From positions 1 through 49,404 of the forward strand of contig SIRU01000060.1 in assembly GCA_004366385.1 (NCBI GenBank): DNA of 49,404 nucleotides, read 5' to 3'. The notes beneath the pieces were generated by a model. That model saw only the letters and a program-made list of their open reading frames with translations, made no database searches and was not told the DNA's origin. Made by a program: the position numbers and the translations under genes. Of the stretch, positions 1 through 49,404 are shown piece after piece (position 1 is the first letter of the stretch; each line of letters begins with the position of its first letter). The stretch is from Actinomycetota bacterium (lineage in GTDB: Bacteria > Actinomycetota > Thermoleophilia > Gaiellales > Gaiellaceae).

Positions 1-133
1 AGCGGTGCGCCGCTCCTCCCCAGGGAAACGCGAGCCGCTCTTCGAGGTCGCGGCCACCCACATCGAGCGCGGCTCCGCCCCCCGATTCCGGAGCCGCACT
101 CGATTTTGCGCGCGCTCGACTAGGGACCTGAAG

Positions 134-154
134 CGCGGCCGCTCCGCGGCCGCG
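134..154. terminator. GC-rich hairpin downstream of the oxidoreductase gene
   Basis: Perfect 9-bp inverted repeat (134-142 with 146-154) around a 3-base loop, built on GCGGCCGC. It lies just past the stop codon of the minus-strand gene ending at 172. There is no T-tract, so it would be an atypical terminator or an RNA 3'-end stabiliser. Confidence 0.35.
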
Positions 155-171
155 GGCGCACCCACTGAGCG

Positions 172-1581
172 TCAGCCCAGGGCGCCCTCGAGCTCCTGGA
201 GCGCGCCGAAGATCGCCTCCGAGAACGTCGGGTAGGGCTGGATCGTGTCGAGGAGCGTCGAGAGGGGCACGCGCGCACGGACGGCGAGCGTGAGCTGGCC
301 GAGCCACTCCCCCGCCTCCGGGCCGACGCAGACCGCGCCCATGAGCACGCCGTCGCGCGGGTCGGCCGCGAGCTTCACGAGCCCGGGGCGCTTCGGCCGC
401 TCGTAGGTCGAGAGCCTCCCGCCCTCGATCGCGAAGGAAGCCGTCACGAGCCCGTCGCCCACGGTCGCACCCACGCTCGCGACCTGCGGGTCGGTGAAGA
501 CCGCCGCGGGGATCGCGCGGTAGTCCGCGACCGCGTCGTCGCCGGCGACGTTCGCCGCCGCAACGCGCGCCTGGTACTTGCCGACGTGCGTGAGGAGCGC
601 GACGCCCGTCGGGTCGCCGACCGCCCACACGCCGTCGGCCGCGCGCAGCCGCTCGTCGACCGTGATCCCCCGCTCGGAGACCTCCACGCGGAGCTGCTCG
701 AGCCCGAGCCCGTGGACGTTCGGACGCCGCCCGGTCGCGACGAGAATCCGCTCGGCCTCGACCGCGCCGCCGTCCGAGAGGTGGACGCGCGAGCCGTCTC
801 CGGACTGTTCCACGCGCTCCGCGCGCACGCCCAGCCGCACGTCGATCCCCTCGTCCTCGAAGCGCTCGCGCAGGATCTCCCCCGCCTCCGGGTCGAGCCG
901 CGCGAGCAGGTGGGGCGACGGCGCGAGCAGGGTGACGCGGGCGCCGAGCCGGTGGAAGAGCTGCGCGAGCTCGACGCCGACCGGGCCGGCACCGAGGACG
1001 ACGAGGCTCTCGGGCACCGAGCGCGCCCAGACGGCGTCGCGGCTCGTCCAGTACCCGGCCTCCTCCAGCCCGTCGAGCTCGGGAACGCTCGGGACGGAAC
1101 CGGTGGCGACGACGAGCGTCGAGTACGCGAGCTCGCGCCCGTCGACCTCGACGACGCCGGGCCGCGCGACGCGCGCCTCCCCGCGCACCAGCTCGGCACC
1201 CTGCTCCGCGAGCCAGCGCGCGTGCCAGGAGTCGTCGCGCCCGTCGGTGACCTGCTCGCGCCACCAGAAGACGCGGTCGGGGTCGAGCTCCCCGTTCACC
1301 GCCTCCGCGGCCCCCGGCGCGTGCTGGGCCGCGTGGAGCGCCTCGGCGGGCCGGAGCAGGGTCTTGGTGGGGATGCAGGCGTAGTACGAGCACTCGCCGC
1401 CGGCGAGCTCGCGCTCGACGACGGTGATCTCGACCTCGCGGTCGAGCCGGCGGAGCGCGCCGACGAAGTGCTCGCCGCTCGAGCCCGCGCCGAGGACGAC
1501 GACGGGAGCACGGGAGGGGTCAGGCGTCAGCCCGACCCCTCCCTCGAGGCGGAGAGGGCGGGATTTGAACCCGCGACGCAC
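172..1581 (-). CDS. FAD-dependent NAD(P)-disulfide oxidoreductase (dihydrolipoyl dehydrogenase-like)
   Basis: Flavoprotein of the pyridine nucleotide-disulfide oxidoreductase class I family, expected to move electrons between NAD(P)H and a dithiol via FAD. The N-terminal dinucleotide fold reads VVVLGAGSSGEH. The redox-active pair is C-S-Y-Y-A-C, standing where dihydrolipoyl dehydrogenases have CxxxxC, followed by IPTKTLL. A second Rossmann motif (VVLGAGPVGVELAQ) and the FAD motif WAVGDPTG follow, then the dimerisation domain. The usual His-x4-Glu near the C-terminus is not recognisable, so the true substrate is open (mercuric reductase-like or soluble transhydrogenase-like are alternatives). 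The only ATG/GTG/TTG start in frame, at 1581, lies inside the tRNA-Ser gene; the real start is probably nearer 1530, where an in-frame CTG precedes the FAD fold. No lipoyl enzyme genes are adjacent. Confidence 0.8.
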   Translation of the reverse strand: MRRGFKSRPLRLEGGVGLTPDPSRAPVVVLGAGSSGEHFVGALRRLDREVEITVVERELAGGECSYYACIPTKTLLRPAEALHAAQHAPGAAEAVNGELDPDRVFWWREQVTDGRDDSWHARWLAEQGAELVRGEARVARPGVVEVDGRELAYSTLVVATGSVPSVPELDGLEEAGYWTSRDAVWARSVPESLVVLGAGPVGVELAQLFHRLGARVTLLAPSPHLLARLDPEAGEILRERFEDEGIDVRLGVRAERVEQSGDGSRVHLSDGGAVEAERILVATGRRPNVHGLGLEQLRVEVSERGITVDERLRAADGVWAVGDPTGVALLTHVGKYQARVAAANVAGDDAVADYRAIPAAVFTDPQVASVGATVGDGLVTASFAIEGGRLSTYERPKRPGLVKLAADPRDGVLMGAVCVGPEAGEWLGQLTLAVRARVPLSTLLDTIQPYPTFSEAIFGALQELEGALG

Positions 1582-1638
1582 CTTTCAGCACGTACGCGAT
1601 TTCCAGTCGCGCTCCTTCGGCCGCTCGGACACCTCTCC
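1550..1638 (-). tRNA. tRNA-Ser (anticodon GGA)
   Basis: The reverse strand reads as a class II tRNA: acceptor GGAGAGG pairs with CCTCTCC, D-arm TCCGAGCGGCCGAAGGA, anticodon loop CTGGAAA giving anticodon GGA for UCC codons, a long variable arm, and T-arm GGGTTCAAATCCC. Discriminator base is G. The 3' CCA is not encoded. Its length of 89 bases fits tRNA-Ser. Confidence 0.95.
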
Positions 1639-1692
1639 AGAGGCCTACAGCGTAGACGACCCCGCGTGCGCGATCCGCGCCCGGGACGCCGG

Positions 1693-2388
1693 TCAGGAGG
1701 TCGGCCGCGACGGCGCAGAGGAGACGTACGCGGCGACGTCTCGGATCTGCTGCGCGTTCAAGGTGCCCCTGAACGCGGGCATCGCGCCCCGGCCGTTCGT
1801 CACGCGCTCGACGACGAGGTCGTACGGCGGCGTCGTCTCGTCGAGGTTCGGGCAGAGGGTGCCCGCAGCGCCGGCGTCGGAGAGCGTGTGACAGCTGCCG
1901 CAGCCGTGCGTGACGAAGATGTTGCGCCCGCGCACCGCGTCGCCCGTGGCCGGAGGCGGGCTCGGCGGTGTCTCCGTCTCCGTGGTCTCGGGCGGGGTCG
2001 TCTCCGTCGGCTCGGTCTCGGTGGGCCGCGTCTCCGTCGGCTCGTTGGACGTCGGCTCGTCCGGCTCGGTCACGGTCGGCTGCGTCTCTGTCTCCGTCGG
2101 CTCGGTCGTCTCCGTGACGGTGGGCTCCGGCTCCGTGGACGCGGGCTCGGTCTCGGTCTCGCCGGGCTCCGCCTCGTGCGCGACCTCGTCGTGCGCCTCT
2201 CCTACCTCGGCCAGCAGCACGACCGCGGTCATCTGCGCCAGGAAGAACGCGATGCACACGGCCGTGAAGGCGCCGAGCCGGGGCGCCGGGAACTCGGGCC
2301 GCGAGCGCGGGATCACCAGCGCGACGATCAGCGCGAACGCGATGAACGCGAGCGCCGTGAGCAGGAGGCCGATCTCGTACCCGGTCAT
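1693..2388 (-). CDS. Membrane-anchored monohaem cytochrome c with Thr/Glu-rich tether
   Basis: Predicted c-type cytochrome held to the membrane with its haem domain outside. Two hydrophobic segments lie near residues 7-27 and 42-60. Then comes an acidic tether of about 85 residues made almost only of Thr, Glu and Pro in a loose T-E-P-T-E-T repeat. The C-terminal class I cytochrome domain has one haem site, CGSCH, and a distal Met in GRGAMPAF as likely sixth ligand, ending in AQQIRDVAAYVSS as in this family. The start at 2388 (MTGYEIG) is chosen because it places the first membrane segment at the N-terminus; longer forms add Arg-rich sequence overlapping the hairpins at 2437-2504. Its redox partner is not in the window. 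Confidence 0.85.
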   Translation of the reverse strand: MTGYEIGLLLTALAFIAFALIVALVIPRSRPEFPAPRLGAFTAVCIAFFLAQMTAVVLLAEVGEAHDEVAHEAEPGETETEPASTEPEPTVTETTEPTETETQPTVTEPDEPTSNEPTETRPTETEPTETTPPETTETETPPSPPPATGDAVRGRNIFVTHGCGSCHTLSDAGAAGTLCPNLDETTPPYDLVVERVTNGRGAMPAFRGTLNAQQIRDVAAYVSSAPSRPTS

Positions 2389-2436
2389 CGCGAGCGGCAC
2401 GCCGAGCACGCTACCACGCTCAAATCGTGCGCAAGA

Positions 2437-2504
2437 CCGGAATCTGCGAGTGCAGATTCCGGCCCGCGCGAACACCCCCTGAAGGCGGCCGCCTGCGCGG
2501 CCGC
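2437..2504 (-). terminator. Two adjacent hairpins between clpS and the cytochrome gene
   Basis: Positions 2437-2447 pair perfectly with 2452-2462 (CCGGAATCTGC arm, 4-base loop). Positions 2485-2492 pair with 2497-2504 (GCGGCCGC arm, 4-base loop). Both sit downstream of the minus-strand clpS stop and upstream of the cytochrome start. The first is followed on the minus strand by TCTTG, a weak U-tract, so a clpS terminator is plausible. Confidence 0.5.
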
Positions 2505-2524
2505 TGGGCAGTGGCGACGCGTTG

Positions 2525-2821
2525 CTACTGCTCGAGCGGCGCCATCGTCAGCCCGTGCCCCGCGAGCTGGCCCCAGTAGAGCTCCGCCGTCTCGCGCGGC
2601 CCCGACCACACGAGCGCCTGCCCCGAGTTGTGGATCCGGCTCGCGAGCTCCAGCCCGCGGTCGAAGCTGACGCCCGGGAGCACGCTCGAGAGCGCGAACG
2701 CAACGCCTCGGAAGGTGTTGTGGTCGTCGTTCATGACGATGACCCGCCACGGCTGCCCGAGCCCCGTCCCGGTGCCCCTGGAGATGCGCTCCCGCGGAGG
2801 CGTCTGCGTCGCCGGGCTCAT
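2525..2821 (-). CDS. clpS: ATP-dependent Clp protease adaptor ClpS
   Basis: ClpS binds the ClpA/ClpC N-domain and delivers N-end-rule substrates to ClpP. The family core is clear: WRVIVMNDDHNTFRGVAFAL (substrate pocket Asn-Asp-Asp and the His) followed by a degenerate helical half. Length of 98 residues is normal. The ATG at 2821 (MSPATQ) is preferred over the GTG 18 bases upstream because a TACGGT -10-like hexamer lies 8 bases before it, as for other leaderless starts here. No clp protease gene is adjacent. The C-terminal half departs from the textbook motif, but the identification is secure from the N-terminal half. Confidence 0.9.
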   Translation of the reverse strand: MSPATQTPPRERISRGTGTGLGQPWRVIVMNDDHNTFRGVAFALSSVLPGVSFDRGLELASRIHNSGQALVWSGPRETAELYWGQLAGHGLTMAPLEQ

Positions 2822-2863
2822 GGAACGGGACCGTACCAAGGGCGGTACGCTTTAGGCCCTCGA

Positions 2864-2935
2864 GGGCGCATAGCTCAGCGGGAGAGCGCTCGCTTCACAC
2901 GCGAGAGGTCCCTGGTTCGATCCCAGGTGCGCCCA
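2864..2935 (+). tRNA. tRNA-Val (anticodon CAC)
   Basis: Cloverleaf of 72 bases: acceptor GGGCGCA pairs with TGCGCCC, D-arm TAGCTCAGCGGGAGAGC, anticodon loop TTCACAC with anticodon CAC (GUG codons), T-arm CTGGTTCGATCCCAG, discriminator A. No encoded CCA. Confidence 0.97.
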
Positions 2936-2974
2936 CTCACTGCCGGTGAGCCCTCGGCTCCCGAGTGTCAGCGA

Positions 2975-3637
2975 CTAGTGAACGGGCGTCGTGTCGAGCA
3001 CGCGCCCACTTGCGTCGCGGGCTTCGAACGACAACGGCGCGGATGCGCGCCCGGCGCTCGCCGGCGCGACCGAGTACTGGAACGCGTTCCGGTCGTTGAG
3101 CTCGACGGGGAGCCGTCGCCCGTCGCGGAGGATCACGGCCACGCGCCTGACCTCCGAGCCCGCGACACCGACGATCGAGACTCCGCGCGTGCCTGGAGCG
3201 TCCGGGTCGCCCTGGGCGGACACGGCGAGCTTCAGGTCGCCTGGGCCGAGGGGCCCGGGATCGCAGCCTCCGCCGTAGATGCCCGGGACGTTCCCGGGCG
3301 TGTCGAAGACGCGCTCCTCGACGAGGCAGGTCCGACCCGCCGTCGTTCGTGCGAGGTACACCTCGTGGCGGCCGCCCGTCGTCGGCGCGAAGGAGCCGAC
3401 GGCCTGGATCGTCGCGGGGTCGAGCTCCAACATCCGCACGACATGATCCGAGAGCCCGTCCGCCTCGAGCTCTCGCAGCGTGGGCGACGCCTCGCCGCCG
3501 TCCGCGATCAGCGCTGCACGGATCTGACCGCCGTTCGCCGTCGTCGCATCACGCGACGTCGCGAAGGCGACCGCGGCGGCGACGACCACCCCCAGCGAGA
3601 CTCCGGCCAGCACGGGAAGGAGGATCGCTCGTCTCAT
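2975..3637 (-). CDS. Membrane-anchored or secreted protein of unknown function
   Basis: 220 residues. The N-terminus is a signal peptide or anchor (MRRAILLPVLAGVSLGVVVAA) with no lipobox. The rest is an extracytoplasmic domain with two cysteines that could form one disulfide (CLVEERV and GGGCDPG). Motifs LRDGRRLPVELNDRNAFQYS and FEARDASGRVLDT look like a beta-rich domain in which a side chain or ligand modifies polypeptide backbone geometry, but I recognise no family. It ends 9 bases after the start region of no other coding unit except the small secreted gene upstream (stop at 3647), so the two are probably co-transcribed. Confidence 0.65.
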   Translation of the reverse strand: MRRAILLPVLAGVSLGVVVAAAVAFATSRDATTANGGQIRAALIADGGEASPTLRELEADGLSDHVVRMLELDPATIQAVGSFAPTTGGRHEVYLARTTAGRTCLVEERVFDTPGNVPGIYGGGCDPGPLGPGDLKLAVSAQGDPDAPGTRGVSIVGVAGSEVRRVAVILRDGRRLPVELNDRNAFQYSVAPASAGRASAPLSFEARDASGRVLDTTPVH

Positions 3638-3646
3638 CGTCTCGGC

Positions 3647-4054
3647 TCAGACACAGTTGGGATCCCAGTACCAGTGGCCTCTGCACGACGCCCAGTAGCC
3701 GATCGCGCTGATGTTGCGGCAGTGCAGCTTCTTGACCCAATTCGTGTTCGCGATGCCGATCCCGCTGTCCTGTGCCTTGCTGTCGTGAACCACTTCCCAG
3801 CCGCCACGAGTATTGATCCACACCAGCCTGCTCCAGCGGTTGGAGACGTTCTTGTGGATCACGTTCTCGTTCCACTCCTGGCAGGAGTTGTCGTAGGCGC
3901 TCCCGACGCCCTCGCCGACGTCGAGGTGAACGGAGATCGCGTAGTACGTGTCCGCATGCCAGGCCAGCGTCGTCCCGGCGAGCCCGAGGGTGAAGCTCGC
4001 CGCGGCGACAGCCGCCACCACGAAGCGCCTCGCTCTGGATCCGGCCGAAGCCAT
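3647..4054 (-). CDS. Small secreted Cys/Trp-rich protein, function unknown
   Basis: 135 residues from the ATG at 4054. A signal peptide is visible (RARRFVVAAVAAASFTLGLAG, likely cleavage near TTLAWHA). The mature part has four cysteines (SCQEWN, HCRN, SCRG, NCV) that suggest two disulfides, and many Trp and Tyr. The start is chosen because a longer frame adds Arg-rich sequence without coding character and because a CATACT hexamer lies 6 bases upstream, in an 18-base stretch identical to that before the gene starting at 9019. I do not recognise the family. Confidence 0.65.
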   Translation of the reverse strand: MASAGSRARRFVVAAVAAASFTLGLAGTTLAWHADTYYAISVHLDVGEGVGSAYDNSCQEWNENVIHKNVSNRWSRLVWINTRGGWEVVHDSKAQDSGIGIANTNWVKKLHCRNISAIGYWASCRGHWYWDPNCV

Positions 4055-4211
4055 GCGGCGAGTATGCACCGCTGATCGCGCGTTGACAATTGGCCAGGCG
4101 GGCCATGTCCTGCGCGGACAGTGTCGCACGACGGCCGCCGGCGAGGGGGCTCACGCCAGCTGAGAGGTGGGGCCGGCGCCGCGTCTCCCGGCGCCGGCCC
4201 CGAACCTCTAC

Positions 4212-6521
4212 CTACTTCTTCTTCCCGCGGAGCTCCGGCGGGAGCGCGCGGTCGCGCTTCGTGTAGTCGCAGACTCCCGTCGGGAAGATCTGCTCGAGCC
4301 GGGCGACCTCCGCCTTCGACGGCTTCCAGAGGCCGTAGAGCTTCCGGGCCACCGCGCTCTTCACGGGCTGGAGCTTGCACTGGAACACGTTGCCCGTGAT
4401 CGGCCCGCCGGCCACGATCCGCGACGTCTTGTAGATCGGGAACCGGGTCGTGCAGGCGCCGGGCGCCCGCTTGTCCAGGATCCCGCTCCACACGCCCTTG
4501 CCGCTGGCGATCAGCGAGCCGTCCACCGCGAAGCAGCTGTCGACCGCCGCCTGCGGCTTGTTGCGGGCGACGCCTCGCTCGGGGTGGGCGGCGATGTTCG
4601 CCATCCACTGGTCCATGACCTGGAGCGCCATCGGCGTCTGGTCGAACGGGTTGCCCGCCGGCGGCGAGTCCGTGAACCAGATCAGCTGGTTCGACGCGTC
4701 GCCGTCGTAGTCGAGCAGCCGCTGGCGGGCGGCGAACGACTGGTGCGAGTTGTGCATGTCGAGCCTCGGCTCGAGGTAGTTGCGCCAGTCGATCAGCGGG
4801 ATGTCGATCTTCCCGCGGAACACCATCCCCGAGCGGTAGGCCGCGTGGCCCGCCTGGCGGTCACCCGCACGTCGCGCCGCGGGCGTCGCCCCTCCGTCGG
4901 GCGAGAGGTTCATGTTCCTCGCGCTCCAGACGTCGACGCCGATCGCCCCGCAGACGGCCGGGCTCGTGGAGAGGTACGGGCACACCTCCTGCACCATGTC
5001 CTTCGCCTCCTTCCACGACCCGACGTTCGCGTTCAGGTCGAGGAACTCGGCGGGTGTGATCCCGCCGGAGCGGAGCGCGTCGAGGCCGTACTGGACGCCG
5101 GCGTTGCTCCACGGCGAGCGGGCGAAGCCGGTCGCGTCCTCGCCGTAGATGTTTACGAGGTCCGCCCAATGCGTCCACTCGGTCGCGGCCCGGTCTGCGG
5201 GCGAGATGCCCGGCGCGTCGCCGAAGTGCGGGTTCAAGGCGAGCGGCGAGAGCCCTCGCCAGCCCGCGATGCACTCCGTGTTCCCGGGCACCGGCATGTA
5301 CGGCATGAAGGGCGCGTACGCGTTCGGCCGCGTCGCCGACGCATTGAGCCCCTCGATCAGCGACCGATTCGTCCAGGTGCGCCACTTCGAGGTCGGATCC
5401 GCGATCACCTTCGAGTCCAGGTAGCGCTCGACGAGCTCGCAGTCCCCGATGTGGATGGTCTGCGTGACCATGTCCGGGTACGAGTACTGCGGGATCCCGG
5501 CGTCGAGCAGCCCGCGATGGTTCTGCCCGTAGACGTACTGCTGGATGGCGCCGCCGGAGCCGCCGACACCGACGGTGTACCGCGGCTCGGCGAACGCCGA
5601 GACGAAGCGGTCCTTGACCATGATCGCGGTCTCGCCGCCGAGCTCGAGGTTGTAGTGCGTGCCGGTGCGCGTCCCCGTGGAGTAGACGACCGCGTACCCC
5701 ATCGAGAGCCCGATGTCGTACAAGAACTCGCCGCGCGACGGGTTCCCCTGGTAGTGGCCGATCGCGACGCCGCCCTGGAACTTGTAGATGAGCGCGTCGT
5801 TCCACCTCGAGAGGTCGACCGGCCCGCCGGCCGTGGCGGGCGTCGGCACGGGGATCGCGATCGTGTAGATGAAGCGGTTGATCACTCCCCGCTCGAGGAA
5901 GACCACGAACGGGCTGCCGTACGGTGGCACTGCGACGGCGTCCGCAGGCGTCGTGCCGGGCGTGTACGGCGACCAGCCGGACGCGGTCCGGTACACGTAG
6001 CCGGTGAGCGTCGGGGTCGTGCACGTCTCCGACTGCGGGATCGCCGGCAGGAACGCGTTCCCCGCGTTACCGGGCGTCGCGCACAGGAAGACCTGCTGCC
6101 GCGGGCCGGAGAACATCGGCCCGTCGAGCGAGTGGTTGACGAGCGTCAGCCGATCCTGCTGCGGCTTCGACTTCCCGGGCCCCGGGATGCTCGCCGCGAG
6201 CGTGCTCTTCCCGAGCGGGAGCCCGGTCACGACGCCCTCCAGCTGATGGTTGCCCTCGGGATCGGGCCCGAACGACCCGGTCACGTCCACTCCGTCGAGC
6301 GTGACGGTGACCTTGGCGAGCGGCGTCGCCTTGGGCACCGCGACCTCGACCCGCGCGTCCCCACCGGAGACGAGGTGCGCCGGGCTCGACACCACGCTGA
6401 GCTCGAGCTTCTTGTGCTTGCCGTCGGACTGCCCGCCCGCTGCGCCCGTGGCTCCCGCGAGGGCGACCGTCAGTACCGCGACTGCGACCGCGCCCGCGAG
6501 CTTGGAACGTCCAAGCGTCAT
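4212..6521 (-). CDS. Large secreted DUF6351-type protein with GxSxG motif
   Basis: 769 residues. Signal peptide at 1-27 (LAGAVAVAVLTVALAGATGAAG). An Ig-like domain follows (HLVSGGDARVEVAVP to the LVNHSLDGPMFSGPRQQ boundary near residue 135), which is typical of the DUF6351 family as I recall it. The main domain contains GGSGG with Ser near residue 322, matching the nucleophile elbow of alpha/beta hydrolases, then IQQYVYGQNHRGLLDAGIP; tannase and esterase relatives have a comparable arrangement. Candidate Asp/His partners cannot be fixed by eye. Start at 6521 is supported by a strong Shine-Dalgarno run (GAGGAGGGGGGAAGG) directly upstream. An extracellular esterase role is inference; the enzyme activity is unknown. 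Confidence 0.8.
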   Translation of the reverse strand: MTLGRSKLAGAVAVAVLTVALAGATGAAGGQSDGKHKKLELSVVSSPAHLVSGGDARVEVAVPKATPLAKVTVTLDGVDVTGSFGPDPEGNHQLEGVVTGLPLGKSTLAASIPGPGKSKPQQDRLTLVNHSLDGPMFSGPRQQVFLCATPGNAGNAFLPAIPQSETCTTPTLTGYVYRTASGWSPYTPGTTPADAVAVPPYGSPFVVFLERGVINRFIYTIAIPVPTPATAGGPVDLSRWNDALIYKFQGGVAIGHYQGNPSRGEFLYDIGLSMGYAVVYSTGTRTGTHYNLELGGETAIMVKDRFVSAFAEPRYTVGVGGSGGAIQQYVYGQNHRGLLDAGIPQYSYPDMVTQTIHIGDCELVERYLDSKVIADPTSKWRTWTNRSLIEGLNASATRPNAYAPFMPYMPVPGNTECIAGWRGLSPLALNPHFGDAPGISPADRAATEWTHWADLVNIYGEDATGFARSPWSNAGVQYGLDALRSGGITPAEFLDLNANVGSWKEAKDMVQEVCPYLSTSPAVCGAIGVDVWSARNMNLSPDGGATPAARRAGDRQAGHAAYRSGMVFRGKIDIPLIDWRNYLEPRLDMHNSHQSFAARQRLLDYDGDASNQLIWFTDSPPAGNPFDQTPMALQVMDQWMANIAAHPERGVARNKPQAAVDSCFAVDGSLIASGKGVWSGILDKRAPGACTTRFPIYKTSRIVAGGPITGNVFQCKLQPVKSAVARKLYGLWKPSKAEVARLEQIFPTGVCDYTKRDRALPPELRGKKK

Positions 6522-6586
6522 ACCTTCCCCCCTCCTCTGTCTGATCCACGACGACGGACCTAGGTGCCGATCATGACACCCGCGGC

Positions 6587-7129
6587 TCACGCGCGGGCGA
6601 GGACCTCGCGCAGCGGGCGCGGCTCCTTCCCCGGCTCGAGCGCCTCGACGAGCAGCGGGATGTAGCGCTTGCGGCCGGACTGGCTGGTGAAGAAGCGCCG
6701 GAGCTGGTCGTGGCGGCTCCCATCCCGGTGGGAGGGCTGCTTCGTGAGGGTCTGGAACGAGTGCAGGTCGCCCTGCTCGGCGATCACGCGCTCGACCGCC
6801 TCGACACCCAGCGCCCTGATCAGCTCGTCCTCGAGATCGCGGTCGCAGACGAAGAAGCCGAGCGCCTCCATCGCCTCGCGGTCGAGATCGGAGCCGAGAC
6901 CGGCCCGCTCGAGCCGGCGCGCCCAGCGCCGCTCGTGGTCGACGTCGCAGAGCCCGAGGAGCTCGACGCCGGTCGGGCGGAGCAGAGCGAGTTGCGCCGC
7001 GAGCCCGCCGCCGCCGCCGAGCGATACGACTGCGACACCTTCGCTCTCGAGATCACGCTCCGAGCGCCGCGCTAGGGCTTCGACAGCGAGTACGTCGGTG
7101 AGGCCTTCGACCAGGATCGCCGTCCGCAC
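6587..7129 (-). CDS. Stand-alone TOPRIM nucleotidyl-transferase/hydrolase domain protein
   Basis: 180 residues from the GTG at 7129. TOPRIM signatures are present: the catalytic Glu in ILVEGLTDVLAVEAL near the start, VVSLGGGGGLAAQLA, and the acidic pair LGLCDVDHE. A second part has FVCDRDLEDELIRALG and SFQTLTKQPSHR with a basic C-terminal region. The same layout occurs in OLD-family nuclease TOPRIM domains but here there is no ABC-type ATPase half, so it is a short stand-alone form found in actinobacteria. The start 5 bases after the upstream GNAT stop was chosen over a longer frame that would overlap that gene by more than 120 bases. A nuclease or nucleotidyl-transfer role is inferred from fold only. 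Confidence 0.75.
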   Translation of the reverse strand: MRTAILVEGLTDVLAVEALARRSERDLESEGVAVVSLGGGGGLAAQLALLRPTGVELLGLCDVDHERRWARRLERAGLGSDLDREAMEALGFFVCDRDLEDELIRALGVEAVERVIAEQGDLHSFQTLTKQPSHRDGSRHDQLRRFFTSQSGRKRYIPLLVEALEPGKEPRPLREVLARA

Positions 7130-7134
7130 GGCCG

Positions 7135-7593
7135 CTACCGGAGCCGGAGCCTGAGCAAAACCTCGTCGTCGAAGACGAGCTCCCCCGTCTGCTCGAAGCC
7201 GTAGCCCTCGTAGAACGGGATCGGTCCACCCTCGCCCTCCTGCGCGCTCGTCCACATCACCTCGACCTCCGGCCGCCGCTTGAAGTACTCGGCGACGAGG
7301 TCGAGCACCGCCGTCCCGTAGCCGCGCCGCTGGTGCCGCTCGTCGATCAGCAGCTTCCAGAGGTACTGCGCGATGTAGCCGGGCGCGCCGCTCGTCTCGT
7401 CGGTGATCATCACGAAGCCGACCGGCGTGTCGTCGTCGTACACCGCCCAGTACAGCGCGCGGCCGTCCGGCTCGTCGATCGCCTCCTGGATCGAGTCGGC
7501 GACCGTGCTCACGAACCGCTCCTGCCCGGGCGCAAGGCGCAGGGCGTAGACCTCCTCGCGGTTCTCGTCGGTGATCTCGCGGAGCGTGATCAC
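7135..7593 (-). CDS. GNAT family N-acetyltransferase
   Basis: 152 residues. Acetyl-CoA-dependent acyltransferase of the GNAT fold: N-terminal LREITDENREEVYALRL, the central strand YWAVYDDDTPVGFVMI, and the acetyl-CoA loop RHQRRGYGTAVLDLV (Q/RxxGxG/A), ending FYEGYGFEQTGE. This resembles spermine/spermidine acetyltransferase-like proteins (Bacillus BltD/PaiA type) by eye, but the substrate is unknown. The GTG start at 7593 overlaps the stop of the upstream DsbA-like gene by 4 bases (GTGA), which points to translational coupling. Confidence 0.85.
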   Translation of the reverse strand: MITLREITDENREEVYALRLAPGQERFVSTVADSIQEAIDEPDGRALYWAVYDDDTPVGFVMITDETSGAPGYIAQYLWKLLIDERHQRRGYGTAVLDLVAEYFKRRPEVEVMWTSAQEGEGGPIPFYEGYGFEQTGELVFDDEVLLRLRLR

Positions 7594-8456
7594 GCCACGA
7601 GCCGCCAGAGCGCGTCCTGGCCGAGCGGCGTCTTCGTCGCGAGGCCCTCGGCGACGAGCTCGAGGAGCGCGGCCATGGTGTCGTCGTAGCGAGGCACCGG
7701 GTCCGGCCCGCCCGCGAGGAGCAGAGCGACCTCGGCGGTCGTGAGACCGTCCCGGAAGTGCTCGAGGAGTGGGAGCGGGCTCTCGGGCGGCGGCGCGGCG
7801 CGGAGCGCGGGGTCGAGGTTCGCGATCAGAACGTCGTACGCGAGCAGCGGTTGCCAGCCGCCGGCGACGAGCGCGCGGCCGTCGAGCTCGAACACGACGG
7901 ACGGCGCCGTGAAGCGCACGGGCCCGTCCGAGGTCGACGTCTTCCCCTGCGCCTCGGCGGGCGTGCCGGCGGCCGAGCGCGCCTCGGCCTTGTCGCGCTC
8001 GTACGACTCCACCACGTCGGGGTCGTCGAGCCGGTCGACGACGCCCTCGGCGCCGATCGGGCGCAGCGCGTCGCGCAGGCCGTCGTCGTCGTCCGCGAGC
8101 AGCTCGGTCGTGAAGAGCGCGAGCTGGAGCGCGCGCAGCACGCGCCACTCGCTCCCGGGCTCGTCGAGCCGCGCGGCGACGATCGCGCGGCACGCACGCC
8201 CGCTCGCGGACGCGCGCGCCTTCGGCACCAGCCCGAACGGCATCCCGTAGCGGTCGCGGAAGAACGCCTGCCCGGCGGCGCGGCGAGCTGCGTCGAACGC
8301 CGCCTGCGCGGCCGGGCTAACGTCGTCCCGCAGCCCGATCGTGACGAGGCGCCACTCGAGAGCGTCCGCGTACCGCCACTCGAGCACGCGCAGCGCGGGG
8401 TTCGCCGAGTAGGCCCACGGGCAGACGGGATCGGTGTAGAGCGTGGCCCGGATCAC
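7590..8456 (-). CDS. DsbA/FrnE-like thioredoxin-fold protein
   Basis: 288 residues. The N-terminus gives ATLYTDPVCPWAYSANP with a C-P-W-A active site: only one of the two DsbA cysteines is kept, as in many DsbA-like isomerases and 2-hydroxychromene-2-carboxylate isomerase relatives. A helical insertion follows, then a C-terminal segment SVVFELDGRALVAGGWQP matching the second thioredoxin half (cis-Pro region not exact). The last 80 residues (GLTTAEVALLLAGGPDPVPRYDD) look like an appended helical domain that is absent from short family members. No signal peptide, so cytoplasmic. GTG at 8456 overlaps the upstream stop by 4 bases. Confidence 0.75.
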   Translation of the reverse strand: MIRATLYTDPVCPWAYSANPALRVLEWRYADALEWRLVTIGLRDDVSPAAQAAFDAARRAAGQAFFRDRYGMPFGLVPKARASASGRACRAIVAARLDEPGSEWRVLRALQLALFTTELLADDDDGLRDALRPIGAEGVVDRLDDPDVVESYERDKAEARSAAGTPAEAQGKTSTSDGPVRFTAPSVVFELDGRALVAGGWQPLLAYDVLIANLDPALRAAPPPESPLPLLEHFRDGLTTAEVALLLAGGPDPVPRYDDTMAALLELVAEGLATKTPLGQDALWRLVA

Positions 8457-9019
8457 TCGGTCGATCGTACGCGCGCGGCGTACGCCTCCGGGAGATCCAC
8501 GCCGAAGCACTCGTGCAGGAGGCGAAGCTCGCGGTAATCCTTCTCCTCGAGCTCGTAGCCGTCGTGGACGAGCACCTGCACCTCGGGGGTGAGGCAGCGG
8601 ACGCGGCGACCGGCGACCGTCCCGCGACCGTCGAAGCCCGTAGCCGGGTACACCCACTCGCTGCCCTCGTCCGTGACGTAGACGCCCCCGCCGCGCTCGT
8701 CGTCGAAGCGGACCGGATGCACGTCGACCTGCCGGCCGTCCTCGGTCACGGCGACGAAGCTCTTCGGCGCGCCGCCGGCGACGACCTCGTAGCCCGCGTC
8801 CTCGAGCACGAGCACGATCCCCTGCGCGTCGGCGAGGCGCGCGACGAGATCGAGGTCGTCGTGCTCGCGTGTCTGCTCCTCGAGCAGCGCGTCCACGCCC
8901 CAGCCGCCGTCGACCCAGACCTCGACGCCGGCCGCCTCGAAGAGATCGAGTAGACGGACGACCTCGTCCGCCTCCATCGGCGCGCTCGGCACGCGCCCGC
9001 GGTACGCGCGCTCGGCCAT
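8453..9019 (-). CDS. Small nucleotidyltransferase (aminoglycoside/lincosamide adenylyltransferase-like)
   Basis: 188 residues. Motif WVDGGWGVDALL followed by QTREHDDLDLV carries the paired acidic residues of the nucleotidyltransferase fold, in the arrangement seen in ANT(2'') and LinA/LinB-like enzymes, and VDVHPVRF supplies the third acidic strand. Such proteins can adenylylate antibiotics, but most genomic homologues have no shown substrate, so resistance should not be assumed. First gene of a tightly coupled run with the DsbA-like, GNAT and TOPRIM genes. The ATG at 9019 has CATACT 6 bases upstream, a likely leaderless start; another ATG 42 bases inside is a weaker alternative. Confidence 0.8.
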   Translation of the reverse strand: MAERAYRGRVPSAPMEADEVVRLLDLFEAAGVEVWVDGGWGVDALLEEQTREHDDLDLVARLADAQGIVLVLEDAGYEVVAGGAPKSFVAVTEDGRQVDVHPVRFDDERGGGVYVTDEGSEWVYPATGFDGRGTVAGRRVRCLTPEVQVLVHDGYELEEKDYRELRLLHECFGVDLPEAYAARVRSTE

Positions 9020-9167
9020 GCGGCGAGTATGCCCTGCTACCCTCCCCCAGCCCGGCCGCGCTAGGTGGGGAGTCAGCGGTTCCCTGAACCCGAAATCCGC
9101 TCCATGCGGGGCCGAACGCCGTCCGAGGGACGGTTCGTCGGGATTGGGTCTGCGAACGAGGTGTTGA

Positions 9168-9266
9168 CAGGTCGGGTTCCGCGCACTGGGAGCGTCCGAA
9201 CCGCGTCAGGTCCGGAAGGAAGCAGCGCTAAGGACTCCCTCCCAGGTGCCGCGGCTCCGCCCGATC
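9168..9266 (+). ncRNA. ffs: Signal recognition particle RNA, small bacterial type
   Basis: The conserved SRP domain IV is unmistakable: GTCAGGTCCGGAAGGAAGCA followed by GCGCTAAGG, flanked by GGGAGCGTCC on one side and GGACTCCC on the other. The arms extend outward through CGCACTGGG and CCCAGGTGCCG to about 9168 and 9266, giving an RNA near 97-100 bases. The RNA binds Ffh. In many bacteria ffs directly precedes dnaX; here dnaX starts about 4.1 kb downstream. Exact ends are estimated from pairing. Confidence 0.93.
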
Positions 9267-9468
9267 CGAGCCGAGAACGTGGATACCTCCGGTGAGACCG
9301 ATCTCGAAGGCGGAGCGTGCGGCCGGGCTTCTCCTTGTGCTCGCTCTTCACGCACTGAGCGCTCTTTTTCGAGCATGGCCTGTCTTCACTTTCGACGCCC
9401 GGTGTGCTTGAATCCCGCGCTCCGAATGCCGTCGGAATCCGGGGCCAGCCCGGAAACAGGGGGAACTC

Positions 9469-9618
9469 ATGGTCGCCACCGCGCGTGCGCATGCACGGTC
9501 CGCCAAGCTGTTGATTGCCGCGCTCGTCGTCGCGGTGCCGGTCCTGGCCCTCGCGAGTGCGGCGCCGCAGATCGAGAACTTCCGCAATCAGATCAACCAG
9601 GCGGGAGGGGGCGGGTGA
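9469..9618 (+). CDS. 49-residue secreted or membrane peptide, function unknown
   Basis: Short ORF with a good Shine-Dalgarno (CAGGGGGAACTC) before the ATG. The product has a classic signal sequence (basic start, AKLLIAALVVAVPVLALASA) and a mature tail of roughly 18 residues, APQIENFRNQINQAGGGG. Its stop codon overlaps the GTG of the next gene by 4 bases (GTGA), so the two are made together. I do not recognise it. It could be a secreted peptide or a leader peptide controlling the next gene. It lies in the accessory island between ffs and dnaX. Confidence 0.6.
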   Translation: MVATARAHARSAKLLIAALVVAVPVLALASAAPQIENFRNQINQAGGGG

Positions 9619-9902
9619 ACGTGAAGGTTTCAGAGCTGCGGGCCATGTCAGACTTGCTCTTCACGTATCTCGAAGACTCGGGGCGTAAGGAGTTCGATGT
9701 GCCCGAAGACTACTACTGGGAGATCTCGAAGGAAGAAGTCTACGATCCCTACAAGCAGCCGAAGGATCTGACGATGGGGCAACTGAGCGATGACTGGAGT
9801 CGGCTGGAGGCGATCTTGAAGGAAGAGAGTCCGCCGATCGGATATGCGCTTGTGTGGCTCTCGGCCATTCTCCGAAACATCGGGGAGAAGGCCGTCTACT
9901 GA
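9615..9902 (+). CDS. 95-residue conserved-looking cytoplasmic protein, function unknown
   Basis: Begins with GTG overlapping the stop of the peptide gene. The product (VNVKVSELRAMSDLLFTYLE start) is acidic and aromatic: DVPEDYYWEISKEEVYDPYK, then LSDDWSRLEAILKEE and YALVWLSAILRNIGEKAVY. No signal peptide or metal motif. It resembles an orphan family that I have seen scattered in unrelated bacteria (start of the kind KxSxL, then DYYW and QLSDDW motifs), but I know no function. Codons are visibly richer in A and T than in neighbours, suggesting transfer. An immunity- or antitoxin-like partner role for the upstream peptide is only a hypothesis. Confidence 0.7.
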   Translation: MNVKVSELRAMSDLLFTYLEDSGRKEFDVPEDYYWEISKEEVYDPYKQPKDLTMGQLSDDWSRLEAILKEESPPIGYALVWLSAILRNIGEKAVY

Positions 9903-9929
9903 TCGGTCAGGCCGCCCTGCTTCCCGCGT

Positions 9930-10277
9930 GCGGTCCTGTCGGCTCGTGGGCAGGCGATCAGTGGTGGCTTTGCGTATGCGATCCTGGCCTGCGCATCGCG
10001 GATGAGGCTGTCGAGGACGTCGAGGATGCGCTGGCGCTCGCCCTGGGGTAGCTCATCGAGCGGCGGCCTACCGCGTCTTCGAGATGAAGGCCTTGGCGTA
10101 CGCGATCCCGGCCTCAGCGTCGTGGATGAAGCCTATGCGCTCCCGTTCCTCGAGGCCCTCCCGGCGACGAGCGAGTTGACGAGCCGGATGACGGCGCGTC
10201 GGTCCTTCTCGGGCAGGGAGAGGACCTGCTGGAACTTCTTCCAGAGGCGACGGAAACCGGGGATGCTTCTATAAGCG
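9930..10277 (-). pseudogene. Relics of an HTH (XRE-type) regulator C-terminus
   Basis: No intact gene lies here, but the minus strand contains protein-like pieces in different frames. Next to the IS110 end: FRRLWKKFQQVLSLPEKDR continuing RAVIRLVNSLVAG, which matches the C-terminal end common in XRE-family regulators. Further on: a piece ending DAEAGIAYAKAF, then LDELPQGERQRILDVLDSLI followed by DAQARIAYAK. The second and third are related, so the region seems to hold tandem, decayed copies. The helix-turn-helix part is missing, probably removed when the IS110 element arrived. Confidence 0.55.
9967..10131. repeat. Imperfect direct repeat inside the regulator relics
   Basis: Positions 9967-10009 and 10088-10131 are alike over about 40 bases; a shared block reads GCGATCC-n-GGCCT, then TCG-n-GGATGA-n-GC. 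Period is about 121 bases. The repeat encodes the two DAxAxIAYAK pieces on the minus strand, so it is a decayed gene duplication and not a regulatory array. Confidence 0.6.
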
Positions 10278-11072
10278 TCAAGTCTTCCGCATCGCCTCCA
10301 GCTGCCGGAAGAGCGAGCGGGCGAGGTAGCGCTTGAGACAGCGGACGGCCTCGCGTTCGCTCTTTCCCTCGGCTACCCGGCGCGCGATGTAGCGCTTCGT
10401 CTCGGGGTCGATTCGACGCAGCCCGACGACGATCGTGTGCAAGGCCCGGTTCAGGCGCCGATCGCCGCCGCGGTCGAGCCGGTGACGGACGATCTTGCCC
10501 GAGCTCGCGGGGATGGGAGCGACTCCGCCCAGGCGGGCGAAGGCCGCCTCCGAGCGCAGCCGCCCCGGCTGCGACCAGCTGACGAGGAGCACCGCCGCCG
10601 AGATGGGGCCGACACCGCGGCGGGCGAGGAGCCGCGGGGCGAGCGAGCGCACCCGTAGCTCGAGCTCGGCCTCGAGCTCGTCGGCCTCCTCGCGCAGGGC
10701 GAGCACCCGCCGGGCGAGCGAGCGCAGGGCAAGTGCGAGTGCTGCCCGCTCACGATCGCGACCTCGGCGCAGACGGGCGCAGGCCTGCAGGCGGGCGGTC
10801 GGCGGCAGCCCTTCGAGCCGCTCCCTGAGCTCAGGCGGGGCGCTCACGATGAGCGCCCGCAGCTCGTTGCGCGCCGCCGTCTGCGCGACGACCGCGCCCT
10901 CGCGGGCGACAAGGAGCGCCCGCAACGCCTGTGTCTCAGCACCGAGCCGGGGAAGCGCTGCCCGCCCAGCGAGCACCTGCCGGGCGGCGCGCTCGGCGTC
11001 GAGGGCGTCCGACTTGAGCCGCCCGCGACGGCCCTCGCGCCGAGGCCGCTCGACCTCGAGCTGGGGTTGGGG
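10278..11072 (-). pseudogene. IS110-family transposase, N-terminally truncated
   Basis: About 260 residues of an IS110 transposase. Present: the coiled middle (LEVERPRREGRRGRLKSDAL onward) and the C-terminal transposase_20 domain with ARRGVGPISAAVLLVSW, the conserved Ser region (PIPASSGKIVRHRLDRGGDR) and NRALHTIVVGLRRI, ending SLFRQLEAMRKT. Absent: the N-terminal RuvC-like DEDD domain. The break falls just before LEVERP, where the IS3 element's left terminal repeat begins. It is similar but clearly not identical to the copy at 12359-13073 over the shared stretch. Without the DEDD domain it cannot be active. Confidence 0.85.
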
Positions 11073-11096
11073 TTGACCCGATCTCGTTGACACCTT
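11073..11096 (+). repeat. Left terminal inverted repeat of the IS3 element
   Basis: TTGACCCG followed after four bases by CGTTGACAC, matching the reverse complement of 12336-12358 with mismatches only in the four-base middle and one extra base near the inner end. It is followed at 11101-11114 by a CTTAC/GTAAG mini-hairpin before orfA. Confidence 0.85.
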
Positions 11097-11134
11097 GACG
11101 CTTACGGGCGTAAGCCCGGAAAGGAGTGTCGAAG

Positions 11135-11431
11135 GTGCCACGAACGCATCCCCCGTATCCGCCGGAGTTCAAGGAGCAGGCCGTCCGCCTGGTGGCAGTG
11201 AAGGAGGAGCCACTGGCCCAGATCGCACGCGATCTCGGCGTCTCGGCCTGGACACTGCGCGGCTGGGTCAAGCAGGCAGAGATCGACGCCGGCGAGCGCG
11301 AGGGCCTCACCAGCGAGGAGCGCGTCGAGCTACGAGAGCTGCGAAAGCGGGTGCGCGTGCTCGAGGAAGAGCGCGAGATCCTGAAGAAGGCAGCGACTTT
11401 CTTCGCGCGGGAGACCGATCGCCGGCCATGA
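11135..11431 (+). CDS. IS3-family transposase OrfA (HTH protein)
   Basis: 98 residues. DNA-binding subunit with an HTH_28/transposase_8 domain ([13 protein letters not shown], then [18 protein letters not shown]) and a leucine-zipper-like coiled coil ([20 protein letters not shown]) typical of OrfA. The GTG at 11135 is preferred because AAGGAG sits 8 bases upstream; a GTG 9 bases earlier is the alternative. Its stop overlaps the orfB ATG (ATGA). orfB lies in the -1 frame relative to orfA, so a programmed -1 frameshift fusion is also possible, but I see no obvious A6G-type slippery run. Confidence 0.88.
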
Positions 11432-12330
11432 GCTTCCGGCTGATCGAGGCGGAGAAGGCAGAGCATCGAGTCTCCCGGCTCTGCAGTGTGCTCGGCGTGA
11501 CCAGGCAGGGTTACTACGCCTGGAGGCGCCGGCCGCCTTCTGCTCGCAGGCGGCGCGACGGCGAGCTCGAGCGGCTCGTACGTGCTGCGTTCATCGACTC
11601 GCACGAGACCTATGGCGCTCCCCGTCTGCACGCCGAGCTCCGAGCTCAAGGCGTGCGTGTCTCGAAGAAGCGCATCGCGCGGCTTATGCGCGAGTGCTCG
11701 CTGCAGGGCGTGTCGCGGCGTGGAAGGCGTCGCCGCGTGCAGCCGCTGAGCGGTCCCGGTTCGCCGCCTGCGCCCGACCTCGTCCGTCGGCGCTTCATCG
11801 CGCAACGCCCGGACGAGCTCTGGCTCGCCGACATCACGCATGTGCCCACCTGGGAGGGCTGGCTCTTCCTGAGCGTGGTGATGGACGTCTGCACGCGCCG
11901 GATCGTCGGCTGGTCGATGCGCGACGACCTCAAGGCCGAGCTCGTCGTCGACGCACTCGGGATGGCCATCACCCGACGTCGCCCGAACGGCCAGGTCATC
12001 CACCACTCCGATCGCGGCTCGCAGTACGCCTCGCTCCTCTTCGGCCGCACCCTGCGCGACTCCGGCCTGCTCGCGAGCATGGGCTCGCGCGGAGACCCGT
12101 TCGACAACGCTATGTGCGAGAGCGTCGTCTCGACGCTCAAGGAGGAGCTGCTGAAGCGCCGCTCCTGGAAGACCCGTGACGAGGCTCGCCTCGCTGTCTT
12201 CACCTACATCGAGACCTTCTACAACCCGAGGAGGCGCCATTCAGCGCTCGGCTACGTGTCGCCGGACGAGTACGAGAGAATGATCAGGAAGAGCAAGAGC
12301 AACGACCCGCAAATCGCAACCACGTGTTAG
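11428..12330 (+). CDS. IS3-family transposase OrfB (DDE integrase domain)
   Basis: 300 residues. HTH_21 region near the start ([20 protein letters not shown]) and an rve integrase core with all three catalytic acids: Asp in WLADITHV, Asp in [12 protein letters not shown], and Glu in [16 protein letters not shown], ending with the family C-terminus [16 protein letters not shown]. Length is standard for IS3 group OrfB. The ATG overlaps the orfA stop, giving coupling or re-initiation. The intact triad suggests a working enzyme. Confidence 0.93.
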
Positions 12331-12335
12331 TCGAG

Positions 12336-12358
12336 AAGTGTCAACGGAAACGGGTCAA
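12336..12358 (-). repeat. Right terminal inverted repeat of the IS3 element
   Basis: Read on the minus strand it begins TTGACCCG and continues with CGTTGACAC, mirroring the left end. It lies 5 bases after the orfB stop codon. Confidence 0.85.
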
Positions 12359-13073
12359 GCCCAGGCCGACTCCGCGCCGGGCCAGTAGCTGGGGCGCGAT
12401 CGTCTGCACGCGCCGGGTGAGCTCGGCTTCGAGCTGGTCGGCCTCGACGCGCAGCAGCTCGATCCGGCGGGCGAGCGAGGCAAGCGCGAGGGAGAGCGCC
12501 GCCCGCTCGGGGTCGTGGCCGCCACGCAGACGAGCGCAGGCGGCGACAAGCGACCGCTGGGAGAGTCCTTGCATTCGCTCCCTGAGCTCGGGTGGGCAGG
12601 TGACAAGGAGCGCCCGCAGCTGGTTGAGCGCGGCGGTGCGCTCGTCGACCGCGCTCTCACGAGCAACGAGCAGGGCGCGCAGCGCCTGCGTGCGGGCGTG
12701 CAGCCGCGGAGTGGCGCCCGCGGACCCAGCAAGAAGCTGGCGGGCGGCCCGCTCGGCATCGAGCAGGTCGGACTTGAGCCGCCCCTGCCTGCCCTCGCGC
12801 CGGGGACGCTCGACCTCGAGCACGCGCTCCCCGCGCGCGTCGAGGAAACGAGCCAAGCCGGCGCCGTACGAGCCCCATCCCCTCCAGCGCCCAGGCGCGA
12901 CGACCTGGCGACTGCCGGCGAACGAGGCGTAACGCACGGCGGTAGCCGCGACGGTCGGCCGCGATCGTCACTGAACGACACGTCCGCTGCGTTCGCGTCT
13001 CGATCACGGCGAGCGCATGGCTGTCGGCATGCGTGTCGACCCCGATGACGAAGTCGACCTCGTCTGCAAGCAT
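12359..13073 (-). pseudogene. IS110-family transposase, frameshifted and C-terminally truncated
   Basis: Starts at ATG 13073 with a good ribosome site (GGAGGTGG). The N-terminal DEDD domain begins DEVDFVIGVDTHADSHALAV and runs to RRAWALEG. The reading then shifts frame: EGMG-SYGAG would be restored by removing one G from the G-run at 12873-12876 (read on the minus strand). The second frame continues SYGAGLARFLDARGERVLEV to ARRGVG, where the IS3 right end cuts it. The C-terminal catalytic Ser domain is missing. Two independent defects make it inactive. It overlaps in content with the copy at 10278-11072, so the two are separate IS110 copies and not halves of one gene. Confidence 0.85.
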
Positions 13074-13407
13074 GCAACCACCTCCAGGCTGATGGGGGTT
13101 CGGCGGTGCCGACCGCGACCAAACGAGCCGCGGCAAGACTGGGAATAGTCACGCCTGCTACGGCGGACGGGCTTCTGATCAAGCCGGCGGACTGTCCGGC
13201 CGGCACCGCCCGCTCGCCCGGACACATCCCCAGGAAAGACACTCGCTTGGAGGTCGGTCAGGTCTCGAGTCACAGACGAGCGGATCGGCGCCAGCCTCAC
13301 CAACGATCAGGACGGCGCTCCCACTCTCCCAGTCAGGTCTTGATCTGTGCGCGCGCGTCACCTCACCGCGCGAGCCTGTCCGTTGCCGCACGCTCTAAGA
13401 TCGCGGG
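13074..13407. other. Non-coding stretch between the IS110 relic and dnaX
   Basis: No convincing coding frame. The part next to the transposase start (about 13074-13260) probably is the non-coding end of the IS110 element. It holds short inverted repeats: GACT/AGTC near 13137-13150, GGCTT/AAGCC near 13168-13185, and GCCGG..GGAC with GTCC..CCGGC near 13183-13205. IS110-type elements carry a guide (bridge) RNA in such an end. The right part leads into the dnaX promoter; the true island edge is not visible. Confidence 0.4.
13396..13401 (+). promoter_or_regulatory. -10 hexamer of a leaderless dnaX promoter
   Basis: TAAGAT ends 6 bases before the dnaX GTG at 13408. With transcription starting about 6-7 bases after the hexamer, the mRNA would begin at the start codon; no Shine-Dalgarno is present. 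A -35 box is not obvious. Confidence 0.55.
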
Positions 13408-15045
13408 GTGAGCGCGCTATACCGCAAGTACCGGCCCCAGGGCTTCGACGAGGTCGTGGGGCAGGAGGCGGTCGTGCGGACGCTCTCGAACGCGATCGAG
13501 CACGACCAGGTGCGGCAGGCGTACCTCTTCGCCGGGCCGCGCGGCACGGGCAAGACGTCGATGGCACGGATCCTCGCGAAGGCGCTCAACTGCGCCGGGA
13601 CCGGCGGTCCCACGCCGAGCCCGGACACGACCTGCCACGTCTGCGTCGCGATCGCGAACGGCACCTCGCTCGACGTGGTCGAGATGGACGCGGCCTCGCA
13701 ACGCGGGATCGACGACATCCGCGAGATCCGCGAGCGGGTCGTGCTCCAGCCGGTCGAGGGGCGCTTCAAGGTCTACATCCTCGACGAGGCGCACCAGCTC
13801 ACGGACGCCGCGTGGAACGCGCTTCTGAAGCTGATCGAGGAGCCTCCGCCACACCTCCTCTTCGTGTTCTGCACGACCGACCTCGGGAAGGTGATCCCCA
13901 CCGTGCGCTCGCGCTGCCAGACGTTCGTGTTCCAGCGGCCGCGGCTCGCCGAGCTCGTTACGCTGCTGCGGCGCGTGGCCGACGGCGAGGGCATCCAGGC
14001 GCAGGACTCGGCGCTCTCGCTCATCGCGAGAAGCGCGCGCGGGTCCTTCCGCGACGCGGTCTCGACGCTCGACCAGCTCGCGGCGGCCACGAACAACTCG
14101 GTCGACGCGCAGGCCGTCCTCCAGCTCGTCGGCGCCGTGGACGAGGAGTCGTTGCTCCGGCTCTGCGACATGGTCGTCGACCGCGACACCGCGGGCGCGC
14201 TCGTCTTCATCGAGGAGCTCGCGGAGCAGGGCCAGGATCTCGGGCGGCTCGTGACCGACCTGCTCGAGCACCTCCGCCATCTCCTGCTCGTCCAGCACAT
14301 GGGCCACGTGCCCGAGTCGCTGCCCGTGACCGAGGAGACGAAGGACGCCCTTCGCCAGCAGGCGAACCAGCTGCCGGAGCCGACCGTGCTGCGGCTGATC
14401 GACCTGCTCGCGGTCGCGGTCGAGGACATGCGCCAGGGCGGCGATCCACGGCTGCCGCTCGAGCTCGCGCTCGTCAAGGTGACGCGCCCGCACGCGGACC
14501 TCTCGCGCGAGTCCCTCGCACACCGGGTCGAGCTGCTCGAGACCCGCGCGCACGCGCTCGGACCGCACGTGCCGGCGGCGAAGCCTGAGCCGGCCGGCGA
14601 CGGAGGCGCCACCCTCGTCGCGACGGCGCCCGCACCGGAATCGCCTGCCCCCGACCCGCCGCCGCCGTCGTCGCCGCTCGCGCTCGAACAGGTTTCGGAA
14701 GCGTGGCAGCGGACGATCGTAGAGGCAGTGCGCGATCGCTCCATCTCCGTCGCGAGCCTGCTCACCGAGGCGAAGCCGATCGGGCTCTCGGAGGACACGC
14801 TGACGGTGGAGTTCCCACCCGGGAACGACTTTCACCGCAAGCAGCTCGACGAGCCGAAGAACATCGGGTTGCTGCGGGACGCGCTCTACGAGGTGACGGG
14901 GCGAAAGCTCAGCGTGGTGCTCGAGGCCGGCCATGCGGCCGAGCGCGCGACGGACGAGGAGGAGGACGAGCCGCAGTCCGAGGAGGACTGGATCGAGTCG
15001 CTCAAGCAGACCTTCGACGCGAAAGAGGTGGAACCGGACGAATGA
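13408..15045 (+). CDS. dnaX: DNA polymerase III subunit gamma/tau
   Basis: Clamp-loader ATPase of the replicase. 545 residues. AAA+ N-terminus starts SALYRKYRPQGFDEVVGQEA, Walker A GPRGTGKTS (Lys49), a cysteine cluster NC...TTCHVC that keeps three of the usual four zinc ligands, Walker B VYILDEAHQL, then sensor 1 FVFCTTDLGKVIPTVRSRCQ. Domain III spans about residues 220-370. A Pro/Ala-rich linker (PAPESPAPDPPPPSSPL) leads to a tau-like C-terminal domain from about residue 430. I saw no A-rich slippery run for a programmed frameshift. GTG start fits the -10 box 6 bases upstream. First gene of dnaX-ybaB-recR. Confidence 0.95.
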   Translation: MSALYRKYRPQGFDEVVGQEAVVRTLSNAIEHDQVRQAYLFAGPRGTGKTSMARILAKALNCAGTGGPTPSPDTTCHVCVAIANGTSLDVVEMDAASQRGIDDIREIRERVVLQPVEGRFKVYILDEAHQLTDAAWNALLKLIEEPPPHLLFVFCTTDLGKVIPTVRSRCQTFVFQRPRLAELVTLLRRVADGEGIQAQDSALSLIARSARGSFRDAVSTLDQLAAATNNSVDAQAVLQLVGAVDEESLLRLCDMVVDRDTAGALVFIEELAEQGQDLGRLVTDLLEHLRHLLLVQHMGHVPESLPVTEETKDALRQQANQLPEPTVLRLIDLLAVAVEDMRQGGDPRLPLELALVKVTRPHADLSRESLAHRVELLETRAHALGPHVPAAKPEPAGDGGATLVATAPAPESPAPDPPPPSSPLALEQVSEAWQRTIVEAVRDRSISVASLLTEAKPIGLSEDTLTVEFPPGNDFHRKQLDEPKNIGLLRDALYEVTGRKLSVVLEAGHAAERATDEEEDEPQSEEDWIESLKQTFDAKEVEPDE

Positions 15046-15359
15046 GCTTCGACATGAACAAGATGCTCAAGCAGGCCCAGCAGATGCAGGCGGAGCTCGC
15101 GAAGGCGCAGGAGGAGGCGGCGACAGAGGTCGTCGAGGCCTCGGCGGGCGGCGGGATGGTGACCGTGAAGGCGAACGGCGCAGGAGACATCCTCTCGATC
15201 GACATCGATCCGAAGGCGATCGACCCGGACGACCCGGAGCTCCTCGCGGACATGGTGCTGGCTGCGGTGAACGAGGCGCTCCGCTCCTCGCGCGGGCTGA
15301 TGGAGTCGAAGATGTCCGGGCTCATCCCGGGCGACCTCGGCGGGCTCCTCGGCGGCTGA
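15042..15359 (+). CDS. ybaB: YbaB/EbfC family nucleoid-associated protein
   Basis: 105 residues. Small dimeric DNA-binding protein linked to recombination and replication. The helical N-terminus (FDMNKMLKQAQQMQAELAKA) and the core MVTVKANGAGDILSIDIDP followed by LLADMVLAAVNEAL match the family throughout. The ATG overlaps the dnaX stop (ATGA), a conserved dnaX-ybaB-recR arrangement. The Gly-rich tail PGDLGGLLGG is typical in actinobacteria. Confidence 0.95.
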   Translation: MSFDMNKMLKQAQQMQAELAKAQEEAATEVVEASAGGGMVTVKANGAGDILSIDIDPKAIDPDDPELLADMVLAAVNEALRSSRGLMESKMSGLIPGDLGGLLGG

Positions 15360-15377
15360 CACCAGGGTCGACAACAA

Positions 15378-15394
15378 CCAGGGTCAGACCCTGG
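15378..15394. repeat. Perfect 17-bp palindrome between ybaB and recR
   Basis: CCAGGGTC, a central A, then GACCCTGG. A half copy (CCAGGGTC) occurs at 15362. The centre TCAGA is shared with another palindrome at 30632-30644. Could be a dispersed mini-repeat, a weak terminator hairpin, or a protein site. Confidence 0.6.
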
Positions 15395-15463
15395 ACACGT
15401 CCGTTCGGGACAAGGACCCCGCCGACGGCGAGTCGCGCGAGGGCCATGTCCGAAGTGGACGGC

Positions 15464-15469
15464 TAGGCT
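15464..15469 (+). promoter_or_regulatory. -10 hexamer of a leaderless recR promoter
   Basis: TAGGCT ends 6 bases before the recR GTG at 15476. It suggests recR can be transcribed separately from dnaX-ybaB. Confidence 0.45.
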
Positions 15470-15475
15470 CATGTC

Positions 15476-16066
15476 GTGCTGAGCCCGGCTGTCGAGAACC
15501 TCGTGACGCAGCTTACGAAGCTGCCCGGGATCGGGCGCCGCAGCGCCCAGCGGCTGACGTTTCACCTCCTCTCCGCGCGGCCCGAGGATGCGCTCGAGCT
15601 CGCGCGGGCAATCGAGGACGTGAAGAGCCGCGTGCGTTTCTGCCGCGAGTGCGGGAACCTCACCGAGGAGGAGCTCTGCCCGATCTGCGCCGACCCGCGA
15701 CGCGACCGCACGGTCATCTGCGTCGTCGAGCAGCCAGTGGACGTCGTCTCCCTCGAGCGGACGGCCGAGTTCCGCGGGCTCTACCACGTCCTCGGAGGCG
15801 CGCTCTCGCCGATCGACGGCGTCGAGCCGTCCGACCTTCGCATCGCCGGCCTGCTCGCACGCATCGACGGCGGCGAGATCCAGGAGATCGTGCTCGCGAC
15901 GAACCCGACAATGACGGGCGAGGCGACCGCCGCGTACCTCGCCGACCGCCTCCGCGAACGCGTCCGCGTGACGCGTCTCGCGAGCGGCCTCCCCGTCGGC
16001 GGCGACCTCGAGTACGCAGACGAGGTCACGCTCGGCCGCGCGCTGGCGGGGCGTCGCGAGATGTAG
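15476..16066 (+). CDS. recR: Recombination mediator protein RecR
   Basis: 196 residues. Loads RecA with RecF/RecO at gaps. Helix-hairpin-helix [20 protein letters not shown], zinc finger [16 protein letters not shown], and TOPRIM domain beginning [17 protein letters not shown] with [16 protein letters not shown] and Walker-B-like [16 protein letters not shown]. Full length for the family. GTG start at 15476. Confidence 0.96.
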
Positions 16067-16292
16067 TCTCGGGCCGGTCTCGGGCCCGAGGAGGCTGTGG
16101 GCAGGTTGGCGCAGAACTGGCGCAGACTCGTGTCCCACGCGTGCACGGTTCGGGGGTACGCTCGACGCGGGTGGAGGGTGGTTCGAGATCCCCACCCAGG
16201 GTGGGGAATGCGCTGAACGTTTTCTCCGCAAAGTGCGTCCTTCTGGTTGCGCTCCCCCTTGCATCCGGTGAGCGCCGGCAATAGGTTGCAGC

Positions 16293-16330
16293 CACTGAAC
16301 CGGCGGGCCTTCGGGTCGGCCGGTTCAGTG
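16293..16330 (+). terminator. 12-bp perfect hairpin, recR terminator or asd attenuator
   Basis: CACTGAACCGGC (16293-16304) pairs perfectly with 16319-16330, loop 14 bases, followed by TTTGTGG. Only a short T-run, yet the stem is strong. It precedes the asd -10 box, so it most simply terminates read-through from recR. Confidence 0.65.
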
Positions 16331-16373
16331 TTTGTGGGGTCGTTCTGGGGCAGGGGTCGGTAACCGCCCTGCG

Positions 16374-16379
16374 TACACT
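16374..16379 (+). promoter_or_regulatory. -10 hexamer of a leaderless asd promoter
   Basis: TACACT ends 7 bases before the asd ATG at 16387, with no Shine-Dalgarno between. Same layout as dnaX, recR, recQ, lapA and pgsA. Confidence 0.55.
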
Positions 16380-16386
16380 CCCCGAG

Positions 16387-17328
16387 ATGGACGGACAGCC
16401 GCGGATCGGCGTCGTCGGCGCCACCGGAGCGGTCGGCCGCGTGACGCTCGAGCTCCTGCGCGAGCGCGGCCACGAGCGCGTGCGCGCGTTCGCGTCGGCG
16501 CGCTCGGCGGGAGCGACCCTCGACGGCCTCGAGGTCGAGGAGGCGACGCCCGAAGCCCTCTCGGCAGGCGATCTCGACGTCTGCCTGTTCTCAGTCGGTA
16601 CCGCAGCCAGCCGCGAGCTCGTCCCGCACGCGGTCGAGGGCGGCGCGCTCGTGGTCGACAAGTCTTCCGCCTACCGCCTCGCCGACGGCGTCCCGCTCGT
16701 CGTCCCGGAGGTGAACGGGGCCGCCGCCCGCGACCACGCAGGGGTCGTCGCGAACCCGAACTGCTCGTCGATCCCGCTCTCGCTCGTGCTCGCTCCGCTC
16801 CGCGACGCCGCCGGCCTCCGCCGCGCGCGCGTGGCCACGTACCAGTCCGTCTCCGGCGCCGGGAGCCAGGCGATGGAGAGGCTGCGCGCCGAGCCCTCCG
16901 ACGGCCACGACCTGCGCATGGACTGGACGTTCGACGGCGTCGAGTTCGACGAGGAGGAGAAGATCCGCCTCGAGACGCGCAAGATCCTCGGCGAGCCGGG
17001 GCTGCCGATCTCGGCGTCGTGCGTCCGTGTCCCCGTCCTGGTCGGGCACGCGGAGGCCGTCTGGGTCGAGACCGAGGAGCCTGTGTCGCCCGAGGACGCG
17101 GAGCGGATCCTCGGCGCGGCACCCGGGATCGAGCTCGAGCCCTTCCCGAGCCCCGGGAAGGCGGCGGGGGGCGACCACGCCCTCGTCGGCCGCATCCGCC
17201 GCGACCCGGCCGATCCGAGCGCGCTCGCGCTCTTCCTCGCCTGCGACAACCTGCGCAAGGGCGCTGCGCTGAACGCGATCCAGATCGTCGAGCTGCTGCT
17301 CGGCGAGCGCGACCGCGCCGCGGCATAA
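16387..17328 (+). CDS. asd: Aspartate-semialdehyde dehydrogenase
   Basis: NADPH-dependent reduction of aspartyl phosphate to aspartate semialdehyde, the branch step toward lysine/diaminopimelate, threonine and methionine. 313 residues. NADP fold IGVVGATGAVGRVTLELL, phosphate loop region DKSSAYR, catalytic Cys126 in NPNCSSIP, and the catalytic His in RVPVLVGHAEAV. C-terminus CDNLRKGAALNAIQIVELL is standard. Slightly shorter than the 330-340 residues usual. Stands alone; lysC is not nearby. Confidence 0.95.
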   Translation: MDGQPRIGVVGATGAVGRVTLELLRERGHERVRAFASARSAGATLDGLEVEEATPEALSAGDLDVCLFSVGTAASRELVPHAVEGGALVVDKSSAYRLADGVPLVVPEVNGAAARDHAGVVANPNCSSIPLSLVLAPLRDAAGLRRARVATYQSVSGAGSQAMERLRAEPSDGHDLRMDWTFDGVEFDEEEKIRLETRKILGEPGLPISASCVRVPVLVGHAEAVWVETEEPVSPEDAERILGAAPGIELEPFPSPGKAAGGDHALVGRIRRDPADPSALALFLACDNLRKGAALNAIQIVELLLGERDRAAA

Positions 17329-17429
17329 GGCGCCACGAGCGGCCGAGCAGGCCGACGGTCACGGCCCCGTTCCGCCTTCGAAGCACGGATAGATGGATGC
17401 CGCGATGCGACGGTTGCGCCAGGTGTCCG

Positions 17430-18053
17430 TCACGGCCCTGGCGGCGCGGGTGCCGGCGTCGGGTTGAGCACCTCCTGCACCTTCCGGAGCATCCTCTGCC
17501 GCGCGCTCTCCTCGACCGGGACGAGACCGCCCAGCTCGAGCCGAGCGAGCTCGATCCGCCCCACCGAGCGCAAGGTACGGAACCCGAAGTCGGCGAGGAA
17601 GTCGCGCGGGAAGATCGTCCTGTGGACGAGCAGGCGCTCCGAGGAGGGGACGTGCTCGCGGTAGCGGTAGGCGAACGCCTCGAGCGCGGCGGCGCCCTTG
17701 TCGCGCGCCTCGCCGATCGCCGCGAGGAAGAGCGACTGCTCGACCCACGGCTGCGAGTCGGTGACGAGGTACGCGCACGTCACCAGCACGGCGTCGTCCG
17801 ACGGCGGGCCGGCCGGGAGGTCGGCGGCGCGCGGGAAGAGCCCGGAGGGCCCGTACTGCATCGAGCCGAGCACGCGGCCGTCGTCGTCGCGGTAGATCGT
17901 CCCCCACGCGCCCCACTCGTCCTCCGCCTGCTCGATCCACTTGCGCTTGTCGGGCTCGCGGTTCCCCCGCGACTGCCACCACACACAGCTCTGGCAGACC
18001 GACGGGGTGCTCTCGAGTGTGGCGCTCGTCAGTCCGCCGAGGCGCGGCGTCAT
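17430..18053 (-). CDS. GNAT-like acetyltransferase with CxxC start
   Basis: 207 residues. After the N-terminus comes CQSCVWWQS, a motif that begins an actinobacterial GNAT family. Further family features: EWGAWGTIYRDDDGRVLGSM, the DDAVLVTCAYLVTD strand, and the end IFPRDFLADFGFRTLR, close to Streptomyces homologues that I recall. The acetyl-CoA loop is degenerate, so activity is uncertain. The ATG at 18053 overlaps the upstream Asp23 stop (ATGA). A Pro-rich tail NPTPAPAPPGP ends the protein. Substrate unknown. Confidence 0.7.
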   Translation of the reverse strand: MTPRLGGLTSATLESTPSVCQSCVWWQSRGNREPDKRKWIEQAEDEWGAWGTIYRDDDGRVLGSMQYGPSGLFPRAADLPAGPPSDDAVLVTCAYLVTDSQPWVEQSLFLAAIGEARDKGAAALEAFAYRYREHVPSSERLLVHRTIFPRDFLADFGFRTLRSVGRIELARLELGGLVPVEESARQRMLRKVQEVLNPTPAPAPPGP

Positions 18054-18361
18054 CGCTTCGGCGGAGGTGCGCCGACCGCGTCGAAGACGACGTCCACCGA
18101 GGCCGGTTTCACGCTCGCCATCCGCGCGAGGTACTCCGACACGCGCTGCTGCACCTCGGCTCCGACCTCGGCGGCGCTGCGGCCCCAGGCGAGCTCGAGG
18201 CTCAACCCGACGGAGAGCGCGTCCTCGTCCCCGGAGATCTCGACTGCCTTCCCGCGCTGCAGGGGGCCTTCGGCGAGCCCCGCGACCCCGTCGACCTCCC
18301 GGGCCGCGTCGCCCGCGTAACGGGCGAGGACGTCGAGCGCGATCAAGGGCGACTCCGTCAT
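18050..18361 (-). CDS. Asp23/Gls24 family envelope stress protein
   Basis: 103 residues. Pattern of the Asp23 (DUF322) family: IALDVLARYAGDAAREVDGV at the start, a central SVGLSLELAWGRSAAEVGAE strand-helix, and VKPASVDVVFDAV near the end. In Firmicutes, related proteins coat the membrane near cell-wall stress; in actinobacteria they are small and often near metallophosphoesterases or other small genes. Coupled by 4-base overlaps at both ends to the GNAT and metallophosphoesterase genes. Confidence 0.75.
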   Translation of the reverse strand: MTESPLIALDVLARYAGDAAREVDGVAGLAEGPLQRGKAVEISGDEDALSVGLSLELAWGRSAAEVGAEVQQRVSEYLARMASVKPASVDVVFDAVGAPPPKR

Positions 18362-19182
18362 CGGCCCGATCGTACAACCAGCTCGGTGACCTCGGGTCGA
18401 GCGAAGAAGCGGAACGGGACGAACGTCGTGCCGACGCCCGGCGAGACGTGCTGCACGGTAGCCCCGCGCCGGAAGATCCCCTCCGCGTGCCGGACGCGCG
18501 GGTGCGCGAGGCGGATCTTGCGGCCCGGGAGCGGGATCGCGATCTGCCCCGCGTGCAGGTGCCCCGAGAGCACGAGGTGGAACGCGCCGGCGGGCATGCG
18601 GCGCACGATCCCCGGGAAGTGGCAGAGCAGGATGCGGAGCGCGGCGTCCGAGTCGGCGAGCTCCGCAGGCCGAGCCTCCCGGCGCGCGTACGTCCGCGGC
18701 TCGACGCCGACGAGCTGCACCGGGAGACCGCGCACCTCGACCACCGCCGCCTCGTCCGCGAGCAGCGTCACGCCCTCGATCCCGGCGAAGACCTCGGGGT
18801 CGATCAGCTGCGAGAAGGGGTCGCGGCTGTCCGCGAAGTCGTGGTTCCCGAGCACGACGACGCACTCGCCGAGCTGTGCGAGGAGCCGCTCGAGCAGCGG
18901 GACGCCGCGGCGCCGCGAGACGAGGTCGCCCGTGACGCAGACGAGGTCGGGCTTCCGCTCTGCGACCCAGGCGACGGCCTTCTCGGCGGCGCGCGTCCCG
19001 CGCGAGGGCACGCCCAGGTGGAGGTCGGAGAGGTGCGCGACCCGCACGCCGTCCAGCTCCGCGGCGACGCCTTCGAGCTCGACCTCGAGCACCCGCGTCC
19101 GCAGCCAGCCCGCTTCGAACCAGCCCCACGCGAGCGCAGCAGCGCCCGCCGCGAGCAGGAGCACGAGCGCCCAGGTCAGCAC
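18358..19182 (-). CDS. Membrane-anchored metallophosphoesterase
   Basis: 274 residues. One N-terminal membrane segment (WALVLLLAAGAAALAWGWF), then a calcineurin-like phosphoesterase with the full metal set: HLSDLHLG, VTGDLVS, VLGNHDF, the LLCHFPG His and GHLHAGQ. This is the YkuE/YaeI type, which acts on membrane lipid or undecaprenyl/lipid-A-type phosphoesters in other bacteria; the substrate here is not known. First gene of the three-gene minus-strand run. Two palindromes lie upstream at 19193 and 19319. Confidence 0.88.
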   Translation of the reverse strand: MLTWALVLLLAAGAAALAWGWFEAGWLRTRVLEVELEGVAAELDGVRVAHLSDLHLGVPSRGTRAAEKAVAWVAERKPDLVCVTGDLVSRRRGVPLLERLLAQLGECVVVLGNHDFADSRDPFSQLIDPEVFAGIEGVTLLADEAAVVEVRGLPVQLVGVEPRTYARREARPAELADSDAALRILLCHFPGIVRRMPAGAFHLVLSGHLHAGQIAIPLPGRKIRLAHPRVRHAEGIFRRGATVQHVSPGVGTTFVPFRFFARPEVTELVVRSGR

Positions 19183-19192
19183 GGCCGTCGCC

Positions 19193-19215
19193 CCAAGTTA
19201 CAACTTGCAACTTGG
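19193..19215. repeat. 23-bp palindromic box, copy 1
   Basis: Reads CCAAGTT-A-CAACTTG-C-AACTTGG, an inverted repeat with one mismatched pair, much richer in A/T than its surroundings. It lies 11 bases upstream of the metallophosphoesterase start and is followed by GCGTCCCTC. A like element occurs 126 bp away. Confidence 0.75.
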
Positions 19216-19318
19216 CGTCCCTCTCGACCACGTCCGTCCGGGCCGGTGGTCGAGCCCGGATGCCTGTAGCGGCGGGTCTCGTCCGACCCGAGCCGAGCGC
19301 CGGTGCCGGCGTTCCGAG

Positions 19319-19341
19319 CCAAGTTACAACTTGTAACTAGG
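19319..19341. repeat. 23-bp palindromic box, copy 2
   Basis: Reads CCAAGTTACAACTTG then TAACTAGG; the core AGTTACAA-C-TTGTAACT is a perfect palindrome. It is followed by TGTCTCCCTC, like copy 1, so the repeat extends somewhat beyond 23 bp. It lies between the end of the succinate dehydrogenase operon (19397) and copy 1. Confidence 0.75.
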
Positions 19342-19396
19342 TGTCTCCCTCGCACACGCCCCGCCCTGGCGCCGCGCCGGAACGGGACGGGTCCGC

Positions 19397-20281
19397 TCAG
19401 ACGGCCAGCTTGTCCGTGACCGGTGCGACGGAGACGACGTGGCGCTTGAACTTCAGCTCCGAGTCGGCGAGGCCGGCGGCGACGCCGACCAGCTGCGAGA
19501 GGTGCAGGATCGGCAGCTGGAAGTCCTTGCCCGTCTGCGCCTTCAGCTTCGACTGCCAGGCGTCCAGCGAGAGGTGGCAGAGCGGGCACGGCGTCACCAT
19601 CGCGTCCGCACCGGCCTCCTTCGCCTGCTCGATCGGCTGGATGAGCTCGGCGAGCGCGGTCTCCTCGCGCGCCTGGATGATCGGGAAGCCGCAGCACTTG
19701 ATCTTCGCCGGGTAGTCGATCGCCTCGCCGCCGCACGCCTCGATGATGCGCTCGAGCGACGAGGGCCGGTCGGGGTCCTCGAAGCCGAGGAGCTTCGACG
19801 GGCGCAGGATCTGGCAGCCGTAGAAGGGCGCGATCTTGAGCCCCTTGAGCCCACGGTGCGCGGCGCCCTTCAGCAGCTCGTAGCCCTCGCCCGCAGCGAC
19901 GAGCCAGAGGAAGTGCATGACCTCCACACCGCCCGAGTACGCCGGCACGCCGACCTTCGTCAGGTTCCGGTTCACGCGCTCGAGCAGCGCCGGGTCGCCC
20001 TGGAGCGCGTGGTTGGCCTGCCGGAGGTTGAGCGTGCAGACGTTGCAGACCGTCATGAGCGTGTCCGCGCCCGTCTCCTCGGCGTAGGCGAGGATGCGCG
20101 CGTTGAGGTGCAGGTAGTAGTCCGGCTCGGCCTCGTGGATGTCGCCGGCGCCGCAGCAGGTGACAGCCTCGAGCTCGATCAGCTCGAGCCCGACCTTCGG
20201 CGCCAGCGCCTGCGTGGAGATGTCGAGCTCCTTCGCCGAGAGCGACGCGAGGCAGCCCTTGTAGTACGCGACCGTCCTCAC
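19397..20281 (-). CDS. CCG-domain (HdrB/SdhE-like) subunit of succinate dehydrogenase
   Basis: 294 residues with two cysteine-rich CCG domains: first GC at residue 9-10, CCGAG, CNVC; second YGC, KCCGFP, CPLC. Such domains bind unusual 4Fe-4S clusters in heterodisulfide reductase HdrB and in the E subunit of Sdh/Mfr enzymes from Sulfolobus and Campylobacter. No transmembrane segment. It follows sdhA-sdhB with 4-base overlap (20278-20281), so it most likely replaces the usual membrane anchor SdhC/SdhD. An independent heterodisulfide reductase role is less likely because HdrA/C are absent. Confidence 0.9.
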   Translation of the reverse strand: MRTVAYYKGCLASLSAKELDISTQALAPKVGLELIELEAVTCCGAGDIHEAEPDYYLHLNARILAYAEETGADTLMTVCNVCTLNLRQANHALQGDPALLERVNRNLTKVGVPAYSGGVEVMHFLWLVAAGEGYELLKGAAHRGLKGLKIAPFYGCQILRPSKLLGFEDPDRPSSLERIIEACGGEAIDYPAKIKCCGFPIIQAREETALAELIQPIEQAKEAGADAMVTPCPLCHLSLDAWQSKLKAQTGKDFQLPILHLSQLVGVAAGLADSELKFKRHVVSVAPVTDKLAV

Positions 20282-21384
20282 TCCGAACCTCCTCCGTCGC
20301 TCGACTCCTCACCGGGCAGGTACGGCTTCGGGAACGACCCCTCGCCGTACGGCCCCCGCTCCGCCGCCTCGCCGTGGCCGTCCTCGTGCTCGAGCCGCCC
20401 GAGAGCGTGCTCGAGCTGGACGATCCCGTCGTAGCCGTCCTCGCCCTCGTGCTGCACGAGGTCGTAGAGCGCGCGCGCCTCGCCGACGTGCTCGGCGACG
20501 TGCGGGGGAAACGGCGGCGGCACCTTGCCGTGCCGAAGGAGGCCCATTGCGAACTTGACCTCCTTCAGCGACTTCACGATGCCCTGCGTCTTCGGCACCA
20601 GCTCCGTCTCGCGCAGCCAGCCCGTCGTCTTGGCGGAGGTGACGAACCACTTCGCGTGCTTGGCGCCCATGTCGGAGTCGATGCCCTCCTTCATCGCCTC
20701 GGCGCCGAGCTTGGCGATCGCGTCGCGCGGGTCGACGCCCTTCGGGCAGCGCTCGTTGCAGAAGTAGCAGCGCGTGCAGTCCCAGATCCCGTGCGGCTCG
20801 GAGTACGCCTGGAGCCGCTCGACCGTCGCCTGGTCGCGCGCGTCGCCGACGAAGCGCATCCCCTTCGCGAGCGCGGCCGGGCCGAGGAAGTCCGGATCCG
20901 CTTCCATCGAGTTGCACTCCGACACGCAGCAGCCGCACATGATGCAGAGCGACTCCTTGTGAATCGCGTTCATCTGCGGCTGCGAGACGACGTGCTCCTG
21001 TTCGCCGGGGTCGGAGAAGCCGGGCTCGAGCCACGGCGTGACCGCGCGGATCTTCCCCCAGAACGGCGCCATGTCGACGACGAGGTCCTTGACGATCGGG
21101 AGGTTCCCCATCGCCGAGATCACCGGGACGTGGCCGGCCTGCGCGACGTCGTGCATGCGCACCTGGCAGGCGAGCACCGCCGCGCCGTCCATGCGCATCC
21201 CGCAGGATCCGCAGATCATCATCCGGCAGCTCTTGCGGTAGGCGAGCGTGCCGTCGAGGCGGTCCTTGACGATGTCGAGGCAGTCGAGGAGGGTCGCCTC
21301 CTCGGGCGCGTCGATCTCGTACTCGCGCAGCGCGCGCTCGCCCTTCTCCGCGTCGAAGCGCCAGATCTTGAGCGCGACCTGCAT
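20278..21384 (-). CDS. sdhB: Succinate dehydrogenase/fumarate reductase iron-sulfur subunit
   Basis: 368 residues, longer than the usual 230-250. 2Fe-2S ligands in CRMMICGSCGM plus LACQ; 4Fe-4S/3Fe-4S ligands in CIMCGCCVSEC and CTRCYFCNERCPKG. The C-terminal ~120 residues are an acidic extension (EHVGEARALYDLVQHEGEDG, DGHGEAAERG) with no recognised domain. It passes electrons from SdhA to the CCG subunit. The ATG at 21384 shares a base with the sdhA stop (TGATG); a GTG/ATG 27 bases upstream is in the sdhA frame region and less likely. Confidence 0.93.
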   Translation of the reverse strand: MQVALKIWRFDAEKGERALREYEIDAPEEATLLDCLDIVKDRLDGTLAYRKSCRMMICGSCGMRMDGAAVLACQVRMHDVAQAGHVPVISAMGNLPIVKDLVVDMAPFWGKIRAVTPWLEPGFSDPGEQEHVVSQPQMNAIHKESLCIMCGCCVSECNSMEADPDFLGPAALAKGMRFVGDARDQATVERLQAYSEPHGIWDCTRCYFCNERCPKGVDPRDAIAKLGAEAMKEGIDSDMGAKHAKWFVTSAKTTGWLRETELVPKTQGIVKSLKEVKFAMGLLRHGKVPPPFPPHVAEHVGEARALYDLVQHEGEDGYDGIVQLEHALGRLEHEDGHGEAAERGPYGEGSFPKPYLPGEESSDGGGSE

Positions 21385-23084
21385 CAGTACGACCTCACCT
21401 CCGGCTGCCACTTCGTCATCCGCACCTCCTCGGAGGAGAGCTCGGGGCCGCCGTCACGCCAGCGGCTGACCGAGTGCTTGAGGAACCGCTCGTCGTCGCG
21501 CTCGGGGAAGTCCGAGGGGCGCGAGTGCGCGCCGCGGCTCTCCTCGCGCGCGAGCCCGGCCTGCACCATCACCCACGCGAGGTCGAGCATGTAGCCGAGC
21601 TCGATCGCCTGCGTGAGGTCGGTGTTGAAGACCTCGCCCTTGTCCTCCACGACGACGTGCTCGTAGCGCTCGCGCAGGCCCTGGATGAGCTCGAGCTGCC
21701 GCTCCATCCGCTCCGGGTAGCGGAAGACGCCGAAGTTCTCGAGCATCGAGGAGCCGAGCTCGTCGCGGATCTTCCACGGCCGCTCGCCGTCCTTCCGCCC
21801 GAGCAGCGCGCCGAGCTCGCGCTCCGCGTCCGCGAGCGGCGCGTCGGAGACCGACGGCGGGCCCGCGCGAGCGAGCGCGGCCTTGGCGGCGGCGCGGCCG
21901 GCGCGGCGTCCGAAGGTGATCGTCTCCATCAGCGAGTTCCCGCCGAGCCGGTTCGCGCCGTGCACGGAGACGCACGCGACCTCCCCCGCTGCGTACAGGC
22001 CGGGGAGCTCGGTCTCGCCCCAGTTGCCCGTGGCCACGCCGCCCATGTGGTAGTGGGCCCCCGGGCGCACGGGGATCGGGTCGAAGATCGGGTCGACGCC
22101 CGCGAAGGTCATGGCGAGCTCGCGCGAGCCGGGCAGCCGAGTGAGGATCCGCTCAGGGCCGAGATGGCGGAGGTCGAGGAGGACGGAGCCGCTGACCCCG
22201 CGCCCCGCCTCGATCTCGGTCGTCTCCGAGCGGGAGACGACGTCGCGCGACGCGAGCTCCATCGCGTTCGGCGCGTAGTGCGCCATGAACCGCTCGCCGG
22301 TGGCGTTCAGCAGGAAGCCGCCCTCGCCGCGGCAGCCCTCGGTGATGAGGACGCCGCTCGGGTAGAGCGTCGTCGGGTGGAACTGCATGAACTCCATGTC
22401 CTTCAGCGGGAGGCCGGCGCGCAGCGCCATCGCCATCCCGTCGCCGTTGCAGGCGTACGCGTTCGTGGTCGCGCGGTAGATGCGGCCCATGCCGCCGGTC
22501 GCGAGCACGATCGACGAGCCGGTGACGAGCCGGAGACCGCCCTTCACGAGATCCCAGGCGATCACGCCGACGCAACGCCCGTCCTCCTCGACGAGCTGCC
22601 AGCCGAAGAGCTCCTCGTACACGGTCAGCGGCCCGCTCGCCTGCCGCTTCATGAGCTGCTCGTAGAGCACGTGGATGAGCACGTGGCCGGTGATGTCCGC
22701 GGAGAACACCGTGCGCGGAGAGCCCGCGGCGCCGAAGGGCCGCTGCGCAAGCCTCCCCTCCTCGTCCCGCGAGAAGACGCAGCCCCAGTGCTCGAGCTGG
22801 TAGATGTCGCCGGGCGCCTCGTTCGCGAGGATCTCGATCGCGTCCTGGTCTCCCAGGTAGTCGGAGCCCTTCACGGTGTCGAACGCGTGGGTCTCGGGGG
22901 AGTCGTCGGCGGCGTTCCCGAGGGCCGCGTTGATGCCGCCTTCGGCCGCGCCGGAGTGGCTGCGGGTCGGGTGCAGCTTGGAGACGACGCCGACGTCCGC
23001 GCCGGCGTCGACGGCCTCGATCGCGGCCCGCATCCCCGCGCAACCCGCCCCGACGACGACGACGTCGTGGGCGGCGGTCTCCAT
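21384..23084 (-). CDS. sdhA: Succinate dehydrogenase/fumarate reductase flavoprotein subunit
   Basis: 566 residues. Oxidises succinate with covalent FAD. FAD fold DVVVVGAGCAGMRAAIEA; the flavin-linking His sits in HPTRSHSGAAEGGINAALGN; HPTTLYPSGVLITEGCRGEGG and the catalytic Arg/His region RPGAHYHMGGV are intact; C-terminal capping helices end with the SRGAHSRPDFPERDD type motif. Part of a sdhA-sdhB-CCG operon without hydrophobic SdhC/D genes, which marks the non-classical class. It likely couples the TCA cycle to quinone. Confidence 0.96.
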   Translation of the reverse strand: METAAHDVVVVGAGCAGMRAAIEAVDAGADVGVVSKLHPTRSHSGAAEGGINAALGNAADDSPETHAFDTVKGSDYLGDQDAIEILANEAPGDIYQLEHWGCVFSRDEEGRLAQRPFGAAGSPRTVFSADITGHVLIHVLYEQLMKRQASGPLTVYEELFGWQLVEEDGRCVGVIAWDLVKGGLRLVTGSSIVLATGGMGRIYRATTNAYACNGDGMAMALRAGLPLKDMEFMQFHPTTLYPSGVLITEGCRGEGGFLLNATGERFMAHYAPNAMELASRDVVSRSETTEIEAGRGVSGSVLLDLRHLGPERILTRLPGSRELAMTFAGVDPIFDPIPVRPGAHYHMGGVATGNWGETELPGLYAAGEVACVSVHGANRLGGNSLMETITFGRRAGRAAAKAALARAGPPSVSDAPLADAERELGALLGRKDGERPWKIRDELGSSMLENFGVFRYPERMERQLELIQGLRERYEHVVVEDKGEVFNTDLTQAIELGYMLDLAWVMVQAGLAREESRGAHSRPSDFPERDDERFLKHSVSRWRDGGPELSSEEVRMTKWQPEVRSY

Positions 23085-23129
23085 GGCGAGGACGCTACCT
23101 GATCACGAGGCGCGATCGGCCGTCGACCG

Positions 23130-24482
23130 TCACCGCGGGCGGACGCGCACGAAGACCGCCCGGGCGTTCGTCGCCTTGCTCATCGGGACCGTGCACGTGC
23201 GCTTCGCACCGCGGCACGCCCCCCTCCACGCCCGGAGCTTCCAGCCCTTCGCGGGCGTCGCGGTCAGCCTCAGCGAGACGTGCGACGGGAAGGCCGCGTT
23301 GCAGCGCTTGCCGCACGCGATCCCGCGGCGCGCGCTCCTCACCGAGCCGCGCCCGGCGACGCCGACCGTCAGCCGGTACGTGCGTGGGGCGAAGAGCGCC
23401 GAGACGGCTCTCCCGGGCGCGACGTCCACGGAGCACTTGCCGGTGCCGCTGCACGCGCCGCCCCAGCGCACGAGCTTCGCGGAGCCGGACGGCGTCGCGG
23501 ACAGGGCGAGCTGCGTGCCCGCGTTCCACGTCGTCGTGCAGGTGCGGGCGCAGCGCAGCCCCGGTACGTCCGCGGTGACGGAACCGGGCCCGGTGACGGT
23601 CACGCGGAGCGGCGCCTGCGCGTTCAGCCGCACGAGCCAGGTGGAGTCCTGCGTGTCGAGGAAGGCGCCCGCGTGCCCGTAGTAGTCGTCGCGGCCGACG
23701 TCGAGGAGCTTCTCCGCGAGTGGATCGTCGTCGAGGTACGGGTACATGACGTCGTCGTCGGAGTCGCAGACGTGGCCGTCGCATCCGTTCGGCGCCGCGC
23801 TCGGCACGGCGCCGAGGGCGTGCAGGACCTCGTGGGCAGCGACCGCGGCCGTCGAGACGCCGAGGCACGCGCGGACGTAGACGACCGCGAGCCCGAAGCC
23901 GGAGCGGAGGCTTCCCCCGCGCCCGCAGACCTCGCCCGCGGGCGTCGGCGTCGCCGGGCCGTCGTAGTAGACGACGTACTTCGTGAGCGTCGACGCGAAG
24001 CCTGCGGCCTGGATCCCGTCCAGGATGTCGCCGAAGTTGAAGCCCGAGTCGAGCTGCGCGCCCGTCAGCGGGAGCCGGACCGAGCTGATGTCGAGCTGGA
24101 CGCCGCACGGGAGCTGCCGCACGTCGTTGCGCGGCGTGCGCGTCGGGTCCTCGCGCCGCCACCACAGGTCGATCGCCTCCGCGTCGGTCTGCATGACGCT
24201 CCCGTACGTCGCGAGCCGATCCGGGCCGTCGGAGGGGATCACGTACAGCCAGTGCAGCGGGTGTCCCGGCACCAGGTTCGGCGTCACGTCCGCGGTCGTC
24301 GCGGTGCCGCACCAGGTGGCGGCCGCGGAGGCGGGCGCGCGGATCGCGGGGATGCCCGGCGGCGCGCTCGTGACCGGCCGCACCTCCGCGAGAGCGAGAC
24401 CCGGAGGCGATCCCGCGGCACCGCCCGCGAGCGCCAGCACCGGCGCCAGCGCGGCCGCCGCGACGAGCGCCCGCACGCTCAC
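23130..24482 (-). CDS. Secreted zinc metalloprotease-like protein with two InlB-type repeats
   Basis: 450 residues. Signal peptide (ALVAAAALAPVLALAGGAAG). A metalloprotease core with HEVLHALG (His217), the HExxHxxG zinc site; the third ligand is not obvious, though DDDVMYPY may mark the Met-turn. Cysteines WCG, PCG, VCG, ACL, GCDGHVC suggest disulfides. Residues ~290 to the end hold two divergent InlB B-repeats, each with a G-x-GxVxS/T start, CxxxC and FxGW/WRGAC-type end (RCARTCTTTW...WGGACSG; ACGKRCNAAF...WRGACRG). Such repeats often bind cell surfaces. GTG start overlaps the upstream stop by 4 bases. Proteolysis is inferred. Confidence 0.75.
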   Translation of the reverse strand: MSVRALVAAAALAPVLALAGGAAGSPPGLALAEVRPVTSAPPGIPAIRAPASAAATWCGTATTADVTPNLVPGHPLHWLYVIPSDGPDRLATYGSVMQTDAEAIDLWWRREDPTRTPRNDVRQLPCGVQLDISSVRLPLTGAQLDSGFNFGDILDGIQAAGFASTLTKYVVYYDGPATPTPAGEVCGRGGSLRSGFGLAVVYVRACLGVSTAAVAAHEVLHALGAVPSAAPNGCDGHVCDSDDDVMYPYLDDDPLAEKLLDVGRDDYYGHAGAFLDTQDSTWLVRLNAQAPLRVTVTGPGSVTADVPGLRCARTCTTTWNAGTQLALSATPSGSAKLVRWGGACSGTGKCSVDVAPGRAVSALFAPRTYRLTVGVAGRGSVRSARRGIACGKRCNAAFPSHVSLRLTATPAKGWKLRAWRGACRGAKRTCTVPMSKATNARAVFVRVRPR

Positions 24483-25537
24483 GGCGTCGCGACGGTGACA
24501 GCGACCCGGCCGAGCGATCCCTTCTGTGTGACGCGCACGAACAGCGCCCGCTGACCGCAGACCGTGGTGGTCGTCCGCTTCACCCGCTGCCCGACCCAGA
24601 GCGCCCGCTTGAGGACCGTCCTGCGGTTCGCCGCCACGAGCGCGACCTCGTGCTCACCGCCGCGCGGGAGAGTGGCGGAGAGCCTCAGGTCACCGTCGTA
24701 CGGCGTCTGCAGCGGGATCCACCACACCTTACTCGCCCGCTTGCCGAACATCCGCTTGAACGTCCTCGTCGAGCCCTTGACCCACGGCTGGACGACGTCG
24801 CGCTCGGCCGCGGCGAGCGCCGCCTCGCCCGGGTAGAAGCTCGGCGCGATGATCGTCCAGCGCCCCGGCGTGATGCCGGCCTTGCGCTCGTCCATGAGAC
24901 GATAGGTCTCGGCCCAGGCCTCGCCGGGGTTCAGCGCGTAATTGCGCCCGCCGTCGCCCGGGTACGCCTCGCGCCGGGAGACCTTCGGGCACACGGCCGC
25001 GGCGCTCGCCCACTGCTTCGGCCCCCAGTCGATCGCGCGCCACGGCGTGTTCAGGCGGTGGTTCGCGACGTGGTGGCCGTACTCGTGGCGCACGACCTCC
25101 TCCGGTGTCGTCCCGTCGGTCGTCGTGCCGCCGAAGGAGATCATGCGGTTCCCGCCGTAGCAGCCGAGGGCGCGCGCGCCGCAGATCGCCTGCACCTCGT
25201 CGAGCGTCGCGATCGTCGTCGACACGAGCCGCGAGATCTCGGGCCCGTGCGTGAGACCGGTGACGAACTCCGCCCACTGCTCCGGCGTGTACTCAGGGAG
25301 CGAGTCCGACACGAGGACGTTCACGACCTCCCCGGTCGAGGTGGTGATCGGCCCGCCGCGGAAGGTCGCGGTCAGCTGCGCGAGCCGCTCGACGCGGAGC
25401 CCTGCCGTGCCGCCGCCCGGCGAGGCGGCGAAGACGTGCCCCTCGGCGATCACGGGGGCCGCGCTCGCGCCGGCGCCGCCCAGAACGACGAGCGCTCCGA
25501 CGAGGAGCGCTGCGAGCCGCGGGCGGGCGGACTCCAT
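24479..25537 (-). CDS. Secreted zinc metalloprotease-like protein (HEYGHH)
   Basis: 352 residues. Signal peptide (LAALLVGALVVLGGAGASAAP). Zinc site HEYGHH with His151 in VVRHEYGHHVANH, and a likely third ligand Glu in PGEAWAETYRLM, as in gluzincin-type enzymes. Two cysteines (ICGARALGC) are close together and may pair. A C-terminal beta domain (RLSATLPRGGEHEVALVAAN) resembles PPC-like modules. Followed by the InlB-repeat protease with a 4-base overlap, so the two are co-translated and may act on one extracellular target. Confidence 0.75.
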   Translation of the reverse strand: MESARPRLAALLVGALVVLGGAGASAAPVIAEGHVFAASPGGGTAGLRVERLAQLTATFRGGPITTSTGEVVNVLVSDSLPEYTPEQWAEFVTGLTHGPEISRLVSTTIATLDEVQAICGARALGCYGGNRMISFGGTTTDGTTPEEVVRHEYGHHVANHRLNTPWRAIDWGPKQWASAAAVCPKVSRREAYPGDGGRNYALNPGEAWAETYRLMDERKAGITPGRWTIIAPSFYPGEAALAAAERDVVQPWVKGSTRTFKRMFGKRASKVWWIPLQTPYDGDLRLSATLPRGGEHEVALVAANRRTVLKRALWVGQRVKRTTTTVCGQRALFVRVTQKGSLGRVAVTVATP

Positions 25538-25584
25538 GTCTCCTTATAGCCGCAGCACGTGAGCGGCGGGTAAGAAAGCGGCGT

Positions 25585-27174
25585 CTACGCGCGCGGGCCG
25601 GCGGCCGCGACGGCGGGCGAGACGCGGTCGAAACGCTCGAAGTTCTCCCGGAAGAGCGACGCGAGCTCGCGGGCCTTCACGTCGTACCGCTCGGGGTCGC
25701 GCCAGGTCGAGCGCGGGTCGAGGAGCTTCGAGTCGACGCCCGGCACGGAGACCGGGACCTCGAGCCCGAACACCTCGTCCACACGGTACTCGACGCCGTC
25801 CAGGTCGCCGGAGAGCGCCGCGCGCAGCAGCGCGCGCGTCGCGTCGATCGGCATCCGGTGACCCTCGCCGTACGGCCCGCCCGTCCAGCCGGTGTTGACG
25901 AGCCAGGGCTGCGCGCCGTGCCGGTCGAGCCGCTCGCCGAGCATCCCCGCATACACCGACGGCGGCTGCGGGAGGAAGGGCGCGCCGAAGCAGGACGAGA
26001 ACGTCGGCTGTGGCTCCTGCACTCCGATCTCCGTCCCCGCGAGCTTCGACGTGAAGCCGGAGAGGAACCAGTACAGCGCCTGGTCGCGCGTCAGCCGCGC
26101 GAGCGGCGGGAGGATGCCGAACGCGTCCGCGGTGAGGAAGACGACCGAGGCCGGATGCCCGCCGCGCTTCTCCGGGAGCGCGTTCGCGATCTGCTCGAGC
26201 TTGTACGCGGCGCGCGTGTTCTCGGTCTTCGAGTCGTCGTCGAGGTCGAGGACGCCGCGCTCGTCCACGATCACGTTCTCGAGCACGGTGCCGAAGCTGC
26301 GAGTCGTCGCGTAGATCTGCGGCTCGGCCTCGGGCGAGAGCCGGATCACCTTCGCGTAACAGCCGCCCTCGAAGTTGAAGATCCCGTCGTCGGCCCAGCC
26401 GTGCTCGTCGTCGCCGATCAGGTGCCGCTCCGGGTCGGCGGAGAGCGTCGTCTTGCCGGTCCCGGAGAGCCCGAAGAAGACGGCGACCATGCCCTCGTCG
26501 TCCCTGTTCGCCGAGCAGTGCATCGGGAACACGCCCTCGAGCGGGAGCCGGTCGTTCAGGAGCGTGAAGATCGACTTCTTGATCTCGCCCGCGTAGAACG
26601 TGCCCCCGATCAGCACCTCGGCCCGCGTGGGATGGAGCACGACGAACGTGCTCGACCGCGTGCCGTCCTCGCCGGGGTCGGCGTCGAGCGACGGCCCGTG
26701 GAGGACGAGCGCGTCGATCTCCAGCTCTTCGAGCTCGTCCGGCGCCGGGTCGATGAAGAGCGTCTTCGCGAAGAGCGCGTGCCAGGGGCTCTCCGTGATC
26801 ACGCGGACGGCGATCCGGTGCGCGGGATCGGCGCCGGCGTACGCGTCGACGACGTACACGTCACGCGCCCCGAGGTGGTCGGCGAGCTTCTCGCGCAGCT
26901 GCTCGAACGACGCCTCGGAGATGTCCGCGTTCACGTCCCCCCACCAGATGCGCTCCTCCGAGCCGGGCTCGCGGACGATGAACTTGTCCTTCGGCGAGCG
27001 GCCCGTGTGCTGGCCCGTGTCGACGACGATCGGGCCGCCCTCCGCGAGCTGCCCGTCGCGCCGCTCGAGCGCATGCATGTAGAGCTGTGCGGTCGTGGGG
27101 TGCCAGTGGATGCGGCCGCCGACCTCGAGGCCGTGCTGCTCGAGCTCGCGGCGGCCGGGGACGATCGCGATCAC
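25585..27174 (-). CDS. pckA: Phosphoenolpyruvate carboxykinase (ATP)
   Basis: 529 residues from the GTG at 27174. Converts oxaloacetate and ATP to PEP, the first gluconeogenic step, or the reverse. ATP-type signatures: TGRSPKDKFIV, the metal/PEP region FYAGEIKKSIFTLLN, kinase-1a P-loop GLSGTGKTTLS, the metal-binding FGDDEHGW-like LIGDDEHGW, and NVGWTGG-like NTGWTGGPYGEGHRM. The start codon choice removes an Arg/His-rich leader that a more upstream start would add. It is alone, with metalloprotease genes downstream and a hydrolase gene upstream. Confidence 0.95.
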   Translation of the reverse strand: MIAIVPGRRELEQHGLEVGGRIHWHPTTAQLYMHALERRDGQLAEGGPIVVDTGQHTGRSPKDKFIVREPGSEERIWWGDVNADISEASFEQLREKLADHLGARDVYVVDAYAGADPAHRIAVRVITESPWHALFAKTLFIDPAPDELEELEIDALVLHGPSLDADPGEDGTRSSTFVVLHPTRAEVLIGGTFYAGEIKKSIFTLLNDRLPLEGVFPMHCSANRDDEGMVAVFFGLSGTGKTTLSADPERHLIGDDEHGWADDGIFNFEGGCYAKVIRLSPEAEPQIYATTRSFGTVLENVIVDERGVLDLDDDSKTENTRAAYKLEQIANALPEKRGGHPASVVFLTADAFGILPPLARLTRDQALYWFLSGFTSKLAGTEIGVQEPQPTFSSCFGAPFLPQPPSVYAGMLGERLDRHGAQPWLVNTGWTGGPYGEGHRMPIDATRALLRAALSGDLDGVEYRVDEVFGLEVPVSVPGVDSKLLDPRSTWRDPERYDVKARELASLFRENFERFDRVSPAVAAAGPRA

Positions 27175-27208
27175 TCGTGCATGGTATTCGCCGAGCGGGC
27201 CCTGCGCC

Positions 27209-27859
27209 TCAGTTCGTGCCTGCAAACGCGGCGATCGAGGCCGAGATGGGGTCGAGCCAGCGCTTCGCGCCGGGGAGCGTGACGAGGCGTCCGTCCCGGC
27301 CGCGCACCGCGACGCCGTGCAGGCTGCGCGGGATCAGTGTGTAGGAGCCGGTTGCACCGGCGGCCAGCGCGCGCTCGAAGCCCGCGCGGGAGTGGCTCGG
27401 GCTCACGCCCGGGATCCCGGGCAGCCAGCGGTCCCAGGCGCCGTGGACGACGTCGAGCCTGCGGCCGGCGAGCGGGGCGAGATCGAGCTCGGGCGGGAAC
27501 CAGGGCGCGAGCCCGAGGATGGGGCCGGCGCTCACGTGCTCGGAGGCGCCGATCGCGACGGCGCCGCCCATCGAGAAGCCGACGAGGAGCGCGGGCCGGC
27601 CGAGGTGGTCGAGCGCGGCCTCGGCGTCCTCGAAGCACGACGGGAGCTCGTGCCAGCTCTTCACGCGGTAGCGCACCTCGACGAAGGCGACGCCCGGGAA
27701 GCGCGGCGCGAGGCGGGTCGCGAGCCACTCGCTCGTCGCGCTCCAGGTGCCGGGGACGCGGCGCGCGGTGCCGCCGTTGACGAGAACTGCGGCGACCGGG
27801 GCGTCGGCGTTGCGCACGCGCGCGTCGGCGCCGGTGGTGAGTGCGACGACGCGCGTCAT
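27209..27859 (-). CDS. Alpha/beta-hydrolase family protein
   Basis: 216 residues. Fold markers: oxyanion region AAVLVNGGTARR, nucleophile elbow GFSMGGA, acidic residue in VVHGAWDRWLPG, and catalytic His in SLHGVAVRG. This is close to dienelactone hydrolase-like cytosolic esterases; the substrate is unknown. Its ATG overlaps the stop of the ABC exporter upstream by 4 bases, so it is co-translated with it. Confidence 0.82.
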   Translation of the reverse strand: MTRVVALTTGADARVRNADAPVAAVLVNGGTARRVPGTWSATSEWLATRLAPRFPGVAFVEVRYRVKSWHELPSCFEDAEAALDHLGRPALLVGFSMGGAVAIGASEHVSAGPILGLAPWFPPELDLAPLAGRRLDVVHGAWDRWLPGIPGVSPSHSRAGFERALAAGATGSYTLIPRSLHGVAVRGRDGRLVTLPGAKRWLDPISASIAAFAGTN

Positions 27860-29676
27860 TCGGCCAGCATGGAGAGGGGCGAGCCACCGTCCCGCGCTGC
27901 AAGCTCCGCGAAGCGACCGCCGCGCGCGACCAGCTCGTCGTGCGTCCCCACCTCGACCACGCGCCCGCGGTCGAGCACCACGATCTGGTCGGCGTCGCGC
28001 ACGGTCGAGAGCCGGTGCGCGATCGCGATCGTCGTGCGCCCCTCGGAGAGCCGCTCGAGCGCCTCCTGCACGAGCCGCTCCGTCTGCGTGTCGAGGGACG
28101 AGGTCGCCTCGTCGAGGACGAGCACCGGCGGGTTGCGGAGGATCGTCCTGGCGATCGCGATCCGCTGCTTCTCGCCGCCGGAGAAGCGGTAGCCGCGCTC
28201 GCCGACGACGGTGTCGTAGCCGTCCGGGAGCGTCGCGATCAGCTCGTGGATCTGCGCGGCGCGAGCTGCCTCTTCGATCTCCTCGTCGGTTGCGTCGGGG
28301 TCGGCGAAGCGGAGGTTCTCGCGCACGGTCGCGTGGAAGAGGTACGTCTCCTGCGAGACGACGCCCACCGCGGCCGCGAGCGACTCGAACGTCACGTCGC
28401 GCACGTCGACGCCGTCGATCGACACCGTGCCCTGCGTCGCGTCGTACAGCCGCGCGACGAGGTACGCGCAGGTCGTCTTGCCGGAGCCGGTCTCGCCGAC
28501 GAGCGCCGTCTTCGTCCCCGCCGGCACGGCGAAGGACACGTCCTGGAGCGTCCACGCCGCGTCGTCGTAGCGGAACCAGACCGAGTCGAGCCGCACCTCG
28601 CCGCGCGGCGCCTCGAGCATGCGCGTGCCCTCCTCCACGTCCACCTTCTGGTCGAGGTACTCGAAGATCCGGTCGAAGAGGGCGAGCGACGTCTGGATCT
28701 CGAGCTGGACGCCGAGCAGGCTCCCGATCGGGAAGAAGAGCCGCGTCTGGAGAGTCGTGAACGCGACGACCGTCCCGATCGTGATCGTGGCGGAGCCCTG
28801 CGCGATCGTGAAGCCCGCGAACCAGTACACGAGCGCGGGCATGACCGCGAACGACGTCTGGATCGCGGCCATCATCCAGCGGCCGGTCATGCGGCTCCGC
28901 ACCTCGAGCGCGGCCAGCCGCTCGGACTCGGTCTCGAAGCGCAGCGCCAGGTCCTCGGTCCGCCCCATCGTCTTCCCGAGCAGGATCCCGGAGACCGACA
29001 GCGACTCCTGGACGATCGAGGACACGTCCGCGAGGGACGCCTGCCGCTCGGCCGCGACCTTCTTCCGCTGCGCCCCGACCCGCTTCGTGAGCAGGACGAA
29101 GAGCGGGAGCAGCGCGAGCGAGAAGGCGGCTAGGCGCCAGTCGAGCAGCACCATCGCGACGACGGTCGCGAGCACCGTCGTCACGTTCGCGAGCACCGAG
29201 GTCGCGGTCGACGTGACGACGGTCTCGATCCCGCCGATGTCGTTCGCGATCCGGCTCTGCACCTCACCCGTGCGTGTGCGCGTGAAGAAGGCGAGGGAGA
29301 GCCGCTGGAGGTGGCGGTAGACCTGGCTGCGGAGATCGTGCATCACGGCCTGCCCGACCTGGTTCGAGAGGAGCGTCTGCCAGACGCCGAGGACGCCGGT
29401 GACGATCGGGATCGCGACCATGCCCGCGACGAGGATCGTCAGCAGGCCGACGTCCTCCTCCGGGATCGCGACGTCGAGCACCTCGCGGAGCAGGAACGGC
29501 GTGATCACGCCGAGCCCGGCGGAGACGACGATCAGCCCGGAGACCGCGGCGAGCCGCCGCTTGTACGCCCGGAAGAGCCGGACGATGCGCCGGAAGTTCG
29601 CCTTCCGCACGGCAGGGTCGGCCGGCCGCTCGGGCGCGTCCTGGGGGGTGAACGAGTCGAACCGGCGACCTGGCAC
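27856..29676 (-). CDS. ABC transporter, fused permease and ATPase (exporter type)
   Basis: 606 residues, one half-transporter that must dimerise. Six-helix ABC membrane domain from about residue 35 (RLAAVSGLIVVSAGLGVI) to 330, then the nucleotide-binding domain: Walker A GETGSGKTT, Q-loop VVSQETYLFHATV, signature FSGGEKQRIAIAR, Walker B VLVLDEATSSLD, H-loop IAHRLSTVRDAD. Resembles MsbA/LmrA-like lipid or drug exporters. A GTG at 29676 is chosen; longer frames would run into the divergent recombinase gene. Confidence 0.92.
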   Translation of the reverse strand: MPGRRFDSFTPQDAPERPADPAVRKANFRRIVRLFRAYKRRLAAVSGLIVVSAGLGVITPFLLREVLDVAIPEEDVGLLTILVAGMVAIPIVTGVLGVWQTLLSNQVGQAVMHDLRSQVYRHLQRLSLAFFTRTRTGEVQSRIANDIGGIETVVTSTATSVLANVTTVLATVVAMVLLDWRLAAFSLALLPLFVLLTKRVGAQRKKVAAERQASLADVSSIVQESLSVSGILLGKTMGRTEDLALRFETESERLAALEVRSRMTGRWMMAAIQTSFAVMPALVYWFAGFTIAQGSATITIGTVVAFTTLQTRLFFPIGSLLGVQLEIQTSLALFDRIFEYLDQKVDVEEGTRMLEAPRGEVRLDSVWFRYDDAAWTLQDVSFAVPAGTKTALVGETGSGKTTCAYLVARLYDATQGTVSIDGVDVRDVTFESLAAAVGVVSQETYLFHATVRENLRFADPDATDEEIEEAARAAQIHELIATLPDGYDTVVGERGYRFSGGEKQRIAIARTILRNPPVLVLDEATSSLDTQTERLVQEALERLSEGRTTIAIAHRLSTVRDADQIVVLDRGRVVEVGTHDELVARGGRFAELAARDGGSPLSMLAE

Positions 29677-29755
29677 GGCCGTAAGCGTGCCTGCGCGAGA
29701 CGGGCCGGCGTCGCCCGGCGGCAGGCTACGCGCGCCGAGCGGCGAATCCGCCCTC

Positions 29756-30589
29756 GTGGACACCCGAGCCGCGATCGACCGCTTCCTCGAGCACGGGCCG
29801 ATCTCCGACGCGACGGGGCGCGCGTACGGGTCCGACCTGCGCGGGTTCGCGCGCTGGCTCGACTCGCGCGGGCTCTCGCTCGAGGACGTCGACGCGCGCG
29901 TGCTCTCCGAGTGGGTCGGCGACCTCGGGCGCGGGCATCGCCGCCTCGCCCCCGCCTCGATCTCGCGGCGGCTTGCCGCCGTCCGCGCGTGCCTCCGCTT
30001 CACGTTCGGCCCGGAGCGCGTGCCGGAAGCCGCGCTCGGCCCGCGCCGCCCGCGCCGCCTCCCGGACGCGCCGAAGCAGACCGAGGTCGAGGCGATCGTC
30101 GACGCCGCGGACGGCGACTCGCCGCTCGCGCTGCGCAACCGCGCCCTCCTCGAGCTCCTCTACTCGGGTGGCCTGCGCTCGGCCGAGGTCGTCGGGCTGA
30201 ACCTCGCCGACGTCGACTTCGAGCGCGAGGCCGTGCACGTGCACGGGAAGGGCGGGAAGGAGCGCGTCGTCCCGCTCGGCGAGGAGGCGGCGCACCGCCT
30301 CGCGCGCTACCTCCGCGACGCGCGGCCGGAGCTCGCCGCCGGCGCGAACGACGCGTTCTTCCTCTCCACGCGCGGCCGTCGGCTCGACACGAGCACGGTC
30401 CGCCGGCTCCTCCGCAACCCGCACCGACTGCGGCACGCCTTCGCGACGCACCTGCTCGAGGGCGGCGCCGATCTGCGAACGATCCAGGAGCTCCTCGGGC
30501 ACTCGTCGCTCTCGACGACGCAGATCTACAGCCACGTTGACGCGAAGCGGCTCCGCCGCGTCTACGACCGCTCGCACCCGCGCTCGTAG
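29756..30589 (+). CDS. XerC/XerD-like tyrosine recombinase, compact
   Basis: 277 residues. SAM-like N-terminal core-binding domain (AAIDRFLEHGPISDATGRAYG) and catalytic domain with Arg (SGGLRSAEVVGL), Lys (HGKGGKER), HRLRHAFATHLLEGG, LGHSSLSTTQIYSHV (nucleophile Tyr258). Between STVRRLLR and NPHRLRH it is about 13 residues shorter than the second recombinase at 31785. The remaining catalytic set is complete. It may be the XerC partner in chromosome dimer resolution; the short loop is odd. GTG at 29756; divergent from the ABC exporter. Confidence 0.85.
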   Translation: MDTRAAIDRFLEHGPISDATGRAYGSDLRGFARWLDSRGLSLEDVDARVLSEWVGDLGRGHRRLAPASISRRLAAVRACLRFTFGPERVPEAALGPRRPRRLPDAPKQTEVEAIVDAADGDSPLALRNRALLELLYSGGLRSAEVVGLNLADVDFEREAVHVHGKGGKERVVPLGEEAAHRLARYLRDARPELAAGANDAFFLSTRGRRLDTSTVRRLLRNPHRLRHAFATHLLEGGADLRTIQELLGHSSLSTTQIYSHVDAKRLRRVYDRSHPRS

Positions 30590-30631
30590 AGCGTGCCGCG
30601 AAGACGCGACGTGGTCACCAAGACGAAAATC

Positions 30632-30644
30632 GGTGTCAGACACC
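30632..30644. repeat. 13-bp palindrome with TCAGA centre
   Basis: GGTGTC-A-GACACC, just after CGAAAATC and before GGGTC. Same build as the palindrome at 15378-15394 (arm, central A, arm, with TC-A-GA at the centre). Lies in the 190-bp gap between two genes that hold nothing else recognisable. Confidence 0.55.
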
Positions 30645-30780
30645 GGGTCTAGTCGCCGTCTACTCCCCAGGCGTGCGAGCAGGGGCGTACGGCGGCGCTA
30701 GACATTCGGAGTGCGAACACGCGCCGGCTCTCCGCGACACGACCGAAGCGGCCGTCTCGCCGAGCGGCCATCGTGCGCCG

Positions 30781-31722
30781 TCACGGCCGGCAGGGCTTCG
30801 AGCCGCGCGTGTTCTGCTGCTGGAGCTTGTTCATCGCCGCCTCATGGGCGACGTCGTCCGGGTGCCCGGGCCGGAAGTCGTGGAGGCCCGGCCCCTCCCA
30901 GCTCACGTCCGGGGTCACGCCCGGCCCGCTCGTGGAGAGCCGGTACCGCTTCCCGTTCGCGGCCGGTTGCCGGGCGCCGGTGTGCGTCGTGTGCGGGACG
31001 AGCCCGTAGCAGAAGGTGCCGTCGGGCTTCTTCGCGAGGAAGCCGTTCTCGCGCTTCCAGCCCCGCCCGAGCGCGGAGTCGAGCGCGTCGAGGTAGAGGA
31101 CGCGGCCGTACGTGTCGGTCGGGTCGCCGGTCAGCGTCCAGGTGAAGCCGTACACGGGCTTGCCCTGGTAGGTCAGGCGGCCGAAGAGGTGGTGCCACCT
31201 CCCGCCGTAGTACCAGTCGGTCCAGGCCTCGAGCTTCGCCGGCTCGCCAGTCCAGTGGGACATCCTGAGCTCCCACGCCCCGTGGCCGGGGCGCCACGGC
31301 GGAATGCCGTAGTTCGCCTGGAAGCGCTGCCAGCGCTGGAGCGCCCAGTGCGAGCCGTCGGGCGCGGTGCAGGCGGCCACCACCCAGGGGATCGCCGGGC
31401 CGCGGTACGGCCCGCACGCGTTGCGCAGCGTCTTCCAGAGCGGCTTGCCGAACCGCCCCCACCCGCCCGAGTAGTCGAGCTGGAAGGCGACCTGCTTCCG
31501 CGTCCGGCTCGGCGGGAGCGCGTTCACGGCGCCCCACACGAGCACCTTGTGCTTGCGCCCGCCCGCGTGGTACGTCACGAGCGCCTTCCCGTCACGACCG
31601 ACGATCAGCCTCTCCGAGGACGTGTTGCGTGCGATCAGCTGCGACGCCTGCGCAGCCTCGGGCAACGCTGCGGACATGAGCCACAGCGCGCACGCCGCCG
31701 CCCCCCACGCGACTACGCGCAT
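30781..31722 (-). CDS. Secreted Trp-rich protein of unknown function
   Basis: 313 residues with a signal peptide (VVAWGAAACALWLMSAALPE, then AAQA cleavage region). The mature protein is rich in Trp and Tyr and contains HYAGGRKHKVLVWGAVNALP-like YHAGGRKHKVLVWGA, RNACGPYRGP, PWVVAACTAPDGSHWALQRW, WTDWYYGG, and YGRVLYLDALDSALG. Four cysteines in the mature part could pair. I do not recognise the family; it appears restricted to this kind of actinobacterium as far as I recall. It sits between two recombinase genes on the opposite strand. TAGGGT lies 9 bases upstream of the ATG. Confidence 0.65.
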   Translation of the reverse strand: MRVVAWGAAACALWLMSAALPEAAQASQLIARNTSSERLIVGRDGKALVTYHAGGRKHKVLVWGAVNALPPSRTRKQVAFQLDYSGGWGRFGKPLWKTLRNACGPYRGPAIPWVVAACTAPDGSHWALQRWQRFQANYGIPPWRPGHGAWELRMSHWTGEPAKLEAWTDWYYGGRWHHLFGRLTYQGKPVYGFTWTLTGDPTDTYGRVLYLDALDSALGRGWKRENGFLAKKPDGTFCYGLVPHTTHTGARQPAANGKRYRLSTSGPGVTPDVSWEGPGLHDFRPGHPDDVAHEAAMNKLQQQNTRGSKPCRP

Positions 31723-31784
31723 CGGCCGACCACCCTAGACACAGAGAGGAGCGGGCGCAACGAGGCCGAAATCGACCGGGCGCC

Positions 31785-32711
31785 GTGAGCTCCCTCCCCG
31801 AGACTGGGCTCGACGACGACGTCGAGCGCTACCTGCTGTCGCTGGCCGCGAGGCGCTCGCCCCGCACGGTCGACGCGTACCGGCGCGACCTCGCCTCGTT
31901 CGCGGCCTTCCGCGGCGGGCCGGTCGGCGAGGCGACGCGCGAGGAGCTCGAGCGCTGGCTCGCGTCCATGCGCGCGGCCGGGCTCGCCTCGACGACGCTC
32001 TCCCGGCGGGTGTCCGCAGTGCGCTCCTACTTCCGCCACCTAACCCTTATCGGCAGGACGTCCGAGAACCCTGCTGCCGCGATCGAGCTACCGCGCCGGC
32101 CGAAGAAGCTGCCGCGCGCGCTCTCCCCCGCCGAGATGGAGCGACTGATCGAGGCGGCGGCCGGGACCACTCCGCGCTCGCTCCGCGACCACGCGCTCGT
32201 CGAGCTCATGTACGGCGCCGGTCTGCGCGTCTCGGAGGCAGTCGGGCTCGAGAAGGGCGCGGTCGACCTCGACGACCGGCTCGTCCGCGTCGTCGGGAAG
32301 GGCGGGAAGGAGCGGCTCGTACCGCTCGGCCGGCCGGCCGCAGAGGCTTGTCGACGGTACCTCGCGCTCGGCCGCCCGCACCTCGACCGCCGCTTCCGGC
32401 CAGAGCTCTTCCTCAACGCGCGAGGCGGCGCGCTGACCCGCGCAGGCGCGTTCCTCATCCTCCGCAAGCTCGCAGACAAGGCCGGGCTGGATCCCGGGCG
32501 CGTGCACCCGCACCTGCTCCGCCACTCGTTCGCGACGCACCTGCTCGAGGGCGGCGCCGACCTCCGCTCGGTGCAGGAGATGCTCGGACACGCCGACCTG
32601 GGGACGACCGAGCGCTACACGCACGTCTCCGACCGGCGACGGCGCGAGGTGTACTTCCAAGCGCATCCGCACGCGCGCAGGACGACGCCGGTTCCCGAGC
32701 CGCGCGAGTAA
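31785..32711 (+). CDS. xerD: Site-specific tyrosine recombinase XerD
   Basis: 308 residues, standard length. N-terminal domain VERYLLSLAARRSPRTVDAY, catalytic domain with Arg in YGAGLRVSEAVGL, Lys in VGKGGKERLVPLG, HPHLLRHSFATHLLEGGADL, LGHADLGTTERYTHVS with Tyr278. Acts with XerC at dif to resolve chromosome dimers. Assignment as XerD rather than XerC rests on overall similarity. GTG start at 31785. Its gene is followed at once by recQ. Confidence 0.9.
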   Translation: MSSLPETGLDDDVERYLLSLAARRSPRTVDAYRRDLASFAAFRGGPVGEATREELERWLASMRAAGLASTTLSRRVSAVRSYFRHLTLIGRTSENPAAAIELPRRPKKLPRALSPAEMERLIEAAAGTTPRSLRDHALVELMYGAGLRVSEAVGLEKGAVDLDDRLVRVVGKGGKERLVPLGRPAAEACRRYLALGRPHLDRRFRPELFLNARGGALTRAGAFLILRKLADKAGLDPGRVHPHLLRHSFATHLLEGGADLRSVQEMLGHADLGTTERYTHVSDRRRREVYFQAHPHARRTTPVPEPRE

Positions 32712-32751
32712 CAAATGCGTGCCAGAAGCGGGAGCCGTCGGCCGACGCTCC

Positions 32752-32757
32752 TATACT
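32752..32757 (+). promoter_or_regulatory. -10 hexamer of a leaderless recQ promoter
   Basis: TATACT, a consensus -10, ends 7 bases before an in-frame CTG at 32765. No ATG/GTG/TTG exists at a sensible place, so transcript start and the CTG would coincide. Confidence 0.6.
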
Positions 32758-32764
32758 CGCCCGC

Positions 32765-34744
32765 CTGACGGACCTCTCCTCACCGCTGCGCGACCTCTTC
32801 GGCTTCGAGGTCTTCCGACCCGGCCAGGAGGACGTCGTGCGCGCGGCCGTCGCAGGGCGCGACACGCTCGCGCTCATGCCCACCGGCTCGGGGAAGTCGC
32901 TCACCTACCAGCTCGCGGCGATGCTGCGGCCGGAGCCGACGGTGGTGCTCTCCCCGCTGATCGCGCTCATGAAGGATCAGGTGGACAAGCTCCCGGAGCA
33001 GATCGCGCCCGTCGCGACCTTCGTGAACTCCTCGCTGCCGGCGGAGGAGACGGCGTCGCGCTTGGCCGAGGTCGCGGACGGGCGGAAACGGCTCGTGTAC
33101 GCGGCGCCGGAGCGGCTGCGGCGCGCGGAGTTCGTGGCGCTGCTGAAGAAGATCGGCGTCGGGCTCGTGGTGGTGGACGAGGTGCACTGCGTCTCGATGT
33201 GGGGCCACGACTTCCGTCCCGACTACCTCTTCATCAGCCGCGCGCTCGCCGAGCTCGGCGCTCCCGTCCTGCTCGGGATGACCGCGACCGCGACGCCGGA
33301 GACGGCACGGGAGATCTCGCGCGCCCTCGGCCGCTCGCCCGAGCTCGTCTCGACGAGTGTCTACCGCCCGAACCTCCGCTACGACGTCGAGGAGGTCGCG
33401 AACGCGGAGGACCGCCTGCACGTGCTCGTGGAGCGGCTGCGCGGGCTCCGTGGGGGCTCCGCGATCGTGTACGCGCGCTCGCGGCGATCCACCGAGGAGC
33501 TCGCGCGCACGCTCTCCGGCCACGGGTTCCGCGCCGCCCACTACCACGCCGGGCTGGAGGCGGAGGAGCGGACGCGCGTGCAGGACGCGTTCCTCTCCGG
33601 CGAGACGCAGGCGGTCGTCGCGACCACCGCGTTCGGGATGGGCATCGACAAGCCGGACGTGCGGCTCGTCGCGCTCGCGAACTACCCCGGGTCGCTCGAG
33701 GAGTACGTGCAGATGGTCGGCCGCGCGGGCCGGGACGGCGTCGAGAGCGACACGCTGCTCCTCGCGAGCCCGACCGACGCCGGGGCGCTGCGGCGCTTCG
33801 CCGTCTCGGACGTGCCGGCGGCCTCGGAGCTGCGGGCCGTGTACCGCGCGGTGCGTGACTCCGGCGGCTCCGTCGACCCGGAGCAGCTCGGCTCGGTCGT
33901 CCCGGAGCGCGACCCGCGCGTCCTCGTCGGGATGCTCGAGCAGGCGGAGCTCGTCCGCCGCGACTTCGACGAGGGCCGGCGCATGCGGGTCGAGCTGCTC
34001 TCTGCTCCCGACGACGCGGCAGGGCGCGTGGAGGCGCTGCTCGCGCGCGCCGAGCTCGTCGCCGAGTCGCGCGCCGACCGCATCGTCGGGTTCGCGGAGT
34101 CGCGCGTCTGCCGCCACGCGCAGGTCGCGGAGCACTTCGGCGAGGCGTTCGAGGCGCCGTGCGGCGCGTGCGACGTGTGCTCGCCCCGCTCGAGCTCGAT
34201 CGCGGTCGCCGATGCGCCTCCCCCGCTCCCGGACGACGTCGCGGAGGCGATCGTCGAGGCGGTCGCGTCGCTCCGCTGGCCGCTCGGACGCCGCAGCCTC
34301 GTCGCGACGCTGCGCGGGTCGCTGAAGGCGCCGCCGTCCGCGCGCCGCTCGCTCGCGTACCGGCTGCTCGCGGCCGCGCCGGAGGCGGACGTGCGCCGCT
34401 GGGTGGCGCTGCTGGAGTCGGCGGGCGCGCTCGTCGAGGTGACGACGGACGACGGCTTCCGCGTGCTGCACGCGGATCGCAGCGTGCCGCTCCCGCGCAT
34501 CCGCACCGCGGCGGACGTCTCGGCGGACGTCGACGAGAACCTCGCCGAGCGCTTGCGCGCATGGCGTCTCGAGCGCTCCCGCGAGGACGAGGTCCCGGCA
34601 TACGTCGTCCTCCACGACTCGACGCTTCGCGAGCTCGCCGCGGCGCGCCCGCGCTCACACGAGGAGCTCGCCGGGGTCAAGGGCCTCGGCCCGGTGAAGA
34701 TCGAGCGCTACGGCGACGACCTGCTCGCCGTCGTCAACGGCTGA
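32765..34744 (+). CDS. recQ: ATP-dependent DNA helicase RecQ
   Basis: 659 residues if started at CTG 32765. 3'-5' helicase with motif 0 FRPGQEDVVRA, motif I MPTGSGKSLTYQLA, motif II VVDEVHCVSMWGHDF, motif III MTATATPE, motif V ATTAFGMGIDKPDVR, motif VI MVGRAGRDG. Zinc site CRHAQ...CGACDVC, a winged-helix region, and a C-terminal HRDC domain (LRELAAARPRSHEELAGVKG). Full RecQ layout. The start is unusual: upstream in-frame sequence lies inside xerD and contains no standard start. Confidence 0.93.
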   Translation: MTDLSSPLRDLFGFEVFRPGQEDVVRAAVAGRDTLALMPTGSGKSLTYQLAAMLRPEPTVVLSPLIALMKDQVDKLPEQIAPVATFVNSSLPAEETASRLAEVADGRKRLVYAAPERLRRAEFVALLKKIGVGLVVVDEVHCVSMWGHDFRPDYLFISRALAELGAPVLLGMTATATPETAREISRALGRSPELVSTSVYRPNLRYDVEEVANAEDRLHVLVERLRGLRGGSAIVYARSRRSTEELARTLSGHGFRAAHYHAGLEAEERTRVQDAFLSGETQAVVATTAFGMGIDKPDVRLVALANYPGSLEEYVQMVGRAGRDGVESDTLLLASPTDAGALRRFAVSDVPAASELRAVYRAVRDSGGSVDPEQLGSVVPERDPRVLVGMLEQAELVRRDFDEGRRMRVELLSAPDDAAGRVEALLARAELVAESRADRIVGFAESRVCRHAQVAEHFGEAFEAPCGACDVCSPRSSSIAVADAPPPLPDDVAEAIVEAVASLRWPLGRRSLVATLRGSLKAPPSARRSLAYRLLAAAPEADVRRWVALLESAGALVEVTTDDGFRVLHADRSVPLPRIRTAADVSADVDENLAERLRAWRLERSREDEVPAYVVLHDSTLRELAAARPRSHEELAGVKGLGPVKIERYGDDLLAVVNG

Positions 34745-34765
34745 GCTCCTCAGGCGGCCGTAGCC

Positions 34766-35254
34766 TCAGACGCTCGGGTCCGGCTCGGCGAGGATCTTCG
34801 CCGCCTGCGCCTCCCGGAACGCGCGCAGGCGCCCCTCGAGCGCCTCGTCCGTGCGCGCCAGGATCGCCGCCGCGAGCAGCGCCGCGTTCACCGCTCCCGC
34901 GCGCCCGATCGCGAGCGTCCCGACCGGGATCCCGGCCGGCATCTGCACGGTGGAGAGCAGCGAGTCGAGGCCGCCGAGCGCGGTCCCCATCGGGATCCCG
35001 AGCACCGGCCGCAGGGTCTTCGACGCGACCACGCCGGCGAGATGCGCGGCTCCTCCCGCAGCCGCGACGAACACCTGCGCCCCGCGCGCCTCCGCGTCCG
35101 CGAGGTACTCCTCGAGCGCGTCCGGGGTCCGGTGCGCCGAGAGCACGCGCACCTCGTGCGGGATGTCGAGGTCGCGCAGCGTCGCCGCGCAGTGCTCCAT
35201 GACGCCGTCCCAGTCCGACTTCGAGCCCATCAAGACGGCGACGGAGAGACTCAC
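34766..35254 (-). CDS. purE: 5-(carboxyamino)imidazole ribonucleotide mutase
   Basis: 162 residues. Class I PurE, interconverts N5-CAIR and CAIR in purine synthesis. Family motifs: VLMGSKSDWDGVMEHC, SAHRTPD, VAAAGGAAHLAGVVAS, PVLGIPM, then MPAGIPVGTLAIGRAGAVNAALLAA. The GTG start overlaps the stop of the HEAT-like gene (GTGA). purK is not in the window. Confidence 0.96.
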   Translation of the reverse strand: MSLSVAVLMGSKSDWDGVMEHCAATLRDLDIPHEVRVLSAHRTPDALEEYLADAEARGAQVFVAAAGGAAHLAGVVASKTLRPVLGIPMGTALGGLDSLLSTVQMPAGIPVGTLAIGRAGAVNAALLAAAILARTDEALEGRLRAFREAQAAKILAEPDPSV

Positions 35255-35745
35255 TTCGCCGCCTTCCTGCGCAGCGCGGTGTGCACGACGCGCGCGGTCT
35301 TCCGGAGCTCCGCCTCGGCCTCGTCCGACTCCGAGATGCCCTCGAGGAGCTGCAACGTGTCCCTGTTCGGCGTCCCGTTCTTGAGACAGATGACCGCGAG
35401 CCGGCGCACGGCGACGTTCGGGTCGCGCGCGGCGAGCTCGTGCAGGAGCGGGCGGTAGCCGTTCACGTCCCCCGGATGGTCGCGCGAGAAGGCCTCGAGC
35501 GCGATCAGCGCCGACCCGCGGGCGGCCGGGCTCTCGTCCTCGAGCCCGCGCCGGAGCAGCTGGAGCTTCTGCCGGAAGCGGAACTGCGCGAGCGCCCGGT
35601 ACCCCTGCGCGCGCACGCGGTAGTCGGAGCTCCGGCAGGCGAACTCGATCTCCTCGTCCCACTGCACGCGGAGGGCAGCCAGCGCGCGCTCGTCCCCGGA
35701 CTGCGCGAGCTCGTCGGCGTGGGCCGCCGCCTCGGCGAGCGTCAT
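35251..35745 (-). CDS. HEAT-like helical repeat protein
   Basis: 164 residues. All-helical with repeated pattern: VRAQGYRALAQFR, PAARGSALIALEAFSRD, PNVAVRRLAVICLK, spaced about 30-35 residues, like HEAT/armadillo repeats that mediate protein-protein contacts. No enzyme motif. The ATG overlaps the citrate synthase stop (ATGA), and its own stop overlaps purE. Function unknown. Confidence 0.7.
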   Translation of the reverse strand: MTLAEAAAHADELAQSGDERALAALRVQWDEEIEFACRSSDYRVRAQGYRALAQFRFRQKLQLLRRGLEDESPAARGSALIALEAFSRDHPGDVNGYRPLLHELAARDPNVAVRRLAVICLKNGTPNRDTLQLLEGISESDEAEAELRKTARVVHTALRRKAAK

Positions 35746-36836
35746 TCGAGCGACGAGAGCGGGCGGGCCGCGGGGCCGACGTACCGTGCGGACGGCCGGA
35801 AGAGCCGCCCGGTCCGCTTCTGCTCGAGGATGTGCGCCGACCAGCCGGCGACGCGCGAGCACGCGAACATCGCCGGCGCGAGCGCGGGCGGGATCTCCGC
35901 GATGTCGAGGACGACCGCCGAGTAGTACTCGACGTTCGTCGCGAGCACGCGCTCCGGATGACGCCGCTGGAGCTCCGCGAGCGCGGCCTCCTCGAGCGCC
36001 TCGGCCACGCTCACGTGCGGCGACTCCAGCTCCTTCGCGACGCGCTTGAGGATCCGTGAGCGCGGGTCCTCGGCGCGGTAGACGCGGTGCCCGAAGCCCA
36101 TGATCCGCTTGCCGGAGTCGAGCGCCTCCCGGACCCAGCGCTCCGGGTCGCCCAGCTCGGCGGCCTCCTCCAGCATCGGGAGCACGTACGCGGGCGCCCC
36201 GCCGTGCAGCGGGCCGGAGAGCGCCCCGACCGCCGACGAGAGCGACGCCCCGCAGTCGGCGCCCGTGGACGCGACGATGCGCGCAGTGAACGTCGAGGCG
36301 TTGAGACCGTGCTCGGCCGTGCAGATCCAGTACGTGTCGATTGCGGTCGCGTGCCGGGGATCGGCCTCGCCGCGCCAGCGCAACAGGAACTTCTCCGCCG
36401 CAGTCGCGCCGCCCGCAACGACCTCGTCCGGGACGGCGTCCTGGTGCCCGTCGGCGACGCGGGCCGACCGCGCGACGATGGTCATCATCTGCGCCGACAG
36501 CCGCCCGAGGTCCTCGCGCGCCTGCTCGTCCGAGATCTCGTTCAGCTTCCCGAGGCCCCACTCGCCCGCGAGGCGCGCCGTCTCGGCCTGGAGGTCGGCG
36601 GGCGCGTTCCCGGTGAGCGCGGCCGGCTCGAACGGCTCCGGGTCCGGCATCTTCGAGCTCAGGTCGCCGTCGACGAGGAGCCCCCACACGTTCTCGTACG
36701 GGTAGCGCCCGACGAGCTCCTCGATGTCGACGCCGCGGTAGCGGAGCTCGCCGCCGTCGCGATCGGGCTCCGCGATCTCGGTCTCGACGGCCACGACGCC
36801 CTCGAGCCCCGGCTTGAAGTCCGCGACCTCGCTCAT
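35742..36836 (-). CDS. gltA: Citrate synthase
   Basis: 364 residues, the shorter (type I-like, methylcitrate-synthase size) form. Condenses acetyl-CoA with oxaloacetate. Catalytic residues: His in [14 protein letters not shown], His in [13 protein letters not shown], Asp in [11 protein letters not shown]. The start [21 protein letters not shown] is typical. 2-methylcitrate synthase activity is possible since the two cannot be separated by eye. First gene of the gltA-HEAT-purE run; divergent from the isocitrate dehydrogenase gene with a 171-bp shared upstream region. Confidence 0.92.
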
Positions 36837-37007
36837 CCGCCAGGACGCTACCAGCCGTGGTTTGCGCCGGTGCGCGCAACGATCGTCGGCTCCACGGCAC
36901 AGCGGCCGTGAAGCGGACGCCTTCAGGTCTCTTGCTCCTGCGCGCGGTCGGAGTCCACGCTAGTAGTGGATTCCGACCTTCGCACCACAGGTACGATCGC
37001 CGCGCCC

Positions 37008-38090
37008 ATGGGCCATCGCGTGACCCTCATTCCCGGCGACGGGACCGGCCCCGAGCTGACCGAGGCGACGCGTCGCGTCCTGGAGGCGACGGGCGTCGCG
37101 TTCGACTGGGACGTGCGCCAGGCGGGCGTCGACGTGATGGACGAGGCGGGGACCCCGCTGCCCGAGGAGACCCTCGCCTCGGTGCGCGAGAACGGCGTCG
37201 CGCTGAAGGGCCCGATCACGACGCCGATCGGCACCGGCTTCCGTTCGGTGAACGTGGCGCTCCGGCACGAGCTCGAGCTGTACGCCTGCCTCCGCCCGTG
37301 CAAGACGTACCCCGGCGTCCGCTCGCGCTACGAGAACGTCGACCTCGTCATCGTCCGCGAGAACACCGAAGACCTGTACGCGGGGATCGAGTACGAGGCC
37401 GGCAGCGAGGAGGCGGAGAAGGTCATCGCGATGCTGAACGGCCTCCAGGCGAAGCAGATCGCCGGCTGGTCGGGGATCTCGGTGAAGCCGATCAGCCACG
37501 CCGCCTCCGAGCGGATCATCCGCTTCGCGTTCGAGTACGCGCGCGAGAACGGCCGCCGCGAGGTCGCCGGAGTGACGAAGGCGAACATCATGAAGTTCAC
37601 GGACGGGCTCTTCCTCGACGTCTTCCGCGAGGTGGCGAAGGACTACCCGGACGTCGAGGCGCGCGAGGTGCTCGTCGACGCCGTGTGCATGGGGCTCGTG
37701 CAGAGGCCCGAGGAGTTCGACGTGCTCGTGCTCCCGAACCTGTACGGCGACATCGTCAGCGACCTGACCGCCGGCCTCGTCGGCGGGCTCGGCGTCGCGC
37801 CCGGCGCGAACATCGGCACGCACGCGGCCGTCTTCGAGGCCACGCACGGCTCCGCCCCGAAGTACAAGGGGCAGAACAGGGTGAACCCGACGGCGATGAT
37901 CCTCTCCGGGAAGCTCATGCTCGAGCACCTCGGGGAGCGCGAGGCGGCGAAGCGCCTCGAGGACGCGGTCGCGACCGTCATCGCGGAGGGCAGGAGCGTC
38001 ACGTACGACCTGAAGCCGACGCGCGACGATCCGACCGCGGTCGGCACCTCCGAGTACGCCGACGCGATCATCGCCGAGCTGGCTCGCTAG
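37008..38090 (+). CDS. icd: Isocitrate dehydrogenase, NAD-type (isopropylmalate dehydrogenase family)
   Basis: 360 residues from ATG 37008. Oxidative decarboxylation of isocitrate. Motifs: [32 protein letters not shown] (the SVN substrate site for isocitrate), [16 protein letters not shown], the metal site and [29 protein letters not shown]. The similarity is to NAD-dependent (IDH3/archaeal-like) enzymes; a homoisocitrate or 3-isopropylmalate role is less likely given the SVN motif. The ATG with TACGAT 10 bases before it is chosen over a GTG 42 bases upstream. Followed by mdh in an operon. Confidence 0.88.
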
Positions 38091-38107
38091 AGAGAAAGGC
38101 GGAAGCG

Positions 38108-39034
38108 ATGCGACAGAAGATCACGGTCGTCGGCGCCGGGAACGTCGGCGCGACCTGCGCCCAGGAGCTCGCGCGGCGGGACTACGCCGACGTCGTGCTC
38201 GTGGACATCATCCCCAACTTCCCGCAGGGGAAGGCGCTCGACATGAACCAGGCGGGGTCCGTCATCGGCTACGAGCCGCGCATGGTCGGCACCAACGGCT
38301 ACGAGGAGACCGAGGGCTCCGACGTCGTCGTCATCACCGCGGGCAAGCCCCGCTCGCCCGGAATGAGCCGCGACGACCTCGTGACGACGAACGAGGCGAT
38401 CGTCACGTCGGTGACGAGGGAGGTCGTGAAGCGCTCCCGGGGCGCGGTCATCGTCGTCGTCTCGAACCCGCTCGACGCCATGTGCCACGTTGCGAAGGCG
38501 GTCTCGCGCTTCCCGCGCCGGCGCGTCGTCGGCATGGCCGGGATCCTCGACACTGCGCGCTTCTCCGCCTTCATCGCACAGGAGCTCGACGTCTCCGTCA
38601 AGGACGTCACGGCGATGGTGCTGGGCGGTCACGGCGACCAGATGGTTCCCGTCGTCTCGGCGACGACCGTGGGCGGAGTCCCGCTCGCGGAGCTTCTGCC
38701 GAAGCGGAGGATCGCGAAGCTGGTCGAGCGCACGAAGTTCGGCGGCGGCGAGATCGTGAACCTGCTCGGCACCTCCGCGTGGTACGCGCCCGGCGCCGCG
38801 GCCGCGCAGATGGTCGACTCGATCTGCCTCGACGAGAAGCGCGTCCTCCCCTGCACCGCGTATCTGGAGGGCGAGTACGGGATCCGAGGCCTGTACATGG
38901 GCGCGCCCGTGAAGCTCGGGTCGGGAGGCGTCGAGGAGATCGTGAAGCTCAAGCTCACCGCGGACGAGAGGACGATGCTGCGCGCCTCCGCCGCCGCCGT
39001 CCGCGAGGTCGTCGGCATCCTGAAGCGGAAGTGA
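38108..39034 (+). CDS. mdh: Malate dehydrogenase (LDH-like)
   Basis: 308 residues. NAD-dependent oxidation of malate. Fold [18 protein letters not shown], substrate loop [13 protein letters not shown] (the RxxGMxRxDL malate motif), [23 protein letters not shown], catalytic His in [11 protein letters not shown]. These are MDH-specific in the LDH-like group. A Shine-Dalgarno (AAAGGCGGAAG) precedes the ATG. Between icd and a coupled SDR gene. Confidence 0.95.
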
Positions 39035-39774
39035 ACCTCGGCCTCGAAGAACGCACCGCGATCGTCTGCGGCGCCTCCGCCGGGATCGGCCTCGGCGTCG
39101 CCGAGGCGCTCGCGGAGGAGGGCGCGAACGTCGTCATGCTCGCGCGGTCGCAGGAGCCGCTCGAGCGCGAGGCGGCACGGATCGGCGGCGTCGCCGTCGT
39201 CGGAGACGTCACCGCGGCCGACGACCTCGAGCGCCTCGTCGCGACCGCGGTCGACCGGTTCGGCGGCATCGACATCCTCGTGAACAACTCGGGCGGCCCG
39301 CCGCGCACACCGGCGATCGGGCTCACGGACGAGCAGGTGGAGGCGGCGGTGCGGCTGCTGCTCGTGTCCGTCGTCCGGCTCACCGGCCTGTGCCTCCCGC
39401 ACCTCGAGCGCAGCACGGCGGGCCGGGTCGTGAACATCACGTCGAGCACGGTGAAGGAGCCGGTCGACAACCTCGCGCTCTCGAACGCCGTGCGGCCGGG
39501 CGTCATCGGCTGGGCGAAGTCGCTCTCGCGCGAGCTCGGCCCGAAGGGGATCACCGTCAACTCGATCGCGCCGGGGCGCATCGACACGGAGCGGATTCGC
39601 GAGGTCTACCCGGACGGGCCGACCGAGGATGACCTGCTGGCGATCCCGCTCGGCCGGCTGGGGACGACGCGCGAGATCGGCGACGTCGTCGCGTTCCTCT
39701 GCTCCGACCGAGCGTCCTACGTCACCGGCACGGTCGTCGCGGTGGACGGCGGCCTCGTGCGCGGGCTCCTGTAG
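39031..39774 (+). CDS. Atypical short-chain dehydrogenase/reductase (FabG-like) lacking the YxxxK pair
   Basis: 247 residues. NAD(P) site [21 protein letters not shown] and NNSGGP (NNAG equivalent), SDR end [16 protein letters not shown]. The catalytic Ser is kept in [10 protein letters not shown], but where Tyr-x3-Lys should follow the sequence is [12 protein letters not shown], so Tyr becomes Leu and Lys becomes Arg. A small SDR subgroup with this change exists; its activity is not known to me. GTG start overlaps the mdh stop (GTGA). Confidence 0.82.
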
Positions 39775-39786
39775 GACGCCGCGACC

Positions 39787-40788
39787 GTGAAGCGCTTCGC
39801 CGGATCCCTCGTCGTCGCCGGGGTGCTCGGAGTCGTCGCGGCGCTCGTCCTCTGGGCGCTGCCGGCGGACGAGTTCGTCTTCGAGCCCGGCGCGGCAAAA
39901 CCGCTCGCGGAGCGCGTGGAGGTCGAGGACGCGAAGCCCGCGAGAGGCAGCGTCTACTACGTGGACGTCTTCGTGCGCCGGACGACGCGGCTCGAGGAGC
40001 TACTCCCCTTCCTTCTCCCCGAGGGCTCGACCGTCGTCCCCGAGCGCGACCTGCTGCCGCCCGGGACGACCGAGGAGGACCGCGACCGGCAGACTGCCGC
40101 CGACATGCAGCGCTCGGAGCGCGTGGCCTCCGCCGTGGCGCTGCGCGCGGCGGGCCTCGACGTCGAGGCCACGCCGAAGGGGGCGCTCGTGGTCAGCGTC
40201 GCGCAGGACGTCCCTGCGGCGGGGAAGATCGAGCCGGGCGACGTCGTCGTCGCGGTCGACGGCGCTCCCGTGCGCATGCCCGAGGAGCTGCGGCAGGCAG
40301 TCGGGTCGCGCCGGCCTGGCAACACGGTGGAGCTCACCGTCCTGCGGGAGGGCAAGAACGTGGCGGTCGAGGTTGAGACGGTCGCGAGCCCCGTCGACCC
40401 CGACCGGGCGATCATCGGCATCCGCGTCGACCAGGAGGCGGACATCGAGCTCCCGCTGGACGTCGAGATCGACCTCGGGAAGGTCGGCGGCCCCTCGGCG
40501 GGGCTCGCGTTCGGGCTCGAGATCCTGCGCATGCTCGGACGGGACGTGACGAAGGGCTGCCGGATCGCGGCCACCGGAGAGCTCGCGCTCGACGGGTCGG
40601 TGCTCCCGGTCGGGGGGCTGAAGCAGAAGACGATCGGTGCGCGCCGGACGGGTGTGGATGTCTTGCTCGTGCCCGCTGGGGAGAACGCACTCGAAGCCCG
40701 CCGCTATGCCGACGGCCTCGACATCGTCCCTGTGGAGAGTTTTCAACAGGCGTTGCAGAGGCTGGCAACCTCCGAGCGGACATGCTGA
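39787..40788 (+). CDS. YlbL-like PDZ/Lon-type membrane protease
   Basis: 333 residues. One N-terminal membrane segment (SLVVAGVLGVVAALVLWALP), an extracytoplasmic region, PDZ domain near residues 140-200 (KIEPGDVVVAVDGAPV), then a Lon S16 protease domain with catalytic Ser237 in GGPSAGLAFG and Lys279/281 in VGGLKQKTIGA. Typical of actinobacterial and Firmicute YlbL proteins. Role in envelope proteolysis is inferred. Follows the SDR gene closely. Confidence 0.9.
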   Translation: MKRFAGSLVVAGVLGVVAALVLWALPADEFVFEPGAAKPLAERVEVEDAKPARGSVYYVDVFVRRTTRLEELLPFLLPEGSTVVPERDLLPPGTTEEDRDRQTAADMQRSERVASAVALRAAGLDVEATPKGALVVSVAQDVPAAGKIEPGDVVVAVDGAPVRMPEELRQAVGSRRPGNTVELTVLREGKNVAVEVETVASPVDPDRAIIGIRVDQEADIELPLDVEIDLGKVGGPSAGLAFGLEILRMLGRDVTKGCRIAATGELALDGSVLPVGGLKQKTIGARRTGVDVLLVPAGENALEARRYADGLDIVPVESFQQALQRLATSERTC

Positions 40789-40928
40789 TTTTGCAGGACT
40801 TTTCTCGAAGCTGAGAACACGCGGAATTTGCGGCAGAATCGCGGCCGACCCGGACCTTCGGGGGGTTGTCGGAGCGCAGCGACCGGGACAGAATCCGGCT
40901 CGGTCGGTGAGGGGCGACCGGGGCACTT

Positions 40929-41117
40929 ATGGCGAACACACGGGCATCGGCCACCTGCGACGACTGCTACTTCCGGCGAGAGGGGCTCTGCGCACTCGCG
41001 GGGAACACACCCTGTCCGACCTTCCGCGCGGCCACCAACGGCGCGCTGACGCCTCCGAGGCAGCCGCGGCTCGTCCCGCGGCCGGTGCCCCGGGTCGCGG
41101 TCGGCCACGCGGCGTAG
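40929..41117 (+). CDS. Small Cys-rich protein (C-x2-C-x7-C-x7-C)
   Basis: 62 residues. The N-terminus is CDDCYFRREGLCALAGNTPC-type: four cysteines in a CX2CX7CX7C array that could bind zinc or an Fe-S cluster, followed by a Pro/Arg-rich tail. The motif looks conserved in this lineage by recollection, so it is likely a true gene. TANNNT is not seen upstream; a weak purine run (GGTGAGGGGCG) precedes the ATG. Located directly before lapA. Confidence 0.6.
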   Translation: MANTRASATCDDCYFRREGLCALAGNTPCPTFRAATNGALTPPRQPRLVPRPVPRVAVGHAA

Positions 41118-41120
41118 GAT
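41115..41120 (+). promoter_or_regulatory. -10 hexamer of a leaderless lapA promoter
   Basis: TAGGAT ends 6 bases before the GTG at 41127, overlapping the stop of the small Cys gene. Same spacing as dnaX and recR. Confidence 0.5.
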
Positions 41121-41126
41121 TCCCCC

Positions 41127-41372
41127 GTGGACGAGCGGACTCCGACGCCGGAGAAGCGCGGGACGTCGACCTGGTTCCTCGTCCTCTTCGCGGCGGTGGC
41201 GCTCTACGCGCTCCTGCTCGTCGTGCTGAACGTGGGCGAGGTGGAAATCAGCTTCGTCTTCTTCAAGGCCAGCATCCCGCTGCTCGTCCTCATCATCCTC
41301 TGCCTCGGGCTCGGGTTCGCTGCCGGCTACCTCGCGGACCGCATCCGGGAGCGCAGGAAGGCGTCGTCGTGA
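41127..41372 (+). CDS. LapA-domain (DUF1049) membrane protein
   Basis: 81 residues. Two membrane segments (WFLVLFAAVALYALLLVVL and IPLLVLIILCLGLGFAAGYLA) around a short loop with NVGEVEISFVFF, the LapA family pattern, and a basic C-terminus RIRERRK. The family is named for lipopolysaccharide assembly but occurs widely in actinobacteria without that role. Confidence 0.85.
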   Translation: MDERTPTPEKRGTSTWFLVLFAAVALYALLLVVLNVGEVEISFVFFKASIPLLVLIILCLGLGFAAGYLADRIRERRKASS

Positions 41373-41406
41373 GAACGAGGCTCGCCTCGCTCTCGTCTCG
41401 CCGCGC

Positions 41407-42501
41407 CTAGAGGAGTCTCGCGAGCCGCCCGATTCCCTCGCGGATCCGGTCCGGCGGCTCGTAGCTGTACGCGAGCCGCGCCGCGGAGCGGCCGAGGCCC
41501 GAGCCCCGGGGGAAGAAGTCCGCGCCGGGCACGAAGGCGACCCCCTCGCCGGCCGCCCGCTCGGCGAGCGAGGTCGTGTCCTGCCCCTCGGCGAGCTCGA
41601 GCCAGAGGAAGTAGCCCCCCTGAGGGCGGCTCCAGCGCGCACCCTCCGGGAACGAGGCCTCGAGCGCGGCGAGCATCGCGTCCCGCCGGTCGCGGAGCTG
41701 CGCGCGCACGTGGTCGAGGTTCGGCTCGAACCGTCCCCGGCGGATGAGCTCCAGCACGGTGGCCTGCGCGAGGAACGGCGGCGAGATGTACGTCGACGCC
41801 GCGCGCTCCTCGAAGGCGGGGGCCGTGGCGGGGGGCGAGACGACATAGCCGACGCGAAGCCCGGGCGCGACGGTCTTCGAGAACGACGACGTGTACGTCA
41901 CCGTGTCTCCTCCTGCGAGCTCGTGGAGCGACGGCAGCGGCTCCCCCTCGAAGCGGACGAGCCCGTACGGGTCGTCCTCGAGGACGGGCAGCGCGTGCTC
42001 GGCGACGAGCCCGGCGATCGCGCGGCGGCGCCCGAGCGAGAGCGTCCTCCCGCTCGGGTTCTGGAAGGTCGGGATCGTGTACAGGAACGACGGTGGGTCG
42101 GAGCCCCGCCCGAGCTCGGCCGCGAGGGCGTCGGGGTCGAGCCCCTCGTCGTCCATCGGGAGCGCGACGATCTCGGCGCCCTCCCGCGCGAGGACCTTGA
42201 GCGGGCGGTCGTAGCTCGGCGCCTCGACGAGGACCCGGCCCGGCCGCCGCTCCAGCAGCTCGCCCGCGTACAGCACGAAGCCGAGGAGGCCGCCGACGGT
42301 GAGCACCACGCGCCCGGGGTCGACGCCGTGCCGCGCGGCGACCCACTCGCGCAGCGGCGCGTACCCGCCTCCGGGGCCGTACGCGAAGACACTGGGCCCC
42401 TCGCGCAGTCCCGCCTCGCGCGCGCAGTCCGCGAGCTCCTCGGCGGGGATCAGCTCCAGCCCCGGCGCGCCGCGGGCGAACGAGATCGGCTGCTCGGTCA
42501 C
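41407..42501 (-). CDS. PLP-dependent aminotransferase (fold type I, 2-aminoadipate-like)
   Basis: 364 residues. Class I/II aminotransferase: SPAYGPGGGYAPLREWVA-type entry, EAPSYDRPLKVL, the Asn in FQNPSGRTLS, Asp in VLEDDPYGLVRFEG, PLP Lys in SSFSKTVAPGLRVGYV, and the Arg near the C-terminus (ARLAYSYEPPDRI). It matches the aminotransferase half of MocR/LysN type proteins without their GntR domain. The GTG at 42501 with TACGCT 7 bases upstream is chosen over longer frames. Substrate unknown. Confidence 0.85.
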   Translation of the reverse strand: MTEQPISFARGAPGLELIPAEELADCAREAGLREGPSVFAYGPGGGYAPLREWVAARHGVDPGRVVLTVGGLLGFVLYAGELLERRPGRVLVEAPSYDRPLKVLAREGAEIVALPMDDEGLDPDALAAELGRGSDPPSFLYTIPTFQNPSGRTLSLGRRRAIAGLVAEHALPVLEDDPYGLVRFEGEPLPSLHELAGGDTVTYTSSFSKTVAPGLRVGYVVSPPATAPAFEERAASTYISPPFLAQATVLELIRRGRFEPNLDHVRAQLRDRRDAMLAALEASFPEGARWSRPQGGYFLWLELAEGQDTTSLAERAAGEGVAFVPGADFFPRGSGLGRSAARLAYSYEPPDRIREGIGRLARLL

Positions 42502-42508
42502 AGCCGCG

Positions 42509-42514
42509 AGCGTA
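42509..42514 (-). promoter_or_regulatory. -10 hexamer of a leaderless aminotransferase promoter
   Basis: TACGCT on the minus strand ends 7 bases before the GTG start at 42501. Confidence 0.5.
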
Positions 42515-42818
42515 CCCGCGCCGCAGGCGGAGCCCGTCCGTACGCCGCCCCGCCGCCGCACGACACGAACGCCGGCCGCCCGTGGAGCGGCAGTCGAGCA
42601 GCAGTCGAGTCCACCCCCGGCGAACCTTCCTCCAACCTCCCCCAGGGGCACTCCCGTGTCCCTGAGGTCACGGTATCGAGAGACGGCTCACGCGTGGGTG
42701 ACGACTTCGCGTCGATTCGGCGACGGGCTCCGGCGACGTATGTGAGCTGTCGCGCCGCAAGCCCGACGTACGCCTGTGAGCATCGGCGAGGCGGGTCGGT
42801 CGGTGCCACGAGGTGCCC

Positions 42819-42839
42819 GGCGCCACGACCTGTGGCGCC
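42819..42839 (-). terminator. GGCGCCAC hairpin downstream of sucCD
   Basis: GGCGCCAC (42819-42826) pairs with GTGGCGCC (42832-42839) around a 5-base loop. It lies about 85 bp after the sucD stop on its strand. No U-tract, so a weak terminator at best. Confidence 0.4.
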
Positions 42840-42923
42840 GCGCGGACACCCCTCATCGCCGGGGACGGTGGCGCGCGGCGGGTCGACCCCCACGTGGCCA
42901 GAGACCGATCGCCGCGAGGGCGC

Positions 42924-43796
42924 TTACGCGGAGACGAGCTGCAAGACGAGCTCGGCGGTCTCGGTCGGCGTCGTCCCGACCCGGATCCCGCGCGCCTCGA
43001 GCGCGTCCTTCTTCGCCTGCGCAGTGCCCTCGGAGCCGGAGATGATCGCGCCCGCGTGCCCCATCGTCTTGCCCGGCGGCGCCGTGAACCCGGCGATGTA
43101 CGCGACGACCGGCTTCGTCATCTCGGACTCGATGAACGCCGCCGCCTTCTCCTCCTCGTCGCCCCCGATCTCGCCGACCATGACCACTTGCTCAGTCTGC
43201 GGGTCGGCCTCGAACCGCGCGAGGACGTCGACGAACGACGAGCCCACGACCGGGTCGCCCCCGATCCCGACGATGGTCGAGTTCCCGAGCCCGAGCTGCG
43301 TGAGCTCGTGCCCGATCTGGTACGTCAACGTCCCCGAGCGCGAGACGAGCCCGACCGACCCCTCGCGGAAGATCTCGGCGGGGATGATCCCGACGTTCGC
43401 CCTCCCGGGCGAGAGCGCGCCGGGGCAGTTCGGGCCGATCAGCGTGACCCCCCGCCCGCGCAGGAACGCGTGGATCCGCAGCATCTCGTGCGCCGGCACG
43501 CCCTCCGTGATGCACACGATCGTCCCGATCCCGGCGTCGATCGCCTCGTACATCGCGTCCGCCGCGAACGGCGCCGGGACGAAGATCATCGCCGTGTTCG
43601 CCCCCGTCTCCGCCACCGCGCCTGCAACCGAGTCGAACACGGGGATCCCCTCCACGTCCTGCCCGCCCTTGCCCGGGGTCACACCGGCGACCACCTGCGT
43701 GCCGTGCGACCGGTTCCGGAGCCCGTGGAAGCGCCCTTCGGAGCCCGTGAGCCCCTGCACGACGAGCCGCGTGCCGGTGTCGACGAGGATCGCCAT
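42924..43796 (-). CDS. sucD: Succinyl-CoA synthetase subunit alpha
   Basis: 290 residues. CoA-binding start [53 protein letters not shown]. The phosphohistidine should be in the GHAGAI motif near residue 245 ([10 protein letters not shown]), which is present. Forms a heterodimer with SucC and makes ATP or GTP from succinyl-CoA. Start overlaps the sucC stop by one base (TGATG). Confidence 0.96.
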
Positions 43797-44941
43797 CAGC
43801 CCGCCGCCAGCTCCACTGCGCGGCGCGCGCCGTCGAGCATCGTCGCCTCGGGATGGACGTTCGCGGCGCCCGACTCGCCGAGCAGCCGCCGCCCCTCCTC
43901 CGCGTTCGTCCCGTCGAGCCGCACAACGATCGGCAGCTCGATCCCCATCTGCTCGAGCGCCTGGAGGATCCCGCGCGCGACCTCGTCGCAGCGGGTGATG
44001 CCGCCGAAGATGTTGAAGTAGATGGAGCGCACCTGCGGGTCGCGCGTGATCACCTCGAGCGCGTCCACGACGCCCTGCGCGTCGCCGCCGCCCCCGAGAT
44101 CGCAGAAGTCCGCCGGCCGTCCGCCGACGAACGTCACGACGTCGACCGTGGACATCGTCAGCCCGGCGCCGTTCCCGAGCACCCCGACGTCGCCGTCGAG
44201 CCTGACGTACGTCACGCCCTTCTCCCGCGCGAGCGCCTCGAGCGGGTCGGCCGCGTCCACGTCCCGCAGCTCCGCGAGGTCGGGATGCCGGAAGAGCGCG
44301 TTGTCGTCGATCGTCACCTTCGCGTCGAGCGCGCGCACCTCGCCGTCAGGCGTGACGATGAGCGGGTTGATCTCGCAGAGCATCGCCTCGGAGCCGGTGA
44401 ACGTGTCGTAGAGCTTCGCGACGATGGCCGCGACCTGCTTCTGCTCCGAGGGATCCTCGATGCCCGCGCCGTACACGAGCCGGCGCGCGTGCCACGGGTG
44501 GCAGCCCTCGAGCGGGTCGACGTGGAGCCGGACGAGCGCGTCGGGGCTCGTCGCGGCGACCTCCTCGATGTCGACGCCGCCCTGCGTCGTGATCATGAAG
44601 AGCGGCTGCTTCGCGCTCCGGTCGAAGGTGAGCGAGAGGTAGTACTCGCGCTCGATGTCGGACGCCGTCTCGACCCACACCTTCGTCACCGTGTGGCCGC
44701 GGATGTCCATGCCCAGGATCTCGCCCGCGTGCGCCTCCGCGTCCTCGGGCGTCTCGGCGAGCTTGATGCCGCCGGCCTTCCCGCGGCCGCCCGTGAGGAC
44801 CTGCGCCTTCACGACCACGGTCCCGCCGAGCTCGGCCGCGGCCGCGCGCGCCTCCTGCGCGGACGTCGCGAGCCGTCCCTCGGACACGGGGATGCCGTAG
44901 CGTCCGAAGAGCTCCTTCCCCTGGTACTCGTACAGGTCCAA
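43796..44941 (-). CDS. sucC: Succinyl-CoA synthetase subunit beta
   Basis: 381 residues from TTG 44941 ([19 protein letters not shown]). ATP-grasp domain with [26 protein letters not shown], and C-terminal ligase domain with [17 protein letters not shown] and [14 protein letters not shown], then [14 protein letters not shown]. The TTG start is supported by the family N-terminus and TAGACT 10 bases upstream; longer frames add Arg/Pro-rich sequence. First gene of sucCD. Confidence 0.95.
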
Positions 44942-44951
44942 AGCGCGGGCG

Positions 44952-44957
44952 AGTCTA
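44952..44957 (-). promoter_or_regulatory. -10 hexamer before sucC
   Basis: TAGACT on the minus strand, followed by CGCCCGCGCT and then the TTG start. Spacing 10, slightly longer than for the other leaderless candidates here, but the downstream CGCCCGC matches recQ. Confidence 0.4.
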
Positions 44958-45008
44958 CCCCGCGAGGGCTCGCGGGGGCACGGAACACGGGTGTGCGAGC
45001 ATGGCGGG

Positions 45009-45599
45009 ATGAGCCGGACGACCATCCTGATCCTCGTCGCGCTCGGCGCCACGCTCGCCGGTTTCGCGCTCTCCACGAACGCGCGGCGCCTTCAGGACGA
45101 CGGCCCGGCGACCGTGGAACGGCCGGCTGCCGGAGCGCAGCGGGCGGCGCTCGGCTGGCGCGAGACGTTCGGCTCGGAGGACGACCGGCTCGTCTTCTCG
45201 GTTGACTCGCTGGAGGTCGGCGACGGCGGCTGGGAGGCCGACGTGCGCTTCGAGAACCAGACCTCGATCCCGTACGAGGTGGGCAGCCCGAGCGCCGCTG
45301 CCACGCTCTCGTTCGGGCTCATGCTGTTCTCGAGCGGCGAGCTCGCCGAGCTCGAGCGACGGAACGAGAGCGGGACGCTCCCCGCGGCGCGCCGGGCCGT
45401 TCGGTTCGACCCTCCGCTGCCCCCGCTCATCGAGCCACGACAGTCCTGGACCGGGACGATGTCCGCCCCGGGCGCGCTCGTGGCGGACAGCTGGGTCCGG
45501 GTGGTGTTCGGGCCGTTCGTCTCCGTCGGCCCCCCGCCGAAAGGCCTCGAGGAGCACGTCGCCTGGATCACCGACCGGGCGTACCGCCTGAAGCCGTAG
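45009..45599 (+). CDS. Secreted or membrane-anchored protein of unknown function
   Basis: 196 residues. N-terminal anchor (TTILILVALGATLAGFAL). The following domain (VFSVDSLEVGDGGWEADVRF, then ENQTSIPYEVG) resembles a DUF4352-type beta-sandwich, with the end PGALVADSWVRVVFGPFVS. No cysteine. Divergent from sucC with only 67 bp between starts, so promoters overlap. Function unknown. Confidence 0.65.
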   Translation: MSRTTILILVALGATLAGFALSTNARRLQDDGPATVERPAAGAQRAALGWRETFGSEDDRLVFSVDSLEVGDGGWEADVRFENQTSIPYEVGSPSAAATLSFGLMLFSSGELAELERRNESGTLPAARRAVRFDPPLPPLIEPRQSWTGTMSAPGALVADSWVRVVFGPFVSVGPPPKGLEEHVAWITDRAYRLKP

Positions 45600-45612
45600 C
45601 GCGTCCCGCTCC

Positions 45613-46467
45613 TCAGGCGGGGCTCGCCGCGAACGCGCGCTGAGGCTCCGGCGCCGCGCCGCAGCTCGCGGGCACGGCCCGCCCCGCGACCTCCTCGACG
45701 TGCACCGCGTGCGCGCCGCCCTCACGCGTGCGGAAGCGGACGAGCGACCCCTCGGCGCCGGCGAGGCGGAGGGCGCCGAGCTCGTCGAGGCCGAGCTCGG
45801 CTCTGAGCGCATGCTCCGCCGCTTGCACGGGCGGAGGGAAGCACGCCCTCCCCCGGTAGCGGCGCAGGTCGACGCGCCCGGCGAGCGCGCCCGCGATCAC
45901 CTGCCATGCGTCGCCTGGATCGAGGCGGCCGAGCTGGATCCCCGAGGGCAGGACGAGCGCGTTCGCGGCGAAACGATGCCCGCCCTGGTGCGACGAGATC
46001 CAGAGCCCCTCATCTGGGAGCTCCCCGACGAGCGCTCCAAAGACCTCGGTCCCGCGGCGGGCGCAGCAGCGATCGCGGCTGCCGTGCCCACAGACGAGCA
46101 CGAGGGACGAGTCGACCATCTCTCCTCCCCCGTCGAGGTCGCACGCTGCGAGCTCCTCGGGGCTCTCGAGCTCGAAGCGTCGAATCTCACCGCGCGACTC
46201 CTCGACGCGGGCGACGAACGCGAGCCGCCCGCCCGCCGCGCGCCCGGGGCGCCGCACGAAGAGGAGGCGCGCCGGGGCGAAGCGCTCGAGCCAGGCCGCG
46301 ACCGCCTCGCGCGCCTGCTCCGGGAGCGACGCGCCGTCCGACACGTCACGCGGCCACGGGCCCGGCACCTCGACGAGCAGCCAGCTCGTCGCGTGCAGCG
46401 CCGTCCCGGCGAGGGGCTCGCCCGCGGCGCGCGAGGCATCGGAGCACGGGAGCGCGGCGTCGCTCAC
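45613..46467 (-). CDS. Sucrase/ferredoxin-like family protein
   Basis: 284 residues. Members of this family (Suc_Fer-like) have a thioredoxin-like fold that resembles 2Fe-2S ferredoxins. Seen here: LLVEVPGPWPRD near residue 30, VLVCGHGSRDRCCARRG (cysteines of the cluster region), SHQGGHRFAANALVLP, and the end with YRGRACFPPPVQAAEHALR. Cluster binding is likely but not certain; the function is unknown. GTG overlaps the upstream biotin carboxylase stop by 4 bases. Confidence 0.8.
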   Translation of the reverse strand: MSDAALPCSDASRAAGEPLAGTALHATSWLLVEVPGPWPRDVSDGASLPEQAREAVAAWLERFAPARLLFVRRPGRAAGGRLAFVARVEESRGEIRRFELESPEELAACDLDGGGEMVDSSLVLVCGHGSRDRCCARRGTEVFGALVGELPDEGLWISSHQGGHRFAANALVLPSGIQLGRLDPGDAWQVIAGALAGRVDLRRYRGRACFPPPVQAAEHALRAELGLDELGALRLAGAEGSLVRFRTREGGAHAVHVEEVAGRAVPASCGAAPEPQRAFAASPA

Positions 46468-48251
46468 TCGCCCTCGAGCCGGCAGACGACCTGCCCGTGC
46501 GCGAGTTGGCTGCCGGCGGCGACGGTCAGCCCGGCGACGACCCCGTCCCGGTGCGCAGTGATCTCGTTCTCCATCTTCATGGCCTCGACCACGCAGATGA
46601 GCTCGCCGGCCTCGACCCGATCGCCGTCGGTGACGTGCACCTGGAGGACGACACCCTGCATCGGGCTGACGACGGCGTCCGAGCCGCCTCCGCCAAGGCC
46701 GTGGCGGCGCTCCTTGTGCCGCCGAGCGATCTCGGCCCACGGCGGCTCCGGCTCGTGGAGGCGCACCTCGTGGCGGCGCCCGTCGATCTCGACGGCGATC
46801 GAGCGCGAACGCGTGCTGCCAGATCCGGCGACAGCTCCGTCCGAGGCGCCCGCTACCGTAGTTGCCCGATGTGCAAACTGTTCTTCCGCGTCCATGGCAC
46901 GCTGTGCCAGCTCCTCGGACTCGACGACGCCGTGACACGTCTCGCCGGCGACGAAGCACGGGCTCTGGAGCAGCGCGCGGTGGAAGCTGAGCAGCGTGGT
47001 CGGCCCGGCGATGACGTACTCCTCGAGCGCACGCAGCATCCGCCTCCGAGCGTGCTCGCGGGTCGTGTCGTGGACGATGAGCTTCGCGAGCAGCGGGTCG
47101 TAGAGGCCCGAGACCTCGTCGCCGGCGCGCACGCCCGAGTCGACGCGGACGCCGATCCCACCCGGCTCCCGATACGCGATGATCCGCCCCGGCGAGGGGA
47201 GGAAGCCTTTCGCGACGTCCTCCGCGTTGATGCGGCACTCGATCGCGTGACCCCGGAGGACGACCTCGTCCTGCCCGAACGAGATCGGATCGCCGGCGGC
47301 GATGCGGAGCTGCTCGCGCACGATGTCGATGCCCGTGACCGCCTCGGTCACGGTGTGCTCGACCTGGAGCCGCGTGTTCATCTCGAGGAAGTAGTACGAC
47401 CCATCCGTCGCGAGGAGCCCCTCGATCGTGCCCGCGGAGCGATACCCGACCGCGCGTGCCGCCTCCACCGCGATCGCGCCGATACGCTCGCGGAGCTCCG
47501 GCGAGACCGCCGGCGAGGGCGTCTCCTCGACCAGCTTCTGGTGCCGGCGCTGGATGGTGCAGTCGCGCTCGCCGAGATGGACGACGTTGCGGTGGTCGTC
47601 GGCGAGGACCTGGATCTCGACGTGGCGCGGGTCGTCGAGGTAGCGCTCGAGGTAGACCGTCCCATCGGCGAAGTACGCCTCGCCCTCGCGCCGAGCGGAG
47701 TCGAGGGCGCGCTCGACGTCGTCGGGCGTGCGGGCGATCTTGAGCCCTTTCCCGCCCCCGCCCGCGGACGCCTTGATCGCCACCGGGTAACCGATCTCTT
47801 CGGCGATGCCGAGCGCCTCGTCGAGAGTGACGACCGCGTCGTGGGAGCCCGGGATGACCGGGACGCCCGCCTCGCGCATCCGCGCGCGGGCGGCGACCTT
47901 CGATCCCATCGCCTCGATCGCCTCCGGCGGAGGCCCGATCCAGATCAGGCCCGCGTCGACCACCAGCCGCGCGAAGTCGGCGTTCTCGGCGAGAAAGCCG
48001 TACCCCGGGTGGACGGCGTCCGCTCCGCCCTCGAGGGCCGCCTCGACGATCCGCTCGCCGCGGAGGTAGCTCTCGGCGGCCGGGCCGGGGCCGAGAAGGA
48101 ACGCGTCGTCGGCGACCGCGACGTGCAGCGCTCCCCGGTCGGCCTCCGAGTACACGGCGATGCTCGCGATCCCGAGCTCGCGAAGGGTGCGGAACACGCG
48201 CACGGCGATCTCGCCGCGATTGGCAACGAGCACTCTCTCGAACATCCGCAT
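46464..48251 (-). CDS. Acyl-CoA carboxylase alpha subunit (biotin carboxylase plus BCCP)
   Basis: 595 residues. Biotin carboxylase domain from FERVLVANRGEIAVRVFRTL, ATP-grasp loop KASAGGGGKGLK, catalytic HHQ-like RRHQKLVEETPSP, EMNTRLQVEHTVTEAVTG. Linker, then a biotinyl domain with EAMKMENE (biotin Lys559). Actinobacterial AccA/PccA type that pairs with a separate carboxyltransferase beta subunit, not in the window. Substrate (acetyl-, propionyl- or other acyl-CoA) cannot be told from this subunit. A second Met two residues in is an alternative start. Confidence 0.95.
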   Translation of the reverse strand: MRMFERVLVANRGEIAVRVFRTLRELGIASIAVYSEADRGALHVAVADDAFLLGPGPAAESYLRGERIVEAALEGGADAVHPGYGFLAENADFARLVVDAGLIWIGPPPEAIEAMGSKVAARARMREAGVPVIPGSHDAVVTLDEALGIAEEIGYPVAIKASAGGGGKGLKIARTPDDVERALDSARREGEAYFADGTVYLERYLDDPRHVEIQVLADDHRNVVHLGERDCTIQRRHQKLVEETPSPAVSPELRERIGAIAVEAARAVGYRSAGTIEGLLATDGSYYFLEMNTRLQVEHTVTEAVTGIDIVREQLRIAAGDPISFGQDEVVLRGHAIECRINAEDVAKGFLPSPGRIIAYREPGGIGVRVDSGVRAGDEVSGLYDPLLAKLIVHDTTREHARRRMLRALEEYVIAGPTTLLSFHRALLQSPCFVAGETCHGVVESEELAQRAMDAEEQFAHRATTVAGASDGAVAGSGSTRSRSIAVEIDGRRHEVRLHEPEPPWAEIARRHKERRHGLGGGGSDAVVSPMQGVVLQVHVTDGDRVEAGELICVVEAMKMENEITAHRDGVVAGLTVAAGSQLAHGQVVCRLEGE

Positions 48252-48259
48252 CGGCCGCG

Positions 48260-48265
48260 TATTCT
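48260..48265 (+). promoter_or_regulatory. -10 hexamer of a leaderless pgsA promoter
   Basis: TATTCT ends 8 bases before the GTG at 48274. It lies in the 22-bp divergent gap with the carboxylase gene. Confidence 0.5.
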
Positions 48266-48273
48266 CTCGGACG

Positions 48274-48813
48274 GTGAGCCTCCCGGATCAACTCACGGTC
48301 GCGCGCATCGCGGCCGTCCCGATCGTCGTGCTCCTGTTCGCCTGGGACTTCCCGAACCATGCGTACTGGGCGACAGCGGTGTTCGTGGTCGCCATGGCGA
48401 CGGATCAGATCGACGGTTGGCTCGCGCGCCGCCGAGGGACGAGCTCACCGCTTGGGACGCTCCTCGATCCGGTGGCGGACAAGGTGCTCGTCCTGGCCAC
48501 GCTCGTGATGCTCGTCGGGGAGGGCGTCGCACCGGCCTGGATGGTCGCGCTGATCGTCGTCCGGGAGATCCTCGTCTCGGGCCTGCGCCTGGCCGCGGTG
48601 GAGAAGGGGGTCGTGCTCGGGGCGCGCGATCTCGGCCGCCTCAAGACGTGGGCGCAGGCGACCGCGGCCGCGATCGCCGGCGTGTCGGCAGGAGGGGCCT
48701 GGAGCGCGGACGTCGCCTGGTGGGCGCTCCTCGTCGCGCTCGTGGCGACGTGGGTCTCCGGGCTGGACTACGCACGCGTCGCGCCGCGGGTGCTCCGCGG
48801 CGAGGGCACCTGA
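48274..48813 (+). CDS. pgsA: CDP-diacylglycerol-glycerol-3-phosphate 3-phosphatidyltransferase
   Basis: 179 residues. Makes phosphatidylglycerol phosphate. CDP-alcohol phosphatidyltransferase motif D-x2-DG-x2-AR-x8-G-x3-D-x3-D: seen as ATDQIDGWLARRRGTSSPLG then LLDPVADKVL. Four to five membrane segments. N-terminus SLPDQLTVARIAAVPIVVLL matches PgsA. A cardiolipin or phosphatidylinositol variant is less likely given this start. The 3' end overlaps a possible minus-strand ORF. Confidence 0.93.
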   Translation: MSLPDQLTVARIAAVPIVVLLFAWDFPNHAYWATAVFVVAMATDQIDGWLARRRGTSSPLGTLLDPVADKVLVLATLVMLVGEGVAPAWMVALIVVREILVSGLRLAAVEKGVVLGARDLGRLKTWAQATAAAIAGVSAGGAWSADVAWWALLVALVATWVSGLDYARVAPRVLRGEGT

Positions 48814-49007
48814 CCCTCGTCGCCGCGGGACCCGTCCACGGCCTCGGCCAGCCCGACGGCTCTCCACTCACTCCGATAGCCGGGCGGAGCTCCGTCCAGC
48901 TCGAAGGACGCGCTCACCAATGCGGCGAGCACCACGCGCTCCGGGCCGGCGCCTGCCGGCGGATCGAGCTCGACGGCAGACCGCTCGGGCCTCGACGAGA
49001 GCCTCAC
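48768..49007 (-). CDS. Possible small protein of unknown function
   Basis: A GTG at 49007 opens a 79-residue frame (start MRLSSRPERSAVELDPPAGA, then ERVVLAALVSASFELDG and SEWRAVGLAEAV). The composition is more protein-like than other shadow frames. The layout (short, WR and helical segment) is vaguely like a carboxylase epsilon subunit, but that is weak. The end runs 46 bases into pgsA. It follows the ABC ATPase stop on the same strand by about 30 bases. Confidence 0.3.
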   Translation of the reverse strand: MRLSSRPERSAVELDPPAGAGPERVVLAALVSASFELDGAPPGYRSEWRAVGLAEAVDGSRGDEGQVPSPRSTRGATRA

Positions 49008-49038
49008 TCGCCGGACGATAGTCCGCGCAGCGCTCCGC

Positions 49039-49404
49039 TCAGCGGCCGAAGTCGTCGCGGCGCGGATCGGCCAGCTCGCGCTCGAGAGCCTTGATCCGCG
49101 CTCGCGCCTCGTCGAGCTCGCGGACGACTCCTCCTCCGCGATCGAGCGCCGGGACGACGTCATCTCCCGTGACGACCACCTCGACCCGCCCGTCTCGCAC
49201 GAGCACGAGCGCGTCTGCGAGCTCCGCCGCCTCTCCACGGTCGTGCGTGACGAAGAGCGCGGACACGCAACGACGCGTCACGACGTCGCGGACGAGCCGT
49301 CGCAGCCGAGCGCGAGTCGGATCGTCGAGCGCGCTCAGCGGCTCGTCGAGCAGGAGGAGCCTCGGGGCGCCGGCGAGCGCCCGGGCGAGCGCGACCCGCG
49401 GGCG
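49039..49404 (-). CDS. ABC transporter ATP-binding protein, C-terminal part (cut by window end)
   Basis: 121 residues, gene continues beyond the window. Starts at RPRVALARALAGAPR just after the signature motif; Walker B LLLLDEPLSALDD, D-loop and H-loop ALFVTHDRGEAAELADA are present, as in molybdate/sulfate/spermidine importer ATPases. After the nucleotide-binding part, the tail is short and coiled (RELDEARARIKALERELADP), without the TOBE/MOP domain usual in those importers. Substrate unknown. Confidence 0.85.
   Translation of the reverse strand, partial: RPRVALARALAGAPRLLLLDEPLSALDDPTRARLRRLVRDVVTRRCVSALFVTHDRGEAAELADALVLVRDGRVEVVVTGDDVVPALDRGGGVVRELDEARARIKALERELADPRRDDFGR

What the first reader, a model, noticed from the sequence alone, without database searches (positions are those of the whole stretch)
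9469..9902. Tiny secreted peptide translationally coupled to a 95-residue orphan protein
The 49-residue product has a clear signal sequence and an 18-residue mature tail, and its stop overlaps the GTG of an A/T-richer gene of unknown function. A peptide and partner in a mobile island could be a signal, a toxin with immunity, or a leader that controls the second gene. No such pair is known to me.
Basis: partly seen in the sequence, partly recalled or inferred. Interest (0 to 1): 0.6.

Follow-up and report, generated by a model that had tools for sequence, protein, structure and literature searches.

The report
Orphan toxin-immunity gene with toxin stub
The 95-residue protein is most likely an antidote left behind from a bacterial killing system, and the tiny "secreted peptide" in front of it is a secretion signal joined to the last 16 or so residues of the lost toxin; this is a familiar kind of relic rather than a new signalling pair, although this toxin and antidote family is not in the curated databases searched.

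Summary
The two ORFs exist as described (49 aa at 9469-9618, 95 aa at 9615-9902, 4-nt GTGA overlap). The 95-aa protein belongs to a sparse family with no Pfam, NCBIfam, PADLOC, PHROG or PDB match. In five unrelated genomes or plasmids its homologue directly follows the C-terminal tip of a polymorphic toxin (RHS core in one, pretoxin-HINT in another; the Cronobacter plasmid copy is broken by a stop). The 95-aa protein is therefore best read as an immunity protein. The 49-aa peptide is not conserved, but its last 16 residues (QIENFRNQINQAGGGG) match the last residues of that toxin (2 of 2,981 random stretches score as high; best of 2,161 ORF C-termini). An Acidobacteria homologue without a toxin keeps the same stub, preceded by a stop, with no peptide. 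That stub contains the Shine-Dalgarno-like sequence of the immunity gene. In the window it is fused in frame to a signal sequence, as an internal deletion of a secreted toxin gene would leave it. The pair lies in a ~4-kb IS-rich insert between the SRP RNA and dnaX, absent from two congeners. Verdict: orphan immunity gene plus toxin remnant, a known kind; the toxin/immunity family appears uncatalogued. Interest is low to modest.

The parts
9056..9320 (+). large SRP RNA gene, left neighbour of the insertion
   Evidence: Rfam RF01854, 151.6 bits
9405..9415 (+). TGCTTGAATCC, the element that lies just upstream of the dnaX GTG in congener G007 (first 9 nt also in G006); here it lies 5' of the peptide ORF and marks the approximate left end of the insert
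   Evidence: promoter role inferred, no sigma-70 consensus hit
9469..9564 (+). codons 1-32 of the 49-aa ORF: signal sequence with its own Shine-Dalgarno-like site; origin unknown, probably the 5' end of the lost secreted toxin
   Evidence: sequence; no specific homologue
9565..9618 (+). codons 33-49 plus stop: 3' stub of a polymorphic toxin gene; contains the GGGAGGGGG Shine-Dalgarno-like sequence of the next gene
   Evidence: profile match at the expected position; parallel stub in L005
9615..9902 (+). 95-aa protein, predicted orphan immunity protein
   Evidence: homologues behind toxin tips in L002, L004, L006, L038 and L044; AF2 model mean pLDDT 78
10278..13136 (.). insertion-sequence debris: two truncated IS110-like transposase ORFs around an IS3-like element, same insert
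   Evidence: ORFs, repeats and IS3-like inverted ends 11068-11093/12338-12363; IS names rest on recognition of the ORFs, not on a library search
13408..15045 (+). dnaX, right neighbour of the insertion
   Evidence: ORF; ~81% identical DNA follows the SRP RNA gene directly in congeners

Best explanation
The 95-aa gene is an orphan immunity gene of a polymorphic (RHS/HINT-type) interbacterial toxin. The 49-aa ORF is what remains of the toxin gene: a start with a signal sequence joined in frame to the last ~16 codons of the toxin. The immunity protein would bind and neutralise the cognate toxin tip when a rival delivers it; the cell no longer makes a toxin of this family. The stub survives because it carries the translation-initiation region of the immunity gene (Shine-Dalgarno-like sequence and stop/start overlap). 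Shown: the ORFs, the family link to toxin tips, the stub similarity, absence of a toxin of this family from the searched own genome, and absence of the insert from two congeners. Inferred: immunity activity, that the signal sequence came from the same toxin gene by internal deletion, and that translational coupling is why the stub is kept.
For: In L002, L004, L006, L038/L043 and L044 the gene directly upstream of the homologue ends in one conserved ~70-aa tip (H..KL..Y..NP...DN.G.L.N.....R..II..RI..L...I..F; toxin HMM E 4e-19 to 7e-41; four of the five were used to build the HMM, L044 is independent). L004 carries an RHS-associated core (TIGR03696, E 4e-18) and L006 a pretoxin-HINT domain (PF07591, E 6e-10). 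The last residues of the 49-aa ORF match that tip's last residues: score 14.0, reached by 2 of 2,981 random stretches of the window, 4 of 20,000 shuffles, and highest of 2,161 real ORF C-termini; true toxin tails left out in turn score 12-22. The conserved F lies 11 residues before the stop, as in L006. L005, with no toxin upstream, keeps EIKAFEKGLEKLLGGK, 0 of 2,809 random stretches, preceded by a stop codon, so the stub is kept without any peptide being made. Shine-Dalgarno-like sequence falls inside or just after the toxin tail in the window, L002, L003, L004 and L006. No toxin tip elsewhere in the searched own genome, 97% complete. Orphan immunity genes left by loss or displacement of the effector are documented (PMC5361080, PMC3150448, PMC8189183).
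Against: The stub match is only about 14-16 residues and the global HMM bit score of the 49-aa ORF is insignificant (1.0 bit). The alignment used contained the 49-aa peptide itself. No locus was found with this signal sequence joined to a full toxin, so the deletion is not shown directly. Immunity function is not tested. Six of the eleven homologue loci outside the window lack an upstream toxin body. The window comes from a draft assembly, so a misjoin cannot be excluded from sequence alone.
Confidence: 0.8

Rival explanations
1. The 49-aa ORF is a functional secreted peptide (signal or small toxin) and the 95-aa protein is its dedicated immunity or regulator.
For: Well-formed signal sequence, Shine-Dalgarno-like site and 4-nt overlap.
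Against: No homologue of the peptide; the 95-aa family occurs without any peptide and, in five loci, with a much larger toxin instead; L005 keeps the same tail with no start codon.
Confidence: 0.06
2. The 95-aa gene is a real orphan immunity gene, but the 49-aa ORF is unrelated to the toxin; the tail similarity is chance.
For: Match is short; the frame-wide HMM score is insignificant.
Against: Match lies exactly where the toxin's 3' end is found in relatives, with the same distance to the stop, and is rare in every control; L005 shows the same kind of stub.
Confidence: 0.1
3. The fusion is an assembly error in a draft genome: the complete secreted toxin gene is present in the organism but was collapsed in this contig.
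For: The genome is a 63-contig draft; RHS-type genes are repetitive.
Against: No toxin tip was found elsewhere in the genome; no obvious repeat shared by signal start and toxin tail that would drive a collapse.
Confidence: 0.06

Closest known systems
Orphan immunity genes of V. cholerae T6SS arrays (PMC5361080, PMC8189183)
   Same: Immunity gene retained after loss or displacement of the cognate effector; displaced or truncated effectors with their immunity genes are reported there.
   Different: There they form arrays within T6SS clusters in Vibrio; here a single gene in an IS-rich insert next to dnaX, with the stub joined to a signal sequence.
Orphan cdiA-CT/cdiI and rhs-CT/rhsI modules (PMC3150448; displaced rhs tips, PMC2935791)
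   Same: Toxin fragment followed directly by its immunity gene; the orphan cdiI of E. coli EC93 is expressed and protective although its toxin fragment lacks initiation signals.
   Different: Those keep the whole C-terminal toxin domain; here only the last ~16 residues remain and no parent gene sits upstream.
Polymorphic toxins with RHS core or pretoxin-HINT (TIGR03696, PF07591)
   Same: Homologues of the 95-aa gene lie directly downstream of tips carried by such proteins (L004, L006).
   Different: No RHS, HINT or toxin body was found next to the pair in the window.

Membership tests
Polymorphic-toxin immunity proteins | Gene lies directly downstream of a polymorphic-toxin tip | tested here: met
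   For the family, in five loci outside the window; in the window only the toxin's 3' stub remains
Polymorphic-toxin immunity proteins | Specific neutralisation or binding of the cognate toxin | not testable with these tools
   Needs an experiment
Polymorphic-toxin immunity proteins | Match to a catalogued immunity family model | tested here: not met
   No Pfam, NCBIfam, PADLOC or PHROG match; a missing model lowers cataloguing, not function, and it is not a defining feature in itself
Orphan immunity gene | Cognate toxin absent from the genome | tested here: met
   Toxin-tip profile finds only the stub ORF in the own genome, 97% complete (the profile included the peptide itself)
Secreted signalling peptide / small toxin | Peptide conserved with its partner gene | tested here: not met
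   No peptide homologue; homologues of the partner lack it

The most novel reading that the evidence does not exclude
A toxin/immunity family missing from the curated libraries searched: a ~70-residue helical-hairpin tip (AF2 pLDDT 92) carried by RHS/HINT proteins across several phyla, with a ~95-residue immunity partner, whose orphan immunity genes repeatedly keep just the last ~16 toxin codons because these hold their ribosome-binding site.
Probability: 0.5. Interest if true: 0.4.

Novelty: new member of a known kind. Interest (0 to 1): 0.25.

Why it matters
It turns an apparently unique peptide/orphan-protein pair into a readable relic of interbacterial warfare, links an unannotated 95-aa family to a toxin tip that no Pfam or NCBIfam model covers, and gives two independent cases (window, L005) in which the toxin's last codons outlive the toxin. 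It also warns that small 'secreted peptides' in front of orphan genes may be internal-deletion products of secreted toxins.

Tried and rejected
Family libraries for both ORFs (Pfam, NCBIfam, PADLOC; PHROGs for the 95-aa protein) and PDB sequence searches with the 95-aa protein and its alignment: nothing usable. Viral contigs and phages: no homologue of the 95-aa protein, none of the toxin tip in phages. Surveys of ~300-400 genomes in each of five phylum-level samples found at most one further member each, so the family is sparse. Foldseek and VIA-align of the immunity model: no match. Foldseek of the toxin tip: only generic helical hairpins at E 1 or worse, so no activity is assigned. Signal-part matches in relatives fall on unrelated proteins and were rejected. 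Possible stubs in L003 (SAVRNFKGVKK; 262 of 2,801 random stretches) and L007 are not distinguishable from chance. Ntox28, recalled from memory as a lead, gave no Pfam match. tblastx of the insert against the gaps in G003 and G005 gave only short fragments of no value.

Full report
Observation. The two ORFs are present as stated. The 49-aa ORF (9469-9618) has a Shine-Dalgarno-like GGGGGAACTC before its ATG, a clear signal sequence and a short tail; its TGA shares 4 nt with the GTG of the 95-aa ORF (9615-9902). GC content falls from 0.73 (signal) to 0.65 (tail) to 0.56 (95-aa gene).

Setting. A large SRP RNA gene lies at 9056-9320 and dnaX starts at 13408. In congeners G007 and G006 the DNA matching the window resumes at dnaX only 24 and 39 bp after the SRP match ends; in G003 and G005 the gap holds ~1.2 kb and ~0.5 kb of other sequence. 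So about 4 kb here is an insertion. An 11-nt element found directly upstream of dnaX in G007 (TGCTTGAATCC; first 9 nt also in G006) lies at 9405 in the window, so the insertion probably split dnaX from its upstream region and placed the 49-aa ORF behind it (promoter role inferred; the consensus scan found no sigma-70 site). The rest of the insert is transposase debris.

Family of the 95-aa protein. No model in Pfam, NCBIfam, PADLOC or PHROGs and no PDB sequence match. Six homologues at 45-52% identity come from MAGs labelled Gemmatimonadetes, cyanobacterium, Aminicenantes, Acidobacteria and Planctomycetota/Phycisphaerales, with more distant ones on Streptomyces and Cronobacter plasmids, in a genome of the same phylum as L005 (G600) and in a genome of the window's own phylum (G354). 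The family is sparse (1-2 positives, the query genome included, in each 300-400-genome sample).

Neighbours. In L002, L004, L006 and L038/L043 the gene immediately upstream ends in one conserved ~70-aa tip; in the Cronobacter plasmid (L044) the same tip is present with an internal stop and is unannotated. L004 is an RHS-core protein and L006 ends with pretoxin-HINT followed by the tip. Toxin stop and immunity start are a few nt apart or overlap in each. This is the standard toxin/immunity layout, so the 95-aa family is best read as immunity proteins. AlphaFold2 gives the tip as a confident helical hairpin (pLDDT 92) without informative PDB relatives; the immunity model (pLDDT 78) has no PDB match. 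The toxin's activity is left open.

The peptide. The final residues of the 49-aa ORF, QIENFRNQINQAGGGG, align with the final residues of the tips (QIKNFENLKKQNK, ELKAFEDGVKKLLGGD, EIRTFQRQLDDLQR, EIKAFEKALEKLNAN). Scored against these four, the window tail gets 14.0; 4 of 20,000 shuffles and none of 2,160 other ORF C-termini reach that, and 2 of 2,981 random window stretches do. Genuine tips left out of the profile score 12.3-22 and the broken Cronobacter tip 8.5, so the window value is in the range of true members. The full-length HMM on its own is insignificant (1 bit), as expected for a 16-residue stub.

Independent parallel. L005, an Acidobacteria MAG whose homologue has no toxin upstream, carries EIKAFEKGLEKLLGGK just before the immunity frame, directly after a stop codon (score 29.25, 0 of 2,809). 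The toxin is gone except for the same last ~16 codons, and no peptide can be made from the stub. Loss with almost the same end point in two distant genomes suggests the stub is kept for the immunity gene. Shine-Dalgarno-like purine runs fall in or just after this stretch in the window (GGGAGGGGGCGG), L002, L003, L004 and L006. In L005 no standard start codon sits at the aligned start (GTC), so its immunity gene may itself be decaying or start further upstream.

Mechanism proposed. A secreted polymorphic toxin with its immunity gene was acquired in the insert; an in-frame internal deletion removed nearly all of the toxin and left signal sequence plus stub, through which ribosomes still run into the immunity gene. 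The cell keeps resistance to rivals that deliver this tip. The signal sequence as the toxin's own 5' end is inferred: no parent gene was found. Orphan immunity genes that confer protection are documented elsewhere (PMC5361080, PMC3150448, PMC8189183).

Verdict. The pair is not a new peptide system. It is a new member of a known kind (orphan immunity gene with toxin remnant), in a toxin/immunity family that the curated libraries searched here do not hold.

Noticed in passing
window 9320-13408; L039-L042: The SRP RNA-dnaX interval is an insertion hot spot in this genus: 24-39 bp in G007/G006, ~1.2 kb and ~0.5 kb of unrelated DNA in G003/G005, ~4 kb here.
   Followed up: partly
window 10278-13136: Two truncated IS110-like transposase ORFs (copies 73-84% alike, 1757 nt apart) flank an IS3-like element with inverted ends 11068-11093/12338-12363.
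   Followed up: no
window 9950-10290, minus strand: Remnant of a short coding region in two degenerate pieces (FQQVLSLPEKDRRAVIRLVNSLVAGR and LDELPQGERQRILDVLDSLIRDAQARIA), reminiscent of the C-terminus of XRE-type regulators; not tested against a library.
   Followed up: no
L044 4001-4482 (Cronobacter condimenti plasmid pCCO1): Unannotated toxin tip broken by a stop, followed by a diverged immunity homologue: another decayed pair of this family, without an E. coli match.
   Followed up: partly
window 13380-13408: dnaX here has TAAGAT about 10 nt before its GTG in place of the TGCTTGAAT element of congeners, possibly a replacement promoter for a leaderless transcript.
   Followed up: no
L011 and L012 4986-5288 (Streptomyces plasmids): Distant homologues of the 95-aa protein (32-33% identity) sit beside an IS701 transposase gene with no toxin tip detected.
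   Followed up: partly
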